Positions 1 to 42,113 of a DNA stretch of 42,113 bases are shown in pieces. Below the pieces are notes generated by a model that did no database searches, had not been told where the DNA came from, and saw only the letters and a list, made by a program, of their open reading frames with translations. The position numbers and the translations under genes were made by a program. Origin of the DNA: a virus. Each line of letters begins with the position of its first letter. Within the stretch, counting starts at the first letter, position 1. The DNA lies in IMG/VR virus record IMGVR_UViG_3300013006_000058, positions 1 to 42,113 of that record; one strand, 5' to 3'.

Positions 1-1332
1 TATCCCCAGTTTGAAGAAGGGGCCGTCAACATCATCAAAGACTCCACCCGCCCCCTGATTTATCTCATCATCCCCCAGCGCTGGAAAGACAGCCCCGCCA
101 TTACCGAAGCCCTAGCCAGCGCCAGCAAGCAGTCAAAAATCATTCAAAGCTTTGACTTTTTAGAAGCCGAAGACCGTCCCGCCCGCGCCAAAGTTGATCT
201 TCTCTTCATTAGCGACGCCAAAGAGCGCCCCAGCTACGGCCGCCGCCGCGGCCATGACAGCTACGGCCCCAAAGAAGCCCCACCCGCCTTTCAGCGTCAG
301 TTTGCCGAGCAGTTTGCCGACTTCATCGCCGCCTTTGAATCCACCGCCGACAACCGCCCCAAAGGCCAGCACCACAGCAGCACCGCCGACAAATTCGCCG
401 CCCTTGTGCCAGGTGAAAGCTACCCCGCCGCCCTAGTCGCCATGTATCAGGCAGACATCGCCCACATACAGAAAAACTACACCGCCGCCGCCCTACTAGA
501 TCCCGATCTTCTACGCGAGTTCGACATCAGCCCCGCCAAAGTCTGCGCCTGCCTCCTTCACCGGCTTGATGGCCTCCGCTCCCTCTACTGGCACCAGTTA
601 TTTAACAAGCTCGCCGCCATCAATGACAAGCTCACCGCCGCCAGCCGCTCCCAGCTCCTCGGAAAACTTCACCGTCATGTAAACGTAGATTTCACCCTCA
701 CCAACATTGAAGCCGTCGTCTTATGGGTTCTTAAAAACGCCAACCAGCATTTTGATACCCAGCTCATCACCTGCTTTGAGAATCTAACCGCCAAGTGCAA
801 CGTCAAGCTCTACAAAAGCAACAACCGCGTCTTTGTAGAAAGCGGCTGGCGCTATGAGAAGACCGAACAAAATACCCATTACGCCCTTGATTACCGCATC
901 ATCACCCACCGCAGCGGCGGCATAACTGCCAGCTCATACCGTGGCACCAACGGCCTAAGTGACGAAGCCAGCACCCTCTTGCAAGACATCCGCACCGTAG
1001 CCCAAAACCTCGGATTTCACAAATGCAGCAGCGAACAACCAACCGGCAAACACTGGACCAGCGGCACCGCCAACAGCTACGACTACCAAGACCCCAAAAC
1101 CGGCAGAAATCAGACCCTCTTCAGCGTCCGCGCCTATGGGAACGGAAACATGCACTTCAAATTCAGCCAGAAATTTATTCTCGCCCTCAACGTCGAACAC
1201 GGCCGCTTAAAAGGCTGGATCAAAAACCCCCAGCAAGCCGCCGAAGAAATGCAGGAACCCGCCGCCGCCGCCTACTTCAAAAGCAACCTTGCACTTCCCG
1301 CCAGCTACAACCCCTTGCAGCTTGCCGCCTGA
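1..1332 (+). CDS. Adenine-N6 DNA methyltransferase with DUF4942, C-terminal part (continues from 41517-42113)
   Basis: Open from base 1 without a start codon, and in frame with the gene that runs off the right end. The first residues (QFEEGAVNIIKD) are what normally follows an NPPY catalytic motif, and a Rossmann-like strand (IYLIIPQRW) comes next, so this completes a class I adenine-N6 methyltransferase. From about residue 200 of this part to the end it resembles DUF4942, a domain often attached to phage methyltransferases (the run ending in YGNGNMHFKFSQ and LKGW is typical). The joined protein has about 640 residues. It probably modifies phage or host DNA, protecting the phage from restriction; the target sequence cannot be read. 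It is the fifth gene of the rightward operon, followed by a hairpin and a small RHH gene. The methyltransferase call is strong, the DUF4942 assignment good, the role inferred. Confidence 0.85.
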   Translation, partial: YPQFEEGAVNIIKDSTRPLIYLIIPQRWKDSPAITEALASASKQSKIIQSFDFLEAEDRPARAKVDLLFISDAKERPSYGRRRGHDSYGPKEAPPAFQRQFAEQFADFIAAFESTADNRPKGQHHSSTADKFAALVPGESYPAALVAMYQADIAHIQKNYTAAALLDPDLLREFDISPAKVCACLLHRLDGLRSLYWHQLFNKLAAINDKLTAASRSQLLGKLHRHVNVDFTLTNIEAVVLWVLKNANQHFDTQLITCFENLTAKCNVKLYKSNNRVFVESGWRYEKTEQNTHYALDYRIITHRSGGITASSYRGTNGLSDEASTLLQDIRTVAQNLGFHKCSSEQPTGKHWTSGTANSYDYQDPKTGRNQTLFSVRAYGNGNMHFKFSQKFILALNVEHGRLKGWIKNPQQAAEEMQEPAAAAYFKSNLALPASYNPLQLAA

Positions 1333-1349
1333 GGCCGTAAAACAAAAGA

Positions 1350-1377
1350 GCCCGGCGGGCTATCACCTCCGCCGGGC
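1350..1377 (+). terminator. GC-rich hairpin after the methyltransferase gene
   Basis: Perfect 9-bp inverted repeat (GCCCGGCGG / CCGCCGGGC) with a 10-base loop, 18 bases after the stop codon. No T run follows, so it may be a weak terminator, an RNA-stability stem or a spacer hairpin. It sits where the repeated 28-bp hairpin sits after two other genes of this operon, but differs in sequence. Confidence 0.5.
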
Positions 1378-1400
1378 CATGACCCGAATCCAATCAGACC

Positions 1401-1622
1401 ATGAGACAGCCGAAGCCACCCACCCAAAACCTAACCAAGAAAGGCGCACCGCGCAAGCGCGCACCCGGCGCAGGCCGACCCGATGCCGGGCGTAAAACCC
1501 GCCTCTCACTCGTCACAGAAGAAACCCGCGCCCAGTTTAAGGCCCTCGCCACCGCCTGGAAATGCAGCCAAGCCGATGCCATAGAGCGCACCGCCGCGCA
1601 AGCCTACAAAAAGCTCCATTAA
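1401..1622 (+). CDS. Small ribbon-helix-helix-like DNA-binding protein
   Basis: 73 residues. The first 30 are basic and proline-rich (KKGAPRKRAPGAGRP). They are followed by a strand-like TRLSLVTEE and two helices (TRAQFKALATAWKCSQADAIERTAAQAYKKL), the layout of a ribbon-helix-helix domain, where the strand pair lies in the DNA major groove. The ATG at 1401 is the only sensible start; no Shine-Dalgarno sequence precedes it. It is the last gene of the rightward unit, directly before the bidirectional terminator. It could be an auxiliary repressor acting on the phage operators or on itself. Fold call moderate; role unknown. Confidence 0.65.
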   Translation: MRQPKPPTQNLTKKGAPRKRAPGAGRPDAGRKTRLSLVTEETRAQFKALATAWKCSQADAIERTAAQAYKKLH

Positions 1623-1650
1623 ACGCCCTGAAACCTTCAAAAAAACAGAA

Positions 1651-1678
1651 AAGCCGTCGGAACCCCCGACGGCTTTTT
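1651..1678. terminator. Bidirectional intrinsic terminator between the convergent units
   Basis: An 8-bp perfect stem (GCCGTCGG / CCGACGGC) with a 5-base loop, extended by AA/TT, is followed by TTTTT on the plus strand. It is preceded by A-rich sequence (about 1639-1652), which gives a T-rich tail on the minus strand. It can therefore stop both the rightward operon (ending at 1622) and leftward transcription through the integrase (ending at 1708). This is the clearest intrinsic terminator in the window. Confidence 0.9.
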
Positions 1679-1707
1679 CATGTCCAGATCACTCGCCCCT
1701 TAAAACC

Positions 1708-3033
1708 TCACCCGTGCGGCGCCGACACCGCCGCCCCGTCCAGCATCGGGCTCTCACCCAGCCAGCTCACATAATAGCGCTCCGTTGTCGCCGTCGATTT
1801 ATGCCCCAGAAAATAAGCCGCCGCCTCCAGGCCCAGCCGCTGATAGATCAAGCTTCCCGCATACATCCGCAGTTCATGATTCGCCTTCGCTTTGTCCGGA
1901 ATCCACTGCCGCATCCACTCGCAGTGTGTCCGATAAATCAGATCATACCGCGCCGAGTCCCCCAGCCCATCCGTCGCCCGTCCACCCGTCCCAGGCACTG
2001 TAACCTTTACCGGAGCCGTGATCAAATAGCCCACCTTCGGCAGCAGCATCCCCTTCAGCTCCTCATCCAGCTCCAGCTTCCGCGCCCTACCGTGCTTCAG
2101 CAGTTTGTATTCACTCCCACGATTTTTAATCACCAGCCAAGCGCGCCCCGTCGTCGCCTCCACCTCGATCCATTCGCGCCGCGCCATGTAGAGCTCCATA
2201 TCCCGCAGCCCCAGCCGCCGCAGCATCGCATTCACCAGCCACAGCTCCGGCTGCTCAGATCGCATCACCTCGCTTGCCGCCTGCATCTCCTCATACACAC
2301 CCGCAGGCCAGGGCTGGAAGCCAAGCACCTCCACCTTCAGCTTCGGCAGCTCCCGCAGATCCGTCAGCGGCGGCAGCACCAACCCAGCAAATTTCAGGTC
2401 CAGCATCCGGCGCGTAAACAGACTGGCCACATTCCGCACCGCCGAGTTCAGCCCACCGTTTACATCCAGAGCATCCACCCAATTCACCCCACGGCCACCG
2501 CGCCCCTGCCCTAGCGAGTAAAACCGCTCCAAGTTCGCCCGGCCCAGCACCTCCGCCAGACTCACCCCCTCAGGATCATGCGCATCGATCACCGCCGCGA
2601 TCCGTTTCAGGCTTGAATAATACGTCACCAGCGTCCGCGTCTCCGCCACCTTATCCCCCTCCAGGATCGCCCGACCAATATCCGCCACCGTCGCCGTCTT
2701 AGTGCGGGACCGGCTAGAAGTCACCCCCGCCGCAGCCAGACCATTCAGCGCCTCTTGCATCGCCTTCACCCGCGCCTCAGCCACCCGTTCAGCATCCACC
2801 ACCACAGGGGCCAGCGTCAGCTCCCGCACCCGCTTGCCGTTGACCTTGAAATCCATCGTATAGCACGACCCCTCAAAACGTTTGTAAAACGACACCGTGA
2901 CACCGCGAATTTTCCGTGTCACTCGCCCCTCCCAGAACGTCTTCGGAGCCGCCTTTGTGGCCGCCTTCTTGGCCGCCTTGGCGGGTTTAAGTGTCACGTT
3001 AGATGGGGCTGATGTCTGTGCTTTCGCGCTCAT
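1708..3033 (-). CDS. int: Tyrosine integrase
   Basis: 441 residues from the ATG at 3033. The reading frame stays open to a TTG at 3108, but that extension overlaps a palindrome and has no ATG. The N-terminus is Lys/Ala-rich, followed by an arm/core-binding region. The catalytic domain shows the first Arg in RRLGLRDMEL (about 274), a Lys in VIKNRGSEYK (about 305), HxxR in NHELR (about 386), a His in LGHKST (about 411) and the nucleophile Tyr in ERYY (about 420). This is a full tyrosine recombinase set. It should cut and join attP with the host tRNA-Leu site. attP lies directly upstream, and repeated GTGACAC sites cover its 5' end, so its expression may be autoregulated. It is the last gene in the leftward direction. 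Function call very strong. Confidence 0.95.
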   Translation of the reverse strand: MSAKAQTSAPSNVTLKPAKAAKKAATKAAPKTFWEGRVTRKIRGVTVSFYKRFEGSCYTMDFKVNGKRVRELTLAPVVVDAERVAEARVKAMQEALNGLAAAGVTSSRSRTKTATVADIGRAILEGDKVAETRTLVTYYSSLKRIAAVIDAHDPEGVSLAEVLGRANLERFYSLGQGRGGRGVNWVDALDVNGGLNSAVRNVASLFTRRMLDLKFAGLVLPPLTDLRELPKLKVEVLGFQPWPAGVYEEMQAASEVMRSEQPELWLVNAMLRRLGLRDMELYMARREWIEVEATTGRAWLVIKNRGSEYKLLKHGRARKLELDEELKGMLLPKVGYLITAPVKVTVPGTGGRATDGLGDSARYDLIYRTHCEWMRQWIPDKAKANHELRMYAGSLIYQRLGLEAAAYFLGHKSTATTERYYVSWLGESPMLDGAAVSAPHG

Positions 3034-3051
3034 AGTGTCACCAGTGACACT
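3034..3051. promoter_or_regulatory. Perfect palindrome just upstream of the integrase start
   Basis: AGTGTCACCAGTGACACT is an 8-bp perfect inverted repeat with a 2-base spacer, made of two back-to-back GTGTCAC sites, and it abuts the ATG of the integrase. It is likely an operator or a paired arm site through which the integrase or another factor controls integrase synthesis. Confidence 0.55.
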
Positions 3052-3151
3052 CCGCGTGACAACTTGCAACCCCAAAAAACCCCCAGTATCCACCAAAGGA
3101 ATCGACAAATTGCCCCTTGATGCAGGTCACTTTACCCAGTTAAAAACCCGT

Positions 3152-3177
3152 GGAACCCTTGTAAAATCAAGGTTTCC
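3152..3177. repeat. Hairpin beside attP, similar to one at 39026
   Basis: GGAACCCTTG-TAAAAT-CAAGGTTTCC folds into a 10-bp stem with one mismatch, immediately past the tRNA 3' end in attP. A related sequence (GGAACCC, TTxTAAAATxAAGG) lies at 39026-39045 in the rightward control region. Function unknown; it may be part of the attachment site or a factor-binding site. Confidence 0.4.
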
Positions 3178-3183
3178 CCAGTG

Positions 3184-3235
3184 TGCCGCTGGTCGGACTC
3201 GAACCGACAAGGGATGTTATCCCAGCAGATTTTAA
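3184..3235 (-). other. attP: attP core: 3' half of a tRNA-Leu(UAA) gene
   Basis: On the minus strand the sequence runs from the anticodon loop TTAAAA through the 3' anticodon stem TCTGC, a long variable arm (GGGAT AACA TCCC) and a perfect T arm (GTCGG TTCGAGT CCGAC) to the acceptor 3' strand CAGCGGC and discriminator A. The long variable arm and TAA anticodon identify tRNA-Leu(UAA). No matching D arm or 5' acceptor strand (expected GCCGCTG) lies upstream, so it is not a working tRNA. A 3' tRNA fragment next to an integrase gene is the classic attP core, which restores the host tRNA on integration. The exact crossover point within it is unknown. Confidence 0.85.
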
Positions 3236-3295
3236 GCCCATTGATTTTAACACTTTTCTTTGGGACAGCTGCAAAACGTGACACTCTGCGAGACA

Positions 3296-3595
3296 CTATT
3301 TCGATTTCATAGCTTCCACAGCGGCTCCATAAATCTCTGATCCCGTTTCTTGGTTGGGAATCCACACTTGCACCAGTGCTCCCTTACCGTTGGGGATTGG
3401 CAGCTGCTGAAGCAGCCAGGTTTTACCAGTGAAAGTATCCATGCGGATAAAGGTCGGCACTGGACCTGCTCCGTGATCTACACTGCCAGCCACCACCGTG
3501 AAGCGCGTCTTATCCCCAACCGGTTCAGGCGGTGGGCCTTCATCGGCAAGAGCGGAGACACCCAGAAGGCAAAGACAGGCGAGTAGCATTTTCAT
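3296..3595 (-). CDS. Small exported protein of unknown function
   Basis: 99 residues from the ATG at 3595. The longer frame to 3622 adds nine residues that spoil the signal sequence. The N-terminus (MKMLLACLCLLGVSALADEG) is a clear signal peptide with a likely cleavage after ALA; the rest is a short domain without a motif I recognise. It lies between attP and the DUF5664 gene on the late strand. An exported single gene next to the attachment site suggests a moron expressed for the host's benefit or for superinfection exclusion, but that is only a guess from position. Confidence 0.65.
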   Translation of the reverse strand: MKMLLACLCLLGVSALADEGPPPEPVGDKTRFTVVAGSVDHGAGPVPTFIRMDTFTGKTWLLQQLPIPNGKGALVQVWIPNQETGSEIYGAAVEAMKSK

Positions 3596-3618
3596 AGGCT
3601 TGTATCCTATCACCCATG

Positions 3619-3930
3619 TCAAGGTCGGTTATCCACCAGCGTGCCTGCCTTCCGTGCATCTAGCACGATAGCACATCCCGCTGCCACATGACCCAGGTGA
3701 TGCGCGCCGCTTTCTGGATCGATGTCTTCGCCTTCAATGAGGCAGTCGATATGGCGCTTCATGGCTGCCAGATAGGTCATGATCTCCACTTGGTTCTGCC
3801 GCCAGTTCCATGGGCCGTATTTCTGAGCCCCCAGAGATAAAGCTGCCGCGACCTCCCGATTAAACACGGGCGGTAAGAGTTGCAGTTGCGGTTTCTGAGC
3901 GCCCGCCACGCCTTTGGGGTCAGCACTCAT
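3619..3930 (-). CDS. DUF5664 protein, dATP/dGTP diphosphohydrolase-like N-terminal domain
   Basis: 103 residues. The block KYGPWNWRQN, the helix YLAAMKRHIDCLIEGEDID and the stretch SGAHHLGHVAAGCAIVLDA, ending in GTLVDNRP, are the hallmark of DUF5664. This is a MazG-like all-alpha domain called the dATP/dGTP diphosphohydrolase N-terminal domain in phages, with His and acidic residues suited to metal-dependent nucleotide hydrolysis. Its start overlaps the stop of the 1931-residue gene as ATGA, so the two are translationally coupled. It probably adjusts the dNTP pool or removes damaged or unwanted nucleotides. Substrate not readable from sequence. Confidence 0.75.
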   Translation of the reverse strand: MSADPKGVAGAQKPQLQLLPPVFNREVAAALSLGAQKYGPWNWRQNQVEIMTYLAAMKRHIDCLIEGEDIDPESGAHHLGHVAAGCAIVLDARKAGTLVDNRP

Positions 3931-6900
3931 TTGCCCAGTGAAATGACTCGTTTACCGTCCACTTGCAGGCCGACGCTTGGCAGTTTGCCCACGCTGGCTT
4001 CACGTTTAGCGCGCACGATGACGGACTCAGGGATGCCTAGTTTAATAGCATCGCGTTCAAAGTCTCCGAGCTTCTGCCGCAAGGCCTCGATTTGTCCATT
4101 GGCGGCATCGACTGCGCGCTGGCTGGCACCAGGTCGGTTTAGTGAAATCTCACGGTTTGCCTGAGCGCGAATGTTTAAGTTCTCTTCTCCTAGATTACGA
4201 TAGACCCCTTCGACCATCTTTGGCCAAGTCTTGGTCGTTTCCCGTAGGCCAATGATGCGTCGAAATTCCTGCTCCACGCTATACTTGGTGCCGTTACGCT
4301 CCGCCTCGCGCATGGCGTAGGTAAGCCGCTCGATCTTCTCCGCAAAGCCAGGTTCTAGGATTGTCTTGAGCGGTTCATCCAGCCTTTCGAGAGCACCGGC
4401 AGCGCCTGTTTGATAGGTCAAAGGTGCGCCAGTGCGCCGCTTATTGGCTGCCGCATTGATCAAAGGACCGAGATGGACTGAGCTGCCCACAAATTGCTCA
4501 TACAGTCGATCCGCCACACGGCTAGCCGAGTCTGCCGGATTCTCCCCTTCGCGCATGGCTTGCAGCAGTTCCGTGATCGTCGTTTGTGGCAGCAGATAAC
4601 TTGTGTTGAAATAGCTTACCTTCTCCGCGTCAAACTCACGGAAGGCCAGCACGGCATCTTTCTCCCATGGAGCTCCAAACCATTTTCTAAAAAGTTTGTT
4701 GCGTTCGTCGTCACCACCTGCCGCGCCCGTGGCAGCCAGCAGAGCAGCCAGACCACCGCCAGCCATGGCCGAGATGGCACCAATACCAGCCACACGTTGC
4801 AGCCCGCGCTGCATCAGGGCAGGATTACCACTGCCTAGCTCCTCGGCAGCATACAGCACATTCCATCCAAAATTTCGGAAAACCTCATACTGAAAAGCAA
4901 TAAAGCTGCCCAGGATACCCAGCCTTGAGCCTTCTTTCAGCACTCCCGGCAGTGCCGCATAATTTGGAAACGTGTTTAACGTCCGCTGACTAGCCGAGGT
5001 CGCAGCCGCATCAGGAGCCATGCCAGAGGCTAGCGCCGCTTCATAGTTGGTCATCCAGCCCGTCACACGCGCCAGCGCATCCGGCTTGGTCATGAGAAAA
5101 TCGGCCAGCTTCATCTGCCAGGCTTGAATCTTTGTTCCGCCCGCTACTGCACCCGCAGCAGCACCGACGGCACCACCGACCGCACGCCCAGCTACACCTA
5201 GCCCACGCCCAAGTGCCTGCCCCACAATTAGCCCTTCCAGCGCACCCGCCGCTTTGTCTGCTTTCTGATCAAGTGCCAGCCATTGCAGCAGGTGACGCGG
5301 CAGACTAGCCTCCAGGTCCGCCAGAGTCAGGCTTGTGCCCAGAACTCCGGCTTCTGTTAAGCGTGCCTGCATGTCTCGGCTGGCATCTTGCAGAGCTTCA
5401 GCGGCTGCATTCACCACTTCCGCAGACTTTGTATCTCCTGCACCTGTGATCTCACGCGCTTTCTGCACGCGGTTGATGATGTTCCAGGCGAACACATCTC
5501 CGTTTTGAATAAGTGACGTAAGGTTTCCCAGCATGTTCACCATCCAGGAGTCTGGATTCAGCGCCACACGGTTCAGTTTTGCTTTATTCCCCAGTGCTTT
5601 CAGCGTCGTCACGATGATGCCGCCTAGATCAGAGCCTTCTTTGATGATGCCGCTGGCATTCTCCAGCGCTGCCAGCATCTGCGGCGTTGTCCATAGTCCA
5701 GCCATACCACTCCACGCTTGGTCATTCTCTGGAATCTGCTCAGTATAGACTCCCCCACGATCCGCAGAGAAAAGCCCCGTGGCCAGCCCTGCATTACGCA
5801 TTGCAACCTGCCCGTGATGTCGGGCGATGAACTGCGCTTGGAATCCCGCGCTCGATGTCAATAGCTTCACTGGGTTCTGTTCCTCACCCATTACCGCGCG
5901 GATTTCTGGCGCGATGTCCTTCCTGCGCATCAGGCTGCCGGTGCTCTTCTTGGCACCGCTACCTGTCAGTTCACGCTCCCACACATTTCGGTCCATCAGA
6001 TCGCGCAGATCAGCCTCGATCTGTTGAGTCGTTGCCTGCGGGTTCTGTCCTTGAAGATATGCCCGCGCATCATTCAGGATTTTGGATGCATCCTTACCGT
6101 TTACCAGGGATCCAGAGGCAGCGGCACGCAGCAGCGCATCATAGTTCCAGCCAGAGGCAGGGTCAAAGGCCGCATAGCTACGGCGTAGCCACGCCCCGAG
6201 ATTGCCCATAATCGTCTGTTTCATCGGTCCCGCTGGTAAAGTCTGGCCGACTGCCGCGCTCAGATTGTCCAGCAGCACACGCACCGCACGCGTCCGTTCA
6301 TGCAGCACCGGTGCCACTACAGACAGCAGCGCCGCCTGTTGTGCATCACCGCCCATCATGGCTGCCACCTGCGCATTGACTGCCTCAGGAGTTAGCCCAC
6401 TCTTATCCACATAGCCGTCAATGGCGGATTGTAGATCCTTGCCCAGTTGCGCGGCCCGTTGTTCCAGCGCCTTTTTCTCCTGATTGGTCCGTGTCAGCAC
6501 CGGCACCAGCTCAGCAGGTAGAGGCGAGCCCGTCAGCAGCTCACGCATTCCCAGGTAGTTCACGCGGAAAGGTTCACCCTTGGCATGGAATACTTTAGTG
6601 CCTCCTTTCAAAGACGGCAGCAGATTCAGTGCCCCCGCCTGATTTACCCGCACAGGTGCATTCTTGGCAGGCGCGCCCAGTCGCACATTCTTAGCCGCAT
6701 CCGTTGGCAGGGCATCCTTAGCCGCTGCCCACACCTGCGCCAAGTATTCGCGGATCGCATCACCGAAGCGTGTCACCATCTCCCCGCTCCACTGCAAAAA
6801 AGTCTTTCCCGCAGAGATAGCAGCATTAGCCAAGTCAAACAGTGCATCGACTCCAGCCGTGGACATGAAGCCAGCTTCAAGATCCTGCTGAATCACCAGA

Positions 6901-9722
6901 TTAGTAAACCCCATCTTTCCCTGCGCCTGCTCCGCTTCACCAGCCTGTTTAGCACCAGAGAGTTCAGCCAGTGGATCAGCATCTTGCGCCTTCGCAGTCT
7001 CGCCCCGGTTCATTGGGCGCGTAGATTCCGTGCCTTGCAGCAGGCTATCTAGCCCTGGCGTTACCTGCCCATCACCTTGTCCGCTGCTGCTTTCAGCAGC
7101 CGCTGCCTGGGTGTCAGTTCCTCCGGCCATTTGACGGCGGAGGATTGTTTTACCGGTGACGTTGCTGCGGGTATCCCCGAAGATGTCTGCGCTGCTGTTG
7201 GCTTGGGTGCGTTGGGCTTGTTCATTGCTTGCTTCCTCTAAGTAGTTCTCAAACAGTTCGCGCAGTTTGGTAGGCGTGCGAACGGTTTCAATCATGACTT
7301 CTAAAATAGCGCCTGCTTCCGGTGTTAATTCATCACGAATCAGTTCCTGCGCACGGTTTTCTGCCCATGCGTTGAGATTCTTAAACACCTTTTGAGAAAC
7401 CGCGCGTGCTCCTTCGCTGAAAGATCGCAGTGCCGAGAAAACCACATCCCCCAGCCCAAGATCAGCATCCAGCGCCGCCAATCGTGGCGCGGCTTTTGAT
7501 ACTTCAGCCACCGTGCGGCGGCCCGTATCCGTTTCCAGTAGGGCGCTGAGTTCCGCCACATCCACACCGTTATCCTGGGCCAGTTTTGCTAGAGAAGCTA
7601 ACTGCACCCGGCGCGTGGCCTCTACCACATCCGGCTTGCCGCCCGTCGTCGCACTGACGCCGCGTTGTGCCGATTTTAATTGCGTCGCCACCTGTTGCAG
7701 ACTGCTTGAGGTTAGACTGCCCGCCTCAGTGAACTCGATGCCTGACATATCCCCCAAAACTTCCGCATCCAGCAGAGCAGATTCAGCCACCGTTTCTTGC
7801 AGCGTGGCATATTTAGGATTGCTCTCCCTGACAAATGCGCGGCGATCACCCCTGACATACCTTTGCACCCGCCGAATCATCACCGGCTGCTTCATCTGTG
7901 CCACTTCGGGGCGGCCCATCGCTTCAGCTTGTTGCACGATGTTCGCACGGTAATCAGCAATCCCAGCCCCTCCTCCATCATAACCTTGGATCAGACCTTC
8001 AGCGCGGCCATTGCCTGCTAAGATCACATCATCCACCACAGGTGCCCCCACACTGCTTACTGGGCTGTCTCCGAGTAGCAGTGCATCCGGCGAGGCAGCT
8101 ATCGCCGCCACCTGCTCCGAGCTGCCTTGATTGATCGCGCGACCGCGAGTTTGATCCGATCCCACTTCACGCAAAAGTAGCGGTGCTAAATCAGCCGCCT
8201 CTACAAAATCAGTCACCGCTTCGACACGCGCACCGTTTGGTTTGCCCGTAGAAATAATCCGTGTTGGATTGCTAGGTGACGCAGAGGATACAGAGGATGC
8301 AGAAACCGGTGGCACCTCAGGCACCGCTAAGGGGTCAGACATCGCTTGTCCTACCCCCTGCGTAGTATCTGGCACATTTGTCAAGATAGGCTGCAAAGGT
8401 GCGCGAGGTTGAACCGTCAAGGAATCGTTGACAGTTGCTGCGGTATCCACAGCAGGTGGCTGCACCGGCTCTGGCACAAAGGTGCCTGCGGCGATGTCTC
8501 CGAGCGGGCTCACAGCTTGGCCACTATTAGCAGGCATCGCAGGTGCTGGTTGCTGTTGTTGTGGAGTCTCCAGCGTTGGCGATAGCCTACCCAGACCTGC
8601 GCCCAGTGCGCCCATGCCGCTTTCTAGAACCGTGCTACCAATGGCACCCATAGCGGCGGCTTCACCGACCTGCGCCGCCGTAGCACGCGGATCACTCAGC
8701 AGTTCAGTGCCACCTTCCTGTAAAGCTTCTTTACCACCACCAACAAGCCCACGGCCCACAGCCGCCGCAATGCCACCCTTACGCGCTGCCTCTAGGGCCT
8801 TTGCCCCACGCAGAAACGGCAGCAATGAAGTAGCCAGGTCGATAGGGCTGCCCTGCATATCTTGGGAGCGGCCCGTCATTTCCTTCATCAGACCGTCAGG
8901 CATGGATTGAATCACGGCTGCCGATTCACGGCCTGCCGTCCAATTACGCAGACGTGCTTCATACTGTGCATCTGTCTCTGTCACAAGACTGGTAAAAGCC
9001 GCCCAGCTTGCCGGATCTTTTGTTGCCGCATAGTCAGCCAGCAACTCACGCGGTCCAGGTTTTCCAGGAATATCGCCACCAGCACGGCCAGGGTTCCGGT
9101 CCGTCTGCTGCCAGGCGCGCAGTTTATCTGGCGTCACTTTTCCGTAATCTGCTTTGACTGCTTGCCGTCCATAACCAGACACTAGCCCATCCACGATGGG
9201 TTTGACGCTAGCCGGAATATCGGTGTTGTCATATTCACCTGCCAGCCAGCCATCAAACTCCGCAGGCATCGCCCCCGCATCCAGATCACCGCGCAGAGCA
9301 TTCAGGATCTCATCACGCTTTCCCTGCTCACTCACACCCGGCATGGCCTGCTTGATGCGTTGGCCTGTCGCGTCCACCAGTGTTTTGACGCCTTGTTGTA
9401 GTCGTGTGCCAGAGCCTGTGTCGGTTAATCCCACGGCATCACCAGCCGCAAAAGCTACCGCTCCACCCATCGCAGGTCCAGACTTCACCACTTCACTGAC
9501 AGCCGTGCCAACAAAGTCGGCAGCCGTTCGTGTCCAGCTTCGATCATCCACTTGCTCCCAGAGCTTACCGATGACCGCCGAATGAAAATCCGGCTCGATC
9601 CCGCTGCGGGTCTTTACCGCCACATCACGCACAAATTTGCCGCGCTTTTCCGGCTGCTGCCAGTCTGGTGCCTGCGTGATTGCGCCTACTTCATCTAACA
9701 CATCTTGTTCGGTAAAAGGCAT
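3927..9722 (-). CDS. 1931-residue internal virion protein with ParB-like domain
   Basis: The largest gene. Residues about 490-640 contain a DdrB/ParB-like nuclease-superfamily region (VDDVILAGNGRAEG, and the nearby RGDRRAFVRESNPKYATLQE). Residues 830-900 are Gln/Ser-rich and probably disordered. Residues about 1390-1700 (WMVNMLGNLTSLI, a Gly/Ala-rich stretch at about 1500, a hydrophobic one at about 1650, then NKLFRKWFG) resemble the C-terminal parts of phage large polyvalent proteins. Such proteins are packed in podovirus heads and enter the cell with the DNA. Both Gly/Ala hydrophobic segments could insert in membranes. The gene follows the Gln-rich virion gene after 6 bases and overlaps the DUF5664 gene by 4. 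The ATG at 9722 has the CACTATG context seen across this genome. Domain identities are by eye. Confidence 0.75.
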   Translation of the reverse strand: MPFTEQDVLDEVGAITQAPDWQQPEKRGKFVRDVAVKTRSGIEPDFHSAVIGKLWEQVDDRSWTRTAADFVGTAVSEVVKSGPAMGGAVAFAAGDAVGLTDTGSGTRLQQGVKTLVDATGQRIKQAMPGVSEQGKRDEILNALRGDLDAGAMPAEFDGWLAGEYDNTDIPASVKPIVDGLVSGYGRQAVKADYGKVTPDKLRAWQQTDRNPGRAGGDIPGKPGPRELLADYAATKDPASWAAFTSLVTETDAQYEARLRNWTAGRESAAVIQSMPDGLMKEMTGRSQDMQGSPIDLATSLLPFLRGAKALEAARKGGIAAAVGRGLVGGGKEALQEGGTELLSDPRATAAQVGEAAAMGAIGSTVLESGMGALGAGLGRLSPTLETPQQQQPAPAMPANSGQAVSPLGDIAAGTFVPEPVQPPAVDTAATVNDSLTVQPRAPLQPILTNVPDTTQGVGQAMSDPLAVPEVPPVSASSVSSASPSNPTRIISTGKPNGARVEAVTDFVEAADLAPLLLREVGSDQTRGRAINQGSSEQVAAIAASPDALLLGDSPVSSVGAPVVDDVILAGNGRAEGLIQGYDGGGAGIADYRANIVQQAEAMGRPEVAQMKQPVMIRRVQRYVRGDRRAFVRESNPKYATLQETVAESALLDAEVLGDMSGIEFTEAGSLTSSSLQQVATQLKSAQRGVSATTGGKPDVVEATRRVQLASLAKLAQDNGVDVAELSALLETDTGRRTVAEVSKAAPRLAALDADLGLGDVVFSALRSFSEGARAVSQKVFKNLNAWAENRAQELIRDELTPEAGAILEVMIETVRTPTKLRELFENYLEEASNEQAQRTQANSSADIFGDTRSNVTGKTILRRQMAGGTDTQAAAAESSSGQGDGQVTPGLDSLLQGTESTRPMNRGETAKAQDADPLAELSGAKQAGEAEQAQGKMGFTNLVIQQDLEAGFMSTAGVDALFDLANAAISAGKTFLQWSGEMVTRFGDAIREYLAQVWAAAKDALPTDAAKNVRLGAPAKNAPVRVNQAGALNLLPSLKGGTKVFHAKGEPFRVNYLGMRELLTGSPLPAELVPVLTRTNQEKKALEQRAAQLGKDLQSAIDGYVDKSGLTPEAVNAQVAAMMGGDAQQAALLSVVAPVLHERTRAVRVLLDNLSAAVGQTLPAGPMKQTIMGNLGAWLRRSYAAFDPASGWNYDALLRAAASGSLVNGKDASKILNDARAYLQGQNPQATTQQIEADLRDLMDRNVWERELTGSGAKKSTGSLMRRKDIAPEIRAVMGEEQNPVKLLTSSAGFQAQFIARHHGQVAMRNAGLATGLFSADRGGVYTEQIPENDQAWSGMAGLWTTPQMLAALENASGIIKEGSDLGGIIVTTLKALGNKAKLNRVALNPDSWMVNMLGNLTSLIQNGDVFAWNIINRVQKAREITGAGDTKSAEVVNAAAEALQDASRDMQARLTEAGVLGTSLTLADLEASLPRHLLQWLALDQKADKAAGALEGLIVGQALGRGLGVAGRAVGGAVGAAAGAVAGGTKIQAWQMKLADFLMTKPDALARVTGWMTNYEAALASGMAPDAAATSASQRTLNTFPNYAALPGVLKEGSRLGILGSFIAFQYEVFRNFGWNVLYAAEELGSGNPALMQRGLQRVAGIGAISAMAGGGLAALLAATGAAGGDDERNKLFRKWFGAPWEKDAVLAFREFDAEKVSYFNTSYLLPQTTITELLQAMREGENPADSASRVADRLYEQFVGSSVHLGPLINAAANKRRTGAPLTYQTGAAGALERLDEPLKTILEPGFAEKIERLTYAMREAERNGTKYSVEQEFRRIIGLRETTKTWPKMVEGVYRNLGEENLNIRAQANREISLNRPGASQRAVDAANGQIEALRQKLGDFERDAIKLGIPESVIVRAKREASVGKLPSVGLQVDGKRVISLGK

Positions 9723-9728
9723 AGTGGT

Positions 9729-10925
9729 TTAGCGTTGATTGAGAAGATCCATAAAACGGGATTTCTTAGCAGGTGCTGCCGCAGAGCCAGCTGCTGCCGG
9801 AGCCTGTGCAGTCCCACGCCCCGGCACTTGGCCAGCTTCATAGAACACACCTGTGTAAGGGTCAAACACTCGGTCAGGAGTCGGGGTCCCGCCCTGAATC
9901 ATCGAAGGCGCGCCAGGAATTGGCGTTAATCTCATCGGTTTTGGAGCTGGTGGAGGCCCATATCGCACACCATTTATTTCAGCGCCTGTTGGCACAAGTC
10001 CGGCGGGTAATGGAGTATCAGGTTTGCGTTCAGGCATAAACCCACCTGCCATAGCCATCGTGCCATCGGCTTTCTTTACCATTGGCACAAAGCCACCGCC
10101 AGGCACCTGCATCGCCTCGGCACCGACCACACTGCCCGCCGCGCGTTCTGCGGATGCGGCTGTCTGCCTGCGTTGGAACTCCTGCGCGTTTTCATTCGCT
10201 CGTTGTTCACCTTGCATGGCAAGGATTTGCTTCTGCTGATCGAAGCCCGTTGCATCCCGCTGCTGCATCCCTGCCTGCTGCTGCTGGAACATCGTCATCT
10301 GCTGCTGCTGCTGCTGGCCAAAGCGCTGCGCATCACCGGCTTCACGCATCTGGGCCATGCTCATCTGAGCCGCGTTTTGCGAGTTTTGCTGTTCCATACT
10401 GGCCAGCTGCCCGATCGCGCGCGGATCCCTGCGGCGTGCCTGCCGTTCTAGCAGACGCATACCCAAAGGTGCGCGCTTCTGGCCTACGGCGTAGCTGTTT
10501 GGATTATTGGTTCCCACACCCTGCTGGCTGTAACCCATCGGCCCACCGCGTGCGGACAAAGACCGTGAATCCATACCACCCAGAGGATTCACGGGCGCTT
10601 GTGCCTGGGCAGGTGCTGCTGTCATCATTGGCGCAGCGGCCTGCTGTGGCTGTGCTGCTGGCATCATGGGTTGCGCCGGTGCTGCTGCCGGTGCTGCTGC
10701 TGGCGGCGCATTATAGCGCTGCACCCCGTTAATCATTTGTGGTTGCTGCGGTCCAGCCATCTCACGCATGGCGCGGGCTCGTTGCTCCACGCCTTGAGAC
10801 ATATCCACCCCGCTGGTCATCATGGGTGAAGGGGGTCCAGCAACGGTGGCGCGCTGGTTCTGAGCCGCACTAACAGCAGCCTGCATCCGATTATAATTAG
10901 GAGTGTATGGAGTATATGTTGCCAT
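9729..10925 (-). CDS. Gln/Ala/Pro-rich putative internal virion protein
   Basis: 398 residues of low complexity: Pro/Ala-rich at 70-115, several Gln runs at about 190-240 (QQQQQQ, MFQQQQAGMQQRD), a predicted helical middle, a Pro-rich part with PMRLTPIPGAPSM, and a tail containing FDPYTGVFYEAGQ. No enzyme motif is visible. Its place between the tail-side genes and the 1931-residue protein suggests a virion protein, such as an internal core or ejection protein that partners the giant one. The Gln tracts come from CTG/CAG-rich DNA, which could vary in length. Confidence 0.65.
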   Translation of the reverse strand: MATYTPYTPNYNRMQAAVSAAQNQRATVAGPPSPMMTSGVDMSQGVEQRARAMREMAGPQQPQMINGVQRYNAPPAAAPAAAPAQPMMPAAQPQQAAAPMMTAAPAQAQAPVNPLGGMDSRSLSARGGPMGYSQQGVGTNNPNSYAVGQKRAPLGMRLLERQARRRDPRAIGQLASMEQQNSQNAAQMSMAQMREAGDAQRFGQQQQQQMTMFQQQQAGMQQRDATGFDQQKQILAMQGEQRANENAQEFQRRQTAASAERAAGSVVGAEAMQVPGGGFVPMVKKADGTMAMAGGFMPERKPDTPLPAGLVPTGAEINGVRYGPPPAPKPMRLTPIPGAPSMIQGGTPTPDRVFDPYTGVFYEAGQVPGRGTAQAPAAAGSAAAPAKKSRFMDLLNQR

Positions 10926-10933
10926 AATAGTTA

Positions 10934-11506
10934 TTAGGTTTTTGTTAGACTAACCAATCTTACAATATTTGTTTTGTAATCGTTTGGATCACGATAAAAT
11001 TGAACCGTGACAGGATCCCTTTTCAGGTCCAAAACCACCGTCCTCACCGGGTCTTGACGGTAGAAATCTTCATCTGTGCCTCCCAATTGACCTGAGACGT
11101 ATTGCACCAGCGTCACCCGCACGGGAAAATAGTAGCGGAAAACACGCGATGTTTTACCCACCAATGTTTGACCCAAAAATTGCAGCGTCAGTTTTAATTC
11201 TGCCTGATTCGTAGCAAAAGTGGGAGATATGTAGTCTAAATTGGTGATCTGATCTCCAATGAAAGCGGGAAGTCTTGTTTCTTCCGCACTGGCAAGGTCC
11301 CCATAGTTATTGCCAGTCCAAGTAAAGAGAGAATAAGTTGCAAAGTTTCGGCTTGCCGTCTCAGGAATCACATCTTGCCTGCGCACAGTCACCCGACCTT
11401 TATCGATGCTCACTCCGCCACCGGCGCTCACGCGGGAGCGCTGGGCAGTCTCCGTGATCTCGGCCCGCGTTTCCATCTCCCATTGCTGGTATTCAGCCCA
11501 GGTCAT
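10934..11506 (-). CDS. Putative virion protein of unknown function
   Basis: 190 residues from the ATG at 11506, whose ATGA overlaps the stop of the 53-residue gene. The open frame upstream to 11650 is Asp/Arg-rich noise. The middle and C-terminal half are strand-rich (YYFPVRVTLVQYVSG, RTVVLDLKRDPVTVQFYRD) as in structural proteins. I recognise no family. It belongs to a chain of four overlapping genes that starts with the 1875-residue tail protein, so it is probably assembled with the tail or its internal proteins. Confidence 0.65.
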   Translation of the reverse strand: MTWAEYQQWEMETRAEITETAQRSRVSAGGGVSIDKGRVTVRRQDVIPETASRNFATYSLFTWTGNNYGDLASAEETRLPAFIGDQITNLDYISPTFATNQAELKLTLQFLGQTLVGKTSRVFRYYFPVRVTLVQYVSGQLGGTDEDFYRQDPVRTVVLDLKRDPVTVQFYRDPNDYKTNIVRLVSLTKT

Positions 11507-11664
11507 AGAGTGGCCTCCTGTTGATGGATGTGAGCACCACTTACCACGGTGCCACCATTGCCGGTCAGTGGCTGTATCTCTGCGGAGATCCACTGCTGCG
11601 TCATCAGCAAACAGTGGGCTGTCTGCTGCTCTTCGGTCATCGCTTCCCATGCCTGCTGAGTCAT
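11503..11664 (-). CDS. 53-residue small protein in the tail-gene chain
   Basis: Starts MTQQAWEAMTEEQQTAHCLL. Its ATG overlaps the stop of the preceding 47-residue gene (ATGA at 11664-11661), and its stop overlaps the next ATG (11506-11503). The double coupling is the main evidence that it is real and decides the start; a longer open frame to 11739 is Cys/Arg-rich and less likely. Function unknown; perhaps a small tail assembly factor. Confidence 0.6.
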   Translation of the reverse strand: MTQQAWEAMTEEQQTAHCLLMTQQWISAEIQPLTGNGGTVVSGAHIHQQEATL

Positions 11665-11804
11665 ACGCGTGAGATCACGGCCCCTCCACGCCCTGCTTGG
11701 TGAATCTTCACACCCGGCCCCACACTCACACGCGCGCATCGGGCTGCCTCACGGATGAGCATCCGTGTCAGCGTCTTTACGCGGGTGAAATGGTCAGTGG
11801 TCAT
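11661..11804 (-). CDS. 47-residue small protein coupled to the tail protein gene
   Basis: Starts MTTDHFTRVKTLTRMLIREA and ends with GGAVISRV. The ATG overlaps the stop of the 1875-residue gene (ATGA at 11804-11801), and the stop overlaps the start of the next small gene. It fills a stretch that would otherwise be an empty 130-base gap in a tightly packed operon. Basic, with one amphipathic helix; no family recognised. Confidence 0.55.
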   Translation of the reverse strand: MTTDHFTRVKTLTRMLIREAARCARVSVGPGVKIHQAGRGGAVISRV

Positions 11805-14800
11805 GTCAGTGTGGTGAAGGAGCGGTCAATGCCTAACCGAGTGCTCAGACTGTTCGTGATTACTGCTCTGAAAATGTAGAGAGTATTAGCCGTCAATGTG
11901 CCTAGGTCTGCGGTCCGTGTGACACTGGTAAAGCCTGCTGCTGCTGCTACAGACACAGAAGTCCAGGCCGTATCGATTGACCGCCGGTATTCAAAGCTCA
12001 ATGCAGCCGTGTCATCATTGGCTGTAAAGGCTGCATTCAGCCTTGCGGTTGCATTGGTAATGAGCGTGGCCGCTTGGGTTGTCACGGCTGGATTCGTCAC
12101 CCCATTACCGCGTAGTTGCAGCGTCATCCGGCCCTTAGCCCCCGGCACATTGCTAGTCACCGTCAGCGTCCCATTGCGCAGGCCGGTCAGAGTCGGGGTA
12201 AAGCGCAGGACAAGCTGCGTCTCTTGCAGTGGTGCCAGCCGTGTCGGGTCCGCCTGTCCAGGCAAACCCAGAGACACCAGAGAAAAGTCAGACGCAGACA
12301 CCGACGCCACCAGGGAAGTCAGTTCCGCATTACCCGTGTTGCGCAGTGTCAGCGTCACCTCACTCGTCTGCCCCACTTGTCTGCCCGCAAAAGTCACCAC
12401 CGCCCCTTCAGCCTGCACCACATTGCTGCGCTCGATGATTAAATCAGGCACAGTCAGATTAGTGTAATTTTGTTCAGCCGTGATCAAGGCAGATCCCGTG
12501 TAAGCCTGCACCCTCACGCGGCCATTGCGTGGCAGGCTCAGGCCCGTCCGCTCCCAGCCGCCGGTCATGCGTGTGCAGAGACCCAGATGCTGATAAGTGC
12601 TCCCGCCATCCTCACTCAGATCCAGCCGCACCCAAGAGACTTCTGGCAGAGATCCACCGCGCAGCCAAGTGACTCGGCTAGCGCTATTGACTGAAAGCAG
12701 GGACGTTGGCGCATTATTGATCAATCGACGGATCGCCCCAGTCGTTGCATAATACACTCGGCCACTGTCATCTTGCGTCATGGCTGGGTAGTAACCAGCA
12801 GGTCCATTCCATGTGGGATCATCCGCACTTGAAGGTAATAACCGGCACAGACTGATCGCCCCGCTCACACCAGCAGAAAGGATCATACTGCCATCTGCCT
12901 GCATCTGTGCGCTGGTGGCACTCGGTAGAGTTGTCCATGTGCGGTCTGCGAAGGTGGTATCCACAGCTCCTGAAGGCAGGAGCTTCTTAATTTTCATCTC
13001 AGAACCAGTTGCATAAAAAGCCATCACACCGCCATCAGCGCAGGTTTCTAAGCCACGAAGCGAGGTTGGATTTGGAAATTCTGCGTTAAACGTAGGATCG
13101 ATCGCCCCATTTGGCAGACACCTCACAACGATCGTCCCAGAGGTTCTGAATAAACCTAAATAATACGCCCCATTTGGCAGCACCGCGATGTGCGACATAC
13201 TGCCTAAGCTGTTGTATGGATTCGCCCAGTTTGGATCAATCACACCTGCCGGAGTAATGCGGCGTAAACCAGAAGGCCCAGTGCTCACTAGAATAGACCC
13301 ATCTGGCAGCAATGCCGCCGCATAAAACAGACCTGCTGGCCAAGTAATCTTAAAAGTAGAATCTTGAACACCTGCCACAGATCGGTAGGTTAGCGGGACT
13401 GTCTGCAAAGTATTGTTTGGGCTCTGGCAAAAGAGCACAATACCTCCTCGTAGATCAGGCACTGCAAAAAGAATATTCTGAGTGACCAGCGCCCCAGACT
13501 CTGGAAGTGCTGCTGCTGTCACAAGATTGATCCTTCCCCATCGGCGGCTTGCCTGCGCATTGATCGCAGTCACATTGCCACCAGCAATGAGTTCAGTCGT
13601 GGATGGAATAGCCAGCACATTGACCGTGCCTGTGACCGTCGGCTGCCAAGTGCTATCCACCCCACCAGGCCCAAGTGTTCCGGTGCCGCTTAGGTTTATC
13701 ACAAAGCTGCCCTCGTTACTGTCATTGTTAGTGATCGTCAGCACCGCAGGCTGAGAGCCCAGAGTCGTCGGCAGAAAGCGCACCGTGCAGACGGAGCTTG
13801 TGCTTGGTGCAATAGAAAGCAGCGGATCCACCTTCGTATAGCGTGCTGCTGCTGTGCCCGTGATTGCCAGCGAGCTAATCGTCAGAGTCGTCAGACCTGC
13901 GTTGCGGATCGTCACCTGCCGCTCATTCGTCACCCCAGTCTGCACATCGCCAAACGCCAGCGTGCTACCACTGGCCGTATCCACACCACCGATCTCAACC
14001 ACGATTTCAGGGGAGAAATCAAATGTCCGCAATGCCTGTTGCATGCCACTGCTATGCCCATCATTGGGCAGAGCCAGAGCCCGCACCGTGCCCGTGCCGC
14101 TCAGAGGCGTCGTTGGCACCAGTTGCCATCCGCCAGAGGTCAGACTTGTCACCCCGGCCAGTGCGCCGTAGCCACTGCCTGTGTCCACCTGCCACAGAAC
14201 GCGCAGCGTCTCAGCCAGAGCACCCGCACGCTGCCAAGTAATCAGGGAGGCATCCACCACCGTTAAAGTCGAAAGCGCCTCGTTATTCTGGACGCGCGCA
14301 GCATAATTCCGTCCCGTGCCTGCTACCGTCGTGAAATCACCACCCATGAGCACCAGCCCATTGTCCTGCTGAAAAATGGCGCGCACTGCGCCACCTGCCT
14401 GCGGATCCCACGCAGCTTCCAGTCGCATATCAGGCAGCAGCCGCGCCACCCGCAGGCGCGCTTCACCGGCCAGAGTCGTGAACGCACCGCCGACATGCAC
14501 CCGGCTGTTTGCCTGCACGGCCAGCACATGCACCTCACCGTTGGCATCCAGCACATCCGCAGTCGGCACACCCGCAGAGTTCAGCACAATGAGATTCCCG
14601 CGTGAAAGCACCGGGCTCCCTGGTGAAATGCTTGGGAACGTGCCAGTCACCGTGCTCATCGTCGTGAAGCTGCCACCTGCCACCACCCGGCCATCTGCCA
14701 GCACCGCCACAGCATTCACCGCCCCATTGAAATAGACCTGTCCAATGAATGACGTATCCACATCTCCATTGACCAGCAGCCGCGCCACAAAGCCCCAGCC

Positions 14801-17428
14801 CAGCGTTGCAAAATAGTAGCCAGAAATCACCACCCGCTCAGTCGCATCCAGCACCAGGCTCCGCACATCTGCTACCGCTGGGATCGAGATGCCCAGCGCC
14901 ACACTTGGATTCGCCGCATTGATCGTCGCATCCGCATTGATCAGGGCGATGCGCTTACGCGTCACACCCCCCACCGTGCTGAACGGTCCACCGATCCATA
15001 CCGCCCCATCACCCTTGCGCGCCAGGCACAGGATAGATCCATCACAGCCACCTGTAGGATACCAGCTATTGAGCGTGCCATCCGCATTCAGTAGCGCGAT
15101 CCGGTTACGCGCAGTCGCCCCGATCAGCGTGAAGTCACCGGCGATCAGAATCTTACCATCAGCCCGTGTCACCATCGCCCTCACCACCCCATTCGCATTC
15201 GGGTTAAACGTCGCCTCCAGCGCCCCTGGGGCCGTTGGGCTTTGGCTCACCCCCGTCAGCGTGATCAGCGTCGGGTTTTCATCCCCATCATTGCTGCCGA
15301 TCGTCAGCACCACCGTGCGCGTGCCAAACGCATCCTCGCGTTCCACCGGATCAAACTGGATCGTGAAATCAGCAGCGCCACCTGCTGCGATCTCAGTCAC
15401 CGTCAGCGGCGTCGTAAACGTAAAGTCCGCATTATCCGCACCTGCTAGGCTAGCGCTCACATTACGCAGCGGTGCATTGCCCGTGTTACGCAGCCGGAAC
15501 GTCTTGCTCACCGTGCCCGTCGTCACCGTGCCAAAGCTCACCGTGCCATTGTTTGCCAGGCCAGTCCCTGCTGGCTGTTCCAGCGTGATCTCAGGCGCAG
15601 CGCCCGTGCCTGTCAGCACCAGCGTATGCGGAGAATCTGGCGCATCTGAAGTCACCGTCAGCGTAGCAGACAGGTCACCCAGAGCCGTCGGGCTAAACCG
15701 CAGCTCCAGAGCCTGCGTCAGTCCAGGATTCAGCGCAGCAGGCGGCAGATCATGGCCAAAGACCAGCTCACCTGCCCCGCTCAGCCGCGCCTCGATCTCG
15801 CTCACCGTCACCAGGCCAATGCTAGCCAGAGACACCGTGATGCGGCCCGTCTCTCCCACTTCCACCGGGCCAAACGCCACCGTGCTACCACTCGCCACCG
15901 CATTGCCTGCCCGCTGCCAGGTCAGCTCAGGGCTGGCACGTCCAGTCACCACCAGCGTATTGCTCACCGTCACCGCCCCACTTGGCGCAGGCGCAGTCCG
16001 CGTCAGCCGCACATAATACACCGCACCGCGCACCATGCCCGTGATCGTCGTCCAGCTATCCACTGGAGAGTTCGTCGCAGGCGTCACCACCTTATTACGG
16101 AACCCCGTCAGAAAGCCACGGCTAAAATCGCCACTTGTCGCCACATCGATGCGCACCACATGCAGCGCGCCCGCCTCCGTCTGCGGCGTCCAGCGCACCT
16201 CCACACTCGTCGGCAGTGCAGCACTGCGTTGGAGCAGGTCAATCCCTGACGAGCGCCCGATCGCCGGTGAATCCACAAACAAGCATTCCGTGATCCACAC
16301 CCCATCCTCCATCCGCACATCCACATTCGCCAATCGGCTCTCAGGCCAATTCGTAAACTGAGTCGCCGGGAAAAACTCCTTCCAGCCGTTATCATAAAAC
16401 TCGTAACCTTGGCGCAGACAATCCTCACAGTTCACCGTCAGTGACGTGCCTTGGAATCGGATGCCAGAAGTCAGCATCGGCGTCGGTCTTGGAATCTCAG
16501 GACTGACGTTGCTAGGGCTGGAAGCCGTCCAGAGTGGATCCCCACCAAAGATGGGTTCCTTCGTCGTCACCGTCTCCACGATCGTGATCGTGCATTCGTC
16601 ATTGTAATCCTCGCACTTAAACTTACGCGCCACATTGTAGCCCGTGATCTCACTGAAAATATCTCGCGGATCCGAATACACCGGCATCACCGCAATGTAG
16701 TCCAGCACCTTCGGCCAGTAGTGCGGCTTCACCCCACGCTGCACGCGCACCGCCTTCCCATTCGCCAAATTCCCTGCCAGGCCAGCCGCCTTCCGCGTCG
16801 TCAGCCAGCCGCAGTGTTCATTGATGCTCTCATACGTCGCCACATTCCCATCGACATCGATCTCATGGCCCACCGTATTAGCTGCCACCACCTCACGCGT
16901 CACCGTATTGCGGCGGCCCGTCGTCCGGTCGATCTCCTCACTGCGCAGCGGATGCTCCGTATCCCAGTATTCATGAGTCACCTGCACAAACAGACCATCC
17001 AGCTCATCATTGAACCGTTGCATCCGTTCCCCCACAAAGCGCCAGGTATAAGCACCACCCCACGTCGGCATCTGTCCAGACGGGATCACCTCCACACTCA
17101 CCCGGCCATCCGTCAGATACTCAGCACGCGGCACCACCCAAGTGTAGCGCAGCACAGCCAGCGCATCCCCCGTTGTCGAAGCATGTTCCAGATTGTATTC
17201 CCACTGGTGCTCACGGTCCGCGCAGTAATAAGCCGCCTGTGACCCCTCCTGAGCAGGTTGCAGCGCCACCAGTCGAAAGCCCGGATAACGGCTCACCAGC
17301 GGATGCGCCGTGCCCAGCACCAGCTTTGCCGCCATCTCATCCTTCACCTCCTCCCGCAGAATAAAATCCTTCGCGGGCGACACATAGCGTGTCGTCCATC
17401 GTGTTGAGTCTTGAGGTAAAAGTTGCAT
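11801..17428 (-). CDS. 1875-residue tail/spike protein with anchor-type Ig domains and delta-60 propellers
   Basis: The first ~480 residues form a virion-attachment region rich in Trp, Tyr and Cys pairs. From about 500 to 735 two Ig-like domains of the choice-of-anchor D kind follow (FGPVEVGETGRITVSL, LTVTSDAPDSPHTLVLTG). About 735-1060 is a chain of repeats of the delta-60 propeller type (VRAMVTRADGKILIAGDFT, AVAVLADGRVVAGGSFTT). Another anchor D domain lies at about 1130-1230, a second propeller at about 1230-1600, a third anchor domain near 1670-1770, and a fibronectin-like end. Such repeats are common in secreted Verrucomicrobiota proteins. It is most likely the receptor-binding tail spike or appendage. 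It starts TAATG-coupled to the 97-residue gene and ends coupled to the 47-residue one. Role inferred from position and architecture. Confidence 0.8.
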   Translation of the reverse strand: MQLLPQDSTRWTTRYVSPAKDFILREEVKDEMAAKLVLGTAHPLVSRYPGFRLVALQPAQEGSQAAYYCADREHQWEYNLEHASTTGDALAVLRYTWVVPRAEYLTDGRVSVEVIPSGQMPTWGGAYTWRFVGERMQRFNDELDGLFVQVTHEYWDTEHPLRSEEIDRTTGRRNTVTREVVAANTVGHEIDVDGNVATYESINEHCGWLTTRKAAGLAGNLANGKAVRVQRGVKPHYWPKVLDYIAVMPVYSDPRDIFSEITGYNVARKFKCEDYNDECTITIVETVTTKEPIFGGDPLWTASSPSNVSPEIPRPTPMLTSGIRFQGTSLTVNCEDCLRQGYEFYDNGWKEFFPATQFTNWPESRLANVDVRMEDGVWITECLFVDSPAIGRSSGIDLLQRSAALPTSVEVRWTPQTEAGALHVVRIDVATSGDFSRGFLTGFRNKVVTPATNSPVDSWTTITGMVRGAVYYVRLTRTAPAPSGAVTVSNTLVVTGRASPELTWQRAGNAVASGSTVAFGPVEVGETGRITVSLASIGLVTVSEIEARLSGAGELVFGHDLPPAALNPGLTQALELRFSPTALGDLSATLTVTSDAPDSPHTLVLTGTGAAPEITLEQPAGTGLANNGTVSFGTVTTGTVSKTFRLRNTGNAPLRNVSASLAGADNADFTFTTPLTVTEIAAGGAADFTIQFDPVEREDAFGTRTVVLTIGSNDGDENPTLITLTGVSQSPTAPGALEATFNPNANGVVRAMVTRADGKILIAGDFTLIGATARNRIALLNADGTLNSWYPTGGCDGSILCLARKGDGAVWIGGPFSTVGGVTRKRIALINADATINAANPSVALGISIPAVADVRSLVLDATERVVISGYYFATLGWGFVARLLVNGDVDTSFIGQVYFNGAVNAVAVLADGRVVAGGSFTTMSTVTGTFPSISPGSPVLSRGNLIVLNSAGVPTADVLDANGEVHVLAVQANSRVHVGGAFTTLAGEARLRVARLLPDMRLEAAWDPQAGGAVRAIFQQDNGLVLMGGDFTTVAGTGRNYAARVQNNEALSTLTVVDASLITWQRAGALAETLRVLWQVDTGSGYGALAGVTSLTSGGWQLVPTTPLSGTGTVRALALPNDGHSSGMQQALRTFDFSPEIVVEIGGVDTASGSTLAFGDVQTGVTNERQVTIRNAGLTTLTISSLAITGTAAARYTKVDPLLSIAPSTSSVCTVRFLPTTLGSQPAVLTITNNDSNEGSFVINLSGTGTLGPGGVDSTWQPTVTGTVNVLAIPSTTELIAGGNVTAINAQASRRWGRINLVTAAALPESGALVTQNILFAVPDLRGGIVLFCQSPNNTLQTVPLTYRSVAGVQDSTFKITWPAGLFYAAALLPDGSILVSTGPSGLRRITPAGVIDPNWANPYNSLGSMSHIAVLPNGAYYLGLFRTSGTIVVRCLPNGAIDPTFNAEFPNPTSLRGLETCADGGVMAFYATGSEMKIKKLLPSGAVDTTFADRTWTTLPSATSAQMQADGSMILSAGVSGAISLCRLLPSSADDPTWNGPAGYYPAMTQDDSGRVYYATTGAIRRLINNAPTSLLSVNSASRVTWLRGGSLPEVSWVRLDLSEDGGSTYQHLGLCTRMTGGWERTGLSLPRNGRVRVQAYTGSALITAEQNYTNLTVPDLIIERSNVVQAEGAVVTFAGRQVGQTSEVTLTLRNTGNAELTSLVASVSASDFSLVSLGLPGQADPTRLAPLQETQLVLRFTPTLTGLRNGTLTVTSNVPGAKGRMTLQLRGNGVTNPAVTTQAATLITNATARLNAAFTANDDTAALSFEYRRSIDTAWTSVSVAAAAGFTSVTRTADLGTLTANTLYIFRAVITNSLSTRLGIDRSFTTLT

Positions 17429-17721
17429 TAGAGTCTTGGGTCAAGGGGTCTTGGTGGCAGATCCGCAGGCAGCGGCTGCGCGTAGCGGAACAGATCCTGA
17501 AACTCAGACCACTTCCGCTGCATATCTCGCGCGTGTGACTGGCGGCCTCCAGACCACACCGCCTCCACCACCTGCCAATCATCCGCATCAGGCGTCAGGT
17601 AGATCACCATATCCACCACCGTCGTCTGTCTCAGAAAACGCACATAGCCCCGCTTCGCAGGGTCCGTCCCAAATTCAGAGAAGCCCATCAGGTCCAGCAG
17701 TTGTGTCGCAGCAGCAGTCAT
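17428..17721 (-). CDS. 97-residue protein of unknown function
   Basis: Starts MTAAATQLLDLMGFSEFG; mixed alpha/beta with a Trp-rich middle (DDWQVVEAVWSGGR) and a Pro-rich end. Both ends are coupled: its ATG overlaps the endolysin stop (ATGA), and its stop shares an A with the ATG of the giant tail gene (TAATG). It could be a tail assembly or lysis-timing factor. No family recognised. Confidence 0.6.
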   Translation of the reverse strand: MTAAATQLLDLMGFSEFGTDPAKRGYVRFLRQTTVVDMVIYLTPDADDWQVVEAVWSGGRQSHARDMQRKWSEFQDLFRYAQPLPADLPPRPLDPRL

Positions 17722-18281
17722 AGAGTTGCTTGGAAATGCATTGCATCACGGCCCCAGAAAGCACCGGCAGCCAGCCAGCCCTCCTTCGCAAAAATCTCCA
17801 TCACCTCCAGCGGCATCGTCGCCACCGTCGGCCAGGGCGTCAGATTGCCATTGCTCCCCGCCATGAAGTCAATGGCCGCCCCACGCGCATGCAGTGAGGG
17901 CGAGTTACCACCGCGCATCTTGCGGTTGTTATAGCAGCCGTCAAAATGCTGTAGCACATACGCATAAGGGCTGGCACGCAGCGCCGCAAAGATCCGCTTC
18001 AGCGACGGAGCCACCAGCCGGTGACACGTCATGCGGCTCACACGCGCCCCCTCGTATTCCATCAGATACTCAGAAACATTCATCGTCAGCATCTGGGTTT
18101 CATCAGCAGCCTCACCGTAAAACTTTGTCAGAGCCCGTTGATCAGTCGTAGGCCAGCCAGGATAAATGGGCATCATCGCCCGCAGATACACCTGCACCGC
18201 AGCGATGCTCTTCGGTCCCCAGAATCCATCGGCCACCACACCGATCTTTCGTTGAATGCCTATGATGTCTTTCTTCGTCAT
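17718..18281 (-). CDS. Endolysin, M15-type peptidase with peptidoglycan-binding domain
   Basis: 187 residues. The N-terminal ~35 residues (IQRKIGVVADGFWGPKSIAAVQVYL) match a peptidoglycan-binding domain 1 half (typical DGxxGPxT pattern). The C-terminal domain carries the M15 peptidase zinc motif SLHARGAAIDF (His about 130, Asp about 137) and the final GRDAMHFQ with the third zinc ligand. M15 enzymes cut the peptide bridges of the cell wall (D-Ala-D-Ala carboxypeptidase or L-Ala-D-Glu endopeptidase). No signal peptide is seen, so it needs the holin encoded just upstream. The start ATG at 18281 is 26 bases after the tRNA-Met 3' end. Confidence 0.88.
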   Translation of the reverse strand: MTKKDIIGIQRKIGVVADGFWGPKSIAAVQVYLRAMMPIYPGWPTTDQRALTKFYGEAADETQMLTMNVSEYLMEYEGARVSRMTCHRLVAPSLKRIFAALRASPYAYVLQHFDGCYNNRKMRGGNSPSLHARGAAIDFMAGSNGNLTPWPTVATMPLEVMEIFAKEGWLAAGAFWGRDAMHFQATL

Positions 18282-18306
18282 GATCTTGAGAACTGTGAAA
18301 CGTGAA

Positions 18307-18383
18307 TGGTAACAGGGGCAGGATTCAAACCTGCGATCTCTGAGTTATGAGCCCAGTGACTTAATCAACTTGTCCACCCTGTT
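18307..18383 (-). tRNA. tRNA-Met (CAT)
   Basis: Complete cloverleaf on the minus strand: acceptor AACAGGG / CCCTGTT with discriminator A and an encoded CCA, a D arm closed by GAC/GTC, anticodon arm CTGGG-CTCATAA-CTCAG with anticodon CAT, and T arm GCAGG-TTTGAAT-CCTGC. The anticodon stem lacks the three G:C pairs of initiators. It is thus elongator Met or, if lysidine-modified, tRNA-Ile for AUA. It lies between holin-like and endolysin genes, on the same strand. Confidence 0.92.
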
Positions 18384-18394
18384 GAAATAATGGA

Positions 18395-18466
18395 GCCGAC
18401 TCTCCGGCAGTCACCGCCTCTTGAGGCCCAGCGGTTGGGTTCCTATGCCGACACATGAGCGGCACC
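18395..18466 (-). other. Three small hairpins upstream of the tRNA (possible structured RNA)
   Basis: In the gap between the holin-like gene and the tRNA lie GCCG-ACTCTC-CGGC, a nested stem CCGC...GCGG around CCTC-TT-GAGG, and TGCCG-ACACATGAG-CGGCA. No tRNA T-loop is present, so it is not a second tRNA in any obvious way. It may be a processing signal or a decayed RNA gene. Confidence 0.3.
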
Positions 18467-18475
18467 TCAAAATTC

Positions 18476-18862
18476 TTATTTACTTGGCAGCACAGACGGC
18501 TCCTTGAGAGGAATCACCGCATTGCCAAGAAGTCGCACATCATCCGCATCCTTCGGCGCGATGTAGCCCCTGGACTCCAGAATCGCCAAGCCCACATCTG
18601 CCAGCGCACGCGTTCGGTCAGGGGTCATCGTTTCACAGGAGCACAGGCAGAAAAAGCACAGCATCAGCAGCGGCAGCTTCGTGCCACCATTGCCCGACTT
18701 TGGATCCGGCATCAGCGCACCGATCCCAGCGATCAGCACCGGGATCAGCCACTGTTTCCAATCGCTGATGTCACCGCCCGCAGACGTGAATGTTTGCACC
18801 GCCACCAGAGCCGCAAACACAGCTCCCAGAATCGTCGTCTTCCAGTTTGTAATCGGTTTCAT
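18476..18862 (-). CDS. Holin-like membrane protein with an embedded lipoprotein-like end
   Basis: 128 residues from the ATG at 18862 (CACTATG context). There are membrane segments at about 9-27 (TTILGAVFAALVAVQTFTS) and 38-51 (WLIPVLIAGIGALM), as in a small class II holin. Residues 63-76 are LPLLMLCFFCLCSC, a hydrophobic stretch ending in a lipobox-like LCSC, followed by a soluble tail. An in-frame ATG at residue 51 would start a protein with a good lipoprotein signal. The gene lies between an N-anchored coiled-coil protein and the tRNA/endolysin, so holin, or holin plus outer spanin, is the best reading. Not proven which. Confidence 0.6.
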   Translation of the reverse strand: MKPITNWKTTILGAVFAALVAVQTFTSAGGDISDWKQWLIPVLIAGIGALMPDPKSGNGGTKLPLLMLCFFCLCSCETMTPDRTRALADVGLAILESRGYIAPKDADDVRLLGNAVIPLKEPSVLPSK

Positions 18863-18866
18863 AGTG

Positions 18867-19154
18867 TCAGTTCTCCAGTTTCGTTGCTTTGTTCTTGGCA
18901 GCATCCGCCACCTTGGTTGGGACCGTCCCAGGTCGTGAGGTAATCCCAGAAAGTCTGCCCTTAATCACCGCGATCTCTTCCGCCTGCGTCGTGATATGCG
19001 CCTCATGAATGTCTAGGCGTTCATCATGAGACTTCAGTTGCGCCATCACCGTCCCCTTGAGCTCGCCCAGAGTCAGCAGATTAGAGCCGATCGTCAGCAG
19101 CGCCGTAATGACACCTAGGACCAGTAAAATGCGTGATTCAATGCGAGTGCTCAT
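18867..19154 (-). CDS. Membrane-anchored coiled-coil protein, possible inner-membrane spanin
   Basis: 95 residues from the ATG at 19154, which overlaps the previous stop as ATGA; the frame upstream to 19187 is not needed. An N-terminal membrane segment (ILLVLGVITALLTIGSNLL) is followed by a long charged helix (KSHDERLDIHEAHITTQAEEIAVIKGRL) with a heptad-like pattern, then a Pro/Lys-rich tail. This is the layout of an inner-membrane spanin, which joins an outer-membrane partner to fuse the membranes at lysis. It lies 4 bases before the holin-like gene. Other short anchored phage proteins look similar, so confidence is moderate. Confidence 0.55.
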   Translation of the reverse strand: MSTRIESRILLVLGVITALLTIGSNLLTLGELKGTVMAQLKSHDERLDIHEAHITTQAEEIAVIKGRLSGITSRPGTVPTKVADAAKNKATKLEN

Positions 19155-19414
19155 GCGTGAAAAGGAGCTAACAAAAATTGATACCACTTCGGACGGCTAA
19201 GTTGTAAACGTAACCTAGTCACCAGCCACGCCCTGCTCACACCGTGATCATCCATCGTCAGCCTCACCCCAGGGCGTTGCAGACCCGCAAACAGTTTTTC
19301 CACCGCCGCGTCCGCTGCCTTCCAGTTCATCCCACGCTCCAGCGCCACCCCCACCAGATAGTTCCGGTGCTGATTCATCAGGTCGCGCAGATTGGAAGTC
19401 ATCGTGCTAGGCAT
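19151..19414 (-). CDS. 87-residue protein of unknown function
   Basis: Starts MPSTMTSNLRDLMNQHRNYL; helical, basic, ending in PKWYQFLLAPFHA. ATGA-coupled to the spanin-like gene. No family recognised; position suggests a role between tail fibre and lysis genes. Confidence 0.55.
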   Translation of the reverse strand: MPSTMTSNLRDLMNQHRNYLVGVALERGMNWKAADAAVEKLFAGLQRPGVRLTMDDHGVSRAWLVTRLRLQLSRPKWYQFLLAPFHA

Positions 19415-19418
19415 CTAA

Positions 19419-19601
19419 TCATTCGGTGATGGATTGTGGATTTGGCTCACAAACAGATGAGTCGTCTGGGATAAGTTCTAAGACCTTGGCCTTCACCACT
19501 TCAGCAGTGGATTCGATGACCAGCTTATTGCCAGTCTGAGCAGCAGCCGCAAAGGACTCGCAGAGCTTTAGGATTTCGATGCGTAGTTCGGATGGGTTCA
19601 T
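19419..19601 (-). CDS. 60-residue helical protein of unknown function
   Basis: Starts MNPSELRIEILKLCESFAAA, an acidic single-helix-like protein. Its start overlaps the stop of the 83-residue gene by ATGA. This gene and its two upstream neighbours look more AT-rich than the rest of the late region, which suggests that the fibre module was acquired as a block. No function can be read. Confidence 0.5.
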   Translation of the reverse strand: MNPSELRIEILKLCESFAAAAQTGNKLVIESTAEVVKAKVLELIPDDSSVCEPNPQSITE

Positions 19602-19849
19602 GGTAATTGAGCTTCGATTTGTGCGATGAGCGCTTGGCGTTCTTCGTATGGCAAAGCAGATGCAGCAGTTCCGATACGAGCAACTTCAGAGTTAAAGCGT
19701 GCTTGAACTTCAGCGCCGATGGCACCATTTAATATGGCAGCAAGGTATTCAGGTTCGGTTAATACTGTAGGCGCAGACTCGTTGTAGCGAGCAAGCATTC
19801 CGTCGAGTGCGTTTTGATATTCAGTGTCGAGTGTGAGTGGGATGTTCAT
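19598..19849 (-). CDS. 83-residue protein following the tail fibre gene
   Basis: Starts MNIPLTLDTEYQNALDGMLARYN and ends in ALIAQIEAQLP; mostly helical with alternating charge. It lies 5 bases after the fibre gene and is coupled to the 60-residue gene. Its place right after a fibre gene fits a tail-fibre assembly chaperone or a small virion protein, but no recognisable motif confirms that. Confidence 0.5.
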   Translation of the reverse strand: MNIPLTLDTEYQNALDGMLARYNESAPTVLTEPEYLAAILNGAIGAEVQARFNSEVARIGTAASALPYEERQALIAQIEAQLP

Positions 19850-19854
19850 GAAGA

Positions 19855-21141
19855 TTAAGGATTGATAATTAGATAACTGACAGTTGAGGTATCGAGCGCA
19901 GCGGTTGCGTTTGCTGTTTTGCTTGTGATCGTAAAGCTGGTTCCTGCGCTGCGTGTAATACTGTAACTGTCGCCAATCGTTCCACCGTCAGTCTGGCGAT
20001 TCACAAAGATTCGTGAACCTGCTACAATATCAGTATCAGAAACGGTAACTGTTCCAGATGATAAAGTTGCGGTGCCATGCTTCAACTTTGCAACAGCAGT
20101 TCCGCCGCCAATGGTGGCAGAGCCTTGAACTGCTAAATTGTTAGCACCCGGGTCAGTTGGAGTAGCTCCAACAAATAAGCCACCACTGCCAAAAAACCGC
20201 ATTCGCTCAACGCGATTAGTTCTGAATGAAATAGGCATTGCGGTGTTGCCAGTTTGCAAGACAAGACCAGCACCAGACCAACTCTCTAGGATTGTAAACC
20301 CTGCCGATGTGGCTGGTAACCCTTGAAAGAAAATATCATTAGTTCCGGAAATTGACACCTCAGCAGCTCTAAAAACTCCGTTAGAAGGGAATGAGAAATC
20401 TGAGTGAGGAAATGATTGTGTACCGCTAACGGTCAATCTAACTGTTCTCGCTGCGGTAGTTTGCTGAATATCACTGGTTACAACAATTTTGCCGTTAGGA
20501 TTACCGCTACTACCCGTGCCACCGCTAAGGATCAGGTTGGCACCAGCTCCTGAAGTGACATCGTGTGCTTTGATTGTCTGCTCGACGGCAGACGCTGCGT
20601 TTTCACCTAGCTGGAGAGTGTTGGCGGCGGCACTAACTAAAATTATGGACGAAGCTCCGGTAGCTTGACTAATGTGTATTTTACCGGGTGCGATGTAACA
20701 ATACCCTGCACCGGGGTTTGCCGCATTTGTAAAACTCCAATTTGGCCCGACAAATTTTGGAAAAGCAGCGCCACTTGTTAAAACAAGACTAGTTCCGCTT
20801 CCGGTTGTTATAGCTCCATCTTTGGAAACTCTAAATATTGACCCACTGCCTACCGTGCCAAGGTCAATTAAATTGCTGCTTGCACCGCTATTTGTATTGG
20901 TAGCACGTCCATAAATCAAAGTTGGATTCCCATTTGTGTTCCAAGTCGTTGAAACGTCAATCGTGTGCGTTGCCTGTGAACCTATAAGCGAAAGCCCAGT
21001 AAAGATTGAGTTAGGCAGAGTTAAAGCACCCGTCAGCGTTCCGCCTGTGAGTGGGAGAACTCCGAGATTGGTTCTTGCCGCTGCATTAGTTGCCGAACCC
21101 ATGAAGGTATCAATGTCGGCTGATGTTGTTAGGTTAGGCAT
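19855..21141 (-). CDS. Tail fibre-like protein
   Basis: 428 residues. It opens with an N-terminal block typical of phage tail-fibre and collar proteins (NAAARTNLGVLPLTGGTLTGALTL), followed by long Gly/Ser/Thr-rich strands, consistent with a trimeric beta-helical fibre. The C-terminus (FVNRQTDGGTIGDSYSITRSAG) resembles tail-fibre tip regions. It is likely to be a second receptor-binding protein beside the 1875-residue spike. The AT-richer sequence hints at exchange between phages. The ATG at 21141 has the ACTATG context. Confidence 0.72.
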   Translation of the reverse strand: MPNLTTSADIDTFMGSATNAAARTNLGVLPLTGGTLTGALTLPNSIFTGLSLIGSQATHTIDVSTTWNTNGNPTLIYGRATNTNSGASSNLIDLGTVGSGSIFRVSKDGAITTGSGTSLVLTSGAAFPKFVGPNWSFTNAANPGAGYCYIAPGKIHISQATGASSIILVSAAANTLQLGENAASAVEQTIKAHDVTSGAGANLILSGGTGSSGNPNGKIVVTSDIQQTTAARTVRLTVSGTQSFPHSDFSFPSNGVFRAAEVSISGTNDIFFQGLPATSAGFTILESWSGAGLVLQTGNTAMPISFRTNRVERMRFFGSGGLFVGATPTDPGANNLAVQGSATIGGGTAVAKLKHGTATLSSGTVTVSDTDIVAGSRIFVNRQTDGGTIGDSYSITRSAGTSFTITSKTANATAALDTSTVSYLIINP

Positions 21142-21146
21142 AGTAG

Positions 21147-21326
21147 TTAAGGTCGGGTAAAGTAGCTAGTGCCGTCAGGCCGCAGGTAATAACTGGTTCC
21201 GTCAGGCCGCAGGTAATCAAACAATCCGGGCGTAGGATCACCATCTGACGCACCGCCGGGGCCTGTCCCGAAACCAAATAGTCTTGGGGCCAGCAGGTTG
21301 ATAATTTTAGAGGCGGCGTAAAGCAT
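21147..21326 (-). CDS. 59-residue protein with a duplicated 9-residue repeat
   Basis: Starts MLYAASKIINLLAPRLFGFG, then a Gly-rich linker, two perfect copies of YLRPDGTSY and FTRP. The repeat is also exact over 17 bases at DNA level (GTCAGGCCGCAGGTAAT on the plus strand). It lies 5 bases before the fibre gene and 6 after the next gene, filling the gap exactly. Resembles short phage fibre-linked proteins of repeated type; function unknown. Confidence 0.6.
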   Translation of the reverse strand: MLYAASKIINLLAPRLFGFGTGPGGASDGDPTPGLFDYLRPDGTSYYLRPDGTSYFTRP

Positions 21327-21332
21327 AGCGGT

Positions 21333-21641
21333 TTAACCAATAGCGCGTTTCCAAGCCATGAATCGTGGGCTGCCACTCATGGCCGCCACACTTACCGGAC
21401 CGATGTAATCCGTGATATAAGTAAACCCGCCCTTACCATCATCCGCAGCGGTGCCCGCTTGCAGGATCATGCTCAGGCTCGTCGTGCTGGCAGACTCACC
21501 CAGCTTCACAGCCAGAGCCGCATCATCCAGATTCTGGATAAAGCCCACCTCTCCCTGGGCAAGGGTAAAGACCGTGCTGTCTGTCGTGCCGACGGTAAAG
21601 TTATTCGGTGCGTTGCTAGATTGAGTCGGAAACGTATTCAT
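21333..21641 (-). CDS. 102-residue small virion protein, putative
   Basis: Starts MNTFPTQSSNAPNNFTVGTT. The body is strand-rich with repeated short turns (EVGFIQNLDDAALAVKLGESAS), as in small capsid-decoration or tail proteins. It sits between the adaptor-like gene and the fibre module and follows the same strand without gaps. No family recognised. Confidence 0.55.
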   Translation of the reverse strand: MNTFPTQSSNAPNNFTVGTTDSTVFTLAQGEVGFIQNLDDAALAVKLGESASTTSLSMILQAGTAADDGKGGFTYITDYIGPVSVAAMSGSPRFMAWKRAIG

Positions 21642-21645
21642 AAGA

Positions 21646-22347
21646 TTATCGGGGTTGCCACAAATGCGTGGCGGTTCGGAAATGTTCGTCTTGAGCGATC
21701 CGCTCCAAATTGATCAGCGCATCCTTGCGTCGTGTTGCGCCGGTGGCCGTATTGCCTTTATTCAGTTCCCAGCAGCCCGTGCCATACTCGATGACGAACT
21801 CATGCAGCACCGCTAAGCACGGCACCACACTCCATCTACCAGCGGCTAAATCCGTCGCAAAAGTCCCGCTCGTATGGGCCAGCAGGCATTGATACACCTG
21901 GCCGTCCGTAAAGCGGCGTAGATTCCCCACCGCATACACCGTTGCAGTCACCCACGCCGTATAAGTAAACCGAGGACCAGCAGGCAGGCTCAGAATGTAA
22001 ACACTGTCCTCATCCGTCAGCAGAGTCAGGCCAGAAGCCGCCGTCACATACCGCACCGGGCGCGCTTCATTCCCAGGATCACGCGGATCCTTCGTCCACA
22101 CCTCATACTTCCGTGCTTCACTGATCTGTGCCGTCGTCACCAGCCGGTTCACCGGCACCACCGTCGCACCAGTCCAGGCATCTTCCCAGGACCGTTCATT
22201 GTAGCCCTTCGCATAAGCGCGGTGAAAGCAACTCAGCAGCTCCAGTTGCACCGCCGGATTACTGTTAATGTCTGAAGGCGTGAACTGGCCACAGGCCATA
22301 CCCAGCTCCTCAAACACCGTCAAAAAATTAGAAGAAGGACGGCTCAT
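21646..22347 (-). CDS. Putative head-tail adaptor protein
   Basis: 233 residues, in the place where podoviruses encode the tail tubular protein A or gp11-like adaptor. The N-terminal ~90 residues are helical (NPAVQLELLSCFHRAYAKGYNE), as in adaptor bundles. A small insert (AWVTATVYAVGNLRRFTDGQ, then YQCLLAHTSGTF) looks like a carbohydrate-binding 5/12-type fold, which such proteins often carry. The start overlaps the stop of the 150-residue gene (ATGA). Adaptor role is an inference from position. Confidence 0.6.
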   Translation of the reverse strand: MSRPSSNFLTVFEELGMACGQFTPSDINSNPAVQLELLSCFHRAYAKGYNERSWEDAWTGATVVPVNRLVTTAQISEARKYEVWTKDPRDPGNEARPVRYVTAASGLTLLTDEDSVYILSLPAGPRFTYTAWVTATVYAVGNLRRFTDGQVYQCLLAHTSGTFATDLAAGRWSVVPCLAVLHEFVIEYGTGCWELNKGNTATGATRRKDALINLERIAQDEHFRTATHLWQPR

Positions 22348-22796
22348 GCAGAAATGATGACCTCCTTCTCGCGTTGTTGCTTACCTTCAGCCGCCGCCTC
22401 TTCCAGGCTTGGATTCCAGCCGCTCATGATCTTACCGCTCACATTCTTGCGCGCACACTCAGGGTTCGTCTTCAGAAAGTAGCGCATGTAATCGCTATCA
22501 TTCATCAGCTCACCACCCACACAGCCGCGCTCATGCACACTGCTTCGGTTTAGTTCCCAGTAGGAATACTTCGCCATCTGCCAAGACACCTCAGCATCAC
22601 CCATCTCCTCGCATATCTTATTCGGACCTCTGCGCTCCGCATCCTTGGCCAGAGCCAGCTCGATCGCGTGCGCCTCCATCTTCTGGCGTTTATGCTCATA
22701 CTCCAAGCGGACTAACCACTCCCGTGCCTTGCTCAGACCATGCAGTCTTGCATAGCGCGCAAAGCCAAAAGTGGGTTCAACGTCTGGGTTCCACAT
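22344..22796 (-). CDS. 150-residue head-region protein of unknown function
   Basis: Starts MWNPDVEPTFGFARYARLHG; highly helical and charged, with a Trp/Tyr-rich middle (SWQMAKYSYWELNRSS). It lies between the capsid and adaptor genes and is coupled to the adaptor by ATGA. It might be a head-completion or capsid accessory protein. No family recognised. Confidence 0.55.
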   Translation of the reverse strand: MWNPDVEPTFGFARYARLHGLSKAREWLVRLEYEHKRQKMEAHAIELALAKDAERRGPNKICEEMGDAEVSWQMAKYSYWELNRSSVHERGCVGGELMNDSDYMRYFLKTNPECARKNVSGKIMSGWNPSLEEAAAEGKQQREKEVIISA

Positions 22797-22819
22797 AAGT
22801 CAAAAGCAGGAGTGGACCA

Positions 22820-22881
22820 CCCGGCAGGGTAGAGAGAATGGTGAGGGTGAAGGGTTCCAAAAAACTCCAACACCTGCCGGG
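22820..22881 (-). terminator. Long inverted repeat after the capsid gene
   Basis: Arms CCCGGCAGG (22820-22828) and CCTGCCGGG (22873-22881) pair perfectly over 9 bp around a 44-base loop. The 98-base gap after the capsid gene is otherwise empty. No T run follows, so a partial terminator or mRNA-stabilising stem, letting the capsid be made in excess, is more likely than a full stop. Confidence 0.45.
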
Positions 22882-22894
22882 CAGTCACAGGGAT

Positions 22895-24094
22895 TTAGGC
22901 AGCAGCCGTATTGATCTTACCATGCACGATCGGCAGGCGGTTACACAGAGCCGTGAAGGCATCCAGGTAACCTTGCTGGCCGCTACCGTCAGGAGACAAG
23001 TCAGTGCTTTGTGGAGCCTGATTGATCTTCAGTTCCAGCACGCTCATGTCCAGGAACAGCGCATGATCCAGCTCGCCTAAGCGGAGAGTCGGACTAGCCG
23101 TTGCTGTGGCCGCAGCCGAAATCACAAAGGTCGTCGCATTTGTGATGCTCACGATATGAGCGCCAGCAGGAATGCCAGAGCCATAGATGCGCATGAACTT
23201 TTGCAGACCAGCCGTGCTCGTCACCGTCACCGTCGTGCTGGTATTGACAGTCGCAGCACCAGCCAGGCTGGCCGCACCGCGCACACCATTGAGCAGCAAG
23301 GTCGGAATGATGTCCACCTTACCGAAACGGGTCTTGTATGAAGTGACCGCCTGCTCATACATCGTAGCTCCACCAGCGAACTGGAAGGAGCGGACCGGCA
23401 CCGTGCTGCCAGCGGTTGAATGTTCCTTGAAGAACGAATCAAAGCGCGTGGCAAAGTCAGGCGTGCAGAAAGCCTTAGCGTCCACACCCGTCTTCTTGCT
23501 TTCAAACAAGCGCTGAATCATCAGGCTCATATCCGCTTCAGTGATGTCAGTCACCGCAGTTTTGGAAAGCACATTGTTTGCGGAAGGGCGGAAAGCCGCA
23601 TCCACCGGAAGGTTCGGCTGAGCCCCGCTATCGATCGTGCGGCTGATCCCCCAGGAGAGATAAGCAGCCGAAGTGCTGCCAGTCTGAGCTTCCTGCTGGG
23701 AAAGGAAAGTAAGCTCCATGTCTTCTTTCATCGTCACCATCGCCTTCTCTTCAGACTCATTGTAAGCGTCTGTCACACCGGCAGGCTTCATCGTCACGCT
23801 CACACGTTTCGACACACCGTATTGCTCACGGAACTCTTGGACGATACCGCTGTGTTGCTTGCGGTCCTCCAGGAAATTGGTGACATTCGCGCGATCTACA
23901 GACGTGCCTTCAGCCAAGCCGCCAAGGCGACCAGGCTTATGCTTGTCCATCGCAAATTTGAACTCACTGTTCTCCGCAGCAGGGCCGCGAGGACAGGTCG
24001 AAGTGAACAGCGTTGCAGCAGCGTTGATCACTGCCAATTCATCGGAGAGGTCTTCATGCACCACAGGAAGGGTGCTCACATTAGTTTGGGCCAT
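22895..24094 (-). CDS. Major capsid protein, SU10/DUF5309-like
   Basis: 399 residues. It resembles the SU10-type capsid family: an early AVINAAATLFT region, a strand/helix part near 90-125 (FREQYGVSKRVSVTMKPAG) followed by a Glu-rich helix (KAMVTMKEDMELTFL), then an HK97-like core. Residues about 290-345 form an Ala/Thr/Val-rich inserted domain (VNTSTTVTVTSTAGLQKFMRI). The scaffold lies upstream, separated by 32 bases, which is the usual order. Hairpins follow the gene. High confidence in capsid, moderate in the exact family. Confidence 0.8.
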   Translation of the reverse strand: MAQTNVSTLPVVHEDLSDELAVINAAATLFTSTCPRGPAAENSEFKFAMDKHKPGRLGGLAEGTSVDRANVTNFLEDRKQHSGIVQEFREQYGVSKRVSVTMKPAGVTDAYNESEEKAMVTMKEDMELTFLSQQEAQTGSTSAAYLSWGISRTIDSGAQPNLPVDAAFRPSANNVLSKTAVTDITEADMSLMIQRLFESKKTGVDAKAFCTPDFATRFDSFFKEHSTAGSTVPVRSFQFAGGATMYEQAVTSYKTRFGKVDIIPTLLLNGVRGAASLAGAATVNTSTTVTVTSTAGLQKFMRIYGSGIPAGAHIVSITNATTFVISAAATATASPTLRLGELDHALFLDMSVLELKINQAPQSTDLSPDGSGQQGYLDAFTALCNRLPIVHGKINTAAA

Positions 24095-24126
24095 AAAAGT
24101 AGATTTCTAAAAGTTGGGGTTGTTGG

Positions 24127-25266
24127 TCATGCCGCAGACTGAGACTCGCGGCGTTCCCGCTTGATCCTCAGCATATCCCTCACAGCCGTGGGGTCGCCCC
24201 TCGCCGCTCTCGCCTTGGCAGAGCTCAGGGCAGCCTCAAAGTCATCGCCCTGGAAAGCAGACGGCATGGTGCCTGCGATTTCACGGGGCGGCTTTGCAGC
24301 CGGTTTAGTAGGAGCGGAGGCTGGAGCCATATCCGCAATCTGGGCCGGGCTATTCGCCCCGGCTGCCTTCTCCAAAGTCTTGCCTTTCGGCACAAGCACA
24401 TACTGGCCACTCAGCGCCAGTTCAGCCACAGCCAGCTTCGCAGCCAGCGTCGGGCGATCGTGATCCCAGTCAGCCGACTGCGCTTTCTTATGCAGGCTTT
24501 CAAAGCCCTCAATCTTGCTCAGTCGCGTGATCAGACTCTTAGCCGATTCCTGGCTAGCACCGCGTTTCTTCAGCGCCTCACGCTGCTCATTCACATGCGT
24601 GATTGCTGTCGTAAAATTGTCCAGATCATCAGCCGTCAGATCCCGCACACTACCGTCCAGGAAAGTGAACTCTTTGTCCGCATAAGGGTCTAACATCATG
24701 CGTTGCAAATGTTTCAAGCCACGGTTAGCCAGATCCTCAATGTTGCTAAGCTGCGCCGTATCCGTCACCGCCGCATACCAGTTGTTTGATCTCGGTGCGC
24801 TGCGTGTAGTTTCCAACTCAGATTCCAGTTCAGCCAAGCGTGCTTCAGCCGCACTGATCTTATCAGCCGCCTCCTTCGCCACCTTCTCCGCCTCTTGAGT
24901 CCGGCGGCGGTAAGTGCTCGTCTTATGGTTCAGCTCTTTCAGCTTCTTCTTGCCTGCATCATCCAGGCCATCGATCTCCATATCCTCTTCAGGCAGGGCC
25001 ACTAACTCAGACTCATCCTCAGCGCTCAGATCGATCACACCATCCGCCGCCTTAGCAGGCTTTGCAGACAGTTCAGCTTTCGCCTCAGGTTCAGCCTTAG
25101 CCGCACCCTTCTTGCGTTCCTCGATCACCTTGCGCGCAGCGTCCGGCATATTCTCCAGACGAGACTTCTGGCGCGGCGACAACTCCACCGGTGCCACCTC
25201 GACACCTGCATCAGTGGCAGGCGTCATCTCTGTGACAGGAGCGGTTTCAGCGGAATCATCAGGCAT
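24127..25266 (-). CDS. Putative scaffolding protein
   Basis: 379 residues from the ATG at 25266. An ATG at 25380 overlaps the previous stop as ATGA, but its 38-residue extension (Trp/Cys-rich) looks non-coding. The protein is acidic, Ala/Glu/Lys-rich and almost all helix, with a coiled coil at about 115-170 (TYRRRTQEAEKVAKEAADKI) and a basic tail (RDMLRIKRERRESQSAA). This is the usual layout of phage scaffolds, which guide capsid assembly and leave. It lies directly before the capsid gene, which is the main support. Confidence 0.7.
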   Translation of the reverse strand: MPDDSAETAPVTEMTPATDAGVEVAPVELSPRQKSRLENMPDAARKVIEERKKGAAKAEPEAKAELSAKPAKAADGVIDLSAEDESELVALPEEDMEIDGLDDAGKKKLKELNHKTSTYRRRTQEAEKVAKEAADKISAAEARLAELESELETTRSAPRSNNWYAAVTDTAQLSNIEDLANRGLKHLQRMMLDPYADKEFTFLDGSVRDLTADDLDNFTTAITHVNEQREALKKRGASQESAKSLITRLSKIEGFESLHKKAQSADWDHDRPTLAAKLAVAELALSGQYVLVPKGKTLEKAAGANSPAQIADMAPASAPTKPAAKPPREIAGTMPSAFQGDDFEAALSSAKARAARGDPTAVRDMLRIKRERRESQSAA

Positions 25267-25376
25267 GGCACATAGTTCACCACGCCACAAAGACCCCTGC
25301 AAAAACTGTATCTGTAAATCTCTTTGGTGGATACAGGGGTAATACTGGAAATCAGCCAGAAAACCCCACCTCCACC

Positions 25377-25664
25377 TCATTTCTCCACACTCACCACGAT
25401 CCCGTGCAGCAGCGCCAAAAACTCATTCAAGCCATACGCCTGCCCCGCCTCATGTTGCGTCGCTCCCGGCTGAATCGCTTGCCGTTGAGTTCGTGCCGTC
25501 CGCTGTTCCAGCAGCTCGATGAAAGCCTTTACCCCTGGCTCATTCCAGTGCTTACGCACCATCTCACGCAGCTTCCCAGCGCGTAACAAACTTTCACGTT
25601 CATTCACATGAATCACCTCTTGGCAACCATGCAGCGGGTAAACAATCACAGGTGGCGCTCTCAT
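25377..25664 (-). CDS. 95-residue protein between portal and scaffold
   Basis: Starts MRAPPVIVYPLHGCQEVIHV and has a helical, charged middle (NERESLLRAGKLREMVRKHW). ATGA-coupled to the portal gene. Its position between portal and scaffold suggests a head-assembly factor; no family recognised. Confidence 0.6.
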   Translation of the reverse strand: MRAPPVIVYPLHGCQEVIHVNERESLLRAGKLREMVRKHWNEPGVKAFIELLEQRTARTQRQAIQPGATQHEAGQAYGLNEFLALLHGIVVSVEK

Positions 25665-27958
25665 ACTTCAGTCATCTCAGGTTCAGGGTTCGGGATCGCT
25701 TCTAGTTGCGCTAGGAACTGCTCAATCTCATTCGGAGGCGCTAGCGGACTAGCACCCTGGCTGCGCCCAATCTGCGCATTCTCCCCGTATTGATTGTCCA
25801 GATCCATGAGCTGCCGCATCCGCGCCACAAACACCTCACGGTATTGCGGAATCGTTTGCAGCATCTGCATGCGCGCCGGGCTCTTCATCAGCTCATCCAT
25901 CATCGTCTTAGCCTTGCCAGCATAGTCCTCACCGCTAGGCGCAGGCTCCTCACCATCGCCACCGCTGAAGATGCTGTCCATGATCTGGCGTGCCTCCTTA
26001 GAAGCATCCGCAGACGCAGCCGTATCAGGCATGATCGCTGCCGCAGCCAGTGACGGATCCAGCACACTAAAGCCAAACTCCAGCAGCGGCCCCGTCTTGA
26101 TCTGGCCATTACGGTCCAGCGGTAACAACAAGTCTTTCACGAATGTCAGCAGCTCCTTGGTCCACTCTACATCCAGCGCACGCACATCAAACTTCATCAC
26201 AAAGTCGTAGCTCCCGCGCACATCATCCGGGCTCGCATTGAACACATTTTGCGTCCCCGTAATCCGCGCACCCGTCAGCACCGGCATGTATTGCTGCACC
26301 AGAATCGCCGTCAGCCGCAGCGCCTGAGAAATGCCCATTAGATACCAGTCCATATCACTCTGGCCCATCATCATCGAAATACTATCCGGCACCTCATTAC
26401 TCGGCACCCCATAAAGCTGATTCACAAAGCCACGAATCGTCCGCTCGATCTCCACACTTCGGCCATCTGGCGAAGGCAATTGGAAAGCCTGCACACCGCC
26501 ACTGCGCCACTGCTCAATGTAAGCCCCAGGGTGAATCCGCGTCCCGCGCAGTTCCGGTGGCCCCGTCCATGGCGGCACCGTGCTCAGGCTTGCCCCATCC
26601 GTCCGGCTGTTCCACTGCGCCTCGATCGCCTGTTGCGGCGCGCGCGTGTAGTCCGGCAAGCTTCGGTTGGCTAACAACAAGCGTTCATCCATCTCATGCG
26701 TGAATGCCACGAACGGGTAGCTCCCGCTCCAGTATTCTAGCAGCTCACGTTTGCCCACCAGCTTCGGCACATCCGCGTGCAGCACCGTATGGTAAGTCCC
26801 GCGCAGCCCATCAGGCGTGCTGCTCCGGTCCCACAGCTCAATGATCTGCACCAGGTTGCGCTCACTCTCACCTGACAGGCGACTGCTCACATTCCAGCCC
26901 ACACCCGCACCGCCCATGATCCAGCCGCGCGCCTTATTCGTCTCCGTAAACATCGCCGCACGGCCACGTTTCTTCTCCACCTCAGCCACCCACTTTGGAT
27001 CCCAGCCAAGCTCTTGCGCCTGCTCGCGCAGCTGCTGCACACTCAGCCACTTCGTCCGTGCGATCCAGCGTGCGCTGTCCAGGTTATCTTCAAACTCAGT
27101 CTCGGCAGGATAGAACACATCCACGAACGGTTGCAGAGCCTCCCACACCGGATGATCCGCTTTGATCACGCTCGTAATGTAGCGCACGCTCTCTGCTCCT
27201 TTACGGAACTCACGCACCACACGCAGCGCCTCCTTCTTGCCTTCCGCACCACGGTCCCGCAGGCCCGTATCAAAAATCAGCATCAGCTCCGCCACGCTGC
27301 CCTCTTCGGCCTTATTCATCACCCGCTCCTCAAAGTCTTGCTGAGTGCTCGTTGCGATGATCTCCTCCACATCCGGCGTGATCTCTAGGCCCGCAGCGCC
27401 CGCTTCTTGCAGACCCTGCTCCATCGCCAGTTGGATCAGCTGTTGCCTTGTTACCGTCCGTGCCTCCACCGCACGCTCACGCTTCCAGCACACATACATC
27501 AGGCTGTGCCCGTAGCGGTCCGCCCACGATCCCGCACGCGTCCCATGCACCGGCATCATGCTCGCCATCGGTCCGCTCAGGTAATACATCATCACCAATC
27601 TTAGCGACTGCGCCCGTGCCGCATCTGTGCCCTCCATCGGCCGCACCGAAAACGTCCCACGTTTCAGCGCCGCTAGGCGCATCGCCGTCCGCAGCTTGAT
27701 AAGCCATTGCGTCAGATACACATCATGATCCGCAGCACCATCCCAGGGCGTCGCCTCTTCTTTGGCCGTATCATGCTTTCGCCCGGTGCCATCCTTGCCA
27801 GGTCGATCACACAAGCGAGTCTTCTCGGCTTGGGCCATCCGGCGGATGAATGCTCCCGCATCCGTCAGTGCAGCCTGCATCTCAGCGATCACATCGGAGA
27901 CAGCAAAGCCATTCATCGGCTGCTGAGGCAGCGTTGTTTCAGGTAGGCGTTCAGCCAT
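25661..27958 (-). CDS. Portal protein
   Basis: 765 residues. Supported by order (terminase, portal, scaffold, capsid) and by portal-like features: a charged N-terminus with WDGAADHDVYLTQWLI, an entry region with Trp/Gly, and long helices at about 200-300. Further features are a strand-rich clip (WIMGGAGVGWNVSSRL) and a C-terminal helix with MLQTIPQYREVFVARMRQ, a pattern found in portals of podoviruses. It forms the dodecameric DNA gate at one capsid vertex and docks the terminase. The overlap with the next gene is ATGA. Family within the portals is not determined. Confidence 0.82.
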   Translation of the reverse strand: MAERLPETTLPQQPMNGFAVSDVIAEMQAALTDAGAFIRRMAQAEKTRLCDRPGKDGTGRKHDTAKEEATPWDGAADHDVYLTQWLIKLRTAMRLAALKRGTFSVRPMEGTDAARAQSLRLVMMYYLSGPMASMMPVHGTRAGSWADRYGHSLMYVCWKRERAVEARTVTRQQLIQLAMEQGLQEAGAAGLEITPDVEEIIATSTQQDFEERVMNKAEEGSVAELMLIFDTGLRDRGAEGKKEALRVVREFRKGAESVRYITSVIKADHPVWEALQPFVDVFYPAETEFEDNLDSARWIARTKWLSVQQLREQAQELGWDPKWVAEVEKKRGRAAMFTETNKARGWIMGGAGVGWNVSSRLSGESERNLVQIIELWDRSSTPDGLRGTYHTVLHADVPKLVGKRELLEYWSGSYPFVAFTHEMDERLLLANRSLPDYTRAPQQAIEAQWNSRTDGASLSTVPPWTGPPELRGTRIHPGAYIEQWRSGGVQAFQLPSPDGRSVEIERTIRGFVNQLYGVPSNEVPDSISMMMGQSDMDWYLMGISQALRLTAILVQQYMPVLTGARITGTQNVFNASPDDVRGSYDFVMKFDVRALDVEWTKELLTFVKDLLLPLDRNGQIKTGPLLEFGFSVLDPSLAAAAIMPDTAASADASKEARQIMDSIFSGGDGEEPAPSGEDYAGKAKTMMDELMKSPARMQMLQTIPQYREVFVARMRQLMDLDNQYGENAQIGRSQGASPLAPPNEIEQFLAQLEAIPNPEPEMTEV

Positions 27959-28034
27959 GAGTGTTCATAAAAAATCACCCTCACCATTCCCTTCAGTGGC
28001 GAGAATGGCAGACCTTTCCACATTGTCAACAGCA

Positions 28035-30113
28035 TCAATAGCCACCCCACTTCCGCGCCTGAGTGATGCGCGGCTCCACATAACGCGGCTCATCCCGCAG
28101 GAAATAATGCGCACAGTCCACCGGATCCTTGCACGCACCCGCCCCACCATCCGCACCCGTCCAGCTCGTCAGGCTAAACCAAGTATTCGCGCAGCCGCGC
28201 TCTGCAATCCCCTTGTCAGGGTCCGGCGGTTCATAGCGCACCATCAGCTTCGGCACATTCAGCGGTCCCAGTGGCCGCTTCGTATCATAGCCCAGCGCAT
28301 TGTTGATCAGAGTAATGCCGGCCACATTGTCGCTGTTACTGTTCGCATTGATATTGATCTGCTTCCCGCTCGCATCATCAAAGCGCAGCCCCACCTTGTG
28401 GAACTCCTTCGCAATCGTCGTCCCATGACTCTCCACATTCCCAGCACGAGAGTCCAGGATCCGTCGAAACACCGTGATCCCTGTCCCATCCCCGCGCAGC
28501 TCCACCTCCCGTCCCAGCTCCACTTCCACACGCACGATCTCTTCTGCCATCTGCGCATACGTTAGCCCCCACGGCTCCTGGGCAGGTCCACGATCCCCAT
28601 CCTTCTTCCGCGTCTTCGTGCTCACCACCGCCCACGGCCCCGGCTGACCCACACCAGGAATGTAATCATCCTGCTGCGGCCATTCCCGTTCCAGAATCTT
28701 CCGGCCATCCTCGTAGCACGCCCACCATTGCAGAAAAGCGTTACGACCACTCGCAGGATCCAGCACATTCCACCACGTCACCTTTGGTTCCACCTTAGGC
28801 CGCTCACAAAACGGCACCGCATGGGCCTCTAAGCTCACCAGAGGAAACGCCGCATCCCGCACCTTCGTCGGTATCCCATGACCACGCTCCAGCATCTTCG
28901 CAATGCTCGCTCGCTTCGTCCCAAACTCCTCACGCAGCGTCTCATAATTTCCCGCCGGGTAACAGCACCACTTCGTTGGAAAATACACAATCCGCTTCGT
29001 CGGATCCGCCCCATTCTCCATCAGCGGAATTACTTTCTGGCCCACCACTCGACCCTCAACCGATTGATCCCAGAACGCCGCCTCCACCACCTCCGGTCCC
29101 CTCTTCCCCTCCACCTCACGCAGGCACACCAGCTCCGTCTCCATTGTCTCCATCACCTTTGGAGTCGCCCCGCGAAAATAACTCACCGTCGGACCATAAC
29201 CACTGATCGGCGTGAACCCCACCAGCAGCGTCCCCGCACGGCGCACCAGACGATACTCCGCCGCCTCCAGCCAGTTCAGCCCCACCTCCTCATCTGCCAG
29301 CACCAGGTCAAGCTCCAAGCCTTCCAGCGCCTTCGGATTTCCATCCTCATAAAACATGAACGTGCAGCGCGAACCATTCGGCAGGATGAACTTATTCTCA
29401 GAGAACCCCATCTTCTCCGTGTAAGAAATGCTGCCCGTGATCCCGCTCTTCGCCTTCCCCGTAATCTCCGGCCTCCACTCCACCGGCAGGTTCCAAAACA
29501 TCCGGCTCATCATCACCTCGCGCGCCCAGTTCTCAGACGGGCACAGCCCCACCACCCGGTAATCCTTATGCTTCACCATCTGCTGGATCGCATACCACGG
29601 CATGAACTCCGACTTGCTTGAGCCATTCCCTCCCATGCACAGAATCTTCGGGATCCACCGCTGATTCAGCCGCTTCACCGCATTGACGCTATCCACCGCC
29701 CGCTTCCAGCCACCGCCAAGCTCACGCGAAAGCCCAGGATCACCCCGCCACCCGTAATTGTATCGATCACTCGTTTCCAGCTCCAGCTCTTGATGTCGCC
29801 CCTGACCCCAAGCAATCACATCTGCCGATTCCCCCGCCTCGATCATTCCCCACAAGTCTTTGATCGGCAGCAGCCGCAATCGTGGGTGCCGTTCCAGCGC
29901 CCGTTCAGCCCGTGCCTCCACAAACGTCTCATCCAGCATCAGCGCCCGGTCACGCCACAGCGCCATCTCCCGCAGCTCCGCCATCGCCTCCGGCAGCAAA
30001 GTCCCATCCACACCCCGCCTCTTCAGCAGCTCCTCCACCTTCACCACATCCAGTGGCAAAATACGCGGATGCGGCTCCGAATGCTTCAGTAACAGTTGTT
30101 TCTCAAGAGTCAT
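28035..30113 (-). CDS. terL: Terminase large subunit
   Basis: 692 residues. The ATPase shows a Walker A-like motif GGNGSSKSEF (about residue 163) and a Walker B LVLADEE (about 274). The nuclease part starts with LDPASGRNAFLQWW (about 450), whose Asp is the first metal ligand, with a later LRGDGTGITVF. It cuts and pumps the DNA into the head through the portal, the next gene downstream. Its first 14 residues (MTLEKQLLLKHSEP) and their DNA are nearly copied at 31362. A recognisable small subunit is absent, though the 36712-37497 protein is a possible one. Confidence 0.92.
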   Translation of the reverse strand: MTLEKQLLLKHSEPHPRILPLDVVKVEELLKRRGVDGTLLPEAMAELREMALWRDRALMLDETFVEARAERALERHPRLRLLPIKDLWGMIEAGESADVIAWGQGRHQELELETSDRYNYGWRGDPGLSRELGGGWKRAVDSVNAVKRLNQRWIPKILCMGGNGSSKSEFMPWYAIQQMVKHKDYRVVGLCPSENWAREVMMSRMFWNLPVEWRPEITGKAKSGITGSISYTEKMGFSENKFILPNGSRCTFMFYEDGNPKALEGLELDLVLADEEVGLNWLEAAEYRLVRRAGTLLVGFTPISGYGPTVSYFRGATPKVMETMETELVCLREVEGKRGPEVVEAAFWDQSVEGRVVGQKVIPLMENGADPTKRIVYFPTKWCCYPAGNYETLREEFGTKRASIAKMLERGHGIPTKVRDAAFPLVSLEAHAVPFCERPKVEPKVTWWNVLDPASGRNAFLQWWACYEDGRKILEREWPQQDDYIPGVGQPGPWAVVSTKTRKKDGDRGPAQEPWGLTYAQMAEEIVRVEVELGREVELRGDGTGITVFRRILDSRAGNVESHGTTIAKEFHKVGLRFDDASGKQININANSNSDNVAGITLINNALGYDTKRPLGPLNVPKLMVRYEPPDPDKGIAERGCANTWFSLTSWTGADGGAGACKDPVDCAHYFLRDEPRYVEPRITQARKWGGY

Positions 30114-30160
30114 AATTCTGGCAGGTCAGTTATTTTGTATCAAGCGGATGGCGTGAAGAT

Positions 30161-30442
30161 TCATTTTTGTTTCTGTTCGACAATGTTCGGCTTCCGGCAC
30201 CACACCAGCCCGCAGAGTTCAAGCCCGCAGGTTGCTCGGATTGTTTTACCGCAGTGGTCGCATTCCGCTTCAATGCCTTCCTCCGTGCGGCGCATTAGGC
30301 TGGCCCCTGAGTGGTCACAGGGATAGACTACGTGCCCAATGATCGCGCACCGAAAAAGCCGAACAAGACGATGGACGACGACCCCCACAGCGTCTTGTAG
30401 CATTTGGCGTTTTGGCTTTGGTTGAGTATTCGGATTGGTCAC
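30161..30442 (-). CDS. Small zinc-cluster protein
   Basis: 93 residues from a GTG at 30442, one base after the stop of the lipoprotein gene; no ATG fits. It carries ECDHCGKT, then TCGLELCGLVWCRKP: four or more Cys in CxxC-like spacing, which suggests one zinc-binding site. The N-terminus is Lys/Gln/Pro-rich. Next to the terminase gene, it may be a moron or a small regulator; function unknown. Confidence 0.55.
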   Translation of the reverse strand: MTNPNTQPKPKRQMLQDAVGVVVHRLVRLFRCAIIGHVVYPCDHSGASLMRRTEEGIEAECDHCGKTIRATCGLELCGLVWCRKPNIVEQKQK

Positions 30443-30443
30443 A

Positions 30444-30854
30444 TCATTTCCTTTCGTTGTGGGGGCTCGTCATCTCATCGTTGGGCAAACGGCGATAAAT
30501 CGTCATCACCACTCCCGGCCACCAGCTTTGCCCCACGAACTCCCATCCTGCTATTTTCCGCGCATGGTTGCCCGACATGAGCATGTATTCGCCATCGGGG
30601 AAGGCCGCGGTCGATATTGCCGACAACTCACGCACCACGTCCGCGCCGCCAGTCACGCCCGTTTCGGCGTCTCCGGCAAATTGGGACTCTTTCAGCGTGG
30701 CCAAAAGGCGTTCCGTGTATTTTGCGCGGAGCCATGCGTCGCTTACCCTCGTTTCGTTTTGAGTGCAGCCCGTCAAAAAGACGACGGAGCCCAACAAGGC
30801 GATGGAGAGGAACACGGCTACTTGCCGCGAGTTCGGTGTGTGGTGGTTTTTCAT
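30444..30854 (-). CDS. Putative lipoprotein
   Basis: 136 residues. The N-terminus is basic, followed by a hydrophobic stretch (VAVFLSIALLGSVVFLTGCTQ) with a perfect lipobox LTGC, so Cys would be lipidated. The mature part has no recognised domain. ATGA-coupled to the 87-residue zinc protein upstream. Phage-encoded lipoproteins between packaging and replication genes usually act in the lysogen, for example in superinfection exclusion; here that is only a suggestion. Confidence 0.7.
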   Translation of the reverse strand: MKNHHTPNSRQVAVFLSIALLGSVVFLTGCTQNETRVSDAWLRAKYTERLLATLKESQFAGDAETGVTGGADVVRELSAISTAAFPDGEYMLMSGNHARKIAGWEFVGQSWWPGVVMTIYRRLPNDEMTSPHNERK

Positions 30855-31114
30855 AGGTCAGAGTGTTTGCGAGGGCCGTTCTCAGCCGTGTCCCTCATCT
30901 TTACGTTCGGCAGACACTTGCAGCGTTCGAGTTTCATACCCAAAACTTCAGCAGCATCCATGATCCTTACGGTTTGCCCTCGCATTCTTAGCGCCCTTTC
31001 ATTTGCGCAAGTCGCATCCAGGTCAAACGCCGTGACAGCGAGGCACTTCTTGCAATGCCGAACAAGGGCACTGCTGCCAACCTTCGGGGCGGATGTAGTC
31101 GATTCTGTTTTCAT
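30851..31114 (-). CDS. Small cysteine-rich protein, probably zinc-binding
   Basis: 87 residues with CKKCLAV and, further on, CKC in ERCKCLPNVK, enough for one zinc site. Basic, with a short N-terminal Ser/Thr stretch. The stop overlaps the lipoprotein start (ATGA). Function unknown; one of a run of small zinc proteins in this accessory block. Confidence 0.55.
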   Translation of the reverse strand: MKTESTTSAPKVGSSALVRHCKKCLAVTAFDLDATCANERALRMRGQTVRIMDAAEVLGMKLERCKCLPNVKMRDTAENGPRKHSDL

Positions 31115-31146
31115 GGCTTTTTCGCCGCCCCTTCGGTCGGCAGAAT

Positions 31147-31362
31147 TTAATCGTTATGCCTCCAGATGCGCACATCTTTCCCCGTCGCCTCGCACAGTGA
31201 TTTCATCCACCGTTTCGAGAATTCGCGCATCACGGTTTTGCCGCAGGAGTTGCATCGGTATTTACTCATCGGCTTTAGCGTCGAGAGCGATTTGCACAAT
31301 GCGCTCCGCCTCTTGGTAAGCGGCTTCGATTGTTTCAATAACAGTTGTTTTTCCAGAGTCAT
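31147..31362 (-). CDS. Small zinc-ribbon protein whose start copies the terminase gene
   Basis: 71 residues from the ATG at 31362. The C-terminal 40 residues, from MSKYRCNSCGKTVMREF (possible start at 31269), carry a CxxC and a basic helix. The first 14 residues, MTLEKQLLLKQSKP, differ from the TerL N-terminus at two positions, and the DNA is nearly the same. A second reading frame over the same bases (ending in AYQEAERIVQIALDAKADE, stop at the ATG of the short form) also looks coding. The gene may thus be a chimera, two overlapping genes or a broken gene. Annotation uncertain. Confidence 0.4.
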   Translation of the reverse strand: MTLEKQLLLKQSKPLTKRRSALCKSLSTLKPMSKYRCNSCGKTVMREFSKRWMKSLCEATGKDVRIWRHND

Positions 31363-31483
31363 CGTTAGTTAGGTCAAAAGTTTCCTCCGCTGTTGTTACG
31401 CCGGGAGGCAGCGCCGTAGGCTTATGTCTTCTACAGTCCCTTCACCATCGGAGCGTCCCCCTGTGAAGTCGCAATACTAGGTT
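31363..31483. other. Spacer without a confident gene
   Basis: 121 bases between two small genes. One minus-strand frame is open over the whole spacer and into the next gene, but it has no ATG, GTG or TTG. An imperfect stem (TACGCCGGG...GCGCCGTA on the plus strand) could form a hairpin. It could be a transferred repeat or the remnant of a gene. Confidence 0.35.
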
Positions 31484-31684
31484 CTAAAGCAAGCGATTGT
31501 CTGGCGTTGATATTCTGAGGTTTTCATCACGGTGAAATTCAACATAGTGAGATGCCAGCATGATCGCGGTTTCTTCATCGTCGGCCTCATCGAGCGTATC
31601 CCACACCCCGCATTCGCGGAACTCGATCACCCAACGGGGTGAACAATGAGCCTGGAGACAGTGCTTTGGAACTTCAGCGGCCAT
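31484..31684 (-). CDS. 66-residue protein of unknown function
   Basis: Acidic, with the core RWVIEFRECGVWDTLDEADD and a helical end (EETAIMLASHYVEFHRD). It lies 8 bases after the 102-residue gene, on the same strand. Two Cys in the N-terminal part are not arranged as a zinc site. No family recognised. Confidence 0.5.
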   Translation of the reverse strand: MAAEVPKHCLQAHCSPRWVIEFRECGVWDTLDEADDEETAIMLASHYVEFHRDENLRISTPDNRLL

Positions 31685-31692
31685 ATCAAAGT

Positions 31693-32001
31693 CTAAGGTT
31701 TGCGTGTCTTATCCTGGACGTTCAAAACAGCATCCACCTGCTTCAGCCAATCGGCTCCAGCAGGCAGCAGGTAATACAGCCCCTCATCCTTCCGCAGCTC
31801 AGCAAAGCCGTGCCGGATCATCTGACCCAAAAATTTCAGCGTGCTCGTTGCCGCAGACCCGCCTCGGTTGCGTGGCAGCAGCGGCTCAGGCTCAGCCTGT
31901 AGCTTCCGCATCTCAGCCACACCTTCAATGCCCAAGCCTGCTCGATACAGCCCATGCTCCTGCATAAACCGTGAAAATCTTGATGATTCAGTCGTCTTCA
32001 T
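31693..32001 (-). CDS. 102-residue protein of unknown function
   Basis: Started at the ATG at 32001, which has the ACAACTATG context; the longer frame to 32034 is not needed. It is helical, basic, with two aromatic-rich ends (FSRFMQEHGLYRAGLG and YYLLPAGADWLKQVDAVL), and could be a winged-helix-like DNA-binding protein. It follows the 70-residue gene in the leftward unit. It is not clear whether it belongs to replication or packaging. Confidence 0.5.
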   Translation of the reverse strand: MKTTESSRFSRFMQEHGLYRAGLGIEGVAEMRKLQAEPEPLLPRNRGGSAATSTLKFLGQMIRHGFAELRKDEGLYYLLPAGADWLKQVDAVLNVQDKTRKP

Positions 32002-32052
32002 AGTTGTTAGGTTTCTAAATTTATTGCAGGGCATATTGTTTGCGGGGGGTCA

Positions 32053-32265
32053 TCATGGCTTCACCTCCCTTGAGGCAATTATTCTGTCGGCAAAAATCCA
32101 AATATCCTCAACGCAAAAGCTTTTATCTTTTGCCGCTAACATTCCAGCCAAAGCCTGTCCTGCGAACCAGTCGCGGAGGGACATGCCATTGTAATTTTTA
32201 TCAGCATTATACCCAAGGTTTGGGAAGGCTGGTCCGCCGTCGTTTATTTGTTCTGGTGTGTTCAT
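32053..32265 (-). CDS. Small conserved phage protein with a GMSLRDWFAGQAL motif
   Basis: 70 residues. The pattern NDGGPAFPN followed by GMSLRDWFAGQALAGM is frequent in small phage proteins next to SSB or early genes, mostly of unknown function. The start overlaps the SSB stop (ATGA), so it is translated together with SSB. Helical C-terminus. No activity is known to me. Confidence 0.65.
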   Translation of the reverse strand: MNTPEQINDGGPAFPNLGYNADKNYNGMSLRDWFAGQALAGMLAAKDKSFCVEDIWIFADRIIASREVKP

Positions 32266-32777
32266 GGTTGTGTGTGCAGGAAGTTTTGGAGGTCTTCGTA
32301 TAGCTCAATTCCTGTTCGCCCAAACGGAATGTCATCGCCAGAAGATGGAGTCTCACCAAAGACCTCATCCATCGTCTCCTTGCCCGTCGCATTTCCCACT
32401 CCAGGACGCGGAGCCGGTGCCGCCTCACGCGCACCCCCACCTGCTGCACCCCGTGACTCACCGCAGAACTCCCAATGCTCTACAATATTCAGTGTCTTGC
32501 TGCGTGACTTCTGGGTTGCCTTATCGATCCAGAGCTCCTGTGCTTGGCGGCCATGAATCAATATCGGTCTCCCCTTCACAAAATGCTGCCCAATAGATTC
32601 ACCGGACTTCCCCCAGCATCGGCATTCATGAAACGTCACCTCCTCCTTTTTCTGACCGCTCTCATCGATCCATCGGCGGTTCGTTGCCATCGCAAATTCA
32701 CAGATAGCCGTCCCCTTAGGCGTGTATTTCACCTCAGGATTCCGCGTCAAATTGCCTTTCAGTATAATCGTATTCAT
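32262..32777 (-). CDS. ssb: Single-stranded DNA-binding protein with an internal acidic tip
   Basis: 171 residues. The N-terminal ~110 residues form the SSB OB fold (MNTIILKGNLTRNPEVKYTP, CRCWGKSGESIGQHFVKG). The usual acidic tip, which binds the DNA-repair and replication machinery, is present as GDDIPF at about 147-152, but 19 residues follow it (from GRTGIELYEDL). In most bacterial SSBs these are the last residues. A Gly/Ala-rich linker separates fold and tip. It lies 26 bases after the helicase. It coats single-stranded DNA in replication. Confidence 0.9.
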   Translation of the reverse strand: MNTIILKGNLTRNPEVKYTPKGTAICEFAMATNRRWIDESGQKKEEVTFHECRCWGKSGESIGQHFVKGRPILIHGRQAQELWIDKATQKSRSKTLNIVEHWEFCGESRGAAGGGAREAAPAPRPGVGNATGKETMDEVFGETPSSGDDIPFGRTGIELYEDLQNFLHTQP

Positions 32778-32803
32778 CGTTGTTTGTTCGTTGGTTAGTT
32801 TGG

Positions 32804-34474
32804 TTAATCTTCAAAAACACTGTCCATTTCCATGCGCGCCTTACTCACAGAGTGGCTCGACTTCTCCCGCTTCGGCGTGTGCGTCGAATAACTGCCCATC
32901 TGCCAATCCAGCGGGTTCGTGCTGTTCAGACTCGGCATCCGCGTCGCAAACTTTGTGAATTCTTTCACATACCGCACTTGCAGTTCGGGCGTCGGACCAC
33001 GGCGGTTCTTCCGCACAAATAGCATCGCCTTCTCCTCGTAGTCCTGCCGGGCAAAGCCACCGCTCTCCTCATCATACTTCAACCCATCCGACCACAGCGC
33101 AGGGCTGCGACCACGGCGTGGCTCAATCTGCGACTGCCAAGCCTTCTGCTTATCCTCAGCCAGTCGATGCCACTTCACATACTCATCCTCGCGGTGAATG
33201 AAGATGCAGTGATCCGCATACTGCTCAATCGCCGCGCTTCCTGCAAGATCCGCCAGCACCGGCGGCTTACCAGGGTTCTTGTCACTCTCACGATTCATCT
33301 GCACCAGCAGAAAGATCCCCAGCTTATGCTCCTTCTTCAGGTATTGCAGCGTCTCCATCACCTCCACCAGCCGCATCCGCTCATCCGCCTGCGCCCGGTA
33401 ATCCGCCGACTTCACCAAGTGCAAATGGTCCACCATGATCCACCTGATCCCATGCCGCCGCTTTGCCAACTGCACCTGAGCCCGAAGGTCAGCCGTGCTC
33501 ACCGCAGACGATGCACACACCAGCAGCGGCGACGCCCTTAACTTTTTCGACTGCGTAGCAATCGCGTCATGGTCCCCGCGTGAAAAGTGCCCCGTCACCG
33601 CCTTACTCGTATCCACACCCGCAGGCCCAAGCACCAACCGCGTGTAAAGCTGGTTACTGCTCATCTCGATGCTGAAGATCAAGCCTGGCACATTCTGATC
33701 CACCGCCAAATGGCTAGCGATCGTCCCTGCCATCGCCGTCTTCCCCATCGCCGGTCGTCCAGCGATCACACAAATTTCACCTTCACCGTCATCGATGCCG
33801 TGCAGCGTCTGATCGATCTCATGAATGCCCGTCGTTAAGCCAAGAACCTTGCCGCGATTATCGATCGTCCGTTGCAAATGATCCACCCAAGCATCCACAC
33901 CCGCCTGCGCAATAATCGCCCCCTCACGGCTCTCACCCAGAGCAGCCGACCTCTCCACTAGGCTAAAGATCCGTGACTCCGCCTGGGTAATCATCTCCAC
34001 CACATCCACCGGCCCAGCCTCGCCAATCCTCTGCGCCGCATCCACCGTCTTAGCAGACTCATGGATCAACTGCCTCAGCAGCCACTTATCCTGCACCACC
34101 TTGACGTAATGCGCCGCATTACGCGCCGAAGGCACAAACGTGTAAATGTCCATGATCCCCGCCGCCCCGCCGCATCGCTCCAGCAGCTCCTTACCTTTCA
34201 GAACCTCACCGATCAACACCGGATCCAGCGGCTTATTACCATCCACCAGGCTCAGCATCTCCGCATAAATCGTCCGGTTCCCCTCATGGTAAAACGCATC
34301 AGGCGTCAGCTTACCACGCACCTCCAGCACCCAGCGCTCAGGATCCTGCATCATCGCAGACAGCACACCCTTCTCCGCCTCATCAGAAAACGGCAGCGCC
34401 TTATTCACCCCCGCCAGCAGCTCCTCAGCCCCAGCCTCCTCAAACCGCTTCCGGCCATACACAGACTCACTCAT
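32804..34474 (-). CDS. Replicative DNA helicase, DnaB-like
   Basis: 556 residues. The N-terminal domain (about 30-140) has the DnaB fold, with EAEKGVLSAMMQDPE and the linker helix. The RecA-like domain has Walker A GRPAMGKTAM (about 238), a Walker B-like block ending in VDHLHLV, and the DnaB signature ADLAGSAAIEQYAD (about 415). It unwinds DNA at the fork and would be loaded at the phage origin by the initiator encoded two genes upstream. No phage polymerase gene is seen, so the host polymerase is probably used. Confidence 0.92.
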   Translation of the reverse strand: MSESVYGRKRFEEAGAEELLAGVNKALPFSDEAEKGVLSAMMQDPERWVLEVRGKLTPDAFYHEGNRTIYAEMLSLVDGNKPLDPVLIGEVLKGKELLERCGGAAGIMDIYTFVPSARNAAHYVKVVQDKWLLRQLIHESAKTVDAAQRIGEAGPVDVVEMITQAESRIFSLVERSAALGESREGAIIAQAGVDAWVDHLQRTIDNRGKVLGLTTGIHEIDQTLHGIDDGEGEICVIAGRPAMGKTAMAGTIASHLAVDQNVPGLIFSIEMSSNQLYTRLVLGPAGVDTSKAVTGHFSRGDHDAIATQSKKLRASPLLVCASSAVSTADLRAQVQLAKRRHGIRWIMVDHLHLVKSADYRAQADERMRLVEVMETLQYLKKEHKLGIFLLVQMNRESDKNPGKPPVLADLAGSAAIEQYADHCIFIHREDEYVKWHRLAEDKQKAWQSQIEPRRGRSPALWSDGLKYDEESGGFARQDYEEKAMLFVRKNRRGPTPELQVRYVKEFTKFATRMPSLNSTNPLDWQMGSYSTHTPKREKSSHSVSKARMEMDSVFED

Positions 34475-34716
34475 GGCTGCTCTCCTTTCGCGGCTGAGAT
34501 AAAAAGGTTACGGACAATCTGAGTCGAAGTCCAACTCGACCAGTAGGCGGATTCGATAGCTTCGTCATTAACTTCCAATAACCGCTTAACCGCATCTTGA
34601 AGCTGTTGCTCAAGCCTATTGTGAGCATCGCGCAGCGCCAGCACAACCGCGTCATACTCTCGCTTCTCCACGTATTCGACGAGCTTATCCCCGTCCATCT
34701 GAAGGTAAGTTTTCAT
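34471..34716 (-). CDS. 81-residue helical protein between initiator and helicase
   Basis: Starts MKTYLQMDGDKLVEYVEKRE. Almost all helix, with a possible coiled coil, and coupled to both neighbours by ATGA. Its position between the DUF1376 initiator and the DnaB-like helicase is where many phages keep the helicase loader, though it lacks the ATPase motifs of known loaders and is too short. A small loader or adaptor is the most reasonable guess. Confidence 0.55.
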   Translation of the reverse strand: MKTYLQMDGDKLVEYVEKREYDAVVLALRDAHNRLEQQLQDAVKRLLEVNDEAIESAYWSSWTSTQIVRNLFISAAKGEQP

Positions 34717-35651
34717 ACCAGCTCGCCCCCCTTCTCTTTTCGGCTATCCAGCCAAGCGCGCACCTGTCGCTGGTCCGCCTGTGGCATCAACTCCCAGGCA
34801 GCATAAACCTCCTGCCAGTCATCCCCCCAAAGCTCGACCATCGCCAGCTCCCAGCCGTCTGGAGCCCCCGTCCCCCGGCTCTCAGGAACATCCGCCAGCG
34901 CCGCCTCTTTTTCTTTTTTTTGCCAGCTCAAACCTTGCAATGAACTCATGGGGTTCGTGATCTTCTCCGTGAACAACCCTGCCCAGTTGTTCGACATCGA
35001 AGCCTCCACACTGGCAGCGACCTGTTCTGGGCTGAACCGGAGTTGTTGCGTCAGCAGAGCTTGCCAACCAATCGGCAGATACCCCTTCCTCTGCTCCAGC
35101 TTGTAATCAAACCAACGCCTCAATGGCATTCGGTAAGCCTCAGACACCTCATCAGAAAAGAATGGCTCTGCCAACCTGCCTGACTTCCCCCGGTCACGGG
35201 GGGTAGGGGGTATGGATAAGGATAAGGATATAGGATTACGGAGTGCGCGCGTGCGAGGCATAGCGTCTGCATGTCGTTCGCTTTGCGTTGGCATTGCATC
35301 CGCTATGCGTTCGCATTGCGTTCGCATTGCGGACGAATCCCAGCGGGATAGTGCTGCCTCCTTTGCCTTGCCTCTTTTTTCATGAGCCTTAAACAGTTCA
35401 TGCTCAATGCGTTTCTGCACATATCCCTCAGGGGTTTCCTGAAAGAATTGCTCGATCACGCTTAGCACGGCGTGCTGTTCGTCCTTCGTAAAGGCTGCGC
35501 ACAAGCGAAACAGCATCTTCTCATCAGTTGGCAGTGCGCGTTCAGTGCTGTAACACCAATCCATCAGCACATTGTAAGCTCCGTGTTCAGTTAAACTTAG
35601 CTGCCGCGTGTCTTTGGCATAGTCTCCGAGATGGCGAGTGTAAGTGTGCAT
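34713..35651 (-). CDS. DUF1376-family replication initiator
   Basis: 312 residues from the ATG at 35651 (the frame to 35702 is not used; the start forms TAATG with the previous stop). The N-terminal block (HLGDYAKDTRQLSLTEHGAYNVLMDWCY) matches the YdaU/DUF1376 domain, a winged-helix type found in phage initiators. A Lys-rich linker and a low-complexity stretch follow, and then a helical C-terminal region that may contact the helicase. Residues about 106-132 are encoded by seven 11-bp DNA repeats, the likely origin. So the gene carries its own target, like lambda O. Confidence 0.8.
   Translation of the reverse strand: MHTYTRHLGDYAKDTRQLSLTEHGAYNVLMDWCYSTERALPTDEKMLFRLCAAFTKDEQHAVLSVIEQFFQETPEGYVQKRIEHELFKAHEKRGKAKEAALSRWDSSAMRTQCERIADAMPTQSERHADAMPRTRALRNPISLSLSIPPTPRDRGKSGRLAEPFFSDEVSEAYRMPLRRWFDYKLEQRKGYLPIGWQALLTQQLRFSPEQVAASVEASMSNNWAGLFTEKITNPMSSLQGLSWQKKEKEAALADVPESRGTGAPDGWELAMVELWGDDWQEVYAAWELMPQADQRQVRAWLDSRKEKGGELV
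35258..35334. repeat. ori: Seven 11-bp iterons: putative replication origin
   Basis: Seven head-to-tail units with consensus GCATTGCGTTC start at 35258, 35269, 35280, 35291, 35302, 35313 and 35324. Each is exactly 11 bp, so near one helical turn. The period is not divisible by three, so the repeats are read in shifting frames and cannot be a peptide repeat. A short purine-rich tract made of GGATAA copies (about 35214-35235) lies alongside and may be the unwinding element. Iterons inside an initiator gene are known from lambda-like phages. Confidence 0.75.
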
Positions 35652-35890
35652 TAGCGTTGCCCCTCCTTCATTTGGGCCATTTCCGTCGTAGCCTCTAGGC
35701 ACAGCTCAAAAGCCTGTTTCAGCACAGCCAAGCCCTTCGCCGCGTTACGGCGACCAGACACAAATTTCACATGCTGATCCTGGCGCTGATCAACCCGCAA
35801 GATAGGCCACAGAGTATTGCCTTCTCTGACCTCGCAGACATACACAGCCAGCTCAGTAGGCAGTTCACTTTTTGATTTTAATTCGTTCAT
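35651..35890 (-). CDS. 79-residue protein of unknown function
   Basis: Starts MNELKSKSELPTELAVYVCE at the ATG at 35890 with the CTACTATG context; an alternative ATG at 35914 would overlap the previous gene by 14 bases. Strand-rich middle and a helical end (LAVLKQAFELCLEATTEMAQ). Its stop shares the A with the initiator start (TAATG), so both are made together. Function unknown. Confidence 0.55.
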   Translation of the reverse strand: MNELKSKSELPTELAVYVCEVREGNTLWPILRVDQRQDQHVKFVSGRRNAAKGLAVLKQAFELCLEATTEMAQMKEGQR

Positions 35891-35900
35891 AGTAGATTCG

Positions 35901-36137
35901 TTAATCGATGTCATTGGCTGCCAATTTCTTGCCGTCCCGCAGCACTCGGCTTGTTGCGTCTGTCGTTGGTTTGTGTTGCCGTGCCTCCGCCTGATTCACC
36001 TCCAGCGTCAGGCTCAGCAGATGCATTTGCGCCTCCATCAGCTCATCCCCAGGCACCACACCGCGCAGCTCAGTGAGATGCCCACGGATTACACCCGCCT
36101 GCCTGCGGATCGCCTCACAGCGTTCAGAGACCGACAT
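35901..36137 (-). CDS. 78-residue helical protein of unknown function
   Basis: Starts MSVSERCEAIRRQAGVIRGH. Helical and charged. The first 14 bases overlap the end of the upstream zinc protein in another frame. A slip on the A8G6 run at 36145-36158 would join the two frames. No family recognised. Confidence 0.5.
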   Translation of the reverse strand: MSVSERCEAIRRQAGVIRGHLTELRGVVPGDELMEAQMHLLSLTLEVNQAEARQHKPTTDATSRVLRDGKKLAANDID

Positions 36138-36405
36138 CGTGATGCCCCCCTTTTTTTTGCTTGGTCCGGATATTCAGAGCCTCCTCGCTTATCAAGCGCG
36201 CCAGCTTGTCCGCCTCCTCAAACGATGAAGCCCTAACTGTAGAGCCAGCTATCCGCAGAATCAGCGCCTCATACCGCTCCAGATCCATGGTAATCTCAAG
36301 GATAGGCCGTTGCCAAGTCCTGGGCACAAAGCACTCAGGACACTCCTTCTCTTGGCAGTCAATCCCATTGGAAAGCCTGCAATGTGGACAAATCAGTTCT
36401 GACAT
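36124..36405 (-). CDS. Zinc-ribbon protein
   Basis: 93 residues. CPHC at about 6-9, then CQEKECPEC gives two CxxC-like pairs, enough for one zinc ribbon. The C-terminal half is helical and acidic. Its end is encoded by an A8G6 run (KKGG). The ATG at 36405 has the CAACTATG context. The neighbours are early leftward genes, so an early regulator is plausible. Confidence 0.6.
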   Translation of the reverse strand: MSELICPHCRLSNGIDCQEKECPECFVPRTWQRPILEITMDLERYEALILRIAGSTVRASSFEEADKLARLISEEALNIRTKQKKGGHHDVGL

Positions 36406-36432
36406 AGTTGGTTGGTTTCTATTTGAAAATCG

Positions 36433-36715
36433 TTAAGCCGCCGCCCGTGCATATTTGAAGACCGTGCCTTCATCCGTCGGCATGCATTCCAGCAGCACCG
36501 GAAGAGTGAATTGAGCAGGCGTCACGCCCCGCCCCAGCAAGTGGATGAAGCACACCTGCCCAGAACTCTGGACCCGCCCTATCAAGGTGCGCCCCCGCTC
36601 TGAGTAATCCGCGCGAGCAATCGCCCACACCGCAGCAGCAGCCGCCGCCGCCCCCTCTTTTTTTTTTTCGTGTAGCCCGCCTTGGAGCCGATCGCAGAAT
36701 GGAATCAATGGTCAT
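36433..36715 (-). CDS. Small protein with a probable frameshift at an A11 run
   Basis: The ATGA overlap with the upstream gene puts the start at 36715 (MTIDSILRSAPRRATR). That frame turns into Gly/Cys/Arg noise after a run of 11 A's (T's at 36658-36668 on the plus strand). The sensible C-terminal part (RTLIGRVQSSGQVCFIHLLG, ending in YARAAA) lies in another frame that has only a TTG start. Losing one A would join the two into about 94 residues. So this is either a real slip site, a sequencing error in a homopolymer or a broken gene. The joined protein is strand-rich; no family recognised. Confidence 0.5.
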
Positions 36716-37497
36716 AAAATTTCATCTTGGTTAAAGGATATAGATGCAGCCACCGGCGCAGGCCCACGCCCCCCCCCTCCCCCTGTCAAAGCAGCGTCAC
36801 CCGTAGCCAGTCCAGCCGCCGCCGCGCCCTGCTCAGTGTCTCCTAGAGTGTCACGCGTCAACTTAACAACCTCATAATCAGCAGATTGACACCTTGACAC
36901 AGTGGCTTGCACATCCAGTGCCCCCAGATCCGACCCCGCGCCGAGCGCCTCCGCAGCCAATGGTGAGATTTCCCGCGCCTCACAATCTATTTGCCGCGCC
37001 TTTTGGGCTAGGCGTTCGGCCATCGCGTTAGCGTCCACATGCACCACCACCGCGCCCATAATGCTTGTGGCTTGGCCCCTCATGAGGTTGCTAGTCTCCG
37101 CTAACATCTTGGCAGTTCCGGCCGCTTGATACGCATCGTCGCAGCTGTCAGCTAATTCAAGCGCGCGCTCTGCGTAAACTTCCGCACCCAGCAACATGGC
37201 ATCCGCCAGCGCCGCCTTCCGCGTTGCTACTTCTAAACGCTCACGCCGGGCAATTGCCAAGACTGTGTGAGTGCCGAGGCCCCACATCTTCATGCAGTAA
37301 CGCACCGACTTGCCAGCCGCTAGCGCCTGCAAAAGATCATCATAAACGCGCCGGTCCCGCTCGTAAAGCAGCTGCCCGGTACAGCGTTTGGTCAGTCGTG
37401 CCTCAGCTTCTAGCGGATGCTCCCCCAGATCCAGCAGCAGCCCTTGTGCCGCCTCGCCAGCAAGTAGGCTCTCATCACGTTTGGCCTTGCGTTTCAT
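36712..37497 (-). CDS. HTH protein, possible terminase small subunit or regulator
   Basis: 261 residues. A helix-turn-helix at about 55-85 (SVRYCMKMWGLGTHTVLAIA) is followed by a long helix with ALADAMLLGAEVYAERAL, then a Gly/Ala-rich disordered tail. HTH plus long oligomerising helices is the layout of small terminases, and no other gene here fits that role. But it lies 6 kb from the large subunit, among early regulators. A DNA-binding regulator is the alternative. Coupled to the next gene by ATGA. Confidence 0.5.
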   Translation of the reverse strand: MKRKAKRDESLLAGEAAQGLLLDLGEHPLEAEARLTKRCTGQLLYERDRRVYDDLLQALAAGKSVRYCMKMWGLGTHTVLAIARRERLEVATRKAALADAMLLGAEVYAERALELADSCDDAYQAAGTAKMLAETSNLMRGQATSIMGAVVVHVDANAMAERLAQKARQIDCEAREISPLAAEALGAGSDLGALDVQATVSRCQSADYEVVKLTRDTLGDTEQGAAAAGLATGDAALTGGGGGRGPAPVAASISFNQDEIL

Positions 37498-37500
37498 AGG

Positions 37501-37875
37501 CTATAGGCTCAGCCACCTCCTCAGCTCGCTTTCAGGAATCAGGACCGAGGCACTTTTAGCCGTGCCTATCTTCACCTTCCGCATACGGCCCGACTTGATC
37601 CAGTCGCGCACCGTGTCCGCGGTTTTGTCCAGCAGGCCGGCCACAGTCTCCGGCGAATAATGCGGCTCAATCCTTCGGCCACAAAATAAAAAAAGAGAGC
37701 GCCCGCTAATCTGCCACTCACCGCGCAGCAGCTCCGCACCAGGCAGCAGGCCCACAGCGCACCAACGGTCAACGATCGCGCGCGGAGTGTCCAGCAGTGC
37801 GGCCACCTCAGCCGCTGACCAGGTGCCACGGCGCAGCAGGTCCGTTAGGTCCATTTGTGAGTCAGTTTTAGCCAT
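37501..37875 (-). CDS. Tandem excisionase-like HTH protein
   Basis: 124 residues with two similar winged-HTH units. The first (TWSAAEVAALLDTPRAIVDR) is at about 18-68, the second (HYSPETVAGLLDKTADTVRD) at about 71-123. Both match the MerR/excisionase-type (HTH_17) pattern of EVAxLLxxxxxxVxxW. Double units suggest binding to a dimeric or two-turn site. In a temperate phage with an integrase and without any other Xis, this is the best excisionase or early-regulator candidate. A role in excision is inferred. Confidence 0.65.
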   Translation of the reverse strand: MAKTDSQMDLTDLLRRGTWSAAEVAALLDTPRAIVDRWCAVGLLPGAELLRGEWQISGRSLFLFCGRRIEPHYSPETVAGLLDKTADTVRDWIKSGRMRKVKIGTAKSASVLIPESELRRWLSL

Positions 37876-37901
37876 AGCAAAAAAAGAAAAAGGGCCGCGC
37901 T

Positions 37902-38120
37902 TCAGTGGCCCACTTGGGCGAGCCGCTCACCCGCGCAAAGGTCACGGTATTCGCGCCAGGCGTCGGGCGTCATGAGATGCATGGCACCACCCAGCCCAGC
38001 ACCGCCCACAGGCAGCGAGCCATCGGGCAGAGGCCACCCGGCCGCAGCCTGGAAGCCAGCCGCTAAAAAAAGAGACGCCGCCGATATGTACGTCAGCTCA
38101 GAGACAGGCGCGGAGATCAT
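37902..38120 (-). CDS. 72-residue protein of unknown function
   Basis: Starts MISAPVSELTYISAASLFLAAG. It has a Gly-rich centre (LPVGGAGLGGAMHLM) and no clear membrane segment. ATGA-coupled to the 63-residue membrane protein. No family recognised. Confidence 0.45.
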   Translation of the reverse strand: MISAPVSELTYISAASLFLAAGFQAAAGWPLPDGSLPVGGAGLGGAMHLMTPDAWREYRDLCAGERLAQVGH

Positions 38121-38308
38121 AGGACGGCAAAAACGACAAAGATCAGCGCCAGCATTAGCCCGCCCATTAGGGCCCGGTGCAGCTCTAGCAGAGCAGCCGC
38201 GCGCAGCTCACGCGCAGCCCTCAGGCGTTTAGCTCTGGGACTCTCAGCCCGTAGCCGCGCATAAAAGGCCGCTGCACGGTCAGTCACTCGATCATTGCCG
38301 TAGATCAT
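38117..38308 (-). CDS. 63-residue protein with a C-terminal membrane anchor
   Basis: The start at 38308 is set by the ATGA overlap with the RHH gene; the longer frame to 38374 is Lys/Gly-rich noise. The N-terminal 40 residues are helical and basic, and the last ~18 (GLMLALIFVVFAVL) are a membrane segment. A tail-anchored protein directly behind the repressor-like gene could act in exclusion. Function unknown. Confidence 0.5.
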   Translation of the reverse strand: MIYGNDRVTDRAAAFYARLRAESPRAKRLRAARELRAAALLELHRALMGGLMLALIFVVFAVL

Positions 38309-38481
38309 GGCCGCACCTCCTCGGCGCTTGCCGTGCTTGCGTTTGCCAATTGCTCCGAAAGCTGAAGCACCCATTCACGAACCAGGATTGAAACAGGCTT
38401 GCCAGTGCGCACGCTCTCGCGTTGCAAGGCCGCCCTGCGTTCTTCTGGCAGATTCAATTCTTCTAGGATTGTCGTTCTCAT
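38305..38481 (-). CDS. Ribbon-helix-helix protein, candidate switch repressor
   Basis: 58 residues from the ATG at 38481 (AAACTATG context; the longer frame to 38562 would run through the operators). Strand TTILEEL then helices PEERRAALQRESVRTGKPVSI and LVREWVLQLSEQLA fit the Arc/CopG-type RHH fold, which binds DNA as dimers on short palindromes. It is the first gene of the leftward unit and lies 2 bases from the nearest of three identical-type palindromes. It is thus the natural repressor or autoregulator of the switch. Role inferred from position. Confidence 0.7.
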   Translation of the reverse strand: MRTTILEELNLPEERRAALQRESVRTGKPVSILVREWVLQLSEQLANASTASAEEVRP

Positions 38482-38483
38482 AG

Positions 38484-38500
38484 TTTGATGTAACATCAAA
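38484..38500. promoter_or_regulatory. Switch operator O1
   Basis: TTTGATGTAACATCAAA: perfect 7-bp arms with a 3-base spacer, 2 bases upstream of the RHH start codon. The core TTGATG-N3-CATCAA is shared with O2 and O3. Confidence 0.75.
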
Positions 38501-38529
38501 TCAATATTTGATGATTCATCAATCGTCAA
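38501..38529 (-). promoter_or_regulatory. Candidate leftward early promoter
   Basis: On the minus strand TTGACG (plus 38524-38529, one mismatch to TTGACA) is followed by exactly 17 bases and then TATTGA (plus 38501-38506), a poor -10. The 17-base spacer is operator O2, so a bound repressor would block this promoter. RNA would start near the RHH gene. Confidence 0.45.
38507..38523. promoter_or_regulatory. Switch operator O2
   Basis: TTTGATGATTCATCAAT: core TTGATG-ATT-CATCAA. Centred 23 bp from O1. It fills the spacer between the -35 and -10 of the candidate leftward promoter. Confidence 0.75.
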
Positions 38530-38536
38530 ACTAAAA

Positions 38537-38553
38537 CTTGATGATTCATCAAA
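38537..38553. promoter_or_regulatory. Switch operator O3
   Basis: CTTGATGATTCATCAAA: core identical to O2. Centred 30 bp from O2 and 19 bp upstream of the rightward HTH gene, so it is likely to control rightward transcription. Confidence 0.75.
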
Positions 38554-38571
38554 TCTCGCCAAAATTAGCCA

Positions 38572-38961
38572 ATGACAAAGGACGAACTCAAAAACTGGCT
38601 AGCCAATAACCAGAAAGACCGCGCATGGCTTGCCCAGGAAATCGGCGTCAGTAAAGGCACTGTAGATCAATGGTTTTCTAAAGGGTTTCCAGAATGGGCC
38701 ATCATGGCTATTAAACGCATGAGAGAGCAGCCGCTAGACGATGCAGGCCTTGATGTAGCATTCACCGCCGCAGAATTTGAGCTAATCGAGGCCGCGCGCA
38801 TCTTGTCCGCGCACCCCACCCGTAGCGCCTTTTATCACACAGCAATCATGCAATTCACCGATGAAATTCTAGAGCGCGAAGCCGACCCAAAGACCAAAGC
38901 CTCATCCGTGAAAACGGGGCCGTTCATCTTAGGCTATGGCAGCCAGAAAGCAGGCGCATAA
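38572..38961 (+). CDS. Cro/CI-like HTH protein
   Basis: 129 residues. An N-terminal HTH (RAWLAQEIGVSKGTVDQWFS, about 18-37) is of the XRE/Cro kind; the rest is helical and acidic (EFELIEAARILSAHPTRSAF), possibly for dimerisation. It is the first rightward gene, divergent to the RHH gene across the three operators, as Cro and CI are in lambda. No self-cleavage domain is seen. It could be either the lytic antirepressor or the lysogenic repressor; its target may be the same operators. The ATG at 38572 has no Shine-Dalgarno sequence. Confidence 0.75.
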   Translation: MTKDELKNWLANNQKDRAWLAQEIGVSKGTVDQWFSKGFPEWAIMAIKRMREQPLDDAGLDVAFTAAEFELIEAARILSAHPTRSAFYHTAIMQFTDEILEREADPKTKASSVKTGPFILGYGSQKAGA

Positions 38962-38976
38962 AATCGGCCCCCGCCA

Positions 38977-38989
38977 CGAATATTATTCG
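38977..38989. repeat. Palindrome after the rightward HTH gene
   Basis: CGAATA-T-TATTCG, 6-bp perfect arms within GC-rich flanks (CCGC...GCGG) that can extend the stem. It begins 15 bases after the HTH stop codon; it may be a weak terminator or an operator. The 200-base gap to the ArdC-like gene also holds a second stem at 39031-39045 (CCTTAT-AAA-ATAAGG). Confidence 0.4.
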
Positions 38990-39074
38990 CGGCCCATGGT
39001 AAAACAGCCCCACCCTAGCACGCTGGAACCCTTATAAAATAAGGCCCCCAGAACAAAATAACCTTTCATCATAA

Positions 39075-39104
39075 ATAATTGTTGTATCACAACAATTATA
39101 TAAT
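39075..39104 (+). promoter_or_regulatory. Candidate promoter with overlapping dyad for the ArdC operon
   Basis: ATAATTGTTG-TATCA-CAACAATTAT is a 10-bp perfect inverted repeat (39075-39099) that ends in TATAAT (39099-39104), an exact -10 box, 57 bases before the ArdC-like start. A good -35 is not visible; TTGTTG lies too near (14 bases). The dyad is unlike the switch operators, so another regulator may bind here. Confidence 0.5.
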
Positions 39105-39161
39105 AAGATCCATTCACGCCGCTATCACCGGCACCAAACAAAAAAACCCCGAATCCACACC

Positions 39162-40058
39162 ATGAAAACCAGCACACGCAAGCCAGCCACCGAAGAGCAA
39201 AAAGCCGCCGCCAAAGAGCGCCGCGCAGAGATCGCTAAAATGATGGGCACCATCAAAGCCATGCCCACAGAAAAGCGTATTTTACTAGCCGCCCGCTTTG
39301 GCATTCGCAACGCAGAGGGCCGCGAGCTCTCCGTTTATAATCAATGCTTACTCATCGCCCAGAACGACAAGACAACCATCGTCGGCGGTTTCCAGCAATG
39401 GAAAAAGCTCGGCCGCAGCGTTAAGAAAGGCAGCCGCGCCCTTGCAATCTGGGTGCCATGCAGCCGCAAAGCCGAAGGCGCGGGCGGTTCGTCCATCATC
39501 CCACATGGCGTCGATCCTTCCGACCTAGACGAAAGCTTTTTCGTCTTGGGTAACGTGTTCGACATCGCCCAGACCGAGACCGAAGCCGAAAAGTTAGCCC
39601 GCGAAGGAGACGAAGCCCTAGAAGCCGCCGCCCGTCCACGCCTCCCCACCTCCGAGGCCCTAGACATAGAGGCCGCCGAAGTCATCACCGCCCCCGCACC
39701 TCTCACCCTCTCAGAATCCCGCCAGTCTCAGGAATTAAGCCCAGCCGAGCGCGGCGAATCCTTCACCGTTCCGCAATGGATCCAGGCCCCAGAGCGCGAA
39801 GGCTGGCAGGAAACCACCGGCCGCGCCAAAGGTGGTCGGATCATCTTTCAGCGCGGCACCGATTACGCCACCTATGACGCCGCCGCCGATCAAATGGACC
39901 TTATGCCCGCCGCCCTCACCATTTGGGACGTAGAAGCACCCGCACCAGGTCAGCAGCTCTTAATCAGTCCCCCGCGTAAGCCCGCCGCCGTAGTCGCTGA
40001 AAAAGCACCGGAAACAATGCCCACCGAGCAAGACGAATTCATGCTTTTAGCCGCCTAA
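39162..40058 (+). CDS. ArdC-like single-strand-DNA-binding antirestriction protein
   Basis: 298 residues. Residues about 60-105 (NQCLLIAQNDKTTIVGGFQQ, then WKKLGRSVKKGSRALAIWVP) match the ArdC N-terminal domain (DUF1738), which binds single-stranded DNA. ArdC proteins usually have a C-terminal metallopeptidase with HExxH; none is found here, only a Glu/Ala-rich disordered part and short strands. So it is a one-domain form. ArdC shields incoming DNA from restriction. The neighbours (zinc proteins, methyltransferase) support an anti-restriction role. Promoter dyad upstream, repeated hairpin downstream. Confidence 0.75.
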   Translation: MKTSTRKPATEEQKAAAKERRAEIAKMMGTIKAMPTEKRILLAARFGIRNAEGRELSVYNQCLLIAQNDKTTIVGGFQQWKKLGRSVKKGSRALAIWVPCSRKAEGAGGSSIIPHGVDPSDLDESFFVLGNVFDIAQTETEAEKLAREGDEALEAAARPRLPTSEALDIEAAEVITAPAPLTLSESRQSQELSPAERGESFTVPQWIQAPEREGWQETTGRAKGGRIIFQRGTDYATYDAAADQMDLMPAALTIWDVEAPAPGQQLLISPPRKPAAVVAEKAPETMPTEQDEFMLLAA

Positions 40059-40065
40059 TCCAAAA

Positions 40066-40093
40066 CCCCGCGCGGGAGGTTCTACCCCTCCCG
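40066..40093. repeat. 28-bp hairpin repeat, copy 1
   Basis: Directly after the ArdC-like gene. Stem GCGGGAGG / CCTCCCGC, loop TTCTACC. All 28 bases occur again at 41455-41482. No T run follows, so it is probably an RNA-stability, processing or protein-binding stem rather than a full terminator. Confidence 0.7.
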
Positions 40094-40112
40094 CTTTCAC
40101 CTCTTTAATTCT

Positions 40113-40448
40113 ATGAAAACGATGCTTTCAAAATACCCCGGCACCTGCGCCAGTTGCTCAAATTCATTCAAAAAAGGCGAGCTTATAGCCTGGAGTCGTG
40201 CCAGTGGTGCCCGTCATCCTAAGTGCGCCGGGATATACATCCCACAAAGCCCGCAAGACATGCGCGCCCCTTGCTGGATATGCGGAGATACTAGCGGCAA
40301 ATTTCGCAATTACGGAGCCGCCACGCCCGTCTATTGCGACCAATGCCACGCCGCAAAGCCGCCCGCAAAAAGGCAAGCCACCGCGCCAGACTTCAGCGAC
40401 CTAGCTTATGAAGATCAATGCGCCGCCGCCTGCGGCTTTGGACTCTAA
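40113..40448 (+). CDS. Double zinc-cluster protein
   Basis: 111 residues. The first cluster is CASCSNSFKKGELIAW with a later HPKC, the second CWICGDTSG with CDQC. CxxC-x9-kGe-type starts with HPxC are common in small phage zinc proteins. The C-terminal end is Lys/Pro- then acid-rich, with two last Cys. Between the ArdC-like and DUF2786 genes it is likely to be part of the same module, binding DNA or RNA. No enzyme motif. Confidence 0.65.
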   Translation: MKTMLSKYPGTCASCSNSFKKGELIAWSRASGARHPKCAGIYIPQSPQDMRAPCWICGDTSGKFRNYGAATPVYCDQCHAAKPPAKRQATAPDFSDLAYEDQCAAACGFGL

Positions 40449-40475
40449 TCATTCACACCTCACCCATTCCCCGTC

Positions 40476-41447
40476 ATGAATACCGCCCAATTTCTCCGCC
40501 ACAAAGTCACCGGCATCAAACACCTACGCCTTGCCAGCGGCACCATCATTCCAGTCTCAGACCTGCCCCGCCTTGCTGGCAATGATGCCGACCTTCTCAC
40601 CATATCCGTGAAGTGTGAAACGTGCGAAACGTGGCACCCCTGCCACACCATGCACCCGCACCCCACCGGCCTAGAATGCCGCGCTTGTCGTCTCAGCGCC
40701 ACCGCCACCGCCAGCCCAGAAAGCCAGCACGCCGCTGCCATGCGTAAAGCCGCCGCCCTGCTACGCCTCGCCCAGTCAGATAATCCCCATGAAGCCGCCT
40801 TGGCAGCCTCCCGCGCTCAAGAGATTATTGATCGTTACAAGCTCAATCTTGCCACCCTAGACGCCACCCCCAGCGCCGAGCCTCCCGAAGAAATCCGCAA
40901 CTTCAAAAACGACCCACTCAGCGAAGGCGGCACCTGGAAAGCCCTGCTTGCTCAGGCCGTCGCAGGCGTCAATCAATGCCAGGCATACACCAGTGGCGGC
41001 AATATCTGCCTAGTAGGCCGCCCCTCAGACGTGGCCATTATTCGCCCATTCTTCGCCTATCTATCCAGCGAAATAGAGCGCCTAGCCTCCCGGCACTGCA
41101 AGGGCAACTCTCGCACCTACTGGAACAACTTCAGGCTCGGAGCCGTTGAAACCATCGCTCAGCGGCTCAAAGCCTCCCTAGCCGCCACCGTTGAGACCGT
41201 CAAAGCCGAAGCCCTCGCCGCAGGCAATCAGAGCGCCCTTGTAATCGTTGAAAACTCCCTCGCCCTCATTGAAAAGCGCAAGCAGGAAGTCAGCACCTGG
41301 ACCCGCCAAAACATGCAGCTACGCAGCCGCACCAGCCGCAGCAGTTACAACGACACAGCCCGCAGCGCAGGCCGCGCCGCCGGTCAAAGCGTCAACTTAA
41401 ACCGCAGCGCCGGAGCCCTCAACAGCACCCGCCGCGCCCTCGCCTAA
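40476..41447 (+). CDS. Zinc module plus DUF2786 protein
   Basis: 323 residues. The N-terminal module reads AQFLRHKVTGIK, then Cys at 47, 50, 68 and 71 around MHPHPTGL. The methyltransferase starts with a near copy of it. Residues about 90-135 (AAALLRLAQSDNPHEAALAA) match DUF2786, a small helical domain found in phage and plasmid proteins, mostly of unknown function. The rest is helical with a Ser/Arg-rich tail. It is coupled by position to the methyltransferase: both share the module. The 28-bp repeat follows. DUF2786 assignment is by eye. Confidence 0.7.
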   Translation: MNTAQFLRHKVTGIKHLRLASGTIIPVSDLPRLAGNDADLLTISVKCETCETWHPCHTMHPHPTGLECRACRLSATATASPESQHAAAMRKAAALLRLAQSDNPHEAALAASRAQEIIDRYKLNLATLDATPSAEPPEEIRNFKNDPLSEGGTWKALLAQAVAGVNQCQAYTSGGNICLVGRPSDVAIIRPFFAYLSSEIERLASRHCKGNSRTYWNNFRLGAVETIAQRLKASLAATVETVKAEALAAGNQSALVIVENSLALIEKRKQEVSTWTRQNMQLRSRTSRSSYNDTARSAGRAAGQSVNLNRSAGALNSTRRALA

Positions 41448-41454
41448 CCCAAAG

Positions 41455-41482
41455 CCCCGCGCGGGAGGTTCTACCCCTCCCG
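41455..41482. repeat. 28-bp hairpin repeat, copy 2
   Basis: Identical in all 28 bases to 40066-40093, again 8-12 bases after a stop codon. Flanks also agree (GCCTAA, CCAAA). The stem forms the same hairpin. This copy lies 34 bases before the methyltransferase start. Confidence 0.7.
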
Positions 41483-41516
41483 TCCTTATATAACCCCTGC
41501 ACCTATTCAAACCAAT

Positions 41517-42113
41517 ATGATAACCACCGAAAACACCGCCGCCCAATTCGCCCGCCAGAAATCCACCGGCATAAAATTCTATCTGCCCGAAGGCCTAGCC
41601 GCTAAAATGCGGATTCCAGTTTCAACGCTTAACCAATACGCCGCCGACAGTTACGGCACCGTTCCCGTCCAGTGTGAAACATGCACAAGCATTCAGCCCG
41701 CCCGCCAGATGCACCCGCACACCACCGGCTTACAGTGCCACACCTGCAAGCACGGCACCACCCGCCACCTCGTGAAAGAAGTCGCAGGCACCGCCCACGA
41801 CTTCGAGTTTTATCCCACCAGCGCGCCAATGATTGCCGCCATGATCCAGCACGCCCGCCGCTGCATCGCAGAGGATTACACCAGCATTGAAAGCGCCTTA
41901 GACATCGGAGCCGGAAGCGGGAAAATTCTCCTAGCCCTCCGCGACGATGAAAAGCTCAGCGTTTCCAGCCTCTACGCCATAGAAAAAAGTTTGCCCTTAC
42001 TTCAGGCCCTCCCCCCTGACATCATGATCATAGGCACCGAGCTTCAGGAGCAATCACTGCTTTCAAAACCCGCCGACCTCACCTTTTCAAATCCCCCATA
42101 TTCCCAGTTTGAA
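41517..42113 (+). CDS. Adenine-N6 DNA methyltransferase, N-terminal part (continues at 1-1332)
   Basis: 199 residues to the window end. Residues 1-78 contain the shared module: AQFARQKSTGIK, Cys at 53, 56, 74 and 77, MHPHTTGL. Then come motif I, LDIGAGSGKI (about 128-137), which binds S-adenosylmethionine, and NPPY at 192-195, the catalytic motif of adenine-N6 methyltransferases. The window ends four residues later in SQFE. The rest of the protein, including DUF4942, lies at the start of the window. The ATG at 41517 has CCAAT upstream, no Shine-Dalgarno. Confidence 0.88.
   Translation, partial: MITTENTAAQFARQKSTGIKFYLPEGLAAKMRIPVSTLNQYAADSYGTVPVQCETCTSIQPARQMHPHTTGLQCHTCKHGTTRHLVKEVAGTAHDFEFYPTSAPMIAAMIQHARRCIAEDYTSIESALDIGAGSGKILLALRDDEKLSVSSLYAIEKSLPLLQALPPDIMIIGTELQEQSLLSKPADLTFSNPPYSQFE

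Follow-up and report, generated by a model that had tools for sequence, protein, structure and literature searches.

How is a run of tandem repeats to be understood when it lies within a protein-coding gene and its period is not a multiple of three? The question is raised by a DUF1376 gene, a putative replication initiator, at 34713..35651 on the minus strand of a viral DNA stretch of 42,113 nucleotides (IMG/VR record IMGVR_UViG_3300013006_000058), which in its full length is referred to here as the window.

The Repeat Array and Its Gene

Direct reading of the window sequence gives seven contiguous 11-bp units with zero gaps at 35258..35334, the consensus being GCATTGCGTTC on the plus strand and GAACGCAATGC on the coding (minus) strand. 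An independent run of TRF called the same array at 35275-35331 with a period of 11, and the column-majority agreement with the consensus (64/77) exceeds both the highest score (51) reached by an array in 60 Markov-shuffled versions of the 42-kb window and that of the next-best array elsewhere in the window itself (47). The seven gap-free units reported by the first-pass annotation are thus present, and the rotation of the reading frame that it described is seen across the 11-bp units. Its picture of units repeating a consensus was slightly idealised, the units being non-identical and most deviating by one to a few bases. Judged from the sequence, the repeats are a real element acting at the DNA level.

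The encoded protein scores 81.3 bits against PF07120 (E 6.8e-23; gathering cut-off 30.1) and is a clear member of the DUF1376/YdaU “primosomal” proteins, its PHROG matches likewise being labelled “primosomal protein”. The ORF is extendable to a GTG at 35702, and in an alignment the homologues begin at the ATG at 35651. AlphaFold2 modelled a confident N-terminal domain (the DUF1376 domain, 35349..35651, minus strand; mean pLDDT 86, core >90), a low-confidence linker, and a helical C-terminal part, with the array falling in the linker, which is predicted to be disordered. The topology of the N-terminal domain, a helical core with a beta hairpin, is read here as a predicted winged helix. A PDB fold search with the domain model returned weak matches throughout (E ≥ 0.4), headed by the winged helix of ORC2 (E 0.43), and a sequence search for solved-structure relatives of the protein found none that was convincing.

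Spacer and Microrepeats

Beyond the array, read along the coding strand, come a spacer (CCTCGCACGCGCGCACTCCG...; 35238..35257, minus strand) and then TTATCC-type microrepeats (35214..35237, minus strand), which read as GGATAA on the plus strand. The close relatives L005, L006, L004, and L149 (56-88% protein identity) retain the 81-nt array and the repeats that come after it; the array region measures 81 nt in all five close relatives, and the number of TTATCC copies ranges from 0 to 3. The spacer is marked by hyper-conservation of synonymous sites: at codons for the same residue, third positions among the close relatives were identical in 34/35 cases within the 33 nt at 35226-35258, as against 44-62% in the domain and approximately 86% in the array. 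Alternating GCGCGC is found in the spacer at 35238-35257, where synonymous sites are nearly invariant in the five relatives. One relative (L004, 69%) lies on a contig labelled as a Flavobacteriaceae MAG, and 20 other genomes of that phylum are without DUF1376; it may be a misbinned phage contig.

The microrepeats are presumed to be a melting or strand-capture element and the counterpart of 7-bp CCANNAA repeats in the wider family, the 6-bp TTATCC version being the form found in the window's clade. The first-pass annotation had remarked that GGATAA repeats adjoin the array and could melt. The repeats are real, but their counterparts in the family are often not AT-rich (CCAGACA, for instance) and hence look sequence-specific, more than merely easy-melting DNA. 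AT-richness as a general trait of the second element was ruled out, the mean GC being 0.46 and reaching 0.64.

Genomic Neighbourhood

In the window, the DUF1376 gene lies upstream of genes for a DnaB-type replicative helicase (32804..34474, minus strand; Pfam DnaB_C, 3.7e-56) and a single-strand binding protein (32262..32777, minus strand; Pfam SSB, 4e-24). Across the window and its relatives, the neighbours of this gene are DnaB, SSB, ATPase, or replication-P-like genes. A lambdoid Pseudomonas phage (L267:39438-43046) has the order Cro-CII-YdaU-primase/helicase, in which the DUF1376 gene, coming after CII, occupies the place of lambda O.

Direct repeats about one helical turn in length also stand end to end in the centromeres of plasmid R1 (parC/ParR) and of the TubR/tubC system. 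Since contiguous 11-bp repeats in direct orientation typify this class of site, the array might be conceived of as a centromere or nucleoprotein-filament site serving partition instead of replication. The surroundings speak otherwise: a Pfam scan of nine window genes around the array yielded helicase, SSB, and HTH matches among others and neither ParM nor TubZ, the array sits in a gene annotated as primosomal, and the additional repeat element, of 7 bp in most of the family, would be left unexplained. With a context of replication in place of a partition NTPase, this reading is highly improbable.

GC skew was dropped as an origin marker for the window, being nearly one-sided and uninformative, with no switch at the array. 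Comparison of window positions 18000-42000 with named phages gave no near match. A tRNA-Met gene is found on the minus strand at 18307-18383.

Periodicity across the DUF1376 Family

The test set was made up of DUF1376 genes picked by protein similarity alone (IMG/VR loci, named phages, the close relatives, and two further loci), cut to 48 genes at <75% domain identity. DNA self-similarity was measured per lag over the 200 nt after the domain and set against a null of shuffles that preserve the protein while drawing synonymous codons from the same gene. The linkers exceeded this null at lags 7 (z 9.6), 11 (z 7.9), 14 (z 4.9), and 22 (z 6.5), none of which is a multiple of three; these z-scores assume independent genes, which related genes only partly are. 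Smaller excesses were present at lags 4, 5, and 34, and the same test gave no comparable peaks in the N-terminal domain or the next gene. Taken gene by gene at p ≤ 0.05, significance was reached by 20/48 at 11 bp (2.4 expected) and by 37/48 at 7 or 6 bp, with 3/30 at 11 bp and 0/30 at 7 bp in a C-terminal control. The signal was retained in the 25 genes devoid of AATGC/GCATT (lag 11 z 5.5, lag 7 z 6.1). Applied to lambda O, the measure recovered the known in-gene origin, with a strongest lag of 24, in agreement with the 20-24 bp that the annotation puts between the starts of successive iterons, four in all. Linker repeats were not significant by the per-gene test in IME285 and Rac ydaU, and no array was found in L168.

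Relatives that keep the protein while losing the repeats, which the first-pass annotation had named as evidence against its proposal, proved to be few: 43/48 genes have a significant repeat of either length, and one case whose linker lacks the repeats has its array just upstream. The array is family-wide, not peculiar to the window genome, and the two-part layout is common to most of the related phages examined.

The 11-bp period stays constant among DUF1376 genes while the repeated word varies, as illustrated by GCAATGCGAAC, AACGGACGTTC, AACCCAANNNN, AAACCCAANNN, and GTGCACNNNNN, among others. The element downstream most often takes the form of a 7-bp tandem of CCANNAA, for which 35 genes give the consensus CC-A-(A/G)-N-(A/C)-A; in 31 of these 35, CCA occurs three or more times at a 7-bp spacing, in all three frames and at a GC ranging from 0.29 to 0.64. 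Where both elements are significant, the array precedes the microrepeats in 14/14 genes. This fixed pairing, together with the position of the array in mid-gene and distant from promoter-like sites, argues against an operator for autoregulation or some other regulatory or recombination site, which is very unlikely even though iterons are often autoregulatory as well. Words resembling iterons were also seen inside the region coding for the DUF1376 domain in L031, L009, and L129 (giving peptides such as RMRTHCECI), which suggests a second small cluster.

A DNA-only query consisting of two window-type units, GCAWWGCGAACGCAWWGCGAAC, was further used against IMG/VR and found in at least 119 stretches, with well under one expected by the author's rough estimate. 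For 75 of the 80 loci listed, the pair of units falls within a DUF1376 ORF and has the orientation of that ORF. Among the matches listed, it typically lies 15-70 nt past the domain, and its frames in 36 non-redundant cases are distributed 16/12/8. The other five are two truncated genes with a similar linker (L035 and L050), a Lin1244_N (PF14297) gene (L088), a gene with an unnamed N-terminal domain (L074), and L069:5030-5100, where window-type iterons followed by TTTATTTCTTTTC repeats lie between structural genes and apparently outside any conserved gene; the 9.3-kb contig of L069 has no DUF1376 gene. Within 565 kb of relatives, 26/28 strong 5x11 arrays fall in the linker.

The displaced array mentioned above belongs to L180, whose DUF1376 linker is short and without repeats. 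At L180:2185-2320, five units of TGGGTTTNNNN, with CCACTACT repeats after them, form an array in the tail of the preceding ORF, immediately before the DUF1376 start codon. This single case would represent a relocated origin module and is hard to explain by selection on the protein.

Slippage generates tandem repeats and the linker is predicted to be disordered, so neutral slippage, or selection for a repetitive linker protein, might be thought to account for the array with no DNA function at all. Against this stand the recurrence of the same periods above the synonymous null in genes whose words are unrelated, the retention of CCANNAA in all frames, the near-complete third-position conservation of the spacer, and the relocation in L180; such an origin of the repeats is hardly credible and was already strongly disfavoured. 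The claim of the first-pass annotation that selection acts on the DNA is supported, in independent tests, by the synonymous null in 48 relatives, the use of three frames, the changing word at a constant period, and the relocated array. These comparisons demonstrate at the sequence level that the 11-bp units, the short spacer, and the short tandem repeats are selected as DNA across the DUF1376 family, independently of frame and protein sequence.

A Candidate Origin and Its Likely Binder

The array and the adjacent short repeats are probably the replication origin of the phage, lodged where the initiator gene encodes its disordered linker, and bound by the DUF1376 domain. An in-gene iteron origin, lambda-like in logic and with one-turn spacing, would be the best explanation of the layout, and the domain, as a predicted winged helix, is the likely partner of the array. 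In the mechanism proposed, the domain would bind one unit per helical turn, and the 11-bp spacing would align the bound copies on one face of the DNA. The aligned initiator could then strain the duplex and open the 6-7-nt repeats next to the array, and the initiator or a partner might recognise their sequence, in most cases CCANNAA, in single-stranded form, after which the DnaB helicase encoded next door (or a loader in relatives) would be placed at the opened repeats.

The identity of the binder should nevertheless be weighed against findings in other protein families. An 11/22-bp phase, with the DUF1376-type words GCAWWGC, GTTSAAC, and AACCSAA, is also found among 25 non-redundant relatives of L074 and 6 of L088, and in both families (L224-L265 and L217-L223) 5-bp purine microrepeats at lag 5 come after the array. 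Such sharing points either to a common grammar or to origin cassettes having been exchanged between protein families, and it also means that the array may have a binder other than the DUF1376 domain. The array could be an origin bound by a host factor or another phage protein, with the DUF1376 protein serving as a primosome adaptor or helicase loader, for which the recurrence of these words in Lin1244_N and unnamed-domain genes and the “primosomal protein” label of PHROG can be cited. However, the word differs widely between DUF1376 phages, unlike the sites of a conserved host protein, and the domain is itself a predicted winged helix; an outside binder, though the foremost of the alternatives, is on these grounds unlikely, and binding by the DUF1376 domain is preferred.

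A wider generalisation is put forward with more reserve, as somewhat favoured: 11-bp iterons with an interchangeable word and short single-strand-type repeats (7-bp CCANNAA or 5-bp GAAGA/AAAGT) may form a common origin grammar hidden in the initiator-gene linkers of no fewer than three families of phage proteins (DUF1376, Lin1244_N, and the unnamed one), such that origins could be read from phage genomes.

Relation to Known Origins

Vibrio chromosome II offers a partial parallel, with 11-12-bp recognition units for RctB at its origin; the RctB iterons are non-contiguous and outside the initiator gene, and the protein is unrelated. Lambda provides a known precedent for an origin within an initiator gene: iterons and then an AT-rich tract lie in the middle of gene O, with the helicase-loading gene next (PMC7466680). 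The window resembles lambda in arrangement only, having in-gene iterons, a second element presumed to melt, and a downstream helicase or loader gene. The lambda units are annotated as 18 bp with starts 20-24 bp apart (two turns), whereas those of the window are 11 bp, contiguous, and spaced by one turn, and most DUF1376 relatives have the 7-bp CCANNAA element instead of a plain AT tract. Homology of the DUF1376 domain to lambda O is unsupported (hhalign probability 0.1), the window protein having no Pfam match to Phage_rep_O (PF04492), which lambda O itself matches at 5.7e-36.

The two-part 11-bp/7-bp layout in DUF1376 genes has apparently not been described before. In a literature search that left most subscription journals outside, so that an earlier description is possible, neither a link between DUF1376 and a replication origin nor one-turn contiguous iterons with 7-bp CCANNAA in DUF1376 genes was found. 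The Rac prophage, which carries ydaU, has been described with an active oriJ (PMC3945230), and the literature searched gave no placement of oriJ relative to ydaU.

Should the proposal hold, a widespread phage “domain of unknown function” would gain the function of an origin-binding initiator, and the replication origin of many uncharacterised phages and prophages could be located by rule from the sequence. It would also supply natural initiator/iteron pairs, with differing words but one geometry, well suited for testing origin recognition and melting and for asking what part the 7-nt CCANNAA repeat plays when the duplex opens.

A plasmid with DUF1376 as its only initiator was also sought, and the two records examined turned out to be a plasmid that also carries RepM and a lambdoid phage genome. 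On the Acinetobacter plasmid pSWBY1 (L266:20629-22262), a YdaU gene and an ATPase gene lie near RepM together with AACCCA-type words and CCATTAACC repeats, and this region is possibly a second replication module.

Follow-up and report, generated by a model that had tools for sequence, protein, structure and literature searches.

The divergent gene pair analysed here probably acts as the switch for lysogeny (immunity) in a temperate phage, and the rightward 129-aa HTH protein would be a repressor of the CI lineage that lacks the peptidase S24 domain and binds three operator-like palindromes (O1 to O3). On the comparisons set out below, we put the probability of this reading at about 70%. The window, i.e. 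the whole stretch of DNA analysed, is the entire IMG/VR virus record IMGVR_UViG_3300013006_000058 (42,113 bases), in which end repeats are absent. That the locus is a divergent regulatory switch had been proposed from the letters of the DNA alone, and this interpretation is supported by the three operator-like sites and by the tyrosine recombinase encoded in the phage. The coordinates are collected in Table 1.

Table 1 Features of the putative switch and of its genomic context in the window
Feature	Position	Strand	Remarks
Tyrosine recombinase	1708..3108	-	motif HELR...LGHKSTATTERYY; likely start ATG at 3033
58-aa RHH-type protein	38305..38481	-	probable Cro position, first gene of the putative leftward lytic operon; assigned by AF2 model and PDB neighbours
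O1	38484..38500		17-bp perfect palindrome TTTGATGTAACATCAAA; core 38485-38499 = TTGATGTAACATCAA
Leftward promoter candidate	38501..38529	-	-35 TTGACG 38529-38524, 17-bp spacer, -10 TATTGA 38506-38501; 8/12, weak
O2	38508..38522		15-bp perfect palindrome TTGATGATTCATCAA
Rightward promoter candidate	38508..38537	+	-35 TTGATG = left half of O2, 18-bp spacer, -10 TAAAAC; 8/12, weak
O3	38538..38552		15-bp perfect palindrome, TTGATGATTCATCAA as in O2
129-aa HTH protein	38572..38961	+	no S24, probable lysogeny repressor; HTH at residues about 3-52, RHH-like region at about 59-104
ArdC-like antirestriction gene	39162..40058	+	downstream of the HTH gene; context, outside the switch

The 90-bp gap between the two genes holds three exact copies of the palindrome TTGATG-N3-CATCAA, each perfect over 15 bp, of which only O1 extends to 17 bp. 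Their centres (38492, 38515 and 38545) lie 23 and 30 bp apart, precisely as the original prediction had stated. Three palindromes with one common half-site appeared in one of 200,000 single-base shuffles of the gap, and two in 9 of 200,000. A chance origin of the repeats was rejected on the basis of these shuffles and of the conservation in the sister phage L001. No further site with up to one mismatch was found in the whole 42-kb record, and up to two mismatches yielded one extra site, which carries two; likewise, no second set of operators was found when the rest of the 42,113 bases was searched. Since O1 to O3 are nearly all one sequence, they give no hint of ranked affinities. Odd-centred palindromes of 15–17 bp suit an HTH dimer, as do the lambda- and 434-type operators.

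When IMG/VR was scanned for two copies of the palindrome lying close together, the sister contig IMGVR_UViG_3300043371_000081 (L001) was the sole other match, and the exact palindrome is therefore not widespread. The cores of O1 to O3 are all identical in L001; the gap is identical at 86 of its 90 positions and the neighbouring genes are 84–95% identical. The conservation of the operator sites thus rests on one close phage pair.

The proposal that O2 fills the 17-base spacer of a leftward promoter stood with respect to geometry, the 15-bp O2 lying inside the spacer (38507-38523) of TTGACG-N17-TATTGA, whereas the promoter itself turned out to be weak, its -10 box matching at three of six positions only. 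Our promoter scan had a threshold of 9/12 and reported neither the leftward nor the rightward sequence; the leftward promoter is for this reason a candidate only. O3 comes directly after the -10 element of the rightward candidate. If both candidates are right, O1 would lie over the leftward start, O2 would touch both promoters and O3 would lie over the rightward start. In such a switch, dimers of the HTH protein would bind all three palindromes. Judged by position, O1 and O2 would serve to shut the leftward lytic operon, whose first gene is the RHH gene, and transcription of the repressor gene itself would be limited by O2 and O3. Once the lytic operon opens, the RHH protein would be made first and would most likely prevent the return of the repressor, binding either to DNA within the switch or to the repressor itself.

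The 129-aa protein carries a lambda-repressor-like HTH, which matches the Phage_CI_repr family with an E-value of 8.7e-4, just short of the Pfam cutoff. The helices of this part in the structural model span residues 3-12, 17-24, 28-37 and 41-52. With the Chambord repressor, from an Akkermansia phage, the protein shares 33% identity over 84% (E 6e-8), and homologues were also found in several further phages and prophages of the Akkermansia type. A scan of the GTDB species genomes with the single protein sequence gave no match, and the same scan with an alignment found one Akkermansia contig. Most homologues have 253–300 aa and are matched by the 129-aa protein in their N-terminal parts. A peptidase S24 domain, the mark of CI/LexA repressors, was detected in all three homologues scanned, and that region is, judged by eye, common to the others. 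No S24 match was found in the 129-aa protein, in contrast to these relatives, and induction by self-cleavage is thus ruled out for it. The HTH gene had been described as Cro-like, which is at odds with its homology to the N-termini of S24 repressors.

In every locus examined in detail (Chambord/L035, Chantilly, L036, L037, L039, L041, L042, L043, L059 and L061), a gene of roughly 50–70 aa divergently adjoins the repressor gene. The small proteins have the sequence pattern of RHH proteins, with no family model reaching significance. The small divergent gene of Chambord heads an early operon with Sak4, exonuclease and RusA. The leftward operon of the window, consisting of the RHH gene and genes for a DUF1376 primosomal protein, DnaB, SSB and capsid, is likewise interpreted as the lytic operon. 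It also contains (37501-37875) a 124-aa protein with two HTH_17-type matches, similar to excisionases or DNA-binding proteins. Since S24 repressors are what the HTH protein is homologous to, and since the lytic operon begins with the small gene, we infer that lysogeny is most likely maintained by the HTH protein and that the RHH protein most likely occupies the Cro position. The question of which protein holds lysogeny, left undecided in the original prediction, is thereby probably answered in favour of the HTH protein in the CI role.

The short HTH protein might have lost the repressor role, and we counted this against the preferred reading. Short forms without S24 also occur in the Akkermansia genome contig L043 (4355-4666, 104 aa) and, as an HTH-RHH-like protein of 128 aa, in another phage lineage (L059), which indicates that the short repressor of the window is not a one-off truncation. 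L043 contains, at 3775-5777, two HTH-RHH repressor genes in succession, each accompanied by a small RHH-like gene on the opposite strand, and the first of the two lacks S24. In L059 (IMGVR_UViG_3300032293_001543, 2201-2887), the gene of the 128-aa protein is divergent from a 66-aa gene, and an inverted repeat of a different sequence, TGAGTAATT/AATTACTCA, lies near the HTH gene.

The expectation that related phages keep all three sites was borne out by the identical sites of L001, whereas the intergenic sites of the Akkermansia loci are different and show a TTGAT half-site in traces at most. Three perfect operator copies were not found in these loci. L042 has one single-mismatch site, TTGATGACTCATAAA, beside the small gene (shuffle frequency 0.002), and the sites in L041 carry two mismatches (0.026); many tests were made and several of the loci are near-copies of one another. 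There was no significant whole operator site in L035, L036, L037, L039 and L043. TTGAT half-sites are enriched in L035-L037 (4–5 copies versus 0.5–0.8 expected), a hint that the Akkermansia loci share this half-site with the window. Differing operators are what immunity specificity predicts.

The partner gene has its likely start at the ATG at 38481, which gives 58 codons, and its stop overlaps the start of the next gene (ATGA). Its codons differ from those of L001 by 14 synonymous changes and one non-synonymous change, from which we conclude that the gene is real and conserved. The 58-aa protein matched no Pfam or PHROG family and gave a weak match to the RelB family (E 0.02). Its AF2 model (mean pLDDT 77) displays the two helices of an RHH domain, and its Foldseek neighbours in the PDB are almost all RHH proteins (MazE, ParD, TacA, PutA, CopG, Arc, MatP and NikR), with Z up to 6.0 but every E-value above 1. 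The assignment of one partner to the Arc/CopG type, made from the letters alone, agrees with these structural neighbours in spite of the poor E-values. Sequence searches of the PDB with the small RHH proteins gave no RHH match, and profile comparison revealed no significant similarity between the RHH protein of the window and the small proteins of the Akkermansia loci. The small proteins are probably RHH proteins, as judged from fold and sequence pattern.

The RHH gene is more strictly conserved than the HTH gene, which differs from that of L001 by 17 synonymous and 11 non-synonymous changes. This could mean, in line with the roles that the original labels imply, that the RHH protein binds the three palindromes as the main repressor and that the HTH protein is Cro-like or accessory. 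RHH proteins bind short palindromic or repeated sites and serve as main repressors in P22 immI; moreover, 3 bp separate O1 from the start codon of the RHH gene, which would fit an autoregulatory site. Such an assignment of roles is nevertheless distinctly unlikely, given that the HTH protein has S24 repressors as homologues and that the head of a lytic operon is the wrong place for the gene of a maintenance repressor.

The second half of the 129-aa protein, LDVAFTAAEFELIEAARILSAHPTRSAFYHTAIMQF, was modelled with low confidence as an extended chain followed by helices 66-79 and 84-104. A profile of this region and its relatives matched the RHH antitoxin KacA (E 0.0017) and, weakly, AtaR (E about 1), and the relatives matched the Arc, FitA and CopG models, all below the cutoff. 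The protein therefore likely, though not provably, carries a second, RHH-like (DUF1778-like) domain. Its presence in the HTH protein and its relatives suggests another mode of action, in which the RHH protein would be an antirepressor that pairs with this domain and disables the HTH protein without itself needing to bind O1 to O3. RHH dimers are intertwined and mixed dimers are conceivable; a precedent is Mor, which disables CI in TP901-1 (PMC11149083). Weak similarity between the two RHH sets (hhalign probability 11%) and the low model confidence for the domain in the window speak against it, and we regard the antirepressor as a possible but rather unlikely variant. It is still somewhat less likely that these loci represent a class, found mostly in Akkermansia-type phages, in which an HTH-RHH fusion repressor with or without protease faces a free RHH partner in the Cro position and in which swapping of RHH dimer partners, together with DNA binding, decides between lysis and lysogeny. 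If this design is true, two DNA-binding folds would be united in a phage repressor whose partner consists of one of the two. Our search of the open-access literature yielded no paper describing either an HTH-RHH-S24 repressor or an RHH protein that takes the place of Cro, a result that does not prove absence.

RHH proteins are common antitoxins, and the weak RelB-family match and the ArdC-like gene that comes after the HTH gene might be taken to indicate a toxin-antitoxin or another stability module rather than a lysogeny switch. However, no toxin was recognised beside either gene and the genes are divergent, whereas type II toxin-antitoxin genes share one direction; this reading was rejected as highly improbable. 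In addition, ArdC-bearing relatives (L007-L012) retain ArdC and some of its neighbouring genes without the RHH/HTH pair.

For the lysogeny switch, the predicted tyrosine recombinase is evidence that the phage is temperate. We compared 15 related records, most of them fragments, which share the ArdC-like or the capsid gene. The recombinase and the HTH repressor are both present in L001 and neither is present in the other 14. This co-occurrence appears to back the link to lysogeny, as supportive evidence only. A search with the capsid protein returned no relative among named phages. Further symmetrical sequences were observed in the window. An 18-bp perfect palindrome, AGTGTCACTGGTGACACT (3034-3051), abuts the probable ATG of the recombinase gene (3033, minus strand) and is exactly kept in the sister phage despite diverged DNA just upstream; a role as an operator or as a hairpin that controls the recombinase is conceivable. 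A 25-bp perfect palindrome, ATAATTGTTGTATCACAACAATTAT (39075-39099), lies upstream of the ArdC-like gene and is imperfect in the sister phage. A strong terminator-like stem, AAAAGCCGTCGGAACCCCCGACGGCTTTT (1649-1677), is located between the converging DUF4942 and recombinase genes.

The locus appears to provide a compact lysogeny switch for little-studied Akkermansia-related phages; its operators look alike, its repressor is free of a protease domain and the place of Cro is taken by an RHH protein. Should the HTH-RHH design hold true, it would aid the recognition of immunity regions in this group of phages. In the literature searched, their switches seem not to have been described; in particular, our search found no published study of the switch of Chambord or Chantilly. 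The general switch design is known and it is the parts that are unusual.

The notion that the layout copies lambda OR applies only in part. Lambda OR also has three operators at similar spacing between divergent genes, an HTH repressor of the same broad fold and a partner gene at the head of the lytic operon. In contrast to the window, Cro is an HTH protein and CI has an S24 domain, whereas here the partner is RHH-like and the repressor lacks S24, the spacings are 23 and 30 bp and the record has no second operator set. RHH proteins also act as phage regulators in P22 immI (Arc, Mnt), where they control an antirepressor gene, whereas the RHH protein of the window faces an HTH repressor. Arc itself is an RHH repressor (PMC4634304). 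Chambord and Chantilly share with the window the homologous HTH domain, a probable RHH-like middle domain and the divergent small RHH-like gene; they differ in that their repressors have S24 and that their intergenic sites are different, without three perfect copies.

The nearest known design, closer than lambda OR, is in our comparison the CI/Mor system of Lactococcus phage TP901-1. In this phage, too, the genes of repressor and partner diverge, the three palindromic operators are related to one another and the HTH CI has no protease domain (PMC11149083), all of which resembles the window. Induction of TP901-1 nevertheless needs RecA, by an unknown route (PMC11149083). Its relative, Staphylococcus phage phi13, has a protease domain in CI (PMC11149083), and TP901-1 and phi13 thus correspond to the window and the Akkermansia phages as a pair of protease-free and protease-bearing repressors. 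In contrast to the RHH partner in the window, Mor is an HTH protein. The repressor of the window differs further in its probable RHH-like second domain. Mor acts on CI, and a corresponding antirepressor action in the window is a proposal.
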